Part shown: positions 1 to 64,000 of the stretch, piece after piece
Numbering within the stretch: position 1 is the stretch's first letter
Layout: the number at the start of each line of letters is the position of its first letter
Assembly: GCA_037042915.1 (NCBI GenBank)
Contig: CM073193.1
Location: forward strand, 1,488,001-1,552,000
Length of the DNA: 64,000 nucleotides
Direction of reading: 5' to 3'
From: Auricularia sp. M13
Taxonomy: Eukaryota > Basidiomycota > Agaricomycetes > Auriculariales > Auriculariaceae
Made by a program: the position numbers and the translations under genes
Notes under the pieces: model-generated
The model's input: only the letters and a program-made list of their open reading frames with translations
Databases searched by the model: none
Told to the model about the DNA's origin: nothing

Positions 1-3000
1 ATCGGTTCATCGTTTTCTCCGTGCTGGGGGCGTACGCCTTCTCGGCAATGAGCTCAGGTGAATGCGCCTCGTCTTCAGCTTTCGATTCATAGTCTAAGGG
101 CGTCGAGGAGCAGGTTCCTGGCCGCACGCGATATCCCGCCGGCGCTTCGACACCTCGGGTCTTTTGCGTGTGCCAGGCGCTCTCGCTGCTGATATAGAAG
201 CATATGACATTGCTTGGTCTGTGGTTGCGATCCTCACTACCAGACACAGCGCTCAAACCATGAGGGCAAGCATCGAAGGATCTTCGTGCCTTCGTCTTTC
301 ACGGAAGCTCTCTTCCTACTGGCAACACGCTCGGAGCTATCCCAAGCGGCTATGGCTACATTCAGCATCGCCGAACGGTGAGATTATGAAAGCTTGAGTG
401 CATCCACAGGACCGGCTGCAGTCATCTTTTCCCTACCCAAGCACTCTGCCCGCGATGCGTGAGTTCGTCTGACGAGGCTCTTGGAGTCGACTTCGTCGTG
501 GGCGTGAGACTGAGGAGAGGATCCGGATGTCTGTTCCAGATGCAGCGCCCATCTATATACGTAGGAAGCAGAGCTTCCAGGTGCGTATGTGTGTATGCCA
601 TATGCGCGCGCATGCTTTACCGCTTTGCTGGTTTCGCCTTCTCCAGGTAACAGGCCCTGGTTTCCACACAAGTTGGGAGAGCGCCCACGGGATGGAACGA
701 GGCAAGGGAGGAGGGAGCGCGCTCTTCAAGTTTCTGCCAGTGGAGACCCGGGGATCAACTGGACCTTATTAATCGATAAAAGTCCGTTTCCGCAAGCATG
801 GAAGCATATTTCAATGATTCTTTGCTCGTTCACTCAGATGGTTAACGAAGCAGATAACCCGTGGCTGTACAATCTATTCCCACGCCTGCCATTGCCTCCG
901 GGGACCGGCAGCGAAACTTGGTGTTTCGAGGAGGGTTCGAAGGTGCCGGTTACTGTAAGCATACCCATTCAATCCATGCCTTATGCTCATATGCGCATAC
1001 CTTCAATGATTGAAGTTGGGCTGAGTTGTGCGTATAAACGACAAATTGCCATGGATGTAGCTCTACTCTAAACAGGGGTATTCGGATGACCAAGTACAGT
1101 AGATCAAATCGTGGAGTGTACCAGCGCCTGAGGATGGCTCGAACAACGGCAAACGCGGGAAATGCCGGAGCTTTTCTTCGCAGTCACTGCTCGCACAGCG
1201 TGCCAGCCCAATCGAAGGCGCCGTCCCCGACTACGTCCGCCGAACCGCTGCCCGCCCTCCTGGCGCTGCAGAAAACGATTTGCCGCTGTGGTGCTCGAAT
1301 TCGAAGAAAACAGGACGTCTGCGCCCGAGTGCAGCGAGTTTCCACTGTCCAGGCGCTCAATGGTGCCCCCTATCCCTGGGCGCGCAGACCGAGGAAATCT
1401 GCCGACCCCTGCCGCCTACAAGTATCGAGGACCAACGCTCGGAGGGACTACTATGCGGTGATGCACGGTTCTTCCGACTGGAAAGCGCTTCGTATAGCGT
1501 CGGCGCATACTGTCGGTTCTGGCGGTCGGCATGCTCATGTGGATCGATGGCAATCTGCACGCACGGAGCTCTGGCCTTCTGACCGAACCAACTGCCGGTA
1601 TTTTGCGCGTTGAACCAACTGCAGGCATTTTGCGCGTTGATATACATGCATTGCGATGACGCCGAGATATTTGCTGAATCCCCCGCTCTCTGCGCTCAAA
1701 CCGACGTCGCCAGGCTTCGAAAAAACATTGCCTCACTCCCGCATTTCACTGTCGACGCGCTACTTGCCCGCCATTGTTAATATTTGTTGCCGCGCTCTGA
1801 ATCACCAGCTCTGTAGCTGTTCGCATCAGACTGATTATCAGCCCGGAAACCAGAGGCGAATGGCTACGGTTCTGACGACGATGGACGTGGCTTAGTCTTT
1901 CTCCTTTTGATCTGACGCTGTCCGCGGCGAAGATGGACCCCGTGGCGCCGGCTCTGAACTCCCTACGTCTCTACATCAAGAATGAATCCTCCTCATCACT
2001 TTCCCCGTCCCCTCAGTAAGCAGCCCCGTCACAAATCCTAGTAGTAGCACAAGAACAGTCACTGACTGTTTCCGACAGATCCCGGAGAGGCACCGAATAA
2101 CCACCTCTGCGCGCTCGGCATGTCATCATTCTTCTCATGTCTAGATTTATTACTAACCACACATATCAGCTGTTCAGGTTTTCCATTGGCAGGTCATCTT
2201 AAGGCTTGTCAGGACGCCCTCAGGCATACGCCCTGGTCTTCGTTCTCGCCTCAACGAGCAAATACAAAAGAGATGGCGACTTCGCTGGCAGAAGAACGGC
2301 GGATACGATATCTCGTCCTTCGAGCTTGCTTCTAGTTTCATCGACTGCCCGCCACGGTAGCACGGGAGACCTTTACCGCACACTGTTCTGGCGCCGTCTC
2401 CTTCACCGGCGCAGGGTGTGACCCTTATTGGCCAGGCCGGCCAGGTCGAACGTCGGAGCTGCAAGCCAAAGGACAGTGTATGCGACGGACCAGCTGTGTG
2501 CCTCTCGCCGCGCCGTTTCCCCTCCTCTCTCCCCCGCCACGACCATGTGACTTCTCCTGCACCTCTGCCGCCTGCTCCGAGACCACCAGTGGTTTCTATC
2601 GCCGCTGGTCAACGCCGATGAAGACCGCCCGTAACTTGGGCCGCGAAATTCAACGCCGTCGCTATTGGACATCTCTCCCCATCGCGTAGCCGCTTGACCG
2701 AGCTCTGGCTTGTTACACGGCGCCCAGGCCGTGACTAAGATCCTCCTCGACCGGCACAAAGTACGTCAACCTCGTCTTCGTCGTCTGTCTGGCCCTTTAA
2801 CGCAGTAACAGCTGGCTCAAGGAACAATTCCCCGGTCTCGACTCCGGCCACGGACGTCCCTCATACGCGTCTGCTGGGCAGCGCCTATGCCTGCCAAGTC
2901 CAGTTAGTATCAAGAGTGTGCTGGCCTCCGCCGATAAGTCTCGGAGACTGGTTCCCATTCTCAGAGCGGGCAGCGGCGCTGTCGACTCTCTCGCCCAAGA

Positions 3001-3203
3001 TACACCAAATATTGTTGTCATCGTCGTCGTCGCGGTCTACCTACAACTTGGCCAGCATCGCTCTCGCGCGCCGCCGTGAAAAGGCGACAAATGACAACGT
3101 GTACACTATACAACAATACACCAATTTCCGACAATATCAGGCCTCCCACCGACACGCCGAGTGCGTTCAGCTTGCCTATCTGATCAGCCTCCCGACACCC
3201 TGC
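1..3203. other. no confident gene
   Basis: All frames were read and only short, unlinked open frames were found. A GC-rich stretch around 2,200-3,100 reads open in several plus-strand frames, for example near 2,300-2,700, but no domain, splice pattern or start could be recognised. It may hold a decayed gene. Confidence 0.4.
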
Positions 3204-3404
3204 TCATATCACTGTGTTTAGCCTTCCGGCGAGCACCCATCCAGGCCGCGCGGCTGCACGGCCGACTTCTGGCAGCATCTTCGCAAGGCGCTCGTGGACC
3301 TCAGCCATCGTCGGCCGGCGCGCGGCGTCCTGCGCCCAGCAGTCGGTCATCAGCTGCCACAGGTCGTCGGTGAAGTCGTTTCGCGAGATCTCTCCGCGAT
3401 CCAT
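3204..3404 (-). pseudogene. C-terminal scrap of a TKL-type kinase
   Basis: Reading leftward, about 45 codons match the end of a kinase C-lobe: GEISRNDFTDDLW, then CWAQDAARRPTM, the usual helix-H/I region with the conserved RP. The closest relatives in the window are K5 and K7 (GEITRSDFSDDLW, SEITRGDFTDRMW). Nothing upstream between 3,405 and 3,613 reads as the rest of a kinase: APE, DFG and N-lobe are all absent. The piece sits 210 bp downstream of K1 on the same strand. It is best read as the tail of a lost tandem copy. A terminal exon of an unrecognised gene is possible but less likely. Confidence 0.6.
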
Positions 3405-3613
3405 ACGCTGGCCGACGCAGAGCTGTACCCGTCAAACGAGTTCTGGTATCTTTCGGTCACACTCTGGCAGGACAGGCTACGCGATGCGCAAATATGAAAG
3501 CAGTACGGCATCTAATACGACGAGTGTGCGGCGACAAATGCGACCAGCTAATGTACACGGAGGGTAACACCGATGTGAGACTTGAAAAACTGCATGCTCG
3601 AACGATTTGTTAA

Positions 3614-4756
3614 TCACAGACGGGCGAGGACGCTAGCGATCTCCGGGCGCGACTCTGCCTTACCCTGCCAACACTCCTCAATAATCGGCCAGCAATGCTT
3701 CGGAAAGTCGCTGCGCGTGATGTCGACCCTCTTGGGGCGCTTTCCCTCGATTAGACGGACAATCGTCTGCATCGCCAATACGAGGTTTTTCTTCTTCGCC
3801 TTCGCCTGGGGCTCGATTGAAGACACGTCGCCGCCGAAGACCTCGAACATAAGCATGCCGAAGGCGAAAACGTCGGACTTGATGGTGCGTCGAGCGGTAT
3901 ACACGCCTTGGTCCTTGACCTCAGGCAGGATGCTGCGCTCGTAGCCTTCCTGCACATCCTCCAAGATGTGAACCTCGGGGGCGATGTACTTGAGTACGCC
4001 GCCCGCCATTCCCTCAGGCCGCACAGATAGCGACGTCTGGCCCTCCTTTTCGGCAATTTTGCAAAGGCCGAAGTCGGCGAGTACTGCTGTGCCGTCTTTC
4101 TTGATGAGGACGTTCTCCTATCAATGTAATCGTCAGCGGCCACGCAGACAGCTTCAATGTTTCTATTACCATATGGATGTCGCCATGCACGACCACAACT
4201 GTGTCACCGCTATCTGGATGCACCCGCGGTGTATGCAGATAAGCGAGCCCCTTAGCAAGTCCCCGAAGCTATCACGCTATTGAGCTTATATATTGTAATT
4301 CAAAAGTGGAGGAACTCACGGTTTCGATACGATCAAGATCGTGTTTCTGGAGATAGTTGCCAAGTGTGCCTTTCTCGGCGTAAACAAGAACAATCCCAAT
4401 GTCTCCCCCGTTGTCAGCGCGAGTGAGACCCAGGAACTGCAAGAGGTTGGGGTGTTGGCAGAGCTTAAGGAGTGTTATTTCTTTCTTCAGTGCATTTTCC
4501 TGCCCGGTTCCCGGTATGAGAGATGACTGCGGAGTGACGAGCGTAGGGAGCGCACCACCAGCGTGGCCTTCTCGTCTGTAGGAGAGAAATTACGCATGCG
4601 CTTGATGGCGACTATGTCGGCCGTGTTGCCTCCGCGGTAACAGATGTGAACGTCGGAAAACCCGCCGGGCTTGCTCTTCATGCCGGGCACCGGAGTAAAG
4701 ACATCGTGGAGAAAGTCGGTCAGAGCGTCGCTTTTGACGTAGTAGCCAGACTGCAT
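3614..4756 (-). CDS. K1: TKL-like protein kinase, active-type
   Basis: Serine/threonine or tyrosine kinase-like protein of about 326 aa, nearly all kinase domain. Exons, read leftward: 4756-4559, 4499-4320, 4268-4170, 4117-3614. The total is a multiple of three. Visible parts are the glycine loop (PGGFSDVH), the beta-3 lysine in VAIKRMR, the alphaC glutamate in LKKEITLL, catalytic loop HGDIHMENVLI (HRD replaced by HGD, Lys by His), ADFGLCK, IAPEVH, SDVFAFGMLMFEV and RPEIASV. All core catalytic residues are present, so activity is expected. No extra domain, signal peptide or membrane segment is seen. The start was chosen because the resulting 30-residue leader matches K3; an in-frame ATG at 4873 is the alternative. 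hAT copy 1 lies about 500 bp upstream. The substrate cannot be told from sequence. Confidence 0.82.
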
Positions 4757-4873
4757 CTGAGACGGACGGGCGATGTGAAGTCGAGCTTGGGTGGCATTGT
4801 TGGCGCATGATGCTATATGTAGCTCACTGAGAGCGCCAGACATCACGGGGAATCCATGATGCAATCCATGCAC

Positions 4874-5378
4874 AGCTTCCGCTGCCGCAAGAGTGTGCGT
4901 ACCTCGCAGGAAGTTCCCATTCCTAGTCTAGTGTCGGTAACTATGCCTTGCGCTGATCTCTGACTTCCTGGAATCTGGTCATGCATCGTACCATCTAGGG
5001 AATGAAGCGCGTATCGACGCGCGGTATCGGTCATCCATTCCCTAGCAATGAATGCCAAATCCAAGGTGGCAGTCGTCCCGAGATAACTAACTGCTCGAAC
5101 ATCTCAACTTCGAGTCAACTGACGTGTGAAACAGCCTGTTGACTTGGTCAGAGCGCTATCCTCAAAGGAGCCGTAGATTGAGACAGCTCGTACCAAGGGC
5201 TGACCGTGCATCCGAGAATAGGTTCACGGCGGCGATGCTACCCCATTTCCTTTGTTGCCGTTTCGCGTGATTCACCAGCAGATTCCTAATCAAGAATTAA
5301 CTGACGCCAGGCTCCCGGCTATGCGCTCCGACGTGCCCGGGTAGAAGTATATGCTGATGCCTATCGATACACTCAGGC
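4874..5378. other. intergenic, upstream of K1
   Basis: About 500 bp between the K1 5' region and hAT copy 1. No gene is seen. It should hold the K1 promoter; a TATA-like CATATAGC lies near 4,812 on the minus strand. Confidence 0.4.
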
Positions 5379-5386
5379 GGTCCCGT
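5379..5386. repeat. 8-bp target-site duplication, hAT copy 1, left
   Basis: GGTCCCGT directly abuts the left inverted repeat and recurs exactly at 10210-10217 beyond the right one. Eight base pairs is the hAT length. Confidence 0.95.
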
Positions 5387-8300
5387 TAAAGCTCCAACCA
5401 TTTACATTAATTACTCATTTAATGTGATTATATTACATTACCAATTACAATAAAATTATTCGAAGCCGTAATTTTTGAGTAATAGGTTGTAATTAATTAT
5501 ATCGAGTTCAAGAGGGCATCCCGCGCTGCCATCCGGGTCCTTTCCGGCAATGCAGGAACCGGACCGGGACCGGCAATCCGCGCTGAGCGTCGCGGGACCA
5601 GACGGTCCAGACCTGGACTTTTGAGCTCAACCTGCGCCGTCGCCGCTAGACTGCCCGTGCTCCTCGGAAACCATCTGCCATACCACTGCATAGAATGAGC
5701 AGCATGCTTGTGCTCTCCTGGCTCGACACTGGTAGCTGTGCTCAATGCACTCTGGCTCCTGCTTGGCTTCGGTGCAACGTGGGACGCGCACCAGCACTGT
5801 CCAGTAACACAGCAGACGATTTCTACGCTCAGCCTTGCAGGCTCACAGGACTCTTGACGCTTCTGTGCCCTCTGGCATGCATTTTCTCGTCTAATAACAC
5901 TGAGGTCAAATAGTCGCTGGTATGTCGTGACCAGCACCGTCCCGCCCGTTTCTCAACGTGGGGAATTGCCTCACTTGTGCTTAATCTCCAACCATCAACA
6001 TTGGACACCTCGTTGCTGCGTAGCTCTGGATTTCTGAGCACTGTGGGTTTGCATGCCGCGTCAATCCGCGCGAACCTCAGTGATGTGCACAAATTTTCGC
6101 AGGCTGCTGCTACTTCTCTCTGACATGCCTGAAGAGCTAACGCGGACATCTGAGGCTCTACCATACTTGTTTATCTATGCCTAGGGACTCTGATGCCTGC
6201 CCTGTGTTTCTAACCTCTTATGTCTATCTTCGGCGGACTCCACCTTCGCCCATGCCTGCTGTGTGCATTTCGTATCAGTATCTGACTTGGAGACACTGTC
6301 ATTTGCTCTTGCTCACTGAGTCCATATAATGCCGAGCAAGTGATCCTTACTTAGCTTCCGGCGACCTGTTCGCGACCGTTCACTCCCACGCATCCGACCG
6401 ACGTCCACGATGGCAGACGACACGCTGCCCGCTAAGCTAGCGCGTCTTCAGATGCTTCTTCACGACCTGCCGCATAGTATCCCAGAAGGCAGCACCTTTT
6501 ATGGATCATCCGACCTCAAAGTCGGCCCTGTCGAGCGCCAGCAAAGCGACGGTACTGAGCTAGGAGCCCTCCACAAGCGGCTTGAGATTGTGTTCGGGCC
6601 GTACACTTCGCCCGATCCTATTCATTTTTTGGAGCGTGGCGAGAGCCTTGAGAACGTCGTCAACGTTTTTCAAGATGCGCTCGCCCGAAATCTGAGCGGC
6701 GACAAGACTATCCTACATGGCTGGGTGGACAGGCTGAGTACATCTGCGCTTGCTGCCTATGCTGCGGCCAACAAGAAGGTGTGCAGTCACTGCATATTCC
6801 TGAATTATTTCCTGAAATCGTTGCAGCCGCCCGCAGAACGTCGCCAGAGCCAGCCGTCGAAGCGTGCCATGCACATGGACATCGATGACGGCGTACAGGA
6901 TCAGCCTGTTCCCGCCAAGCGCAAGGGCACAGTTACCGAATTCCTTCAGCCGCAGGCAACCAAGAAAGCAAAGGCGGTGTCAGGAGCGAAGAAGGCCGCT
7001 ACGTCTGGCGAACTCAGTGAGTGTATCTTGTAGCGACCTTCCCCAGAACTTACAGCAGAACCTGCAGCGCCAGCAACTGCAAGGTCTGCGCCTGCCGCTC
7101 CAAAGGCTGCGCCTGCCGCTTCAAAGACTGTGCCCAAGACCGCCGCTCAAAAGGCCGGAAAGCGCGACACATCCACAAAGGCACTCCTTGCCAATCCGCC
7201 CGACGAGACCGAGCACCACGACGACAGCGATGCCGACTATGCTCCGCCGCGCAAGCCGCTACCCTCCGACGAAGAGATGAGTGACGACGACGAGCTGATG
7301 TTCGATGATCAGACGGTGGGTTTCGTTCTCGCCAAATGATTGAAACTGAGATGAAGCAAAGGACAAGAGAGTAGATGCGGGGAACGGCAAATCCAAGAGC
7401 AATGCCATAGATGTTGACGATGTTTCCGACGGAGAGTCCGCGCTGAAGGCTGTGAACGCGGCGGAGGAGGCAGCAACTGCGAAGGGGATGCGACGTGGAC
7501 CGAAGAATACAACGTTGAGGTTCTGGCAGACCCCCATACAGGTGATCGATAAGGGAGACCTCAAATGGAAGTTCCTCTGCAAGTTCTGCGATTGGTGCGT
7601 GTTTTATGCATTGGAATCGGCTGGAGGTACTGATCTATGATTTATTACAGCGAACGAAAGGTCAAGCGCACGCCGCACTGTGCGAAGTTCGAAGACGAGC
7701 CCAAGCTTCCCAGCCTAACCAATCTCACGTCGCACACAAACGAGAAGCACCAAGACCGCAAAGCCAGTGTAATTGACGCTGAACATTCGGCCGGCACTAT
7801 CGCGCCGCACGGCTACTCGCCCGCTGCAGCTAAGCTCATGGCGCAGTGGCTGGCCGATGGTGCGCTCAATCCAAAGGTTATCAAAACGTATAAGGGATTC
7901 CTGCGTCATTTTGCGGCATGGATCATCGATGAGAACTTGCCATTCAACACGGGTGAGAGCTTCTCGCTCAAGAATCTCTTCAAGTACCTCGACGTCCACT
8001 ACGACCTCCCGTCTGACACAACTGTTCGAAACGAGCTTGCGAGACTTTACCGTGACCTGCACGCAGTTGTTGTCAAGGAGCTGACGGTGCGTGGTTGTAT
8101 ATATTTGCATGTTGAGCGCACTGACCAAAGTAGACTGTGACGTCGCGCATCTCGTATGCGACAGACACATGGACAACGACGCAGAAGATCTTCACCTTCG
8201 CTGGAATCATCGCATCGTTCATTGACAATGACTGGACGCTGATCGAGCGCGTCGTCGACATGGCTGTTCTGGAAGATAATCAGCATGAAGGTGTCCATGC

Positions 8301-10209
8301 GGGAGCGGCGTTCGCAGAGTCAGCGGCCGGTCGCGGGGGATTTAACAAGATGAGTTATTCCTGCTCTTTCTGGTCGCACCTACCTGACGAAAGAAATTAC
8401 ATGCTTGCTCTCACGATGGACAATGCATCGGCCAACGACGTTATGGCCCGGACTATCGGTCTCATCATCCTGAAGCGGTACGGCATTCACCTCCACATGG
8501 ACAACTCCCGCATCCGCTGCCTGCCACATGTTGTCAACATTATTGTTCAGAAGATTCTTTCCGCGCTGGACGAAGCCGACGACCCTGATGAGGTTGATTA
8601 TTACACTGCAGACAAGTCTGCGCCGATACATTATGACCCTGCGACAGACGAAGAACAAGTTGAATATGAGCAGGCTGCTGAGGACGAGGAGAAAAGGTTG
8701 GCTTCCCAGGAGGCCGCAGCTAAGCGACGTGCAAAGGAGGAAGCTCCAGACCCAGGAGCCGTCGTCCAACGCGCGGCCCTCCTGCAGATGATTGCGTCGC
8801 TTCAGCCAAAGGAAGAGACTGTCAACAGTCCAGTGAAGAAGGTCAGTGCTCATCACCCGGTGTTTCTCGCGGTCTCAGTTTGCTGACGGTCATAAAGCTT
8901 CGTCTCATATGCACCAAGATCGTGACAACCCCTCAGCGTCGTGCCAAGTTCCGGCGTCATGTTGCTGCGTGCTTCCCCACAGATGAAGCACTCCATGGTC
9001 TCATGGTCGTTCGCGACGTTGCAACCCGTTGGAACTTCACTCACGCGATGCTTCAACGTGCTCTGCGCCTCGACAAGGTAAGTTCTTTTGCTACTATCAT
9101 ATCTTGCTATCTCATCACTGTAGGCAATCGACGCATGGGTTCTTGAACACCGTGAAGAGCTTGGAAAAAGATCCAGCTGACTGAGGAAGACTGGGAGATG
9201 CTCCGTAACACTGAGGATGTTCTTGGTGTGCGCTCGTCTTCTCTGTCGCTTCCTACTTCAGGCTAATTTTGGCAGATCTTCCCCGAGGTCACCATGTACA
9301 TGTCGCAGGCTGGCCAGCCAACCCTACCATGGGTTCTTCCTATGTACACGCTCATGGAGGCGGAGCTCAAGAAACGGATTGAAAACGAAGATCTTCCTCC
9401 AAAATTGCGCGCGGCAGCATCAGAAGGAATGAAAAAGCTCACGCAATACTTCAATCTCGCAAAGGCATGCCAATACAATTGGCTAGCCACGAGTGCGTAT
9501 AAATTCTTGCAATCGTTCATACACTTACCAACTACACGCAGTGCTGCATCCCGCACTTCGCGGCTGGTGTAACATACATGGGTACGGTGAGAAAGCGTGG
9601 ACGATGCTTGAGCACAGCTTCCAGTCCTACAGTGCAGAGCACGCTGCGAGCGCTCCCAATTCTATGGCGCCTGCTGCACCCATTCCAAAGCACAGTCTCC
9701 TTGACCGTGTTATGGCTGGTGGTGTCGCTCCACCGGTGGAGAGTGCGCCTTTGGCCCCGTTAGGTGACTCTGAGATAGATCGATACCTGCGAGGCTTCGA
9801 CAACGGCTTTGCTCTTGCGGATAACGCGCTGACATGGTGGAAGGTGAGATATGTTACAAACATGCGTTCGGCTCTGACAGTCCGTAGAAAAATGCACGTG
9901 ACTTGCCTGTCCTCGCGCGTATGGCTCGCGACTTTCTTGCGATCCCTGCGTCAAGCGTGTCTGTGGAGCGCCTTTTCTCAGGCTCAGGGGATCTCACGAC
10001 AAAGAAGCGAGCATCCTTGCAGTCAGCCACTATCAGGGAAAGCGTTTGCACAAAGAGCTGGATCCGCGAGGGGTTGATGTATCGTCTTTAGGTGGTCAGC
10101 TCATGTGATACGTGATATAATGCATTATAACCTGTTACAATGAATTACATTACTGAATCCGATTAAATTATTTTTTTCCGTAATGGTAATGTAATTGGTT
10201 GGAGCTTTA
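5387..10209 (+). mobile_element. hAT DNA transposon, copy 1 (4,823 bp)
   Basis: The ends are inverted repeats beginning TAAAGCTCCAACCA, and 22 of the first 23 bases match between ends. AT-rich subterminal stretches carry repeated ATTACATTAC-like words. A perfect 8-bp target duplication (GGTCCCGT) flanks the element. A 1,023-bp leader without recognisable coding precedes one transposase gene (6410-10091). The element is nearly identical to the inverted copy at 20597-25420. Two differences were found by reading: an A-run one base shorter at 9165-9169, and T versus C at 9598 (Trp versus Arg codon). It is therefore very young. Confidence 0.95.
6410..10091 (+). pseudogene. hAT transposase, copy 1 (one frameshift)
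   Basis: Ten exons were inferred: 6410-7016, 7056-7315, 7362-7594, 7651-8086, 8134-8841, 8898-9077, 9124-9227, 9276-9492, 9542-9843, 9888-10091. In order they encode a roughly 290-residue leader region of unknown role, a Lys/Ala/Pro-rich and then acidic stretch, a BED-type zinc finger (CKFC with HTNEKH, about residues 355-400), the RNase-H-like core (ATDTWTT with the first Asp, TMDNASAND with the second, then CLPHVVN), a charged linker, and the C-terminal hAT dimerisation block (SVERLFSGSGDL, near residue 1040). Exon 7 has five A at 9165-9169 where copy 2 has six. This shifts the frame before the dimerisation block, so copy 1 probably makes no full transposase. A miscounted homopolymer is the other explanation. 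Confidence 0.8.
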
Positions 10210-10217
10210 GGTCCCGT
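10210..10217. repeat. 8-bp target-site duplication, hAT copy 1, right
   Basis: GGTCCCGT, an exact partner of 5379-5386. Confidence 0.95.
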
Positions 10218-10956
10218 ACCTGGAAGCTGTCCTGACTCTCCAGGTGAATTGCGGCGAATGAAGGTTGCCACCGGGATGGCCAACTCTTGCACAGCTACGA
10301 CGCACGCACTGCCACCAGGATTATTACTGTAATGACCCGCGCCAAGTCCCGCGCACCACTTCCGAGTCAGCCCATCTCTCCCTGGGTAGGTTATCAACTG
10401 ACAGAACTTGATACAGCAGTACAACGGCAATGCTCTCCTACGCTTGAAGGTGAGGATTCATGGCCCTGCGCGCTCCATGCCATCAAGCGCCGATCTAGGG
10501 TGCAGGCGCCAAATTCCGGGATAGCCACGGTGACCTCCAATGCCGCAGCCTCATTATTGTTACACTTACAGCGCACGAACGTTCCTGCTGTCGGCCTTGA
10601 GGCAGGGATTTGAGCGGGTTTGATGCGGAGGAGGGGTGGGCCCTTACAACTGCCTCTATGTTTGCTGCAAGAGTGTATCTGTGGACATTCCTGATTTTTC
10701 AGGGAAACGAATGAGCCATGTAATGTCAAGCCTTATTTATTACTGCGCGGGCACTGCAGTTTTCTGAGAGCCAGAACATTTCACGAAGGCGTCAAGCAGA
10801 CTCATTAGGCGTTGGTATTGGATAGCTAGCTATCCAGTGGTGATTGCTCACCTGCCACCCTGACTGCTATAAAAACACACTCACATCTGATAGCATTAAA
10901 GCCGGTACGTATACAGTGTGAATGTGTGCGTGAATCTTGAGCCTTCCTTGCATACA
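10218..10956. other. intergenic; part of a duplicated F-box 3' flank
   Basis: No gene is seen. Nineteen bases at 10506-10524 are identical to 16230-16248, downstream of F-box gene 1. The sequence just before 10957 also resembles the sequence just beyond the F-box 1 stop. The stretch therefore looks like the diverged 3' flank of a copied F-box gene. Confidence 0.5.
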
Positions 10957-11150
10957 TGATGTTCTACCTCGTAAGCCAAGTATCCTGCCTTCTAACGGTG
11001 CCAGTCCAGTCCAAATCGTGGAACAGCTTAGCCACACACGCGAAAACTATCCTCGGGAAGGTACGCATTCCTCAGCAACACACTCGTGCAGCAGCGTCTC
11101 CGGGGTGTGCAGCGCGACACGCAGCAGCTCAATCTACTTGATCGATGGAA
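10957..11150 (-). pseudogene. F-box gene remnant (C-terminal end only)
   Basis: Read leftward, the stretch matches the last 60 or so codons of F-box gene 1 (16584-16765) at DNA and protein level: PSIK..ELLRVALH, TLLHE.V, then DLDWTG and RQDTWLTR. In-frame stops and frame changes are present and the F-box itself is missing. It is a decayed third member of the family formed by F-box genes 1 and 2, copied together with some 3' flank. Confidence 0.8.
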
Positions 11151-12690
11151 AAACAGGCGCCATTCTGCCAGTGGAACTTTCCCACCTTCTCCCTGGCCGT
11201 TCCGGGCCTTCCATAAACGTCGAGGTATCCCCTGCTCCTCTTTGAATAACGTGCACATGTATCATATCTACATTGTTTGTTTCACGTTCGACGTGGGATG
11301 GAATATTCCCAGCCAGTCCACGGTCCGCTGGCCATTTCCGGCCTGCCAAACATCGGCTATACAACCTGTTTTGGATGCGGACTCTTCAACCGTGTTCGAA
11401 AGTTATGATGGCAGCTGCTTAGTTACGGGAACTACGCCATCGTCTCACTTTTGACCGAACCGACAGCCTGGCAATGCCTCGGAGCGCTGGAAGACGCCGT
11501 CAGCAATATAACTGCGGATTGAGACGCTACATGGGGTAAGGGGGGACTTTCTCAATACATTCAAAGCCCCTCAGCCGTTGTTCTTCATGACCCTGCCGGC
11601 ATGCGCCCGTCAGCAGGGAATAGTATTCCCTGCTGACGACTGCCGCCGGACTCCGGGATTGCATCCTCGAGCGCCCAGATGGCGGTGGGTTCGATCTCTG
11701 GTAGATAGTGGTCCTTTCCTGACGACGTATTTGCTAACGTGGGCCTCGAAAAATGCAGCACCCCAATATACGATCACATAGATTGACTTCGAAGGAATGG
11801 GGTGTTGCCCTGTGTGTTGACCGCGAATCATCTGCTGGCGTTACAGTAGTAGAGGAAAGTGACTCAACAAGTGTCCGTTCCCATCTTTCACCAACTAAGT
11901 GATGGGACAGATGCGTTGTGTCCTCTCTGCAATGTCCTCGTATCTGAAGCCCGTGTTCGTCTTCGATTTGTTCCAGCCTAATATGCTTCCTCTGGGTATC
12001 AAACATATTAGGACATTTTGCCCTTGCTTCCCCCTCTCCAAGGACATCGCAAAACCGCCTTTTGGCTGTATTCTGCCAGAAATGCTATGTTTTGTGGTAG
12101 GGGAAAGAACCACAACGGAATCATCCAAGATAAGGCAGATGCAGCTATAGCACATGTGCTCAGTAGGAGGCTGGACACGGGCTCGGTCGGTAGGGAATTC
12201 ATGATGCCATGCTCCGTCGACGTGACAGCTTCGTAGCCGTCTGCTATTGGCCACGAAAGATGTCCTCGACACGAGTCTCGGTCAATTGGAACGATTCGAA
12301 GCGCCGTCACCTGCTATTTTGCGCCTCTTCTGCTGTTTCACGAGACTCGTCTCTGTGCCCCTTCTCAGCAGTCGTCCCGATTTGCCATCAGGCACCGAAG
12401 CTGGGTTTCTGGCGCCAACTGTCCCAGGATAGAACATCGAGTTGCAGCACAAACATCTCGACAGTATCACCTACTTCCCACGAACTGCATACAGTTTCTC
12501 TGGGTTGGCGCGGGATCCATGTGAGATGCAGGAACGGCCCTTTATTCATTTCCCTCTTGAATGCCATCAGCAGTTCTAACGATTAACAATTCGGGACCCA
12601 ATGCGGATTATGCGGTCTTAGTTCAAGGTGAAGGGTTGGCACGCCGAGGTACCACTGCCAGACGGTTACATTGTATATACCGCCCGAGAG
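11151..12690. other. intergenic
   Basis: Only short unrelated open frames were found. The rest of the copied F-box gene could not be traced here. Confidence 0.4.
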
Positions 12691-14449
12691 CTATACCAAG
12701 TCGGGCCTCATGGCCTCAAGCCTGCTCACGACATCCGCCATCTGCGGGCGATCAGCAGGTTCATGCTTCCAGCACTCCTCAATCAGCGCCCAGCTGTCGT
12801 CTGTGACGCTCTCCTGCAGGTAGTCCTTCCTAAGCGGGCGCGCGCCCTGGTGAACTCTAATGACAACGCCTCCGGGCTGCTTGATGCGGTAGAAAGGCTG
12901 CAGGCCCGAGAGAACGTGTAGCGCAGTCATCGCCCACGCGTACACGTCTGCGGGCGTACCATAGCACGCATAGCTCAGCTCGGGCGCCATCCAGCGCAGC
13001 GACATCTGCGCGCCGTTGCTCAGCGTGAAGCTCGTCTCGGCCCCCAGCGACTCGAGCGCCTTGGCCAGCCCAAAGTCGGCGATGACGGCGCGGTGGTTGT
13101 CGTCCACGAGGATGTTGGTCTAAGGTTCGTTTGGCTCGCGGACGGAGAAAGCGCGATACGCGTACGGGCTGTAATGCGCTGTGTACCATTGGCGGGTCCT
13201 GCCTGTGCAGGTGCGCGAGGCCGCGCGCGACGTCGAGCATCTGTAGGTCTTAGCAACGATTATACGCACGAATAAATTAGGGACGCACAAGTCTCATGCG
13301 GTCGGCATGAGGAAAATGATTGAGATACGCGAGGATATCGCCGTGCTTCATCCAGGGAAAGACGAGATATGTGGAGGGCCCGTCGACGTAGCACACACCA
13401 AACAGCTTGATTATATTGGGATGCTGCACCTTGCGCACCATCTCGATCTGGCGGTGGAAGCGGCGCACGGCACTGCTTTGCGGCGGCGTGTGCGCACTCA
13501 GGCACTTGAGCGCGACGAGAGTGGTGGCGTCACCCAACCAGATACCCTGCCAGATCTCCGCCGTTGTGCTGTAGTGCACCGGCGCGCTGCCGAGCTTTTT
13601 TGCCTCGCCCACAAGGTCCGCTAGCGGGAGCAGTGGCCCGCCTGCAAGTCGTTGCAAGTCACGCAATGTCGTCTGCAGCGCTTCATGCTGCGGCGAGCCG
13701 ACCTCGTACATACGCATGCTCAGCTGCAGCATCCGCATCGAGTCCTCCAAGCTGCCCGCATGCGGAATTGGGTCCGTGTGCGCTATTGGCTTGGGAAGCT
13801 GCTCGAGGACTGCGTGGGTGGGCCGCGAAGATGCGATAGTCTCCATGAGCACGTTGTGGTCGCGTTCCGCCGCCGCCTGAAATTGTGCAGTCCATCGAGC
13901 AAGCCCGAGCTGAGACGTAATCTAAGAAGCTAAATGTGAGGAAGTTTCGATTCTGCCGACTATGAAGACGTACATAGAAGAGCGTCACGCAGTCAGTCAA
14001 CGCTATACGCCGGTCGGTGATGGTCTGCTTGATCTTGTCCTGCTTGAGGACAGAATCCATGACGCCGTACTGAGAGATACGTGTGATCTCTGCTTTTGTC
14101 TCTTCGAGTGTCCTACGAGGAAAATAAGAGTCAGTCTCAGAAAGGATTCAACGGAAGCCGGCGAGTGTACTCCTGCCACATACTTTCTCAGTCTGCTGAT
14201 ACCCTCGCCAATGCGTCTCTCGAGCTGGTCGCGCGCAGGACCGGCAGGCATAGCCAGGACCTCTTCAACATTGCTCTCTAGCACCCCGACAATATCGCGG
14301 CAAAAATCGGCGAGAGTTTGGCACTGTTGCCTGTGGCGCACGACGGCATCCGTCGAGGTGTAGATTGCATTGACAATGCTGACGAGCACTCCAAGCCCGG
14401 GGGTGATGTTACCCACGCTTTCGGCGATATGCAGAGCCTGTTCAACCAT
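12691..14449 (-). CDS. K2: MLKL-like protein, helical-bundle N-terminus plus pseudokinase
   Basis: Exons, read leftward: 14449-14184, 14112-13974, 13921-13289, 13240-13166, 13119-12691; 513 aa, all joins in frame. Residues 1 to about 170 form an all-helical region (VEQALHIAESVGNITPGLGV, then a basic/acidic helix around LEETKAEITRI) of the MLKL_NTD/HeLo adaptor type often placed before TKL kinases in Agaricomycetes. A helical linker follows, then a kinase-fold domain. Catalytic parts are damaged: the glycine loop has no glycines (YSTTAEIWQG), the alphaC Glu is Gln (FHRQIEMV), and HRDLK reads HSALQ, so the catalytic Asp is Ala and the Lys is Gln. VALK, the loop Asn (PTNILVDD), ADFGLAK and MAPEL remain. 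A pseudokinase is predicted. By analogy with MLKL, the bundle could be an effector under control of the pseudokinase; that is inference. Confidence 0.82.
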
Positions 14450-15479
14450 TGTGAGTAGCGCGTAGAAACGGGAAGACGTGCAAACCTCTAAGCAGTTACA
14501 TATACAGAGTCACGACGCTGGTAGATGCTGCAGACGCCGCATACACACATCCTAGCTTCTGTGAATTATTCAAAACGGTACGGCTGGTCTCCATTCGTCG
14601 CGGCCCTGGCGTGCGTTGCAACCCGAAAGGACTCCAGTACCTGTCAATCCTAATCGTATTCCGTGTCTGAACGCAGTGGGTACTAATCACGCCAATCCGC
14701 GCATGCAGTTGACGCCAAATGTGAGGCTTGTGGCCCGTGGACTGAGTCCATATGCGCTGCGTGCGACGACAGTGCGGCTTCCCTTCCAACTCCGCCGGTT
14801 AGATTTTCCTTCCAGGTCTTGCACCCTTTTTGGGGCTTGCCAGCGATGTGACCCTGGCTCACAGCATGCCCTCCGGCACATGACTTTGGTGGCGCGTGTC
14901 GCACAGGACGCGGCGTTCATTCCGGTCTTCACTCGTAGACCATACAGAGCTGCTACTAGTCCACATGGGGATGCCAGCCCAACCAGTGCTACCCGGTCAT
15001 GTGCTGCTTTTTCCTGCCGCCGCGATACCCCATGCACGCCACGACTATGCGAACTTGCTGGCCCCACGGACTAATTTCAATGGGCACTTCTTTCGTTGAC
15101 GGCACCCTCGGCCCAGCCAGACGCGATTACTCATTAGCCGAGCAGACGCTGGCCCTATCGTCGTGCACGGACGAATGCTGGCAGTTTTCACGTCTTGTGC
15201 ATTACCTGGCTCACCTGTACCTGCGAATAGACCTCATCACGCTGTCGGATGCTTGTGAACGTTCGAGCCTCATCGATCATCCGCGCCGCAACGCTAGCTT
15301 GAAGCCAACTACTCGAATCAGCCTCCCACCCCATGCTATAGCCGGGCAATCTGGAGGCTGTAGCAGTGCCAAAGGAAAACAAAACAAGGCCGAGTTATAT
15401 TTCGGAGGTCGTGCGGTTTGGGACGGCTACACATTGTGCAACTTTCGGATTGCAAGGCAGTGTCACATGTGTACAGAAG
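14450..15479. other. intergenic, upstream of K2
   Basis: No recognisable gene or repeat. It presumably carries the K2 promoter next to 14450. Confidence 0.4.
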
Positions 15480-16010
15480 ACAGCGGGCATCGGCCATCGT
15501 GGGGCGCTTTGATGCACAACGAACATCCCGCGTCTTATCTTCGAGCTTGACGTCCTGAAGCGGCAGGTCAGGGAGCTGTTTCTTGCATGAGCGGTCCTTG
15601 CCCGGCGAACGCATTCCCTCGACAACCTTCCGTCTCGGGCACTGACCCTTGATAATCGAAGGGAAACTAGTGAAGCTCGTGCGCATCATGGGCTTGGTAT
15701 CTCCCCCGAGAGTCGTGAACATCATCGTGCGGAAGGCGCAAACGTCCACCTTACCGGCCAGCGTACTTCTCTTCCTTCTCGCGTCACAGCTACTTCCACG
15801 TCTCTGCCCGTGTATCGTTCTCCTCTAGTTACGGACAATATGTGCATCTCAGGAGCCATGTATCTGTTCACCCCGGCCGCCCGTTATCCGTAGTGAGACG
15901 AATATGCCCTCATCTGCGGTCTTCCTGGCCCCGAAATCTTCGAGCACAACCTTTCTAACTGATCTCCCGTGATGAGGATGTTCACCGGGCTATCCTGCTT
16001 GTATTTTTCA
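15480..16010 (-). pseudogene. dead TKL-type kinase (C-lobe remains)
   Basis: Read leftward, kinase landmarks appear in the right order but in shifting frames: VNILITGD (catalytic-loop Asn region), LEDFGARK with DEGIFVSLR (activation segment as in K1), NRYMAPEMH, DVCAF.TMMF..LGGD (as SDVFAF..F..LGGD), and KRPTMAD. Frame changes and the missing N-lobe and HGD make it a decayed K1/K3-like gene. It lies between K2 and F-box gene 1. Confidence 0.7.
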
Positions 16011-16583
16011 CACAATCTGCCCTTGCACGAGTTCCACAATCCCGGTCGGGGGGTGCCGCTACCGCTGCAGTACCAGGCCTGGATTCCTGGCCAATGGCCA
16101 ATCGTGAGCACTTAACCGGGTTTAGATGGCAATGTGTTGCCGAACCCCAATGTGCGCTTTGTTAAACGGGGCGTGCTGACCCTGTGCGTGAGGCGCTCCG
16201 AATTGCCAGCGGGCGCAGGATTTCTACGTGCGCCAAATTCCGGGATAGGCACGTCGTACTTGCGGCGCAAACGTTCCTCTCTAAGAAGACGTTGAGCGAG
16301 ACGCACTGCGGCATGCCGAGAGTGGACACAGGCGTATCATGACATTGGCAGTTTTTCAACGACTTGGATGAAGCATTCCGATGAATCACACTGTATGATA
16401 TCATTCGCACGAGGGCGACAGGAAGCTTTGCGCTGCTATGAAATCTTCTGCGCCGTGACGCTGTGACATCGCTTAAGGGTTTTGTACAGTGACACAAGAT
16501 CTTTAAATCTGACGGCAATGGGGATAGTATTGTGCACTGCGCGCGAATCCCGATCCATCCTCCTCCTTGAATCTATGAACGTC
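16011..16583. other. intergenic, downstream of F-box gene 1
   Basis: No gene is seen. It contains the 19-base match to 10506-10524 at 16230-16248, so part of this flank was copied with the F-box tail. Confidence 0.45.
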
Positions 16584-18360
16584 CTACCTCGTGAGCCAAG
16601 TATCCTGCCTTCCAACGGCCCCAGTCCAGTCCAAGTCGGGGAACAGCTTGGGCCACACGCGCGAAAAATCTTCCTCGGGTAGGTACACAACCTCCTCGAC
16701 ATAGTCGTGGAGCAGCGTTGCCGGGTTGTGCAGCGCGACGCGCAGCAGCTCGAGTCGCTTGATATTCGGCGCCAGTATATGATACGTGAGTAGATTGGCG
16801 ACGTCGCGCTCCGCAATGCCAGCGCCGTGCTCCGCGCTGCTCATCAAACGCAGCGTGCGCAGAGCGGGGCACTCCCAAGGGGGAACAAGTAATTCTCCAA
16901 GCTCGTCGCGTCCGATTGCGAGATGGAACACGCCGCCGAAGTTGCCGCCCCAGCTGAGGCCGTCGACAAAGTATTCGCGCTCGACGGCGAGGATCAGTGT
17001 GAAGTGCTCCAGGCGAGGCGCGGGCGGCAGCTGCGCTCTCTCCGCGCCGAGTGACTCGGACCAGACGGCTTCTGCGAGAGTGAGCTCGCGCAGATTGTCG
17101 AAAAGCCGCGCGTGCTCGATGATAGAGGAGAAATGGTGTAGGTGCAGCCGCCAGAGGCGGTACGTCACGCAGGGCGTTTTCGCCGACGATGCTCGGAGAG
17201 AGAAGCTGTATCCGGTACGCGAGACGACGGACAGAGTCTCGCACGGCGCACATCGCGAGAGGATCAAGCCGACTTCTTGGTTTGTCGGCGAGCAGATGCC
17301 CACTTCAGCCACCGAGTCGAGGTCCACGAATAGATTCAGGATTCGGATCAGTTCTTCGTCGTTGTGCGATATGCCGCCTTCGGCATAGAGGGTTTCGACC
17401 CGTGTTACGGACGGGGCATCTCCCATCGTCTCTCGCGGGATGTCACAGAGCCCGAGGGCTAGTCTACGCAGCTGGGGCACGGAGGATAGTACGCGGCGGA
17501 GCTCCTGAGCGTTGAACTTCTCGTAAGCAGTTATTGCTAGAGTCCGGAGGGCAGAGAAGGCAGGAATGTCGTCGTGAGGCAATCGAACACGCTGCAACAC
17601 GGCGCTCTCCAGCATCGGCGCACTCCCGGCGAACAGGTCGGCGGGTAGTCGGATGCCGGTACAAGATCGCGACGCAGAGAGGTCAAGAGTTTTCAGCAGT
17701 GGCGCGGGACTCTTCAAGGCGGATATAACGTCGGGGATAGCATGGTCGACGGAAATGTGGACAGCAAGGTCGCGAATGTGGTGCAGGTGGTCGAATAGCA
17801 GCTCCGAGAATTCCGTGACATGCGTCTGCGTAACCTTCGTTGCGGTGCTGTTGCGCTCTCCAAACGTGATATCAACGAGTAGCGGAACGTCCTTGGTGCG
17901 GCCGAGCATGGGGCGGAAGAACTGCAGCGACCGATCGCCGACGTGGTCAACGACGTGGTCCGTCCAGAGTCGTGCATCCCCAATAGCAGTCAGACGCCAG
18001 TGCTGGCAGACGTGGGACGCGACCAGACGGTCACGCCGCCCCAGATGCTGGAAAATGGTGCCCAGAATCTCGGGCGGCAACGCGTTCACGACCACCACGC
18101 TATTGTGTGCGGACAACGACGCCCGAAGTGTACATTCAACAGCGTCGTATATGGAAGCATAGATATCGTTGAGCACAATGGCGCGCGGCTCGGGGCTGTT
18201 GGGGGTCGTGCAGGCCGTCAACGTCAGATAGCGTGAAACGTGGATTTGGTCGCGCAATGACTCACCAAGACGCGTCTACATCGTTTACCGCGCGATCGAC
18301 AACGTTCCGAATGAAGCTGGACACCTCCGTGCGCAGCTGTGGCGAAATGGTGATAGCCAT
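16584..18360 (-). CDS. F-box / leucine-rich protein 1
   Basis: Two exons, 18360-18266 and 18195-16584, joined in phase give 568 aa. The first exon was identified because its product (MAITISPQLRTEVSSFIRNV) aligns with the start of F-box gene 2 (MGSSLSPELREELTSLVRNI). The F-box lies near residues 65-110 (LPPEILGTIFQHL, ASHVCQHWR). A long leucine-rich C-terminal half follows, ending in a conserved tail (HDYVEEVVYLPEEDF, DLDWTGAVG). F-box proteins bind Skp1 in SCF ubiquitin ligases and bring a target through the C-terminal part; the target here is unknown. Its paralogue is at 47564-49318 and a tail-only remnant at 10957-11150. Confidence 0.85.
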
Positions 18361-19279
18361 CTGTAGGCAAGATGGTCAAGCCATATGGGCAAAACACGAG
18401 CAAAGTTGGCGCGATTCCACGTGGCTGTACTGCCGTGACAACTCGGCAGAGCCACCAACCACACACACTCGTCACCCTCCGTCTTGGATGCTATTCAATT
18501 ATTATAATCTAATTATTTTAGCCTTATGGAATGGCATTTCTAACCGTGTTCCCCAGCCGTTTGACACAGGAAAAACAGAAGTGCAACATCAATCCGGGAG
18601 AGCTTGACACAGAATAACGATCGTCGACCTTTGCAGACGTCAATACATTAATTTTCGGGATCGTACGGAGGCGACCAGAGCTACCAGCGTCCGTGCCCGC
18701 CGGTGCAATCTCTACGAGCAGATTCATCTTCGGCAGTCACTGAATTGGGCGACATCGATCCCACCTGCCTGCTCTGCAGGCTGTCCCTGTGCTTCAAGCT
18801 GACCTCCTATCTGTGGAGCAGCAATTCCGGCCGCGCCTATCGAGATCTCATCGCTCTCCTTCACGCACAACGCCTGCCCATGGTCATGGGTCCCGGAAAC
18901 ATCCTATTCCGGAATTGTGTGCGTTCAACTGGACTGAGAATGATGTTTTCAGTAGCAGTGTCATCTCGCAGTGCTACCAGTTCGAGCAGAGTACCATTCC
19001 ATTTGTTAGTGGCACCGCTTTCGCGAGGGATAAGCGCCATGATCGCATGCTTTACGCGCGCGGGAAAGCTGCTGTGCGACTTATTGCGCCCAGCGCCGGG
19101 ACGCTGGGAATATGAAGCTCACATTGGCACTGATCAGCGCCCAGGAGGGCCAAATCGAGTCCCGCGAGCAGTATGGCGGGCGCAGACGGATGCTACAAGC
19201 GTACATAAGAAGCGGGTCTACCTGGGACTCGTCCCTCCGCGCCAGCACCAGGTCCAGGTCCAGATATTCTCACGCTACA
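18361..19279. other. intergenic between divergent F-box gene 1 and K3
   Basis: About 920 bp that should hold both promoters. An AT-rich patch lies at 18,490-18,530. No other gene is seen. Confidence 0.4.
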
Positions 19280-20337
19280 ATGAACCCGAGCCGGTACACC
19301 GCAAGGAACGACATCCCGCAGACGCTGTACATCGCGGAGGGCGAGATCGTCTATGAGAACCACCGCCCGATCTCAGCGGGATTCAGCGACGTGTATCGCG
19401 GCCATTTCGCGCAGAGCCCGAGCGAATTGGTCGCGGTGAAGCGGTTGCGGTACACGGACGAGGACGAGGCTCGGAATAAAATGATGGTGCGTGGCCGATC
19501 ACCGATGTTCTGCGCAAGAGGACTGACTGGCGAATTAGGACCGGGCGCTCGAGAAGGAGATCACGGTGCTCATGGGCATCCAACATCCGGGCATCCTGAG
19601 TTTCATCGGCCTCGTCAACCACAACGGCGACCCGTGCATCGTGACACCCTGGGCGACGAACGGGACCGTTCAGAGGTATTTGAAGGGCAACCCCACGGCC
19701 GATAGGGAGAAATTGGTGAGCGGCCACTCATCGCCCGCATAGTGAACCGGTGCTGACAGCAAATCGGCAGCTGCGCGAAGTGGCGTCCGCAATCGAGCAC
19801 CTCCATTCCGGCAAGGCCATCCCAGACGGCAGCATCGTCGTGCACGGCGACATCCATTCGGTTCGTATCCTGCTGCGTTCCAGCGCGTCCCCTGGCCTCA
19901 ATCTCACCAAATTTGCTTCTCACTGGCAGAACAACGTCCTGGTCGGGTCCAACGGCGAGGCGCTGCTCTGCGACTTCGGCATCTGCAAGCTCATTCCGCC
20001 GGGGCTGATGGCGAGCCTCTCGCTGCGACAGGGCGCGCCGCAGGGCATGATCGCGTTCGTCGCGCCGGAGCTGCACGTTGACGGCACGCGGCGCTCCGTG
20101 CAGAGCGACGTCTTCGCGTTCGGCATGCTCGTGTACGATGTGCTCGGCGGCGACCTCACCAAGCTCGGGCCCACGTCCGCCGCCATCGTCATGCGGCTCC
20201 AGAGGGGCAACCGCCCCGAGCGCTTCGACAGCATTCGGGACGAGATGTGGAACGTTGCGACGGACTGCTGGAAAAGCGTCGCCGAGGAGAGGCCCGCGAT
20301 GAAGGACGTGTGCGCGCGGCTTGGAGTTGGGGTTTAG
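19280..20337 (+). CDS. K3: TKL-like protein kinase, active-type
   Basis: Exons 19280-19486, 19539-19715, 19771-19860, 19930-20337; 293 aa, all phase 0. A leader of about 30 residues precedes a bare kinase domain: SAGFSDVYRG glycine loop, beta-3 Lys in VAVKRLRY, alphaC Glu in LEKEITVL, catalytic loop HGDIHSNNVLV, CDFGICK, VAPELH, SDVFAFGMLVYDV and RPAMKDV. Every catalytic residue is in place apart from the family-wide HRD to HGD and Lys to His changes. K1 and K8 are its nearest relatives here. hAT copy 2 inserted 259 bp past its stop codon. No targeting signal is visible, so it is probably cytosolic. Confidence 0.85.
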
Positions 20338-20588
20338 TCGTTCAGGTCAATTTGGCGCGGATGCTGTGCAGTATTAGCTGCCAAAATGCATGAGTTGGAC
20401 TTCGCGATGTGCATTGTGCAACTTGTGTGCAACACGGCGTCACGTACAGTGCTCTGGTGCCTTTCGCGATGGCAAGTGCACGGTGGCGCGACACGAATGA
20501 TGGGCGCGGGCGGACATGGCATCCCAATTGATCCAGTTCTGCGCTAGATACAGTACAAGGTTCGACGGACAGCACGCAGTCTACCCGC

Positions 20589-20596
20589 TCCGCCGG
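20589..20596. repeat. 8-bp target-site duplication, hAT copy 2, left
   Basis: TCCGCCGG, repeated exactly at 25421-25428. Confidence 0.95.
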
Positions 20597-23500
20597 TAAA
20601 GCTCCAACCAATTACATTACCATTACGGAAAAAAATAATTTAATCGGATTCAGTAATGTAATTCATTGTAACAGGTTATAATGCATTATATCACGTATCA
20701 CATGAGCTGACCACCTAAAGACGATACATCAACCCCTCGCGGATCCAGCTCTTTGTGCAAACGCTTTCCCTGATAGTGGCTGACTGCAAGGATGCTCGCT
20801 TCTTTGTCGTGAGATCCCCTGAGCCTGAGAAAAGGCGCTCCACAGACACGCTTGACGCAGGGATCGCAAGAAAGTCGCGAGCCATACGCGCGAGGACAGG
20901 CAAGTCACGTGCATTTTTCTACGGACTGTCAGAGCCGAACGCATGTTTGTAACATATCTCACCTTCCACCATGTCAGCGCGTTATCCGCAAGAGCAAAGC
21001 CGTTGTCGAAGCCTCGCAGGTATCGATCTATCTCAGAGTCACCTAACGGGGCCAAAGGCGCACTCTCCACCGGTGGAGCGACACCACCAGCCATAACACG
21101 GTCAAGGAGACTGTGCTTTGGAATGGGTGCAGCAGGCGCCATAGAATTGGGAGCGCTCGCAGCGTGCTCTGCACTGTAGGACTGGAAGCTGTGCTCAAGC
21201 ATCGTCCGCGCTTTCTCACCGTACCCATGTATGTTACACCAGCCGCGAAGTGCGGGATGCAGCACTGCGTGTAGTTGGTAAGTGTATGAACGATTGCAAG
21301 AATTTATACGCACTCGTGGCTAGCCAATTGTATTGGCATGCCTTTGCGAGATTGAAGTATTGCGTGAGCTTTTTCATTCCTTCTGATGCTGCCGCGCGCA
21401 ATTTTGGAGGAAGATCTTCGTTTTCAATCCGTTTCTTGAGCTCCGCCTCCATGAGCGTGTACATAGGAAGAACCCATGGTAGGGTTGGCTGGCCAGCCTG
21501 CGACATGTACATGGTGACCTCGGGGAAGATCTGCCAAAATTAGCCTGAAGTAGGAAGCGACAGAGAAGACGAGCGCACACCAAGAACATCCTCAGTGTTA
21601 CGGAGCATCTCCCAGTCTTCCTCAGTCAGCTGGATCTTTTTTCCAAGCTCTTCACGGTGTTCAAGAACCCATGCGTCGATTGCCTACAGTGATGAGATAG
21701 CAAGATATGATAGTAGCAAAAGAACTTACCTTGTCGAGGCGCAGAGCACGTTGAAGCATCGCGTGAGTGAAGTTCCAACGGGTTGCAACGTCGCGAACGA
21801 CCATGAGACCATGGAGTGCTTCATCTGTGGGGAAGCACGCAGCAACATGACGCCGGAACTTGGCACGACGCTGAGGGGTTGTCACGATCTTGGTGCATAT
21901 GAGACGAAGCTTTATGACCGTCAGCAAACTGAGACCGCGAGAAACACCGGGTGATGAGCACTGACCTTCTTCACTGGACTGTTGACAGTCTCTTCCTTTG
22001 GCTGAAGCGACGCAATCATCTGCAGGAGGGCCGCGCGTTGGACGACGGCTCCTGGGTCTGGAGCTTCCTCCTTTGCACGTCGCTTAGCTGCGGCCTCCTG
22101 GGAAGCCAACCTTTTCTCCTCGTCCTCAGCAGCCTGCTCATATTCAACTTGTTCTTCGTCTGTCGCAGGGTCATAATGTATCGGCGCAGACTTGTCTGCA
22201 GTGTAATAATCAACCTCATCAGGGTCGTCGGCTTCGTCCAGCGCGGAAAGAATCTTCTGAACAATAATGTTGACAACATGTGGCAGGCAGCGGATGCGGG
22301 AGTTGTCCATGTGGAGGTGAATGCCGTACCGCTTCAGGATGATGAGACCGATAGTCCGGGCCATAACGTCGTTGGCCGATGCATTGTCCATCGTGAGAGC
22401 AAGCATGTAATTTCTTTCGTCAGGTAGGTGCGACCAGAAAGAGCAGGAATAACTCATCTTGTTAAATCCCCCGCGACCGGCCGCTGACTCTGCGAACGCC
22501 GCTCCCGCATGGACACCTTCATGCTGATTATCTTCCAGAACAGCCATGTCGACGACGCGCTCGATCAGCGTCCAGTCATTGTCAATGAACGATGCGATGA
22601 TTCCAGCGAAGGTGAAGATCTTCTGCGTCGTTGTCCATGTGTCTGTCGCATACGAGATGCGCGACGTCACAGTCTACTTTGGTCAGTGCGCTCAACATGC
22701 AAATATATACAACCACGCACCGTCAGCTCCTTGACAACAACTGCGTGCAGGTCACGGTAAAGTCTCGCAAGCTCGTTTCGAACAGTTGTGTCAGACGGGA
22801 GGTCGTAGTGGACGTCGAGGTACTTGAAGAGATTCTTGAGCGAGAAGCTCTCACCCGTGTTGAATGGCAAGTTCTCATCGATGATCCATGCCGCAAAATG
22901 ACGCAGGAATCCCTTATACGTTTTGATAACCTTTGGATTGAGCGCACCATCGGCCAGCCACTGCGCCATGAGCTTAGCTGCAGCGGGCGAGTAGCCGTGC
23001 GGCGCGATAGTGCCGGCCGAATGTTCAGCGTCAATTACACTGGCTTTGCGGTCTTGGTGCTTCTCGTTTGTGTGCGACGTGAGATTGGTTAGGCTGGGAA
23101 GCTTGGGCTCGTCTTCGAACTTCGCACAGTGCGGCGTGCGCTTGACCTTTCGTTCGCTGTAATAAATCATAGATCAGTACCTCCAGCCGATTCCAATGCA
23201 TAAAACACGCACCAATCGCAGAACTTGCAGAGGAACTTCCATTTGAGGTCTCCCTTATCGATCACCTGTATGGGGGTCTGCCAGAACCTCAACGTTGTAT
23301 TCTTCGGTCCACGTCGCATCCCCTTCGCAGTTGCTGCCTCCTCCGCCGCGTTCACAGCCTTCAGCGCGGACTCTCCGTCGGAAACATCGTCAACATCTAT
23401 GGCATTGCTCTTGGATTTGCCGTTCCCCGCATCTACTCTCTTGTCCTTTGCTTCATCTCAGTTTCAATCATTTGGCGAGAACGAAACCCACCGTCTGATC

Positions 23501-25420
23501 ATCGAACATCAGCTCGTCGTCGTCACTCATCTCTTCGTCGGAGGGTAGCGGCTTGCGCGGCGGAGCATAGTCGGCATCGCTGTCGTCGTGGTGCTCGGTC
23601 TCGTCGGGCGGATTGGCAAGGAGTGCCTTTGTGGATGTGTCGCGCTTTCCGGCCTTTTGAGCGGCGGTCTTGGGCACAGTCTTTGAAGCGGCAGGCGCAG
23701 CCTTTGGAGCGGCAGGCGCAGACCTTGCAGTTGCTGGCGCTGCAGGTTCTGCTGTAAGTTCTGGGGAAGGTCGCTACAAGATACACTCACTGAGTTCGCC
23801 AGACGTAGCGGCCTTCTTCGCTCCTGACACCGCCTTTGCTTTCTTGGTTGCCTGCGGCTGAAGGAATTCGGTAACTGTGCCCTTGCGCTTGGCGGGAACA
23901 GGCTGATCCTGTACGCCGTCATCGATGTCCATGTGCATGGCACGCTTCGACGGCTGGCTCTGGCGACGTTCTGCGGGCGGCTGCAACGATTTCAGGAAAT
24001 AATTCAGGAATATGCAGTGACTGCACACCTTCTTGTTGGCCGCAGCATAGGCAGCAAGCGCAGATGTACTCAGCCTGTCCACCCAGCCATGTAGGATAGT
24101 CTTGTCGCCGCTCAGATTTCGGGCGAGCGCATCTTGAAAAACGTTGACGACGTTCTCAAGGCTCTCGCCACGCTCCAAAAAATGAATAGGATCGGGCGAA
24201 GTGTACGGCCCGAACACAATCTCAAGCCGCTTGTGGAGGGCTCCTAGCTCAGTACCGTCGCTTTGCTGGCGCTCGACAGGGCCGACTTTGAGGTCGGATG
24301 ATCCATAAAAGGTGCTGCCTTCTGGGATACTATGCGGCAGGTCGTGAAGAAGCATCTGAAGACGCGCTAGCTTAGCGGGCAGCGTGTCGTCTGCCATCGT
24401 GGACGTCGGTCGGATGCGTGGGAGTGAACGGTCGCGAACAGGTCGCCGGAAGCTAAGTAAGGATCACTTGCTCGGCATTATATGGACTCAGTGAGCAAGA
24501 GCAAATGACAGTGTCTCCAAGTCAGATACTGATACGAAATGCACACAGCAGGCATGGGCGAAGGTGGAGTCCGCCGAAGATAGACATAAGAGGTTAGAAA
24601 CACAGGGCAGGCATCAGAGTCCCTAGGCATAGATAAACAAGTATGGTAGAGCCTCAGATGTCCGCGTTAGCTCTTCAGGCATGTCAGAGAGAAGTAGCAG
24701 CAGCCTGCGAAAATTTGTGCACATCACTGAGGTTCGCGCGGATTGACGCGGCATGCAAACCCACAGTGCTCAGAAATCCAGAGCTACGCAGCAACGAGGT
24801 GTCCAATGTTGATGGTTGGAGATTAAGCACAAGTGAGGCAATTCCCCACGTTGAGAAACGGGCGGGACGGTGCTGGTCACGACATACCAGCGACTATTTG
24901 ACCTCAGTGTTATTAGACGAGAAAATGCATGCCAGAGGGCACAGAAGCGTCAAGAGTCCTGTGAGCCTGCAAGGCTGAGCGTAGAAATCGTCTGCTGTGT
25001 TACTGGACAGTGCTGGTGCGCGTCCCACGTTGCACCGAAGCCAAGCAGGAGCCAGAGTGCATTGAGCACAGCTACCAGTGTCGAGCCAGGAGAGCACAAG
25101 CATGCTGCTCATTCTATGCAGTGGTATGGCAGATGGTTTCCGAGGAGCACGGGCAGTCTAGCGGCGACGGCGCAGGTTGAGCTCAAAAGTCCAGGTCTGG
25201 ACCGTCTGGTCCCGCGACGCTCAGCGCGGATTGCCGGTCCCGGTCCGGTTCCTGCATTGCCGGAAAGGACCCGGATGGCAGCGCGGGATGCCCTCTTGAA
25301 CTCGATATAATTAATTACAACCTATTACTCAAAAATTACGGCTTCGAATAATTTTATTGTAATTGGTAATGTAATATAATCACATTAAATGAGTAATTAA
25401 TGTAAATGGTTGGAGCTTTA
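20597..25420 (-). mobile_element. hAT DNA transposon, copy 2 (4,824 bp, looks intact)
   Basis: It has the same terminal repeats (TAAAGCTCCAACCA) and internal sequence as copy 1 but in reverse orientation, with its own target duplication TCCGCCGG on each side. It is one base longer than copy 1 because of a six-base homopolymer at 21637-21642. Both ends and the whole transposase frame are present, so this copy could be autonomous. Confidence 0.95.
20715..24397 (-). CDS. hAT transposase, copy 2 (open across ten exons)
   Basis: The exon structure mirrors copy 1; its coordinates are about 30807 minus those of copy 1. The ten exons sum to 3,252 nt, giving a 1,083-aa protein with no internal stop, because the A-run in exon 7 (21637-21642 on the plus strand) keeps frame. 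Domains in order: leader region, acidic/basic low-complexity stretch, BED zinc finger, catalytic RNase-H-like fold with Asp in ATDTWTT and in TMDNASAND, CLPHVVN, charged linker, and the dimerisation block VSVERLFSGSGDL. It would act in the nucleus on the 14-bp terminal repeats. A TATAAT-like word lies about 80 bp before the start. It differs from copy 1 by Arg for Trp in exon 9 (base 21208). Confidence 0.9.
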
Positions 25421-25428
25421 TCCGCCGG
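25421..25428. repeat. 8-bp target-site duplication, hAT copy 2, right
   Basis: TCCGCCGG, the partner of 20589-20596. Confidence 0.95.
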
Positions 25429-25970
25429 GAAGAGGGGTTGCTGCAGAGAGTGACCGTCCCTCTGAGATAAACTACACGCTGCACAGACGCTCATGAGAGT
25501 TCTTCCGAATGACAGCCTACGTAACCTGAATTTTGAGTACACGTGTCACGTGGCGGTATCATCGTGAACGGTAGGTAGGTAGATTCGGAGCTGACGGGCC
25601 CTTCTGGACTGCCTCCGCTTCGGAAAGTAAATACATGAAATGCTCTACATTCCGGAATACCAACCCTCCCACCCAGTACAGCTAGTCTCCTGCGCGGTAG
25701 TTTTTCCCGGCAGGCACTGCGTCCGTAAACCTCACTCCAATGGGAGTGCCAAGTTCGCCGGCTTGATATTGTCAAGCAGGCAGTCAGGTAAAACCTCGCA
25801 TGGGGAAAAAAACAGTGAAAAAACCCCTGAGGAATGATGGCGCAGTTCCCCTTGCCGTCATGTAACTCCCTGACTACCACGAACCTGGTATCCCCAAATG
25901 GAATGAGACTCACAGAACCAGCAAGTGCATGACGGGGGTCAACGCCTCTCGCCATCCACTAGCTGTATTC
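25429..25970 (-). other. region 3' of the LINE fragment
   Basis: About 540 bp downstream of the LINE stop codon. It reads partly open leftward from 25955 but without a recognised domain. It is probably the LINE 3' untranslated part and flank. No clear poly-A tail or target duplication was found. Confidence 0.35.
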
Positions 25971-27467
25971 TCAGTTTGCACCACCAGGGTGCAGGCAAGT
26001 CTGAATTGCCCGATGATGTAAGTTTGAGAAAGGGATTGTGCGATCGCGTTTGAATCTCGCAATCATATCCGCGGAAGGCACAAACATCTTGACGGACTTG
26101 AATACCTCCAGGACACGACTTGCGTAGGCCGCTAATATCTCTGACGACTCAGTCGTCGATGTAAGAGCAAATAATCGGCGCTTGGGCGAAAGGTGCTTCA
26201 GTTCATCGACTGAGAGCGGAAAGACTTTATGACGATCTGATCCTCGGCCATTATAAAGTGATTCATAGGAGTCCCAGAACTGACGTCGTAAAGCCTCAAT
26301 GCGAGAGTCACAGCAACCAAAAAGAGAGTGTAATGTATCCTCGGTTGCTGATAGGCAGAGACGGCAAAGACGAAGCTCCCGATCAGGCACTACGGTACGA
26401 CGGCGCAGCATCTCTGAGGCCAGGATATGGTCAGAGAGCAATAGACCTGTCAAGGCACGACGGTGGGGTTCGTGTCGGATGCGTAGGTACGCCCGGAACT
26501 CCATGATAGCGGCAGGCTTGGAGCCGCTGTCATCAAAGATCTCACGACCGTGCAGCAGGTCCTGGCGCGAGCTGTTGTACAGTTCGTGTTTCAAGAACTT
26601 GTACATCGCTGTCTTTGTTCTGGACATCAGCATTTCGACATGGGACTGGCTAGGATGAGTTGCCAGTGTCAGACCGATGGATCGAAGGGCGTCCCGAAGT
26701 TGGGAGAACCATCCCCGAGAGTTCTGTGCAGTAGCGGCAAGGGAGTCCCTAAGCGCTTTCGCAGCAAGATGCGACTCCGGAAGTCCGAGGACATAATGTA
26801 GGTACCGTAATTGTAGATGAATACGACGGTATCGGATGGGCCACAGTCCGGTTTCTGTGAATAGCACACACAGCTGAGAGCGCTTCTGAAGACCCAGCAA
26901 GCGCCTCAAGTATGTGTGTTGGACATCTTCCAGCTGCTCCAGCTGTTGCAGGGTGCCCACACCTGATACCTCACATCCCCAGGTCAGATGCGGGTCGACA
27001 TGGGCTGTGTAAAGTTTGCGGCCGTCCGCGGGGGAGAGTTTACCAATGTGGGACTCAACGAAGAAGGTAACATTGGCTGCCCGTTTTGCGCGCAGTGCAC
27101 AGGCCTGGATGTGTGCGTCCCACATATTGCCAGCCTTGCTGCAAAATGTGATGCCTACGTAAGGCTGTTGTGTAACAACACGCAGGGGCTGTCCATAAAT
27201 TGAGAATGAAGACTGGCAAGTTACATTGGAGCGAGGTGGTTTCAGAATCATAACGACAGTCTTTGATAAATTGACTTTCATTTGGTTCTGTGAGGCCCAG
27301 AGCGCCAGGTCATTCAGCTTGGCTTGTAGACCCTGTGCAGACGAGGAGAACAACGCTATGTCGTCCGCATGCAGAGGGCAATTCTGGATGATGACTCGGC
27401 AGGTCCCGCGTTTTCTAAATTTGTCTTGCATATGGATACTACATAGTAAGCATATTTTGTACCACAA
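25971..27467 (-). mobile_element. non-LTR retrotransposon (LINE), 5'-truncated
   Basis: A single open frame of 498 codons covers the C-terminal half of a LINE polymerase. It starts just before the catalytic box C (HADDIALFSSS, a variant of YADD), then the thumb (QMKVNLSKTVVMIL, YVGITFCSKAG), a long C-terminal domain, and a CCHC-like finger (CRLCLSATEDTLHSLFGC, about residues 365-382). The endonuclease and the polymerase boxes before C are absent, as expected for a copy cut short at its 5' end during target-primed insertion. The surviving part is open, so it is fairly young or conserved. It cannot move by itself. Confidence 0.8.
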
Positions 27468-27537
27468 TTCAATCTGGAATGCTAATACAGATTCTATATG
27501 TAATGCGAGTGATTGTAGACCAAGAAAAGTATTGGGA

Positions 27538-29755
27538 TTACCAAGGGCTTACACGATCGTCCAAGTACCATATGCGAACAGACCCAGACGAGGAGCCCGA
27601 CACTAGACTTTTTCCATCCGGGGAAAAGGAAACGGAATACACCCATTCTTTGAAAACTTTCATTGGCTCTCCAACCGCCCTCCCAGACTCCACATCCCAG
27701 AGCCGAATAGTTCCATCGTCGGAACCGGATGCGATGAGCCGGCCTGAAGGCGAAACAGCAATGGATCTGACCCAATTGGCATGTTCTGGCGCGAAGGTCT
27801 TATGAAGCTGGTGCGTAACCAGGTTCCACATCCTCACAGTACAATCGTAGGAAGCAGAGGCGATGTAATCGCCCCGGGGAAGGTAGCAGACAGAGCTCAC
27901 ACCGCCGTCATGCCCGCGGAGGATCGTCGAGGCGTCGCCAGCGCCAGCACGCCAGATACGAATGGTTTTATCGGTCGATCCAGATGCAATGCATGTGTCA
28001 TCGGGAGACCACGCCACGCATTGGACAGATCGATCGTGTCCTTTCATGAGTACGATGACCTTCCCTGTAGCTACCTCCCACAAGCGCAGAGTTTTGTCAT
28101 TGGAGCCTGAGACCAGCCATATCCCATGGTGGGAGTAGGCAACACACAAGACGGGGCCGGTGTCTTGGCCGGTCATGGGCTGCCCGATCAGCGCACGAGA
28201 GTCTGGATCCCAGAGGCAAACCTTGCCGTCGCCACACGACGCGATCTGCCGACCGTTCGGAGAGATAGCCACACACCGAACATAGTTCATGTGGTCCCGC
28301 ACGCGGACGATGGTAATTGTACCAGATACGACGTCGAACACGCGAATGATGCCCTCGCCGGAGCTGGCGACCACGTGGGTTCCGCACCCCGTGTAAGCGA
28401 CCGAGCAGACCTCAGAGCTAGGCGGATTGAGGAGGCAGCCTAACCCGGCAGCGTCAGTACCTCAGCTCGGTGTACATACAGAACTGAACCCACGTTGTGC
28501 CACACAACGATTTGCCTGTTTTGATAGTCCGGGTTTCAACACCAGCACCCAGAACACACGAGATCCAGCGTACCTCAAGCTCCCTCAACACGGCCTTCAT
28601 CGCTGGACGTTCTCCTGGTTCAAATTTCCAGCTTTTGAGACAGACAGACCACCATGCATCGCTCAAGCCTAAGAGCGTTGCATCATCTGATGGGCGGCGA
28701 TGGACTTCGCGCGAGTATATCTTCACATAGACGGCTCCATCGCTAACGTCGGGCCACGGATGTGTACCTGTGAATGCCTGCAAGCACTATCAGCACGAAT
28801 TGCGGGCCTGATGTCCAGCAGAAAACAGACCTGAACAACAAGCATACCGAACGCGTAAACATCACTTTTCGTGGTCTTTGAGCGCGGCCGAACGCGTGCT
28901 TCGTCATTGGGCAGATTCGCCCTGGGCTGCTGCGGATCAAAGAGCAATTCTGGTGCTGCAAATCGGGGCGTATGCATCCTTCTGATACTCGTGGCCGTCG
29001 TGACACTTGATTCTTCCTTTTCGACGAGGGTGGTGAGCCCGAAGTCAGCTAGCACTGCGTTACACTCGTCGTCGATAAGCACATTCTCCTGAGATAGAGG
29101 AAGTAAGCGATGAAGGCCGAGCATCTGGGGACTTTGAGATTGACGGACGCATTTGAGGTCTCCGTGGACAAGTCCCTCGCTTTCATGTAGCCAGCATACT
29201 GCTCTTGCGACCTGGATGAGCTGAACCCCCGCAGCGCTCAGTCGACCAATTCCAATTTGCGTAAAGTTGACGCACCAGATGTTGGCGGTTCGCAGTGGGC
29301 GCTTTCTTAAGATACTGTAGCATATTTCCGTTCCGCATGAGCTCAGAGACGATGATCGTGTAGAAGCCCCAGGTCGCCGTGCCGATGAACGGGAGGACGT
29401 GTTGGGGCGAGGGCTGGCTCGCCAGGTGCAGCCGAGTGATCGCCTTCAATTCTCTGCAAATCAACTGGCTCGAAGGAAGGACGAGAAAGAGTAATCAGCC
29501 GGGGAACCCAGAAGTTACTCGACGCACCTTTTGCAGTCGGTCGTTCATGACCTGTATCACTTTCAGCGCGACCTTTTGCGGGTTATGTGGGTGCTGAACG
29601 ACCCCCTCGTAGAGTCTAGCAGTTCCGCCGCAGTCAAAGGAGATCCCAGATGGGAGCAGGACGTGCAGCTGTTCATTGTTGGCGAACGCGTTCACTGAGA
29701 TGGTAGTCCCAGCTTCGATGCAGCCTGCGGATAAAACTGTCGGTTCCGCGGCCAT
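27538..29755 (-). CDS. K4: kinase-WD40 fusion protein
   Basis: Read leftward, a complete kinase domain is followed by a seven-bladed WD40 propeller. Kinase: VALKVIQV, alphaC Glu in CRELKAI, HGDLKC then ENVLIDD, LADFGLTTL, AAPELL, KSDVYAFGMLVVQ, RPAMKAVLRELE; all catalytic residues are present and the loop Lys is kept, unlike the neighbouring kinases. WD blades end IIRVFD, KVCLWD, TLRLWE, TIRIWR, TVRMWN, TIRLWD, SVRIWY. The linker splice (about 28,590 to 28,420) joins in frame if the acceptor is CTCTGAG near 28,410, but it is not proven. Two separate genes are possible, though no promoter gap is seen. An upstream in-frame ATG exists at 29887. The propeller would be the partner-binding part. 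Confidence 0.75.
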
Positions 29756-29887
29756 GGAGGTCGCGATGCACCTGGTCCGGCAATGTTGGGGATGAGGGCA
29801 GAGCAGGAGAAGGGCGGTCTCCTCAAAGGTACGGGACGTATTCGGGTGCACGCCGACAGTGCACGCCTTTGCAGCACTGCGCGCCAT

Positions 29888-31728
29888 TCTATGCTTCGCG
29901 AAGGTCCAGCGCGACCTTTCGAGAATAGCCGTCTTCTTCAGTCCAGTTCAGTCCGGGGTGCAGCGTAGCGCTCGCGACTGAGATCGGGTCGCAGCACGGA
30001 ATTGCAGAGTACTTTCGGTGGAGGTTGACACATTGGCACGATGTGTTGGCGAGGTCTGCGTAAGCAGCGCGCGGGACTGCCGTTACTGTAAACCACAGGG
30101 ATCACTGTTGCCTGGCTCCCGGAGAAATCGAGGTTTGACAAGAGCCTTCCCTCGCGGGGGACGGTCGTGATTGTACAGTATCCAGCGCAGCACCGCTCCG
30201 AGTCCTGGTATCCAGCCCGATCCCGCTGTTACTGTAAGCTCGAGCGCAAACGGCGACGTGGCGAAACAAACGTTTTTCATATCTTTGCGCAGTACGAGCA
30301 CCGGTCGTACTGAGCAAGTATAAGCTTCAGCGACAGGCGGCATAGAATAGAAAGAGGACTACATCCAGTGCGACATGAAGTATGGTCCGAGTTGAGCGTA
30401 GCAGGACTAGCCAAGGCGGGCAAGACGGGCATCAACTAGTTAGCGAGCGCAATGTTGCCGGGGACAGGGCGATGAATACAGTAAACCTGAAAGCCCAGAT
30501 GGTCGCCAGGTCGAGCACCAGGCCAGATGGCACCGATAGCCGCAGATCGTAGGCAGCGTGCGTACGCGTACGCGTCCGGTGGTGAATATACGTGCTCGCA
30601 GGAGCGTGCGGCGTTGACGATCCTCGCGCTCGTCAACATTCAACACTCTGACCTGTACGCGGCGGCCCTGGGCTCACTGTCGGGACGCGGAGCTCGACTC
30701 GAAGCTCAGGCTCAGAGTCATTGCTTGGAGCGAGGTTTGGCTCGCCCATGCCGCAGCTAGACTCTGCATCATAATGAAATTCAGCTGAAAAACCGACGGC
30801 ATAGATTTAGTTGCACGCACGGCTTCCCAGCAGTTCCCACTAATCAGTTAACAAGTACGCGTCTCCAAGCTCCGAGCTCCAAGGCGCCGCGACGCGCACC
30901 AACAGAACATACCAGGTTTCCGGATTCACAGCCAAAGGAAAAGTCTGAGCTGCTCGTAACGCCGGATGTAGCCAAGTATCCATTTCACGAACTGACGAGC
31001 CGGTCGTATGTAGCGATACCGATCCAGAACGGCGCACGCATTGAATCCGAGGCACGGAGCAGCTGTAGTTTGAGATTCGCGATGCGCAAGATATGCAGGG
31101 TACGGCAGCCAAACAGTGAGGAGCATGGACGTCCCGAGCATCCAGCCGCGCACCAAAACAAAAAAAAAAAAAGCAACGAGCCACAAGTCGAGCGCGAGCA
31201 CGAGCCGCAGGCAGAGGTTCCATGAGCAAGTTGAGCAGAGACTCCGAGGACACTCTGATATATGAATCGGTGGAAGTAGAAGCGCAACAAGCGGCAGCGG
31301 AAGTCTCGACGTTCAAACGTTCAACGTTCAACACCGAACCCCGACTGTCCCTCCCGAGTCCTCCGGCACCGTCCATAACCCCATGCATATGGCCATCCAC
31401 CAGCATCAAATTCAGCCCAAGTAAAGTAAAATACCTCTCCATTGCCCTTCACACCCCGCCAATCCACACCCCACATACTACACACCATCATTACCGTAAC
31501 CTACCCAGCACCAACGCCGACTCTGACGCCAAACAGTAAAGAAGACGGCGTGTATGTATCGTACACCGACAGAGACACAGGAGAGAGAGAGGACAGGGGG
31601 AGAGAGAAATACATTGGTTTGATTCGATTTCGTTTCGGTCGCTCGGCCCAAAAAGAAAAGAAAACAACACGCTACATTGGCAGCATCACGATTCAGCATC
31701 AGCATCCCTTTCGCGCGGGTCATCGCGC
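29888..31728. other. intergenic
   Basis: About 1.8 kb. It holds a homopolymeric A-run at about 31,158-31,172 and the probable 3' UTR of the phosphatase gene below 31,728. No gene is recognised. Confidence 0.4.
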
Positions 31729-34092
31729 CTATCGGCGCTCGCGCCCATGGTCGAGCCTGACAACGAGCACGGTGACGTTATCGGTGGAGAAATTCGCCAT
31801 GGCGTGCTTGAGCAGCTTCGCGCTGGCCTCCTGCGCATCCGGCGTGCCGCGCACGAGGTCCACGGCCTGCTGGTCCTCCGCCACGTCCCACAACTATTTG
31901 TTGCGCGAGCGAGGAGCATCAGTGCGATTTATCGCGCGGGTGGAGGGACAGATTTTGTCGCGCGGGTGGGGAGAAGGATTTTGTCGTGCGCGTGAGGAGA
32001 AGGATTTGTTGCGCGTGTGAGGGGAAGATAAGCAGGGGGTGTGAAAAGGCGCAAGAACGCGGTGGGGCAGGCAGGCAGTCGGGATGGACGAACACGAGTG
32101 GCGACAGAGACGGATGGGTTAAGGCGGGGCGCGGGTGAGGAGAGTGTGAGTGTGAGTAGAACGCGAGCGGCGTGTCGAGATCAAGCGGAGTGGAGGGGCG
32201 AGCAGCATGAAAGGAGGGCGCGGAGGGTGCCAAAATGGAACGACGACGAGCATGGCGGGAAGAGTAGAAAAGACGGCGCAAATTCGAGCGGGCGGGAGTG
32301 ATGGGCAATGTGTGAGTTGGTGGCGGAACGAGAGCGAGACGAGTAGAGCAAGGCGATGACCAACCCGGCGGCGCCGGACGAGTCGACGTTCAGCACAGGC
32401 AGTCCCATCGAGTGTGCACGATGACGACGGCCGAGTCGCGTGCATCCAACGGGAGCGCGATGATGTCACGATCCCAATGAGCGAGCGAACGCGAAACATC
32501 GAACGCAAATCGCAGCGCGGGGCCGTGGCGGTGCAGAGGAGTAAGGCGTAAGATCGGCGCGAAGAGATGACGTAGGCGCGTTCAGGGCAACAGCGAGCGC
32601 AAGAAATATCCAGGAAAAAAGAAAGCAAGGATGCGTCAGCAACAGCATGCATATCGATGAAGGAAAGCAGCCACTCACGCCATCGCAAGCAATAATCAAA
32701 AACTCGTCCTCCTCCCCAAGCTCCGTCTCGGTCGTATACGGCGCGCCGACCACAAACTCCTTCATACTGCTATCGCCCAACGCACGGGTGACAGCAAGGA
32801 CGCCATTCACCCTGTTATTCATGACGAAGCCGCCGGCGTCCATGATGCGTTTGGCCTCCTGGCGGTCGGAGCCCTTGTGGTCGTAGGTGAGGCGCACGGC
32901 CTTGCCCGCGCGGCAGAGCACCGCGCGCGCGTCGCCCGCGTTCGCCGTGTACAGCACGCGCCGCAGCTCGCTGTGCGGCGGCGGGGACACCGCCCTCTCC
33001 GCGCCGGCGGTCGAGGTGGAGGTGGAGGGGGATTTGGAGTGCCGGACGGAGGAGACGAGCGACTTGACGCCGCTGGGGGCGTCGTCGGGCGCGGTGGTGG
33101 AGAGGAAGGACTGGCCGCCCTGCTGGAGGTGTCAGTGAAAGGACAGGAGGAAAGGAGGGGAAAGGAGGAAAGACCTGGGCATCCTCGAGCCGGAGGAAGG
33201 CGGTGACGGCGGTGCAGCCCGAGTGGGTGTTGCCCTCCTGGCCGATCTTGGACAGGTGGCCGTCGACGGTGTGGAACGTCTTGTTCAGCACGTCCGGGAT
33301 CGGCGCGTTGCGGTTCGCCGCGAGCGCCTCCAGGAAGTGCTGCACGGCGCAGGCGGTGTCAGCCATCGATTCCATCGATGAAGAGAGAGCTGACGGACCT
33401 CGTGGAAGTGCTGGCCACACCACTCGGCAGCGTGCTTGCCCGCGTGGCCGTCAAAGATGGCAAAGAAGCCCTGGCCGCGGACGCCGGCAAAGTCGACGAC
33501 GAACGAGTACGCGTCCTCCATCGTCCGCCGCACGCCCTTGTCGTCGCTGATCCCGATCGAGTATGACGTCCATTCGGACGGGTGCTGGTTCAGCGCCTGC
33601 AGAGGGCAGAGGTGTCAGCTGCAGTGAAACGGACGACGGTGGACGGTGGACGGACACCGTGTGTATGCAGCCCCTCGGCGGTGGTGACCGTCTTGCTGCG
33701 CGCGTCGGGCGAGTCCGACAGGAAGTGCGGCTGGGTGTCGGGCATCGCTGTCGTCGTGTCGAGGTCGTGGTTCAAGGCAGGCAGTTGGTCGAGCTTGGGC
33801 GGCGGCGCGGCGCGTCTGAAGCGCAGCCGAAGACGAAGACGAAGACGAAGACGAAGACGGAGCGGGAGGCACACTGCGTCAGCGAGTGCGAAAGAGAAGG
33901 AACAGGACATGCGGCCACTGCAAGGGGCGACTCACTTCAAGTTCACGTGCGGCTTCACGGACGAGGCGGGCGATGCTGGCGGAGTGCGAACAGTGCCCGC
34001 GTGAGCTCCCTCCGAGTCGTCCCCCACTTGGACGTACCTGTACCTGTAGCAGTGGTGCGGGAATCGTCGACGTGGTCTTGCGACAGGGGCAT
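31729..34092 (-). CDS. PTC1: PP2C-type protein phosphatase, Ptc1 orthologue
   Basis: Metal-dependent Ser/Thr phosphatase. Motifs read leftward in exon order: [24 protein letters not shown] (metal-binding DGH.G), [55 protein letters not shown], then after a long intron LWDV and [13 protein letters not shown]. These match yeast Ptc1 closely (LYTANVGDSR, SRVNGMLAVTRSLGD). In yeast Ptc1 dampens the HOG stress MAPK pathway. A Ser/Thr/Pro-rich insert precedes LYTAN. The start at 34092 is chosen because [12 protein letters not shown].. splices in frame; the exact 5' exons are uncertain. The intron 32678-31894 is 785 nt, very long for this genome. Confidence 0.88.
31895..32027. repeat. minisatellite inside the long PTC1 intron
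   Basis: Four clear units of 25-26 bp (GATTTTGTCGCGCGGGTGGG..-like) run from 31926 to 32027. A weaker fifth unit (31895-31925) ends at the 3' splice site. On the gene strand the units are pyrimidine-rich. Confidence 0.8.
33828..33857. repeat. hexanucleotide microsatellite (CGAAGA)5
   Basis: Five perfect CGAAGA units in an early intron of the PTC1 gene. Confidence 0.85.
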
Positions 34093-35748
34093 GGAACGCG
34101 GGGAGCGGGCGCCCAAGTTGCCTCCGCCGTTTTTCTACCGCCGTCCGCGCCACTTGCGTCACCGTCAGCAGTTGCGCCCCAGTCCTTGTCCCATATGCCT
34201 CCGCTCCCTGGCTCCGACGCGGGATCCTTGCGGCTTGACGAGCCTGGGCATACATAGCCTTTCGCACTTGCACTTGATACCGGGATACCACGCATGCAGT
34301 GATATACATACCCGCTGTGCGCGAAACCGGGAGACTTCGACTTCGCCTCTCGAGCTGATCTGCGCCTTCGGACTCCCTGACGCCGGGATACCTCGCCCCT
34401 GCCAGACCGGCGAAACGTGCTGAGGCTGCTGTCCCGTCACCGTGCGCACTCGAAACTCGTCATCTTCATCTGCATTGGCGCAGGCGTCCTGTACCACACA
34501 TGCCCCAGAGCCGGTCTGTAGGTACTCTCTGCTACGCAGATCCTGTCATGAATCTGCCCGTCCTCCGACTCTGCGTATTCCAGGACATTCTGGAATATTC
34601 AACCTCAAAATGTGCATCTTGCGCTGTCTTCGGACGTAGAGAACAGCACTGCAGCCTAGCTCCTCTGTCTGTTCTGTCAAGCAAGTTGCTTATAACTTAC
34701 TGCATGTCGCAATGCCCATCCCATCCCTCCTTCCCGGCGCCCGCCGCGGCACACCTTCCCGACGCACACGCCTTCCCGGCGCCCGTACACCTTATTCCCG
34801 GTGCGCAGGGATGATGCCAGTGGGCCGGCGACACATACTTATAAAGAGCCAGTGTGCTCCCACTCCGCCGGCGACCTCTTCCTGCATCGACCCCCTTTCT
34901 CTCGACGGCACGCGGGCATGTGCAGTACGATGCCAGGCACGATACCGTCGTGCGCCATGGGACCGTCGAACTCGCGCGGCTGTCGTTCTGCGCAACACAG
35001 TGCACTCGCCCGCCTGAGCATGATCAGGTTTGGTCGACGGCGACGCGGTCCACTGCTTACTTTTCCGGATCCGGCATCGCTGATTCCTCACTGTCAGTAA
35101 ACTCGGCGCTGCTGCCAGTCAGGTTCCGTCACAGGCGTACAACACGTCCGCAGGTTAGATACACTCGTACTGTATATCTATCTACTCGTCAGCTACGCAA
35201 AATCATCGCGATCGGGAACGACCTCCGGCTGGCCGAACCGTGACGCTCTCACCGCGCGCAAAGGTTCAATCTGGAATCACCCGATGTTGTCGCGCGGCGG
35301 ACGGGGATGCTCGATCTCGATCTCTGCGGACGGCATGGCTCGACTCTATGGATGGGATAGATCACTGTAGCCCGCCAACTGCAAGCCTGCCCGTGGGATA
35401 GCGGACTTGCTCAGTGAAGCAGGCAGCGCGACGCTCTCCCAGTCCCCGGTGTGGCGACGACGTCAGGCTGGAGTCTCACTTGTTGCCGCTACTGTAAGGC
35501 CATTGTGACTCGGACTGTCCCATTCATCGAGCGAGACCGCTGCCTCTCGCCGCACTCTTGCCATGGGCGATGCGAGACTGCAAGCGGTCACCGCACCCTA
35601 CAGTATGTGGCTTCCTTGAACTTCTGCGACATGGATTCCCCCCTCCCCCGGCACGGGCATGCGGGTCCGACTACACTGCTGATGCGTCCGACATCCGGCT
35701 GGCGGGCATCCTCGGACCTCGCATCCGTTGGCAAGGCTCTTGCCTCTG
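34093..35748. other. intergenic, upstream of PTC1
   Basis: About 1.6 kb without a recognisable gene. It presumably carries the PTC1 promoter. Confidence 0.35.
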
Positions 35749-35835
35749 CACTTCCGCATGCCCCCACTTCCGCATGCGCACTCTTGCCCCCACTTCCGTG
35801 GCATGCGCACTCTTGTCTGCACTTCCGCATGCGCC
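35749..35835. repeat. short tandem repeat, about 4 x 22-28 bp
   Basis: The word CACTTCCGCATGC recurs four times with CGCACTCTTGCCCC-like spacers. The third unit carries a small insertion (CCGTGGCATGC). Confidence 0.75.
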
Positions 35836-37126
35836 TACTGTCCCGAAGCTCTGCATCGCCCCGTTTGCCAGAGTCGTCGACTTGTCCGAGTTTTCATCAA
35901 GGGGCTGGCAGGCGCAGTTTTACCGCGCCGGTTCGAGGTTCAACATTAACCGTCTCGTCAGCAGCGTCTACTTGGTCTCATCCGACAGCCTTCAAGTTAG
36001 TATCGAGTTCAGTTCCCCTTCCAGCCTCCGAGTCGGGCATACGTTGCTAATACCCGACGGGGGATAACTGAGATTGAGGGATTTACCGTGACTCACCAGC
36101 ACGAGCCACTGGCAGGACTCCGAAAACCAGAGCCGGCCTCGCGTCTGGGACTCCACAATCATGATGCACATCGCATCGAATCTGTGCTTTTCGTCCCCGG
36201 CCGCCGTCTGGACTCTGGACCCTGGACGGATCTGATTCTGAGGGCAAGTCCACGGCGCACAGAACGGCGAGCGTCTACTCTGTATACGCAACCCAGGGAG
36301 CGCCAGCGCCTTCTGCGTCTGATTCATGCGGGCACGCGTACATGTACTACTCATACGCGCGTGCCGTGCGTCTGAATCGGGACGGTACAACTCTGAACGG
36401 CAGGAGTCGAGCCGTCTCACCGTCCGTTCAACTCCCATTAGTGGACAGATGGTTGGACGTCGAAACAGTATGAGTATCTGCCGGTGAAGCTTTAAGGGCA
36501 TTCCGACGAGGCGCCATCATGATGGGCACTGGACAGGCGCCGCAATCAATGCCGCCAGGGCGCGATGGGCTACCAATGGCATTGGCTGCGAAGCTGCTGT
36601 TCTTGGAGAGCCCCGGGACGGATGGCCTGCACGCAGCTATTGCATAATCGCCTGCTGTGTTGCATACAGTATGACAGTGCCACACTCGACGGTGTGGCTT
36701 TAGCTAGCGTCAACCTTGTCATCCGTCGCCGCGATGGCTTTCTTCGACTCATGCGGCATCGACAACGTCGCGAAGTCCGGTGCTAGAATTGTGACCTGCA
36801 TTCGGGATGGCTTCCCGGATCGCGGCGTAGTTGCTGACTTTAATACTGCTACTTGGCTTTCACTGTGACTGGTCCCGCCGCTCAGCTTTTACTTAGTAAC
36901 TCGTCGATACATGGGGGGACACTCGCGCTTGATTTGTGCTTCACCTCGTCTCATGATCACCGGCACATACAGTACACTGAATGGACATTGGTTAGTGACG
37001 TTTTCCGCTTGCGGGATCGTCGCAAATTGCGCTGTGGCGGCCTCATCCGAGTCTTGCTCGCAAGACAGGGAGCTCTCACTCTCGTGACGCGTACCACTAC
37101 GGTATATACATCTTCATGGCTCCATT
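35836..37126. other. intergenic
   Basis: No gene recognised in either direction. Confidence 0.35.
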
Positions 37127-37183
37127 CCAGGCGTTGCTGCACCTGCATTTTCCATTCCAAATCCAGGCGTTGCTGCACCTGCA
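37127..37183. repeat. direct repeat, 21 bp, period 36
   Basis: CCAGGCGTTGCTGCACCTGC plus A is present at 37127-37147 and again at 37163-37183. Confidence 0.85.
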
Positions 37184-37402
37184 GCTTTCAATCTATTATG
37201 CCCTACTGTATTTAGTCAGAGACGGCTGATATACACAGCGTCCCCGCCTGCCCAATCTCACCATGTTCCCGTAAGTACCCCAGTTTCCAAGCGAAGTCTT
37301 AAAGACGCTGAGGGATGAAGTTAGTGTTTCACAATTACCTTCTGAAGTCCTGACGGGAAATATGCCGGATGCGCCGAGCCGTCTCAGAGTCAGTACAGCT
37401 AA

Positions 37403-38001
37403 GAGCCCGTTCGGCAACCGGCTCCGCTCAGCTCAGCTCCGCACCGGCCCCGGATGCAAATCCCAAGGCAGGGCGGAGGAGCGGAGCGCGCGGTTACCGA
37501 ACAGTCCGCTGCTCGGCCTCCCCTCGGTCAACAGTATTTACCTACAACCCCGTATTTACTCAGGTTTCTGGATTATATCTGGGTCATACAGTTACTTAAA
37601 AGACTAGGGGAAAAATTGAGCCTTTAAAACTGCCAATGACTGTCTTGAGCTGTGAGCCAGATAGGAAAGATCACCTTGGCACAGTCTATATTCTACATTC
37701 CTACCTGACTACTAAAAGTCTTTCTTTGGAATATAAAAATGCTCAAAATTGATATATCTACACATTTTCACTACAAGATTTTGAACTTGAGCACTTGGTT
37801 TGGCTGGGAGCCCTCCCAGTAACATTTGACTCGGGATCATACCGGAGGCAAAAATGTCACCGAGAGTTGTTGCAGGCAGATCAGACGGAGGCGGAGCTCG
37901 GTTGCCGAACGCCCCTCTGCTCCGCTTTGCGTCGGGCGGCTTGGGTCCGCTCGGAGTTTGTATGGGGCCGAGCTGAGCGGAGCCGGTTGCCGAACGGGCT
38001 C
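37403..38001. mobile_element. MITE, PIF/Harbinger-like (599 bp)
   Basis: Perfect 32-bp terminal inverted repeats (37403-37434 and 37970-38001) begin GAGCCCGTTCGGCAACCGGC. TAA is duplicated at 37400-37402 and 38002-38004. A 3-bp TWA target site and a G-rich start are the marks of PIF/Harbinger elements. There is no transposase inside and the centre is AT-rich. Similar but diverged end sequence occurs again inside, near 37,465-37,515 and 37,890-37,925, hinting at nested or rearranged older copies. Confidence 0.85.
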
Positions 38002-38937
38002 TAACGTGCTGCAAGACCGGGCGGAAATGCAGTTGGACGAACTGAGGTCGAAGCTCATCGGCCGACGCGAGGGTCGCGGGATGTTTTGGTGCCTTCTGCA
38101 TTCCTCTCACACTGACAGGGCCTACGCGAGACATTCCGAAGATGAAGGCTGCTCAGAGCCTTTAAGAAGCCTAGTGCCCTTAGTGCGTCTGATAAGATCA
38201 GGGAAAGCGGACTCTACTGCTGCAGATGTTTGGCTGAAGTTTCTCAAATTGGATGTCGCCGTACCGCATGTAGTGCGCATGTTGCCACCTACCTACCCCG
38301 CCGTCCCAGCACTTTACTTCTTCCTCATGCTTCCTACGAATATCAATCCCGTTTCTTTGAACCTGCGTCGAGTGCCAATTCCGGCCATGGTTGAATTCAG
38401 ATACATCTCACTGACAGGTCATCTCGGTTCGGCGACGCGGCTCCGGTCCGGCTCGGCTGAGCAGTGAGATCAAGTAGCACCGGCACCTACAGTATCAGGT
38501 TACAGGCTGAGGTAGGAAAACGTCTCCATCCTTCAATCTCGCGGATCTGATCGTCCCATCTCCTGAGCAATGTTTGCCAAAGTTACGGGATTCAGGCCGC
38601 CCAGGTCTACATACCGTCTACTCACCAGTTTTTGTTATAGCCGTTGCCTTGCTCTTTCCCACAACCACGTGATGAAGTTGCATGGATCTCGGGTATGTCC
38701 TTGCCACTGGCAGGTTCTGTGTGGCGGGCCCGTCCCACAATGTGCGCAGAGGCCCCGGCCCGAAATCCCGGATCAAGAGCAGCCGGACTGCGACAGCGCT
38801 CAACGAGGCCAAATGCGTGGCACTGTGTGGCGCGGTTGTACTATAGCTGCCATGCTCCACGACCATACGTACCGATTAGCTCCTCAAGGGTCCTCCTTGC
38901 TCCGTTATGTGCATGCCAGTGGAGTTGCTACCTCAGT
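38002..38937. other. intergenic
   Basis: No gene. A stretch near 38,428-38,465 weakly resembles the Harbinger-like end at 37403. Confidence 0.35.
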
Positions 38938-39600
38938 GGATGCCTTCCCGTACGGTATTCCGCTAAATCTACGTGCCCTAAACCGACGGAAGAAGTCCGC
39001 AGGCAAGGGCATCACGCTTCTTTGATCCAAGTCGACGTGCGTAAATCTCTGGCCAGAGGCAAGTCTGCGTAGGGGGGGTACCCCCCTCACGCAGATTTAA
39101 CGTGCTCCCGCAAACCTGGATTGATGTGAACCGCGCTGATTACGGCCGTAACACCCGACAACGTCTCGATGGCAAGTCAAATGTCCCAGCCATGGAGAAT
39201 AACTCGAAGTCCAAGAGCACTTTTTTGTGCACTTGGACAAGGCCTGAGAATGCTGGTGGAAGTTCTGTGTCATTCTCTTGCACATTTCTCACTCTAAGTA
39301 AGCAATCAGTCTCTTAAAGCCATCCTGGTATGCTGAGAGGTCATCTGCTGTTGTTCTGTGCTCTTACGGTAGCGTCTGGATTGGGCAGGGTTGGACATGA
39401 AGCTCCATGCGCATGCAGGTCGTTGGACATAGCACGGATATAACGGGGAAGTGAGAGTTTGAGGCAGCCTTGCCGATCTGCGGTGTCCGTTGATGCAAGT
39501 GCGTTACGGGTTGGCGGACCCTCCGCTATTTCTCGGATGTATCCATTTGATGAAATTTGGAGCACACAGATTTAGCGGAATAGCGTACGGGAAGGCATCC
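38938..39600. mobile_element. possible MITE with 39-bp inverted repeats (663 bp)
   Basis: Arms 38938-38976 and 39562-39600 match at 36 of 39 positions, starting GGATGCCTTCCCGTACG. AGT directly precedes the left arm and follows the right, a possible 3-bp target duplication. No coding sequence lies inside. The superfamily cannot be assigned, and an inverted duplication of another kind is possible. Confidence 0.6.
39063..39095. repeat. GC-rich hairpin
   Basis: A near-perfect palindrome centred on GGTACC, with arms TCTGCGT plus a G-run and a C-run plus ACGCAGA. It lies inside the 39-bp inverted-repeat element. Confidence 0.7.
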
Positions 39601-39815
39601 AGTAATTTGGTTTGTGGAAGCCTTCCAGCGAGCATCGATAGGATTTTAACGTGTCGCCGCCCTGCCTATGTAGCTTCGAGTGGCTATAACAGCCGCTCGC
39701 GGCGTTTACTTAAGAAGGCACAAACACCAAATGGGTCAACAGCCGGTCTCGCGGCCACCACTCCCATCGGATCTGCCACCGCCATCCCCCTTTAAATACC
39801 TGCCCCTAGCCGTAG

Positions 39816-41213
39816 ATGTCCAATCTTACGAACATGTTCCCTCGCCGACAGTTTCGCAATGAGGAAGACTTGAAAGTCGCTGTGCGCCAGCGCATGGTGG
39901 GTCTGTCGATGATCACCGAGTTCAACGACTAACGTTCGGGATCCAGGCAGACGGCAATGAGGACAGGAATGACGCCTTTCACCTCTGCGGTCTATCATCA
40001 ATACTCTCGTCGGTTTATGGTGGTACGCGCGTTTGCTTTCGTCAGAGCTCTTTGTGTTGATGAACGCGTATCACCCAGGTTTCCACTCGTTTTGGTACTG
40101 GACGCGTTTAGGAAATGCGTCGGGCCCAGAAGCCTCTTCCTGGATGCGCGAAAAGGGCTCACCCGAGCCAGAATCACGCTCGCTGGTAGTCCCCGACCTC
40201 ACACCTTATATAAAGTTCGACGGTCAACGCCCATTCGCCATTAGCCCTTGCTCCGACTTGTACAAGCCCAAGCTTTTAAACGAGTACACCGTCGTAGCGC
40301 GACGAATTCGTTTCCAGGACGACGATGGCAATGGTGTCAGTTCTTTCAAACGATTGAGCGCTTGGTTCCAACTCACGTAGTATTTTAGGACGCCGAGCTC
40401 GTGAAAACTTCCAAGAGGCTCATGAGAGCTCTCGACGCGAACGTGCTTTGCTACCTTGGAACTTGCAATTTCGAGGGTAGCTTGTGCATTGTAACCCCAT
40501 TCGCTGCCGGCGGTGACCTCAAAAAGCACATCGCAGCGCATCCTGATTGCAACCGCAGGGATCTGGTATGTTTGGACATGCGGATGCGATGTGACATATC
40601 TATCTGACAGCATGTGTAGCTGTCTCAAGTTGCCAAGGGCCTCGAATATCTGCACCAGAACGATATAGTGCACGGAAATCTGCATCCAGTAAGGACATTT
40701 CTTCATATTCGACTGCTCCGTTATTGCTCATCTGTAACTTTGCAGCGCAACGTTTTGCTCTCCGAGGATGGGACTGTGAAACTCTCAGAATTCGGCCTTT
40801 TCGACCTCATTCCTGACGAAGGATCGACGTCAATGCGCCCAAGCCACGGTCGTGAGAAGGCAATTCACCGTGCGCCAGAGGTTCACATGGGAGCGGTCTT
40901 CTCTCCTGCCTGTGACGTTTACTCGCTCGGAATGCTCACCTTCTCTGCCTACTGCGACAAAGAGCCGATGATCGAGCGCAGCCCCGGCACAATCCAGGTG
41001 GCAGCAGCGTTACTTGCTGGCCGTCGCCCCGAACGCGGAGAGATCACCAGGTCTGATTTCTCGGACGACCTTTGGAGCCTGACACAGCTGTGTTGGGCGC
41101 ATGACAAGGAGATGAGGCCATCAATGAGGGATGTGACCGCGGAATTTCTCTTCCCCGCGCGCTCATGTACTCACAAGTCCCTTCTGAGTGCACGGAAGGG
41201 TCTGCGTGATTAG
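39816..41213 (+). CDS. K5: predicted pseudokinase of the TKL-like family
   Basis: Exons 39816-39896, 39947-39989, 40046-40335, 40389-40565, 40620-40688, 40746-41213; 375 aa, in frame throughout. Intron 1 has a clean CTAAC branch site, and a TATA-like TTTAAATA lies about 25 bp before the ATG. After an N-terminal part of about 120 residues (with RPFAISPCSDLY, shared with K7) comes a kinase fold with the key residues changed: beta-3 Lys is Arg (VVARRIRF), alphaC Glu is Thr (LVKTSKRL), HRD Asp is Asn (HGNLHPRNVLL), and DFG reads SEFG. The C-lobe is well kept (HRAPEVHMG, CDVYSLGMLTF, RPSMRDV). It is not a decayed gene: frame and splice sites are whole. It may serve as scaffold or regulator. Paralogue: K7. 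Confidence 0.85.
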
Positions 41214-43195
41214 ATATCCTCACGCAACGCGCGCGCCGATGTACACGATTTTGCCGTAACGGTGTCGAATTATGTTCGCAGCGTTCCTGGCATTCTGTCG
41301 CTCGCTACTGGATTTCTACGAAAACATTTGATTGATAAATCCTGTATCCATTTGAGGGCTAAACGGTCTAGAATTCGGACCCATCGGTCCGAGCCGTTGA
41401 TCTCGCTTCGCACATCCGTTTTCATTTTTCTGTCGCGGTCGAGTGTGTAACATGCTACGGCGCGGTTGCCAGCTCATGCACGTCTGAGCTGAAGCATATC
41501 CTAGAATGCTGTCAGCTTCTTCTTCCTTCGACCGATTTGCACACGCTGCCAGAACGCATGACGCACCATCCGTTGCTAGGACTCGATAAATTTTCTCCGA
41601 AGGCTCTGTGCTCGCTGCACTACACTTTCTGTCTGGTCCGGAGTACTGAAGGTCTTCTGAAACGATTGCTGTTGACCACACGGCGCCACTGAAGCGACTG
41701 TATCCGGCGGGCTGGTGAACAGGCAAAATTTGCCCGTACGCACGCAGCCCTGACCAGCAGCGTCAGACAGGACCTTGCTCGAAATGGACATCTCGGGCTC
41801 TTTCAAAGTGTTTAGGATCTTGTCACTCAATATCCCGAGAAGAGCTGATGAGCTGGCAAGTGTCTGGAGGCTCGAGCTCCGTCAGGGAGTGTTGAGCCCT
41901 GGCTGTGGCGACGGCACAGCTGTGTTGGGCGCACCCGCATGGCCATCCTCGGACGAATTGTGCTGTTCCAAATCTTGGCGCGCCTTGTTTGCCTGCGTCC
42001 AGAGTTCTAGTCGCGTTGGCGGTATCCTGCTTGACTGCTAGGCATTATACACCCCTATGTCCACAGGATGTCAAGCGCTACCCGCTTCCTCTCGTTTCGA
42101 GCGTGCTCCTGCAGCGGCGAAGAAGCTCCCCTCACATTGGCATCCTACAAAGAATCGCGCCGCCCGTGTTCGCCTCAATCGTTCTAGCTGCTATTGACGG
42201 TTCCTCAATTCACTCTTGTGCATTGCATGCTGCCCCTTTGCTTGCAAGATGACAACCACTTCTTTCCGGCTTGAAGGCAGAAGCATGCTTCCGAGCCAGA
42301 ACTCGGAGCATCCCCCGCACCGCCAACTTCTGGGCTGCGGGAGATGTCAAGATCGTCCGACCATGTCCCGCAGGGCCGCACTCTAATATTAGGGAGCCTG
42401 TGATGGTGCCTTGCGCCCCTACTTGGTTTTGAGGCGCAGTCAGCGCACACTGGCCGCCGGGCTGCTTTAGCAGGAAACGTCGTATGGCATCCACGAGCAG
42501 CAACTCATGCAGATTCGTTGAAGCGTTTCCTGGGAACTTGCAACTGCGCCGTCATTCGATGCGCGATGGAGGCGCGAACAGGGCGGACCAAACACCATGG
42601 TCAGGAATCGGTGCTTGCTTCAGCCTCGGGAATTGCATCAATCGCGTCGGGTAACACCAAATACTGGTAGTTGCGATGTCCTCAGCGCGCCGAGCTCACT
42701 CTGACCGGATGCCAGTGGCGTCGGTGTCGTGCCCGGTTCGTTCTGCGCCAAACACGAACGGTGCCTTCGCTTTGACGATGTCCATCGCAGCACTGCTCTT
42801 CGCCAGTAGCACCTTATGCGCAGTTCCAAAACCACAGAGGACAGAGACGAGTCGCGAACTCAGGGATTATACCCCCTGATTTCCGCCTCGGGTGATGTAC
42901 AACTTCACTGGACTGCTCAAAGTTGGGGGACGTGCCAATCATCTAGGCTTCTTCCAACGTCAACACTGCAAGTCGTCCAGCGCCTTTTTCCGATTTCCAC
43001 TGCCTGCTCAACCTGCATGCAGCTTGCTGCCTGTGCTGCGCCAGATTGTACTCCATCCACCGTGGTGTGTGTGCACCGCACCGGGAGTCGGAAACTGTAA
43101 GGCCAGAGGTCTAACGTTTCGGCAAACTGACTATAATGTCTTCCACCTCAGTTGCTGCCACTTCTCGGGAATGCGACGCGGACTGAATGTGTATG
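41214..43195. other. intergenic with a tiny kinase scrap
   Basis: About 2 kb. Around 41,924-41,945, 19 bases (CACAGCTGTGTTGGGCGCA) equal the stretch of K5 encoding QLCWAH near 41,085. The surroundings no longer align. Otherwise nothing is recognised. Confidence 0.4.
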
Positions 43196-43202
43196 TATAA
43201 AA
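43196..43202 (+). promoter_or_regulatory. TATA box of K6
   Basis: TATAAAA lies 45 bp before the K6 start codon. Confidence 0.6.
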
Positions 43203-43247
43203 GCGGCTGCGGCCGGGGATTCGATTCCTCCCTGACCCCTAAGAACA

Positions 43248-44366
43248 ATGTCGCCCCTTCCCCAAGACCTGCTCGCTCTCGGTCTCGCGTCTCAAGACGA
43301 CATAACGAGTCGCCTGACGCTTGGAAGTGGCGTTATCCCCACAGGCGGCTTCTGCGACGTACGGCGCGCGTACTACAAGAATGCGTCTGACGCACATTTC
43401 GCGGTCAAGGTGGTCAGGAAGGGTAGCGACGTAGTACAGCGATTGAGTGTGCGTATTTCAACGTTGTATGAATGCTGAACGTCTATTGATCTTCTCCTGC
43501 ATAGCGACAACATCTCCTGCAAGACATCCTGGCGCTGAAGCACGCGAACCACCCGAACGTGCAGCCATTTGCTGGTATCTGCTTCATCGACGACCAAGGC
43601 CTTCGTGAAGATAGTTCTTCGGAGCATGTATGCCTCGTCACTCCCTGGGCGGACGGTGGCAACCTGCGGAAGTTCTTGCAGGCCAACGACACCGCCAATC
43701 GCCGGGATATCGTTCGTCACCTTTGCTTTGAGAGCGGCACGCGGCACTGAGAACCTTCATGACCAGCTTCTGCAGATAGCCAAGGGGCTGAAGTACCTGC
43801 ACGCGGAGACCGCGGAGAAACAGTCCATCGTGCACGGCGATCTTCACATCGTGCGTGGCTCCGTGCTTTCGACATCAGGGCGACGGCTACTGACGACGTT
43901 ACAGACGAACATCCTCATGCACGACGGCGTCCCGCTCATCTCAGACTTTGGGCTCAGCGAGATGGGGCGGTCGCATGCAGCGGCTGCAGGCACTGCCAGT
44001 GCGAATACCGCCTCCGAGCCTCGTCTCGCGGACAGCAGCGCCGACCTCGACATGCCTCCCGGCCACTACACCTCGCTCGCGCCGGAGATCGCGCTGGAGA
44101 AGAATGCGCGGCGGACGACCAAGTCGGACGTGTACTCGTTCGGGCTGCTGATGTTCGAGGTCTACGCGGGCCACGGGCCCTACCCCGCGTCGCTGCGCAA
44201 CGGATTCTCGGCGCTCGTACTGCTGTGCAGCTCGCAGCGCCCGCCGCGGTCGGAAATCCAGCGTCCCGACTTCACGGACGACCTGTGGCGTCTGACGGAG
44301 GCCTGCTGGGCGCACGACAGCGCTGCCAGGCCCGAGATGCCTGAGGTCTGCCGGCGCCTCGCGTGA
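43248..44366 (+). CDS. K6: TKL-like protein kinase, probably active
   Basis: Exons 43248-43448, 43505-43711, 43767-43850, 43905-44366; 317 aa, all phase 0. Start context is AACAATGT after a TATA box. A short leader (SPLPQDLLALGLASQDD) precedes the kinase domain: TGGFCDVRRA glycine loop, beta-3 Lys in FAVKVVRK, an Asp where relatives have the alphaC Glu (LLQDILAL), HGDLHITNILM, ISDFGLSE, LAPEIA, KSDVYSFGLLMFEVY and RPEMPEV. The activation segment carries a Ser/Ala-rich insertion of about 25 residues absent from K1, K3 and K8. Glu to Asp in alphaC is conservative, so activity is likely but may be lowered. Confidence 0.83.
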
Positions 44367-46213
44367 ACGTAGAGTCACCGCTGAGGACGCATTTCTCATT
44401 GACTTTCCTTCTGTTACGATGTTCATGATTCTCACTCTTTAGAGCTCGTGGACGGTATCCTACAGGTGTTTCATTAGCATTACATTATACTAGTACTACT
44501 AGCAGAGATATAATAGATTAGACTGTCACTAATGTTTTCGTCCTCGCACCTACTGCCTCTTGCATGAGCTGTGAGAGGCAATCTCTTCGCGTCTCACCTG
44601 TAAAAATGCCGGTGCATCCGGGCGGATTCCCTCGGCATCGTTGATATGTCGGCTTGTGTTCCCTGCAACCCGCCTTCGTAGTGCGACACCAGAGGCCTAG
44701 GCCTCAGGCTCCCCGGGATTATTCGCATGTCGTCGATGTACCTGGACGAGCCGCATGGTGCGCCCGCTCGCCTTTAATTCCAGCTGTGAGCGTGGCGCGT
44801 TTCAAAGCAATGCCACCAAACTGAACCCGGAAACTCAGAGGAACAACGCACACAGGATCGGCATTTGTGTGTAGCTCCTTTTTTGCACATCTTGCGGGAC
44901 GTACTGTAGCGATAGTCATGCATGCATGATGGGCAGTGCGTGTGACGTTTTCCGTGCAAGATAACTTTGCATAGGAGTCTTGATGAGCATCGTTTGAGTT
45001 CATTGAGGGGGAAGGGATGCTTATGCTTGTCCTTGATATTCATCACTTACTCATGATTCGCCACAACGTTGTTTTGACTGATTGAATGTTTAGCACCGCA
45101 GGCTTCAGAAGGGCCTATTCCGCACTCGGATTTCCAACCTGAGACTGGGAAGCTCCATCAAGGGAGGACAAAGTATTTCGGTCCGTTTGCACCATATTGT
45201 GAGGCCACCGTATGGCCGAAAGCGGGCAAATGTGGCACCGCCGAATCCTGCAGGCAGCCCCACGTTCCGTCGCGCTCGGGGCTCTGGATCGCCCTCCAGC
45301 TCCAGTTTGAGCACCTCGAAGGATCGACAGTGCCGCGGACGTTCTTAGCGTCAAGATTAGATGCGTCTGTTTGGTTTCCCAAGGAAGCGGTGCGCTCGTA
45401 GTTGCAGGGAATGCACTGCAGCAGCAGCAGCGGGAAGCCCAGTATAATGGAGAAACCGAGTCGAGATGATAGTCAGGTTGCACACAGTGAGGATACATAA
45501 TCCCGATGCCAGTAGCTGGCTGTCGCTGCTCGCAACACCGCCGTTCCATGGGAGGTCGGCAGGCTTGCAATATGTCGATCGAAGTAAAGTGGCTTCAGGA
45601 TGCCGCTGCGATATGGGGCTGGCAAGGCGCGAATTGACTCGCTGCGAGTCTCCCAGAACAACGCGCCGGGTGCGATCAAACGTACGTAGAAGAGAGCTCC
45701 AGTAATCGGCCCGTTGCTGGAGGCGCTCAGCCATACATAGGAGCGATTATCGACGATTATATGGTCTGCTGGCCGTGCAGTCCGCAAGAGATGTAGCGCC
45801 GGAAGAGTACAGAGTGGATTGTAGCAGGACGGGGTCAGCGACGGCGAAGGTAGCGTGGGCGAGATATAACCGTATTTTCGAGCACCTGAGCGAACGATAT
45901 TTAATCAGCAGTGGCAACATGATAACGCAACGATATTACCGACCTGCAAGACCACATGCATGTCGCTGACAGCGACGATTGAACTTAGATTGTCCTGTAC
46001 AGTTGAAGCGATGATGACGTCGGAGCCGAACTCAATTGGCAACGATTCGCGGGATCAAACTCTGGTAATAAGAGTACAGTAGTACAGCGCATTGCATTGC
46101 ATACTATAGCATCACAAGAATCAGGCCAGACAAGACACGCGAGAACAGACACGCAAACCAGAACGCAAAGAGAAAGCGAAAAACACGACGCGAATCAGAT
46201 GGATGGTGGGTGG
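44367..46213. other. intergenic
   Basis: About 1.8 kb between the K6 stop and the HMG gene stop (convergent). No gene or element recognised. Confidence 0.4.
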
Positions 46214-46631
46214 TCACTCGTCGCCGCCACTGCCCTCCTCGGCGGCTGCGGCCTCGGGCTCGCTCTCGCTCGCCTCGGCCTTCTTCTTCTTGGGCCGGCC
46301 GACGGGCTTCTTGGGCGCGTTCTCCTTCTCGCCCTTGGCCTTGCCCTTGTTCGGGTTCTTGTCGCTGTCCGCCCACAGCGTCGCGATCTACTCGTGCATC
46401 AGTATTAAAAAAGGCGGGGATAACGGGGGATCGAATGCGCACCTCCTTCATGGCGGCCGTGTGCTTCTTGGTGGGGTTGTTCGCCTTCCATATGGGCATC
46501 TGCTCCTTGACGAACAGCGCGTACGCGGACGGCGCGCGCGTCTTCTTCTCGCCGGCGGGCTTGTCCGAGGCGGCCTTGGCCTTGCGCGTCGGGCGCGAGC
46601 TGCTGGCGTCGTCGGTGGCGGCCTTGGGCAT
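46214..46631 (-). CDS. small HMG-box / AT-hook protein
   Basis: Two exons, split by an intron near 46,387-46,441 (donor after MKE, acceptor before IATLW). An acidic/basic N-terminus is followed by one HMG-box-like domain (APSAYALFVKEQMPIWKANN, then MKEIATLWADS), an AT-hook (PVGRPKKKK), and an acidic tail (EASESEPEAAAAEEGSGGDE). This layout (DNA-bending box, minor-groove hook, acidic end) fits an abundant chromatin-architectural protein in the nucleus rather than a specific regulator. The box is short and of the YABBY/HMG-like type seen in basidiomycetes. Confidence 0.78.
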
Positions 46632-47563
46632 CTAAGACAATGCCAGCACGGATCAGCAGCGCGCTCCAGGCAGCATACAGGCCGCGCGTATACGCACAGT
46701 GTGTGGTAGTCGAGGGTGGGGGACGGCGGGGTAGTCCGACGCGGGGCCTAGTGCCGACGGCGAAGGAGGGATGTGGGTGGCGGTGGGCGGTTGGGGAGGA
46801 AAAGAGCGGGGACTGGAAGCGACGCGGTGCGGTTTATCAAGACGCTCGGGCAACGCCGGATGTTTGGCTTGTTGGGCCGTGTGAATACCATGTTGACGCT
46901 CTCACGTGACCCCCCGGGTTCAAGCGGAGAAGACGCGGCTCGGCGTTGGCCGCCTGCGCTCGAACCGCGACGTCAGCCGTCTTGTCATGCGCAAATAATG
47001 CTTGCCTACGCTCCTTATGGCTGATAACAACATTGAGCCCAGCGTAGATGTCGACAACCTCGCCACAGCATGGCAATTGGTGCACATGCAATTGCCGCCA
47101 CAAAGGCTAACCTGTCTGCCCAATGCTCAAGCGCTCGTTTGGCCACATCCTCAACAAGCTGATGAGATAAGTGAGTCTTGCGACTACTTTCTTCATCATG
47201 ATCTTATGGTTAGAGGAGCTGGTCATCGCGTCTGCAGTTGCTTACTTATCCGTAACTTGCGCCTGTTCTCGTACTTGTAACTTAGAACGCTGCAGTGTCA
47301 AAAAGGTAATCAAGGTGGCCTTGGACCATAAAGACGCGTGACCCGGGTGACTCGGTCATACAGGATATTGATCTTCGTTCTCGATTGGGACGCGTAATGC
47401 TGTACAGCCGCAAGCATTGTAGCTCATTCGGAGTAGTTCCTCAGAGTACTGTACAACCTGAGAGTGTCAGGCAGTGGCCCGTTGGCGTGGGAGCTGCAGA
47501 CAGATTTTCGGAATCCACCGATCATGATCTTGCCTTCCTACCGACCCACCTGCCCGCCTACTT
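46632..47563. other. intergenic between divergent HMG gene and F-box gene 2
   Basis: About 930 bp that should hold both promoters. No other gene is seen. Confidence 0.4.
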
Positions 47564-49318
47564 ATGGGTAGTTCATTATCGCCAGAGCTCCGGGAAGAAT
47601 TAACCAGCCTCGTACGCAACATTGTAGATCGCGCGCTCGATGGCCAGCCGAAAAACGGTCGTGTCAACGGTCCCCTGCCGCAGCACGCAGAGGCGTGCAC
47701 CGTAGCGCTCACCAACGTATGCACGTCAGTATCTGACGCAGTCCAGAGCACCCTGAGGACTTACCTGCGCGCTCACAACAATAACAAGCCTTTGAACAAG
47801 CTGCCGCCCGAGGTTTTGTGCGCCGTTTTCGAGTACTTAGCGTTTCCTGGCCGGTGGGCCGCGTCGTGTGTCTGCCAGCACTGGCGTCGGATTGCTATTG
47901 GGCACGCGCGGCTCTGGTCGGAGCACGTCGTCCGGCACGTCAGCGACGGCGCGCTGCAGTTCTCGCGGAGTATTCTCGCGCGCACGGGGCGCGTGCCTCT
48001 GGACGTCGACATTACATTTCGCCAACTCGGAGTCCGTGCCATTCCGCCCAGCGCCACGCTAGCCCTGACAGGATTCGCGGAGACGCTGCTCGAGCACCTT
48101 CACCACACCCGCAGTCTAACAGCGCATATCGAGCTCCTGCCGGCTCTGTCCTACGTCCCGTCTGTGCTGCTGAACCCCGCGCCGCTTCTGACAACGCTCG
48201 AGCTCGCCGTGTCGGACTCGCTTATTGACGCCAGCCTTTGTCTGCCCGCCGACCTCTTCGCTGGGCACGCGCCGCTGCTCGAGCGCGCGGTCCTGCACCG
48301 CGTGCAGATTCCGCGAGGTTGGACGCCGCCGTTTTCTGCGCTCCAGAGCCTCGCGATCACCTTCTTCGGCGACGTCGACTCCGACAGCGTCCTGCGCCTC
48401 GTAGAAGCTGCGCCGCGGCTCCGCAGGCTCGCGCTGGCGCTCGGCAACGGCGATGGCGGATTTCCCACTTGGACCAGCGACGTGGCGTTTCGCACCGGAA
48501 TCGAGACGCTGTATGTCCAGGCCGGCGTGCCGTTCCGCGAGGAGGAGCTGCTGCGGATTGTGCATTTCTTCCTGGAGGGCAACGCGGTGACGGAGGTGGG
48601 CCTGTGCGCGCCGGCGGAGCGGGAGCTGGACTGGCTCCTCGCGCGGTGCGCGGGCGGGACGCTGGCGCTCGTCACGCGCACGGGGTACGCCTTCGCGCTC
48701 ACCTCCGAGTCCAGCAGCACGACGACGCGCGCATGGCAGCTGCGCCTGCGCGACCTGCCCGCGATCCTCGACCGCCACAGCCTCTTCACGCGCCTCCGCG
48801 CGCTGACGCTCGCCGAGGCCGCGTGGTGCGAGCCGCTCTGCGCCGCGCGCCCGCGCATGCCGCCCGCGCCGCGCCTGGAGCGCCTGACGCTCGTGCTCGC
48901 CACCGAGCGCGAGTACTTCGACGAGGCGCACAGCTGGTGCGGCACGTTCACCGGGCTGTTCCTGCTCGACGTCGCGTCGGCGGAGATGAGCGACAGCGAC
49001 GACGAGTACGTGCTGCAGCCGTGGGAGTGCCCCGCGCTGCGCACGCTGCGCGTGATGAGCGCCGCCGAGGGCGGCGCGCGCGTCGCGGAGGAGGACGTGC
49101 GGCGCGTGCTTGAGAGGCACCTCTACGCGCCGGCGCTGCAGAGGCTCGAGATGCTGCGCGTCGAGCTGTACAACCCGACGACGCTGCTACATGGTTATGT
49201 GGAGGAGGTCGTGTATCTCCCCGACGAAGAGTTCGACCGCGTTTGGCCTGGGCTCTTTCCTGACTTGGAATGGGCGGGCGCTGTCGGGATGCAGGAATGC
49301 ATGACGGCTGCTGTGTGA
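47564..49318 (+). CDS. F-box / leucine-rich protein 2
   Basis: Open frame of 584 aa without an evident intron. The F-box is near residues 85-130 (LPPEVLCAVFEYL, ASCVCQHWRRIAIG). It is followed by leucine-rich repeats of irregular length and a tail nearly the same as F-box gene 1 (GYVEEVVYLPDEEF, DLEWAGAVG). The second half is strongly GC-rich with C/G at most third positions, which opens long spurious frames on both strands. F-box gene 1 has an intron after residue 31; here the matching place is read through, so one of the two has gained or lost an intron. It is probably an SCF substrate receptor; the target is unknown. Confidence 0.87.
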   Translation: MGSSLSPELREELTSLVRNIVDRALDGQPKNGRVNGPLPQHAEACTVALTNVCTSVSDAVQSTLRTYLRAHNNNKPLNKLPPEVLCAVFEYLAFPGRWAASCVCQHWRRIAIGHARLWSEHVVRHVSDGALQFSRSILARTGRVPLDVDITFRQLGVRAIPPSATLALTGFAETLLEHLHHTRSLTAHIELLPALSYVPSVLLNPAPLLTTLELAVSDSLIDASLCLPADLFAGHAPLLERAVLHRVQIPRGWTPPFSALQSLAITFFGDVDSDSVLRLVEAAPRLRRLALALGNGDGGFPTWTSDVAFRTGIETLYVQAGVPFREEELLRIVHFFLEGNAVTEVGLCAPAERELDWLLARCAGGTLALVTRTGYAFALTSESSSTTTRAWQLRLRDLPAILDRHSLFTRLRALTLAEAAWCEPLCAARPRMPPAPRLERLTLVLATEREYFDEAHSWCGTFTGLFLLDVASAEMSDSDDEYVLQPWECPALRTLRVMSAAEGGARVAEEDVRRVLERHLYAPALQRLEMLRVELYNPTTLLHGYVEEVVYLPDEEFDRVWPGLFPDLEWAGAVGMQECMTAAV

Positions 49319-49733
49319 TGCCACATTGACTGGGGCTGGCCATCGCAGGATGGGATCGTGGGCGGTCAGCGCATGACGGTCCCTCCAACACATGATCGGC
49401 GTGATGGTCTATGTGCCGCCACCAGCAGCGCTGTGGTAGATGCAGAAAGCCGACAGAGATGATAGACTCCCGTCGAGGATCGGTCCGTACGTCTCGAGCA
49501 TTCGCCTGGCCAAAGCTCATATATTATGTTCGAGGCTCTGTTAGCTAGCTGACTTCGACACAGTATTACTGCGGATGCAAGTAGGCTCTCGCTTATCAGT
49601 GGTTGTCCGTCTTGTCGAACTGCGGACTCTCACGGGCACCTTCAGATCACCTTCCCTTAACGGGATTGTTGAATTAATCTGCATCTCAAGTTTAATCACT
49701 GCTGCGGACCGACCTGATCCACGTTGCAGAGAT
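49319..49733. other. intergenic
   Basis: No gene recognised between F-box gene 2 and the promoter of the secreted-protein gene. Confidence 0.4.
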
Positions 49734-49891
49734 GCTATAATACTTAGTATGCTAACCCCATCGAAGTCTGGACAGCTCACTCTCTTCTTGTTTCCTTTCG
49801 TTTCCCCCTTCTCTTTCGAGCCATTCTCTTGCACCGCGGTGCCCCTTCATTCAATTTCTTTTCATTCTTTTCCTTCGTCTCTTTCTGTCCA
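49734..49891 (+). promoter_or_regulatory. core promoter: TATA plus CT-rich tract
   Basis: CTATAATA at 49734-49741 is followed by a long pyrimidine-rich run (about 49,779-49,885) that ends at the ATG at 49892. This is the pattern of well-expressed fungal genes. Confidence 0.6.
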
Positions 49892-51974
49892 GTTATGCTG
49901 TTGAACACAATTGCTCTTGTCGCGCTCGCTTTCGTCCAGACGGCCCTCGGAACACCGACACCCTCGGCCTCTGTGGTTCTGGCACGCGCCCGCGGTGCAG
50001 TTCAGTTCAACGACCGCCTCGTCTTCCCCTCCGGCAATGGCACGCACCAGTACGTACCGCTCAGATTCCTGCCAGTGCGCGGGCATCTCGGCATATGATT
50101 CTGAACATCTACATTTGCAGGCGTCGCGCAGCACATCAAGCGTGGATGACCAAGAATCCGCAGCTGAAAGCGCAGATTGACGCCGCGGTCGCAAAGACCG
50201 CGTCAAAGCCGCACTTCTTCTGGTCGGGGCGCACGCTCCCCGCGCTTACGGACAACGACTCGGTGCTGCCACGCGCCATCTCGACTGCCAAGGCCCGCGG
50301 GGGAACCACGCTGGAGCTGACGGTCGAGTCGGTGCCCATGCCGGATTTCGACGGCGCGGATCCCGACGTGGACGAGATCTGGCAGTATGCCTCTGACGAG
50401 TATGCCAACGCATCGCGCGGCGACGTGTACTTCATCAAGGGCGAGTCGCTGCGCAGTGGGAACGTCTGGGAGGTCTACGTGAGTGCTCGGTTCTCAGTGT
50501 TTGCCACCGCCAGTGCGCATGCTGACGTATACGCGTGCGCAGGAATATCCGCGTCTGAAGAAGAGCCACGCCGTCAAGCGCATTTTCCAGATCGTGGTGC
50601 ACAAGCTGTCGTCCGAGCTGCCTGTGCAGATATTCCCTGAGACCAAGGGGTGCGACGGCGTCATTTTCGTCGACAGGAGCGTCACTTGCCCGGCTGGCTC
50701 GAAGTTGTACTATGGCTCGCCGAAGAGGCCCGTCGTCACTGCCAAAACCACTGCCGCAAAGGATGCCGTGATCAAGGTGTCGCCGGGCGGTAACGCTGCG
50801 GTTGGTTTACCTCATACCATATGCTGTCGTCCAAATTGACTGACTTGCTGGGCAGGGCATCACACGCGAGTGCAGAGAGATTCTCGTGAGTTTGGCTGCC
50901 TACATGCTGGCGCAACATGACCTTACGACCTCGTCACAGACTGGTGATTGGGTGTCCGAGATCTTTAAGAAGAGCGGTGTATGCGATGCGGCCACCGCCA
51001 AGGCAAACGGCGGTAAGGTCATGACGAGCGTCAAGCAGCTCCTCGACTCGAGTAAGAACCGCAACTACATGCAAAAGCAACGGCTCCCCGACTTGGCTCT
51101 GAAAGTTCTCGGCACGCCGATTATGGCGCATCTCAAAGGCTCCCTCATCGACTCCGTATGTCGCTGCACCTTTCCCTATCCCCCATTACTCGTTATTCTC
51201 ATCCGCTCGATCGCTTTTCAGCTCGTCGCAATTGACTACTACGAGAAGACGCGCGCTGAGACGGCCAGCCTCGTGTCGCAGATTGACAGGATGGTGCAGA
51301 CGGCGACGGGCAAGTCGCCGGGGCTCACGGCCGCGTGGGCCGCGCGCACCGCCAAGCTGAAGCCCACAAAGGCCGTGCTGCTCGCCGAGCTGCAGAAACA
51401 GATTGCGCAGAAGGTCAAGCAGGCCAAGGAGACCGCCGATCGCAAGAATGCGTGCGGCGGTGGCGCGCCCAGGCCCGGTTCTCCCAGCACTCCGAAGCCT
51501 GCGCCGGCGCCGCCGTCGAAGCTCCCGCGGATGGCGCGCCGCGGCCTTTCGTCTCTCAGCCCGGCGCCGCTGAGCTCGCTGGAACGCCGCGTCGCGAAGG
51601 CGCCGCGCTCTGGTGCGAAGGCACCCGCAGCGCCATCTTGCCCTCTCCCGAACCAGAAGCCCAAGAAGGTCGTCCCGCGCGACAAGGTCAAGCCCAAGCC
51701 CGTCGCGAAGAAGCCGCGCGTCGCAAAGACCTCACCGAAGCCCAAGCCCCCGGCGCACAAGAAGACCGTCAAGCGTCCTGCGGTACGTCAGCCGCCAGTG
51801 AGCTGTATTTAGGTTTTGTACTGACGCCAATGTCTTTCATAGAGCCGTCCGCGCAGGCAGCCTGGCAAGGCCGCACCGAAGAAGCGGATCACGCCCAAGA
51901 AGCAGCCGCGCAAGGTGCCCCGGCCGACGAAGAAGCCCAAGGGCAAGGCGCGCCCCCGTCGCGGCCGTCGTTAG
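49892..51974 (+). CDS. secreted protein with a highly basic Lys/Pro/Arg tail, unknown family
   Basis: Six exons: 49892-50049, 50121-50478, 50543-50800, 50856-51155, 51222-51782, 51843-51974; 588 aa, in frame throughout. It starts with a signal peptide (MLLNTIALVALAFVQTALG). The N-terminal domain (about 60-230) has FFWSGRTLPAL, ARGGTTLELTVES, then DEIWQYASDEYANASRGDV, NVWEVYEYPRLKK and RIFQIVV; a second part follows to about residue 390. From there it is a low-complexity tail of about 200 residues rich in K, P, R and A, ending PRPTKKPKGKARPRRGRR. I do not recognise the family. The tail would bind polyanions (nucleic acid, cell-wall acids), or be cut off by Kex2-like proteases at its many dibasic sites. 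The promoter looks strong. Confidence 0.75.
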
Positions 51975-52052
51975 GTCTTTATATTTATCGAATTTACTTA
52001 TGTGTCATTTATCGGGGTATTTTTAATGTTACATTTGTTCAGGATCTCAACA

Positions 52053-53096
52053 TCACCAAATGATAGCAGCCTCTGCCTGCTCGAGCTCACGTGCCCGCGC
52101 CCAAAACCAGTCGTCCGAGTCCCATTCCTCCGAGTCCGCCTCGGCGAGCCGGTTTTTGATGTAGGCGGCAATGAACTTCTTCCTCTTGAGACTGTAGGTC
52201 GGGCCGGAAACATGCTCTGCGTCTGGGTCAACTTCGTCCGAATATCGTTGCTTGCGCAGATACTGGAAGACGAAGGTCTCATCTGGAAAGCGCTCGATGT
52301 ACGTCCCTGCGGGTGGTCATATCACTGTTCCATTCAACTAGGATGTGAAGGGGTTAACTTACCGAGTGCGGGGACGCAGAGGTGCAGCTGTCCGGGTGTC
52401 GCGATGATGCCTCGGATGCGCGCGTAGTTATCCGCGGGATCGAAGAGTTCGTGCAATTCAAGGCGAGGAACCTTGCCGTAGATCTGGGAATTCGTCTTGT
52501 GCAGCAGCCGAAGTCCGGGGAAGGCCAATGCATCCATAATGGCGAATGCGGAGGCGCAGTTTCCCAGTTTGCGGCATTTCTACGAAATAACATGAGACGA
52601 CATTCGCTGAGGAGAGACAGTTTTGAGGGCGTACATGCGCGATTGCGATCCAACGGTCTGTCACGGAAGCGCGACGCCATAGGTCGTCGGGCTCTAGGAT
52701 GGACCTGAGGACCCATGCTAACAGTCTACGTCTGCAATCGCTGAGCTTCAGTGACCAGCGCAGAGCATACTGTAGCTGACGTCTTACTTGCTCTCGCAGA
52801 TCTCCGCCAATGCTCCTTTGGGACCGGACGAGGCGACCGAGAGACATTCCTCACGGGTAACGCGAAGATACATCTCAGATTCAAGCATGGTCAGCTCGCC
52901 CGCGACCTGAATTGCGTCCAAAGTGTCAATGCGGGCGTTCGGCGAGATCTCCTTTTCGTAGTCCCAGAGAGGGCGAGTTGTAGGATCGCATTTCTATATA
53001 GATGCATGAGTCGTTACAGTATAGACAGGACGGAGGAGAAGTCACCATCATCATCCGCTGAATCTTTTCGATTGGGTCCATGTAACTTGAGTTCAT
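52053..53096 (-). CDS. compact RasGEF (Cdc25-like) protein
   Basis: About 280 aa from five or six exons read leftward. The first encodes MNSSYMDPIEKIQRMMM, next comes LDAIQVAGELTMLESEMYL and VTREECL, then CRRRLLAWVLRSILEPDD with VTDRWIAIA, then HKCRKLGNCASAFAIMDAL, HLCVPALGTYIERFPDETFV and a charged end closing at AAIIW. These are the classic steps of the RasGEF catalytic domain (QLT.lE.. start, fI.iA..CR.L.N.. helix, P.lG.yl..). It would load GTP onto a Ras-type GTPase. There is no REM, SH3 or other regulatory domain, so it is far shorter than Cdc25. It converges with the secreted-protein gene; the stops are 78 bp apart. A few intron borders are approximate. Confidence 0.72.
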
Positions 53097-53577
53097 GGTG
53101 TCGTTCTAGGTGAGAGGAAGAGACCTGTTAACCGTGCGTGATGTCTTTGCACGGCTTCATAAGTACGTGGGCCTTGCCCGAGTCCCCTTGGAAACGTTGT
53201 TCTGCACGAATGTTTGTCTTGCTGAAAAGTACAACGTTCGGAAATCCGGACCGGACACATCGTCCTCTCCTTCGGAACAATGATACTGTACCGTATTCTG
53301 GAGGCAAAAGCGTAAACCGCGCGACCGCGGTTGTCACGAGTTGACAAGTGAACGGCGGATCGAGATCAAGCTGGCAAATAGGGTTTATATCCGACGGCCG
53401 CTTCCTTCTTCCCGGCAAACCCGCTCGTTCCGCGTCAGGGGGCCGACAGCTGTAAGACAAGCTCAAGCATGAGGGCGAAACCGCGCCACTGTCTTAAGCG
53501 CACAATCGCGATTTTTGCTCCGGGCTCCTCTCTCCTCACAGTTGTTGCACAGTTGTCGCCGCGAGCTCAAGGCGTCC
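53097..53577. other. shared upstream region of RasGEF and DUF6533-like genes
   Basis: About 480 bp between two divergent start codons. No further gene. Confidence 0.4.
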
Positions 53578-55227
53578 ATGTCGTGTCAAGTCGAGCAGCT
53601 GCCGACCATTCTTCGCATAGGGTCCATGGCCATTGCCATCTACGAGTCCGTCGTCATCTATCCGTACCTGCAGTGCGCGTGCTAAATAGAGACACAGTTA
53701 TGTCTGGACTTTACCCTATGAGGCTCGCATGCTCTCGAGTCACTTCGCGTCGCGCAGATGCAAGCTGCCTAGCCGGCCGTTCATGCTCTTCTTTTTCAAT
53801 CGGTACGTTGACCAACTCCCATTGCCTCACCATGTGCTCATGAAGCCACATAGCTATGTTGCAATCGCTACGGTAATTATAAGCAACATCGGGTTCCTCA
53901 TGAGCGGCTTCTCGCACGCGGCTTGCCACCGCTTTTTCTGGGCAGCACCTACTCTGAAGGTGTTTGCTTGTCTGGCGGCGCAGCTCATTGTTGCTGTGAG
54001 GTAAGCGAGCTTCCTTCGATCTGAACAGGCGCTGAGTCTCGCGATCCTCAGAACGTACGGACTGTCACGAAAGTCTCCATGGGTGAAGTGGACGATGATC
54101 TGGGCACTATTTATTTGCTTTTCTGTATGTGACTCTTAATGCTGCGAGTTCGGCCGTTCATTTTTGGTCAGGTGCAAATGTTCGTTAACCTTTACAGGCG
54201 AGTCCCGTTGCAGAGTTCTTATGTGAGCTTTCCCTCGCCTACGTTATTGTCGTCTAATTTCTCTACAGCGCAAGTGAGTTACACCATCGTGTCCATGATT
54301 AGAACGTGGGCTGAGACCATGTAGCTGCACATCGGGCAACCTCTCTCACTTCAAGGTCGCCTGGCTGCATTACCTAGCTGCCATGGTTTTCGACCTTATA
54401 GCCTTGACCATATCCACTGGGTTCATCTTGAAGCACGCACTACCCACTCAGGTTGCTGGCTGCCGCCTTTCCGGATTTTCGCGCGCGATGTTCGAGCAAG
54501 GTATATTATACTACGTCTGCCTTACTCGTGAGTCGTTCTGCCGATCCTATTTTGCAGCATTCTGAGACCCCGCACGTAGTGATCAACGCGACCAATCTCG
54601 TCTTTTATCGCCAGAACAAGCCTGCCGTGCAGAGCTCAGCGTCCGTCTGCATTCGCACTCTGACAAGATATGTCAATCTGACCAACGCGCAGTGCAAGCC
54701 TCGGATATGTCATCAGCTGGGTCATGGCACAACGCATCCTGATCGACTGCACGCAATACTTCGCGACACGCTCCGGTGTCGTCATACCCGCCGCGACGAT
54801 TGCCGTCAACGGCCCGATGGACAGCATGTTCCTCGCCTCCGCGCACGACGTCGAGAATCCACGAGGCCACGACGATCACGGGGACGATACCACCAAAGTT
54901 TCCCGCGGCGGCCACGAGACGCGAGCTGGCGACACTCGCGTGCCCGGCGCCAGCCCGTGGCTGCACTTTGTCTCGCGCGCGAAGGACAGTCTCAAAGATA
55001 CCACGACTGGCATGTTCTCCATCTCGCAGACGCTGGGATCTGTGAGTGGAGATCGATCCCTTCCCGTGCCGAGCGAGGAGGAGATTCAGGGGTGGAAGCG
55101 TCCAGGGGCCATCCTCGGCGGCGACTGCAGCGGCGAACCGGTCTTCGACGTTGAGACGCATCGTCGAATGAGCCAGATATACGGGTATTCCGAGCCTTTC
55201 GATGACAAGGGAGAATGTCCATCCTGA
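53578..55227 (+). CDS. DUF6533-like seven-helix membrane protein
   Basis: Several short exons. The start at 53578 gives MSCQVEQLPTILRIGSMAIA, then an IYESVVIYPYL stretch like the YDYLLTL motif of DUF6533 proteins, FMLFFFNRY, then helices SYVAIATVIISNIGFLM, ACLAAQLIVAV, LRTYGLSRK (the family LRTYAL motif), WTMIWALFICF, YLAAMVFDLIALTISTGFIL, FEQGILYYVCLT and a last helix before MAQRILIDC. A hydrophilic tail of about 140 residues follows, ending at 55227. This receptor-like family is common in Agaricomycetes and its function is unknown. Some introns, including a very short first one, are uncertain. It probably sits in the plasma membrane with the tail in the cytosol. Confidence 0.65.
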
Positions 55228-55520
55228 ATTTGAAATCTACAGTACATCAACCATTCGTGGGTGTCGGAAGTTCAGAGGAAATGTGTTACATGGTACTGAC
55301 TGTGGTGTGAACGCCATCGCTTCGCATATTTTGAGACTGAAACTTGAGCGACGTGATCATCGATGACATTTTCCTCAACGATCATCTTTCATTGAGGTCG
55401 AGCATGGCTACATACATAAATGAGGACGCGAAAGAACACGCATATTATCGGATTGGACGGTTACACTCGCATGCGTTTGGCGCATTTTCCCGATGTTCCG
55501 AATACCTTTGTTCGATGACT

Positions 55521-56905
55521 TCAGGGAGCGTAGCTAGGAGGGAAACGAAACGTCATAGAAATCGTAGTCATCGTCGGGCGCGCCCGCTCGTTATGCGCCC
55601 AGCAGGCCTGGACGAGTGCCCACATGCGATCCGTAAAGTCTCCCCTCGTGATCTCCGAGCGGTCAGGGCGTCTCCCATTAAGCAGCGCAGCGGCCACTTG
55701 GATCGCTCCGGGGTACTGCTGCGCCATCGGCGGGGCGTCCGAGTCGCTGTATATGTGGAACGCGAGCATGCCGAGCGCGTACACGTCGGACGATTTGGCG
55801 AGCGGCGCGCCCATGTTGACCTCTGGTGCGCGGTGCATGACCTTCTCGCGGTAGAATGCGGGGCGCATCGACGTATTGCCCTCGCTGGGGATCAGGGCGC
55901 TCAGGCCGAAATCGGAGAGCATGGGGATGCCGGCGTGAGAAATGAGGACGTTTCTCTGAAGTGTACATGCCGATATCAGCGTGATATGTGCATGAGAGTT
56001 GTTCGTACCGTGTGTAGATTGCCATGGACGACGTTATTGTCATGGAGATAGGTGAGGCCGGCGACGATGTGGGAGATCTGGGTACGCGAGAGCATTAGAC
56101 ATCATGCAACCTTATTCCCGGAGATTACATACGAGGAGAGACCTATTCGCTGATGGATAAGAGATGAGAAACGTCTTGAGGTCCCCGTTTCCCGCCAAAG
56201 AAGAGACTATGCAGGCGCGGTCTTCAAATACACAGATTCCCAGGTAGGGGAGAACATTTTGGTGACGTGCTCGCACGAGTTGAGCTGAGGATTCCCGAAG
56301 ACGACGCTCCTGCGAAAGCGGAGACGGAATAAGCATCTCCAGCCGTGTGCGCAAAAAGTTACTACTAGGACGCACGCCATCGTCGTCTCCGTCGTCGAAA
56401 AATCGGATACGCCTGACGATTACGGTCCCGTATTGCTTGTTGAAATGCGTGAATAGGTCGCAGCACGGACTAATGGCGAACGGCTTGCTGCTCTCGTAGA
56501 TCATCCTCTCGGTGAGATCGAAGGGTACTGGAGCTGATTTGTGTGGTTCGGCAACCTCGGAATATAGAGAGCGCGCTGATAGCTGAATCCTTTGCAGCAG
56601 TGGTAGCTGCTGGAAATCTGATTCATGTTCGTCATCCAGATGAATGGCTCCGTAATTTCCCTTGGAGGATACATCATCGCGCGTGTCGGCCTTGAGACAG
56701 AGGAGACTGCACAGCGTGGATAGCTGCGGCAGGCATAGGTTCCCCGTATTGGGCTCCTCCGCGTCGTTGTAGTCCTTTTCCTGCATCTGGTAAAAGTTTG
56801 AGCTTCGAAAGTGCAAGCGGGACGTTATAGGATGTCTGGACTGACCATCGCCGGGATGGAATCCCGGGAAATCTTATTGTCCGCGAAGTACGGCGAAGGT
56901 GGCAT
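55521..56905 (-). CDS. K7: predicted pseudokinase, paralogue of K5
   Basis: Exons read leftward: 56905-56846, 56786-56376, 56309-56133, 56077-56009, 55955-55521; 383 aa from this start, all in frame. An N-terminal region of about 130 residues ends in PFAISPCCDLF, as in K5. In the kinase fold the beta-3 Lys is Arg (VIVRRIRF), the alphaC Glu is Ser (LRESSAQL) and HRD Asp is Asn (HGNLHTRNVLI). Unlike K5, DFG is kept (LSDFGLSAL). The C-lobe is intact: HRAPEVNMG, SSDVYALGMLAFHI, RPTMTTI. The 69-nt exon with the catalytic loop has the same length in K5. The true start may be further upstream, since open sequence continues to about 57,060 without an ATG. Confidence 0.82.
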
Positions 56906-58259
56906 TTTGGGCAGAGGCGGTGACGTATCTGAATTGCGGGAAAAGGACGCACACCACTTTGGCCTTAAGTACGCGTGCGGAAGCTGAAGTGCGTAGGTAT
57001 TCCTGGCAGCGCCAGCCGGTGTTACTTCAGCCGCCAGGCGGGAGATGCGGAATATGTCTGACACCACTGCTATGTATTAGCCTGCGAGCACACAGTACTT
57101 GGCAGCTCATAACGTACCTCTAGTGCGAGAAGTTACAGATCGCCATAGAGCAATACTAGCGCGGCGTGCGAATGGCAGTTTTCTACGAGCGCGGTTGCAC
57201 AGCGGTCAAATCAACTGAGCTGCTACCTCGAATGACACCCAATTGGAAGGGGCGTCATCACAGGAGGTTGGTTATCCCAGGCTCTAGCCTCAGCTTCACG
57301 TTGTCAAGGGGGGGGGCGTCGATATGGGATTATCGTCCAGTGCGCGACAATCCAAGGACTAATACGTGATTAGACATGTAGAGGAGAATGTGGGGAAGCA
57401 GGTGGCAACCATTTGGTATAAACTTGCTATCACGCTACAAGCCGCAGAGATACACAGTGCGATGCCGCGCGCCCTTGACTTGTATCGTTGCCTGTGGAGC
57501 GTCTGAACTTGCAGAAGTCACGCAATTAGGTCAGGGTAGTGATATGCAACATAACATCCGGGCGCTTGTGTGATAGGATGCCAATGGACGAAAGATCGTG
57601 GATCGAAGTCGAGGAAGAGGGCATTGAAACTCAGCCGTTGGCGGCTTTTGATGTCTCCTTCTGAGTATCATCGTTCCCACCTTCTTGCAACAATATCGCA
57701 AAGGTGATGCACGAACGGTGCATAAGATTAGAGCTGAGCTGAGAGCTCGATCTATGTCCGAGAGAGTATCCGTTTGCACTAAACAACCATGCATGTGTCT
57801 ACCGGAAGTGCAGCCTGCGTTCTGGGCGGTCAAACCGGTGCGCTGGCAACTCATTTCAGGGCATGGCGAGCGCTTGAACCATTTGCGGGACAGCCGGGGA
57901 ACTGTCTAACGGTGCACGTGCAATGTGCACATAACTGACAGCGGTGAACGTGGACACCGCTCATGTTCTACTTCAAGTTCATCAAGCAGACCGAAACGGC
58001 CCGGATTCCGCAATGAGCGGAAACTGTAGCGCTTCAGACCATGGCGCACGCACTTTTCCAGGATCACGTGCTTTCAAGTGAAAATGATCACGTTGCGTAG
58101 AAGTAAATTTTGGTCAGTTTGTCCGGAATGCACAATTATTGTATGCAAGGCTAGATGGTTAAAAGCTACAGTCCAGTCATCATCAGGACCCTCATTCGGG
58201 AGCTGAAAGGTTCAGAACTTCCGCAAACTGCCGACGTCATCGTCTCCTTCAACCGCGAC
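56906..58259. other. intergenic between divergent K7 and the Ohr-like gene
   Basis: No gene recognised. It may include an unassigned 5' exon of K7 near 57,000. Confidence 0.4.
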
Positions 58260-58998
58260 ATGTTGCTCAACGTTGCCCGCCGTACCGCGCTCGCCGCCGC
58301 GCGCAACGCGCCCAGAAGAGGAATCATGACTCTTGAGAAGCCCATTGTATGCGCATGCTGCCAAGCTATGGGCGTTTGCTGACTATTCACACTCACCCAG
58401 TATACGACTGTCGCAACCGCGCAGGGCGGCGGCCGCCAGGGCACTTCCAAGCTCGACGATGGCTCGCTGTCGCTTACGCTGGCGCTTCCTAAGGTTGATT
58501 AATTGCGAATGCACCTGTCTGCGCTTACGGCGCGCTCAGGAATTGAAAGGCGACGGCAAGGGCCACAACCCCGAGCAGCTGCTCGCGCTCGGCTACGGCG
58601 CTTGTTTCCTTGGCGCTCTGCGCGCTGTTGCAGGGCAGAAGAGTGTTAAGCTGCCCGAAGGCGTCGAGGTGTGTGTCTGACTTTATGGCTTTCTAAGTGT
58701 CCCCATTCCCTCATTTTTGCAATCACTGCCTTTATTTTTTACTGACACCTGACAGGTCAAGACTTCGGTCACAATTGGACAGCCAGTCGGTATGCCTGGC
58801 TTTGGTCTCAAGGTCGACATACGCGTCACTGGTCTCGACGGCGTCGACGATAAGGCAGGGCTTGTACAGGCGGCGCATGAGGTACGCTTGCGTACAAGCT
58901 ATTTGGAGGAAAAGATGCCGATGTGTTGTCTTCTGCAGTTCTGCCCGTACTCGCGTGCATTCACGCAAGGAATCGAGACGAGCGCGAAGGCTGCGTGA
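58260..58998 (+). CDS. Ohr/OsmC-family thiol peroxidase, mitochondrial
   Basis: Exons 58260-58346, 58401-58493, 58540-58668, 58756-58881, 58939-58998; 164 aa, every intron phase 0. The first exon is an Arg-rich leader (MLLNVARRTALAAARNAPRR) typical of mitochondrial import and was used to choose this start; an in-frame ATG at 58155 is less likely. The Ohr core follows: YTTVATAQGGGRQG, NPEQLLALGYGACFLGAL with the peroxidatic Cys, MPGFGLKVDIRVTGLDGVD, and the resolving Cys in FCPYSRA. Ohr proteins reduce organic hydroperoxides, using lipoylated partners in bacteria. The C-terminal strand after CPYS is replaced by a short polar tail, so the protein ends early compared with bacterial Ohr. Confidence 0.88.
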
Positions 58999-59301
58999 AT
59001 ATCTGCAAAGCAAAGAAGAAAATCCATACTATATGTATATGATGTCATTGCGTTCTCTTCTGAAGAACGACAGATCTCTCTCTTCGGCGTGGGATCCTCT
59101 CAGTCCGCGTCCAGCGTGAACGCTTGCTTCCCCGGCTAAAACGAAACTCAAGTTGAAACCATACCAGATCCGTATTTCACGCGCTACTGGACATTTACAC
59201 TCGAGTCGGACGCCTGGACTTGGATTGTGGGAAGACGAGATTGGTGGTACATTATCCAGGACGTACATGCACATCTGGTCGACGGACGTTCCGGAAGAAC
59301 C

Positions 59302-60367
59302 TCACTTTGGAGCGCATCCAGGCAGGCGAGCTTGCACTGAACCCATGGCGGGACGAGCTCGGGCGTCTTGTGCCCAACACTCCTCGATCAGTTGCCACAT
59401 CGCGGTCGAGAGATCTTTTGCATTCGCGGGACGGGTCGGGCGTTCTCCCTTCAACATCGCCATTCCCGCCATGAGATTGCTTTGATACGGAGGCCCGCGG
59501 TTGTAAGCGGCGAACACGAGGCCGGCGAACGCAAAGACATCCGTCTCCTTGCTTCGTCGTGCAACCGTGAACGCGGAGGTCTGCAGCAGCTCCGGTGCCA
59601 GGAAGACGCCGCTGCGGTCTCCTACCCCGTTGTACGAGTTGCTGGCTTGATGGTTCTCCGGTACGATCTTGCTAAGGCCGAAGTCGCATAAAATTGCTTT
59701 GTTGAAGCGGTCAATCATCACGTTTTTCTAGAAACATGGTCAATGACATCGCTCCGAAGGCGACGAGAGTCGTACTTCGTGAAGATCTCCATGAACAATG
59801 AAGGTACCCTTGATACCCTCGTGGAGATAGACCAAGGCCGAAACAAGCTGAACAATCTGCGAGCCTGTGAGGAGTGTACTTTTTGCCTGATCTTCGCGGT
59901 CACGCACGATCTGATGAATGTTTGCACTTGGCGTCTTTTTCACGTAGTTGAGGAGCGAGGAATGCTCGATCCAAGGCGTAACAAAGCAGTGGGCATCGTC
60001 GTAATTGCACAAGCCCATGAACGGCAGGATATTGGTGTGGTTCAAACGCATGAGAATGGCCGTCTCCTTCCAGAACATGTCTGTCTGCGTGGGAGATAAT
60101 CAATAGAGGAAATGCGAGAACAGCGTTAGCACCTACCCGCTCTTTAGTCTTCTGGGCAGTATCGTCGCTGGCATAGCGCATCCGTTTGACCGCAACCTTT
60201 TTGCCGTTCAATGCTCCGGAATAGACGTCGCTGAATGAACCGTCTGTAAGCCGATCTCTGTTCGGGCCAATGACGACGTCCAAAAGCCTGGCAGTAACTG
60301 CTGAATCTTCTGAGAATGGGGTGCGCTCGTTATCGGCGTGGCGGAACAGCGACTTCTCAAAGCTCAT
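59302..60367 (-). CDS. K8: TKL-like protein kinase, active-type
   Basis: Exons read leftward: 60367-60137, 60084-59908, 59856-59776, 59727-59302; 304 aa, all in frame. A leader of about 40 residues (MSFEKSLFRHADNER) precedes the kinase domain: TDGSFSDVYSG, beta-3 Lys in VAVKRMRY, alphaC Glu in FWKETAIL, HGDLHEKNVMI, LCDFGLSKI, LAPELL, KETDVFAFAGLVFAAY and RPAMGSV. All catalytic residues are present. It is closest to K3 and K1. It converges with the Ohr-like gene; the stops are about 300 bp apart. No targeting signal is seen. Confidence 0.85.
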
Positions 60368-61925
60368 GGTAGGGGGGGAGAGGGGACGTCTGGGCCTTAC
60401 CCGTTGCGCAATCGCCTGTGTATATTATTATATACACTCTCGAGACGCTCGCGGTTATCGCAGGTCGCGCAACTGTGTTGCGGCTGCACAAGGTAACATC
60501 AACATCGATTGCTTCCACACTCAGTGAATTCATGGCGCCCGCGCCCAGACGTATAAGACCCGGGAAATCGGCTAGCGCGCCGATGGGCAGATAGATTGAC
60601 ATCCGCCTAATGAGACCGCAAGTGTCGAGAGCGCTGAGACGTTGGGTGCATCTGGCGGCTTATCGTTTTCGCTTTTTCCGTCACTCCTGAGTCCTGGACT
60701 GTTGAGATCGCACTTCTGAATTATCTCACCGTGTAACCGGAGAGACCTGGACTTCGGCCTACATTAGTGAGCCAGGCGCCTGGTTTCGTCTGCACCCCCT
60801 CCGTCCTCTTCGGGCTAAGCAGTACTGGGCAGCTCCGGGTACACAACCCGGCCCCGCTCCAGGGTCATGAAGAACGCCCCCTGATCTGTCAGGGGAACTT
60901 GGAGCAAGTCCAAACTCATGTGATGCTGCTGCCTGGTCTGATTTATGCCAAATGGAGATCTAAGGCGTCTGTAAACGTTCCCGGACAGCCTTGTAGCGCC
61001 TTGATAACCAATCGCAGAACGCCTCAAGGACGTCAGTTGGAGCGACCACGGATACTGGGCTGTGTTGTGTCAGGATTAAAAGTTCACCCTGTGGCAAGCA
61101 GCTGCGCTGTGTGCAGTATGCACCTTCGTAATGACGAGACGTCATTATGAGCTCGTGTTTAATCGTAAATCTCGTTACTTTGGGTGGCTACTATTTGTCG
61201 ATTATATGGAGTTTATAACTCGTCAACTGACGCACGGGTATGTCTATACCCTTTTTTAGGGGAGCAGTAATGCTCATACTTGCTCATAATTTCCGCATGG
61301 CACTGATTAATACGCTCCGAAGTTGTACTGCCCATCCAGGCTCACCACTGCACCGATAGAGGGGTCTTCTCCGGCCCTCGCGTTCGGTCCATATTGAGTG
61401 CTCCCTACCAGGGCCTTCCTCAAAAGTGCTCTCACACGCTGTCTCGTCCAGGTTGTAACCATCACTTGCAGTGCGGATGGCGCGAGGTCTCTACTTTATA
61501 TGTCCGGCTGCTTCTGTAAAAAGCGGGGTTGCTTTGGAGCGCTGTGGGGCCTCCATAGCGACCAGAGCTGCCAGAGACACGTACCCCGATCTGGAGCAAG
61601 CCGTTTGCCCCCAAGCGCTCTCAGATCAAGCGGCCTGCTTTGAGACCGCTCTGATAGCATGCCAAAAGCGCTCTATAGCACACCATTTCAGGCAACTCCG
61701 TGATATCCACATCCCGCTGATAGCGGTATAACATTTGATCACGCGATGCAATGCCTATTGCTTGCTCGTTTCCTTCCTCGTTCTCCAGTACAGACGCGAA
61801 ATAATAACGACGTATATTCTAGTATATACGATAACAAGGGGACTGGGGCACGTTCGCCGTTTCGATGGCGAAGCAAATGTACAAAATCATGACGTCTCGA
61901 TCTCAACGTTCCTCGTATGGAAGAC
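60368..61925. other. intergenic
   Basis: About 1.5 kb with no recognised gene. Confidence 0.4.
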
Positions 61926-61927
61926 TA

Positions 61928-62431
61928 GCCCAACTCAATTCTGTTTCTGTTGAAATCGTGCGTTTCGCTTGGCAAGTTGATGGACTGGCAGAAACAGCGG
62001 TCAGAATTGAATTTGCACTTGTTGAAAAACCTGTTGAAGCAATCCCCAGCTGGTGATTCCAATTGACGCCCGTGTTCGAGCTTGTAGACGGCTTCCGCTG
62101 CGTCTCTTGGCAGCGCAAAAAAAGCAGCAGCGCGTACACCGAATAACGGGGGTCACGCACTCACCCTCCGGACTCGATTTTGAGCTTCGAGTGTCCTCCC
62201 TCAAGCACCTGTTGCCGCTGACACGTGCAAATGCGGACTTAGCGGCGGATTTTGCAGATCCCTCTCGATTTCAACAAGAAAAACAGCTCCTCGAGCTGTT
62301 TTTCTTGTTGAAGACTTTTGCCAAGCAAAAGTCGCTCGGGTCATCAAAATGCATCAAAAATGGCCGGATATGGTTTGGATTGCCCTCTTGGCCTTTTTCA
62401 ACAAAACCGTTTCAACAGAATTGAGTTGGGC
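61928..62431. mobile_element. MITE flanked by TA, Tc1/mariner-like (504 bp)
   Basis: Perfect 18-bp terminal inverted repeats begin GCCCAACTCAATTCTGTT, with TA on both outer sides (61926-61927 and 62432-62433). No transposase is seen. A strong hairpin lies inside at 62270-62312. The TA target and short ends suggest a non-autonomous Tc1/mariner-type element. Confidence 0.75.
62270..62312. repeat. perfect 19-bp hairpin inside the MITE
   Basis: Arms TTCAACAAGAAAAACAGCT (62270-62288) and its exact complement (62294-62312) enclose the five-base loop CCTCG. Confidence 0.9.
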
Positions 62432-62433
62432 TA

Positions 62434-64000
62434 CTACCTGCCATGAGAATGAGTGAAAAGCGAATCAAATGTAAGGATTCGCGTACGTATGTAGTGATTG
62501 GGAACGACGAATGCCTAAGAACATATGTCAGATGTCTACGAATGGGCAGAGCGTGATGGCACAGATCCGGAGCAGACAGCAATGAGCAAAGCAATCAGAG
62601 CCCAACAGACACTAAATTAAGCACGAAAAAGCCCAGTGCAGCGGAGAGCCCAAAGAGCCAGAAGTCAACGCAGACAGAAGAGAATCAGACCAAGCAGAGG
62701 ACTCAGGCAGGACCGCGAGCAACTCCAAGCAGAACGACGAACGGGGAGCTGTGCCATACAACTGGCTTTCAGCTTGGCTGTTGCAGAGGATCTTGCAGGT
62801 CTTCAGGCTTTGAGGACCAATCGCGCCTCGTCGCTCGCGCGGTACGCGTTCGGGGGGAGGGAAAGAGAGCAAGTGAATTTAAAGTCAGCGAAAGTCGAAC
62901 CATATCCTCCAGTCGCACAGTGAGCAATTTGCTGATGGCTACGGGCCGATGGCAACCATCCGGACACGGCAGACTGAGTGGCGCGGCGCAGAGCAGCCAG
63001 AGCAATCAAAAGCGTGCCAGAGCCAAGGGGGGGCAGCCGGCAAAATCCGGTACATCACGTTACTATGGATGGGTCCTCCGAGCTTGCGCTGCAGAGGTTG
63101 CCGACCCCGGACTCCGGCGGAGCTCGAGGCCGGTCCGGTGCGCTGTAGACCCAGTGGACTACGTGTTTGCATGTTGAGATTGACTGAGAGCTGTAATCCA
63201 ACACTTCATGAAGTTTTGAGGCTCCCTGTGTGCAGCAAATGTGCAGCAACCAAGCAGTAACTTGACAATAACACTTGCTGGCTCCGACGGCACTGATCGG
63301 ATCTAGCAAAACCGGAACACGCGGAAGTATATCCGCGGACCACGGAAGCATATCCGCGGATATAGTATGGATACCCTCAGCCTCTGCAGCTTGCAGAGGT
63401 TACCGACCCCATGCCGTCATTTTGCTTCCGGCCCCCCCTTGGCCAGAGCCGCAGTACAGTCATGGCCCAGTCCTTGTCGCGCTTCTCCGCCAGTGGCACC
63501 CCCTGCCCGCAAATCACTTCCCCTTCTAAATTTTTTGTCACAGGGCCATAACAGTATGTTTCGGCCAGCATATAAAAATTTATTAGAGGTTTAGCGAAAA
63601 TGGATGGGATGTGGTGAATATTTCGGTGACGCATGTGCAAAATGCCGTCCCCCACTCCTTGTCTCGGTCCGCGTTTTGCCTCCGGTTCTCATCACTGCTC
63701 TGTCGCCTGCGCTTGCAGCGCCGCCACAACCCTTTCCGTCGTCAATATAACATATTGTGTGTACTTTACAAGGCTAATATGGCTGTTTGGAGCGCAAATG
63801 CGAGGTTCTATCATTCAATATTGGTGTCCTCTTGACATCTATTGCCATCCTCTTCCGAGGAGCCACCTGCTCGGCCTGGGGCCTTTTCCTTCTCTTTGGA
63901 CGAAGCTTTCAGTAAATTTGAGCATTCCCCTTGCATTCCGACTTCAAGAGAAAAGAAATGACCTGCAGCAATAAATCCAAAGTCAAGTTGTGGTGGCAAG
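62434..64000. other. intergenic with short direct repeats
   Basis: No gene. An imperfect direct repeat of about 48 bp (63,061-63,108 and 63,363-63,410) shares GCAGAGGTTRCCGACCCC. Between the copies, CGGAAGYATATCCGCGGA occurs twice in tandem (63,322-63,361). Confidence 0.5.

Follow-up and report, generated by a model that had tools for sequence, protein, structure and literature searches.

A conserved pseudokinase gene with an MLKL-like helical N-terminus in Auricularia sp. M13, a candidate fungal relative of MLKL

Animal MLKL, the executor of necroptosis, consists of a four-helix bundle, a brace and a pseudokinase; it lacks the Asp of the HRD motif and has kept the VAIK Lys. Phosphorylation of its pseudokinase frees a membrane-targeting helical bundle (passages of PMC12881547). 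In plants, a helical bundle (MLKL_NTD/HeLo/DUF1221) is likewise joined to a kinase fold, and the two described forms differ in their catalytic residues: the AtMLKLs are pseudokinases like animal MLKL, whereas Pm13, with the same layout, has all key kinase residues (passages of PMC10951266). Fungi as well as plants have MLKL homologues, among them the Basidiobolus meristosporus protein ORX91397.1, which is treated as MLKL (passages of PMC11476962), and members of the family in Glomeromycotina, which carry Sel1 repeats (passages of PMC8778642). The fungal HeLo and HeLo-like domains (e.g. of HET-S and HELLP) and the BaMLKL domains of NLRs are described as one helical-bundle superfamily (passages of PMC9815663 and PMC12881547), with about 600 MLKL-like N-termini of NLRs in basidiomycetes (PMC9815663, in part). 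HET-S and HELLP are necroptosis-like executors driven by amyloid templating from NLRs; the passages that deal with them describe no phosphorylation-gated fungal executor, and PMC12881547 urges a broader exploration of HeLo and four-helix-bundle proteins in fungi.

Here, we describe K2, a gene in the window (the whole stretch of 64,000 nucleotides that was analysed, G000:C1:1488001-1552000), and its relatives in the genome searched (52 Mb, 14 contigs), namely the paralogue K2b (G000:C1:8073634-8075417, plus strand, 6.6 Mb from K2 and 80% identical to it) and the more distant sister genes K3 and K4. K2 was proposed in an earlier note to be an intact five-exon gene of MLKL-like architecture, and the gene model agrees: on the minus strand, from 14449 to 12691, five exons encode 513 amino acids and a stop, with no internal stop and four of four introns of GT-AG type (71, 52, 48 and 46 bp). 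Its parts, in window coordinates, are as follows.

12691..14449, minus strand: K2 gene, encoding an MLKL_N-type helical domain, a helical brace and a pseudokinase (gene model and conserved paralogue)
14184..14449, minus strand: exon 1, residues 1-88 and part of 89 (gene model; intron 1 common to K2b and K3)
13983..14392, minus strand: MLKL_N (PF22215) match, residues 20-132, crossing intron 1 (Pfam scan, 28.3 bits for residues 1-167)
13974..14112, minus strand: exon 2, 139 nt, up to residue 135 (exon 2 also 139 nt with a phase 0 end in K2b and K3)
13289..13921, minus strand: exon 3, residues 136-346, brace helices and kinase N-lobe (gene model)
13544..13576, minus strand: degenerate glycine loop HYSTTAEIWQG, residues 251-261 (translation and alignment)
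13505..13507, minus strand: VALK Lys274, kept (translation)
13448..13450, minus strand: Gln293, replacing the alphaC Glu (translation and alignment)
13166..13240, minus strand: exon 4, residues 347-371, with the HSALQP catalytic-loop remnant (gene model; shared donor position)
13166..13183, minus strand: HSALQP, residues 366-371, replacing HRDLKx (translation, alignment and intron comparison)
12691..13119, minus strand: exon 5, residues 372-513, with DFG, APE, C-lobe and stop (gene model)
13069..13077, minus strand: DFG, residues 386-388, kept (translation)
12979..12987, minus strand: APE, residues 416-418, kept (translation)

K2 thus follows animal MLKL in the order of its parts, with a sequence-related N-terminal domain and a C-terminal pseudokinase, and differs from it in keeping DFG and in the loss of both the alphaC Glu and the glycines of the loop. 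Compared with HeLo proteins, HELLP and the BaMLKL-NLRs, it matches MLKL_N and not PF14479 or PF17111, and it has a pseudokinase and no NOD. The plant MLKLs and Pm13 (PMC10951266, in part) and the Basidiobolus and Glomeromycotina homologues (PMC11476962 and PMC8778642, in part) were likened to K2 by their published descriptions. As in the FslK/TKL expansions of Agaricomycetes (passages of PMC3937382 and PMC2838846), K2 stands among several TKL-type kinases; FslK members, however, are described as mostly lacking additional domains and as retaining every kinase subdomain (PMC3937382, in part), whereas K2 combines a helical domain with degenerate catalysis. Among the literature matches listed, a scope mostly outside subscription journals, there was no description of K2 and no tested fungal bundle-pseudokinase. 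Fusions of a bundle to a (pseudo)kinase have already been noted for fungi in the literature, and K2 adds to a known kind.

K2 is probably, if well short of certainly, a functional and conserved fungal relative of MLKL, acting as an MLKL-type membrane executor gated by its own pseudokinase. By analogy with MLKL, we infer a sequence of events in which, in the resting cell, the TKL-type pseudokinase, which lies downstream of bundle and brace and ends the protein, would hold the helical domain together with the brace. A separate kinase would then phosphorylate the Ser/Thr-rich activation segment (LGAETSFTLSNGAQMSLRW, with five Ser/Thr, four of the five kept in K2b), or a partner would bind; the pseudokinase would change shape and free the helical domains, and these would assemble into oligomers that make the plasma membrane permeable, so that the hyphal compartment dies as part of a response to non-self or to a pathogen. 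The autoinhibition, the attack on the membrane, the trigger and the biological setting are all modelled on the animal protein.

The main rival, which we consider unlikely but deserving of serious attention, is that K2 is a non-lytic regulator, in which the helical domain would serve only for oligomerisation or docking and the pseudokinase would be a scaffold, decoy or allosteric partner of K3, K4 or other kinases of the cluster. Pseudokinases often serve as scaffolds. The most hydrophobic 19-residue stretch of the K2 N-terminus has a mean of 1.55 (Kyte-Doolittle), modest for a membrane-spanning helix, a point in favour of a non-lytic role that is offset by the membrane-active bundle of MLKL, which is not known to be strongly hydrophobic either. 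The sister genes bear on both sides of the question. An exon-by-exon search found at least four bundle-kinase genes in the genome (K2, K2b, K3 and K4), of which K3 lies on the minus strand from C1:5836000 (modelled to 5834487) and K4 on the plus strand from C3:816453, with a more distant N-terminus that was found by K3 at E 8.2e-6. Read by eye from hand-spliced models, K3 and K4 both keep HGDLK, DFG, the VA(I/V)K Lys and the alphaC Glu, and each has two of the three loop glycines (D-S-G-G-F-G in K3, G-S-G-A-H-S in K4), so that both are predicted, on these models, to be active kinases. Since related N-termini also occur on proteins with HGDLK, a pseudokinase is no necessary companion of the N-terminal domain, which favours the regulator. 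Against it, K2 and K2b stop right after the kinase, as in the MLKL layout, unlike K3 and K4, in which the frame runs on.

The contrast between genes with and without the key kinase residues (K3 and K4 versus K2 and K2b) parallels that between Pm13 and AtMLKL. In a kinase-domain tree of ten rows, K2, K2b, K3 and K4 were split from six window kinases with moderate support (93/90, below the tool's starred level), and K3 grouped with K4 (91/90); the simplest history of the family would be a loss of catalysis in the line of K2 and K2b. Beyond the kinase, the C-terminal extension of K3 (G000:C1:5832500-5839500) resembles, by eye, a LamG/concanavalin-like fold, and K4 (G000:C3:814500-821500) has a long, probably disordered Ser/Pro-rich stretch followed by an open frame that looks ARM/HEAT-like by eye. 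A further gene, with an NB-ARC domain (G000:C10:1022500-1029500), has N-terminal exons that weakly resemble the K3 bundle (E 0.0102) and contain an in-frame TAG; it is possibly a bundle-NLR.

The kinase domain of K2 (PF07714, PK_Tyr_Ser-Thr, residues 255-505 of 513, 141.8 bits in a Pfam scan) is degenerate at several positions. A full-length profile searched against PDB found, in the best 60 of 999 rows, generic TK/TKL kinases (e.g. EGFR, CTR1, TNNI3K, ABL and RIPK2). The earlier note had listed the catalytic Asp and Lys, the alphaC Glu and the glycine-loop glycines as lost, and this description needs amending at one residue: HRDLKxxN reads H366-SALQP-T-N373, with Asp and Lys gone and Asn373 kept, but the VALK Lys274 is still present. 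No glycine is left at the GxGxxG positions, where the three aligned glycines of K3 have become Ser253, Thr254 and Ala256. K2b, the sole paralogue found, shows the same losses, with HYSTTAEIWQG, RQI (again a replaced alphaC Glu) and HSAMQP for the HSALQP of K2, so that the HSA change, whose conservation the earlier note had put up for checking, is kept in this one paralogue. Judged by these residues, K2 is a pseudokinase. It is very unlikely to be an unorthodox active kinase with the missing residues replaced from elsewhere: some presumed pseudokinases proved active, and Lys274, Asn373, DFG and APE would in principle allow nucleotide binding, but Asp, catalytic-loop Lys, alphaC Glu and loop glycines have all been lost together, and in both copies.

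Evidence for the origin of the N-terminal domain comes from profiles, introns and predicted structure. Residues 1-167 of K2 exceed the cut-off of the Pfam family MLKL_N by a narrow margin (PF22215; 28.3 bits, E 1.5e-6, cut-off 27), whereas the whole protein falls just under it (25.0 bits). K2b behaves in the same way (N-terminus 29.2 bits, E 7.6e-7; whole protein 25.8), and K3 is above the cut-off both with its N-terminus (40.4 bits, E 2.7e-10) and with the whole model (36.1). For the K4 N-terminus, neither MLKL_N (searched to E 1) nor any other Pfam family gave a match. The relation to HeLo/HELL domains that had been suggested was not recovered by profile: HeLo (PF14479) and PigL_N (PF17111) had no match in K2 at E up to 10 (HMMER filters drop most matches above 0.1), and a six-frame search of the genome to E 1, which is weak across introns, brought up none either. 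DUF1221, for its part, had no match in K2 at E up to 10 and a sub-threshold one in the K3 N-terminus (20.2 bits, cut-off 25). K2 and K3 are themselves related in this region (29% identity over 140 residues, E 5e-18 in a single comparison), and K2, K2b and K3 agree in the alignment column and the phase of intron 1, with intron 2 likewise common to K2 and K3 in place and phase; K4 has an intron of the phase of K2 intron 1 within about two alignment columns, plus a further intron of its own.

Searched against PDB, a profile of the four N-termini (K2, K2b, K3 and K4) placed MLKL in the top seven of 20 rows (E 4.8e-6 to 0.0011), the best being mouse MLKL (4btf, E 4.8e-6), aligned over chain residues 9-156, which comprise bundle and brace. 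The same profile reversed, as a control, matched a designed coiled coil over a 48-residue stretch at E 1.1e-5. Helical composition alone can therefore yield an E near 1e-5, and E-values by themselves are not proof; the weight of the four-member profile lies in the identity of the seven MLKL rows and in their full-length register. With K2 alone there were no PDB matches and with K2 and K2b together three rows, none of them MLKL, whereas the best row for K3 alone was mouse MLKL (E 0.07), and the MLKL link thus leans on Pfam and on K3. AlphaFold without an alignment predicted an all-helical N-terminus, as the earlier note had expected, both for the whole of K2 (with helices linking bundle and kinase; pLDDT 43, low confidence) and, with middling confidence, for residues 1-167 (pLDDT 62.6, pTM 0.57; helices 2-13, 17-31, 36-65, 71-103, 109-139 and 143-166). 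Bundle, brace and a protein-ending kinase fold follow one another in K2 as sequence domains, the linking helices being predicted at low confidence. Taken as composition only, the MLKL likeness would leave K2 as a TKL pseudokinase whose coiled-coil N-terminus has another origin; we give this little credence. The marginal MLKL_N score of K2, the coiled-coil match of the reversed profile and fold searches in which the middling model of residues 1-167 returned generic bundles fit that reading, but MLKL_N was matched separately by three N-termini and by none of the three reversed ones (K2, K2b and K3), the seven leading rows of the forward profile all belong to MLKL and align in register from end to end of the domain, and the homology of K2 and K3 is backed by their shared introns. 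Homology of the K2 N-terminus to the four-helix bundle of MLKL is supported by these comparisons.

Whether the exon that carries HSALQP is retained depends on a rival donor at 13186, the use of which would remove VHSALQP and keep the frame. The donor after HSALQP has the same codon position in six of six tabulated window kinases; the printed sequence of a seventh, near 4.1 kb, shows it too, and K2b has a GTAAGC donor at the equivalent site. In K3, the intron at the catalytic loop lies one codon earlier, and K4 has none there. That nearby kinases have their donor at this position speaks for the catalytic-loop exon and favours its retention in K2 transcripts. Exon lengths are identical in K2 and K2b (266, 139, 633, 75 and 429), and dN/dS between the two (Nei-Gojobori) is 0.22 over the whole gene (dS 0.58), 0.22 for residues 1-135 and 0.20 for residues 241-513, the kinase part; for residues 360-385 it is 0.05, a rough value from only about eight substitutions (6.5 synonymous and 1.5 other changes). 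Identical exon lengths, the same losses and this ratio point to a conserved pseudokinase, and the presence of another conserved copy in this genome speaks against an accidental loss of catalysis; with the losses shared, the pseudokinase state is most likely older than the duplication and has been held by selection. Decay of the gene, or an error in its predicted splicing, is hardly credible as an explanation of K2: two near-identical mobile elements flank it and the alternative donor would drop the catalytic loop, but all exons are open, and exon lengths, dN/dS and intron position are those of a maintained gene.

The surroundings of K2 have features of their own. The two mobile elements, of 4.8 kb each (window 5387-10209 and 20597-25420, in opposite orientation), enclose K2, an F-box gene and a kinase, and are 100% identical to each other over two blocks, which are offset by one base. 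Both have terminal inverted repeats starting TAAAGCTCCAACC and an 8-bp target-site duplication of their own (GGTCCCGT and TCCGCCGG), and the first 1000 bases recur, 100% identical, at a third site, on C7. The 8-bp duplications suggest hAT-like elements, which look recently active; three frames of the element had no Pfam match over the cut-off. K2 had been placed among active kinases, and this is true in part: HGD was read in five of the seven other window kinases and HGN in two. The kinases at 40389-41210 (+) and 56873-55524 (-), which are 56% identical, have HGN for HGD, and the former also has EFG for DFG; they likely form a second, separate pseudokinase pair in the cluster. At 29494-27544 (-), a kinase with HGDLK runs directly into an open frame of WD40 repeats (224.8 bits), possibly as one kinase-WD40 protein, and is adjoined by a reverse-transcriptase-like frame (25977-27548) with a Pfam match below the cut-off.

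As a probable MLKL-type executor, K2 is a good candidate for a fungal cell-death switch, in which the killing itself would follow the example of MLKL. New here are a conserved second copy and sister genes that appear to keep the catalytic residues, all in one genome. A bolder proposal, and to our minds a doubtful one, is that these genes form a complete fungal equivalent of the RIPK3-MLKL pair within one family, with K3 and K4 as activators or sensors and K2 and K2b as dedicated pore-forming executors. If this were true, fungi would have acquired or retained a kinase-gated necroptosis alongside the HeLo route with its amyloid/NLR gating. K2 and K2b, together with K3 and K4, provide a concrete set of genes with which to examine whether gating of the MLKL type occurs in organisms other than animals and plants.
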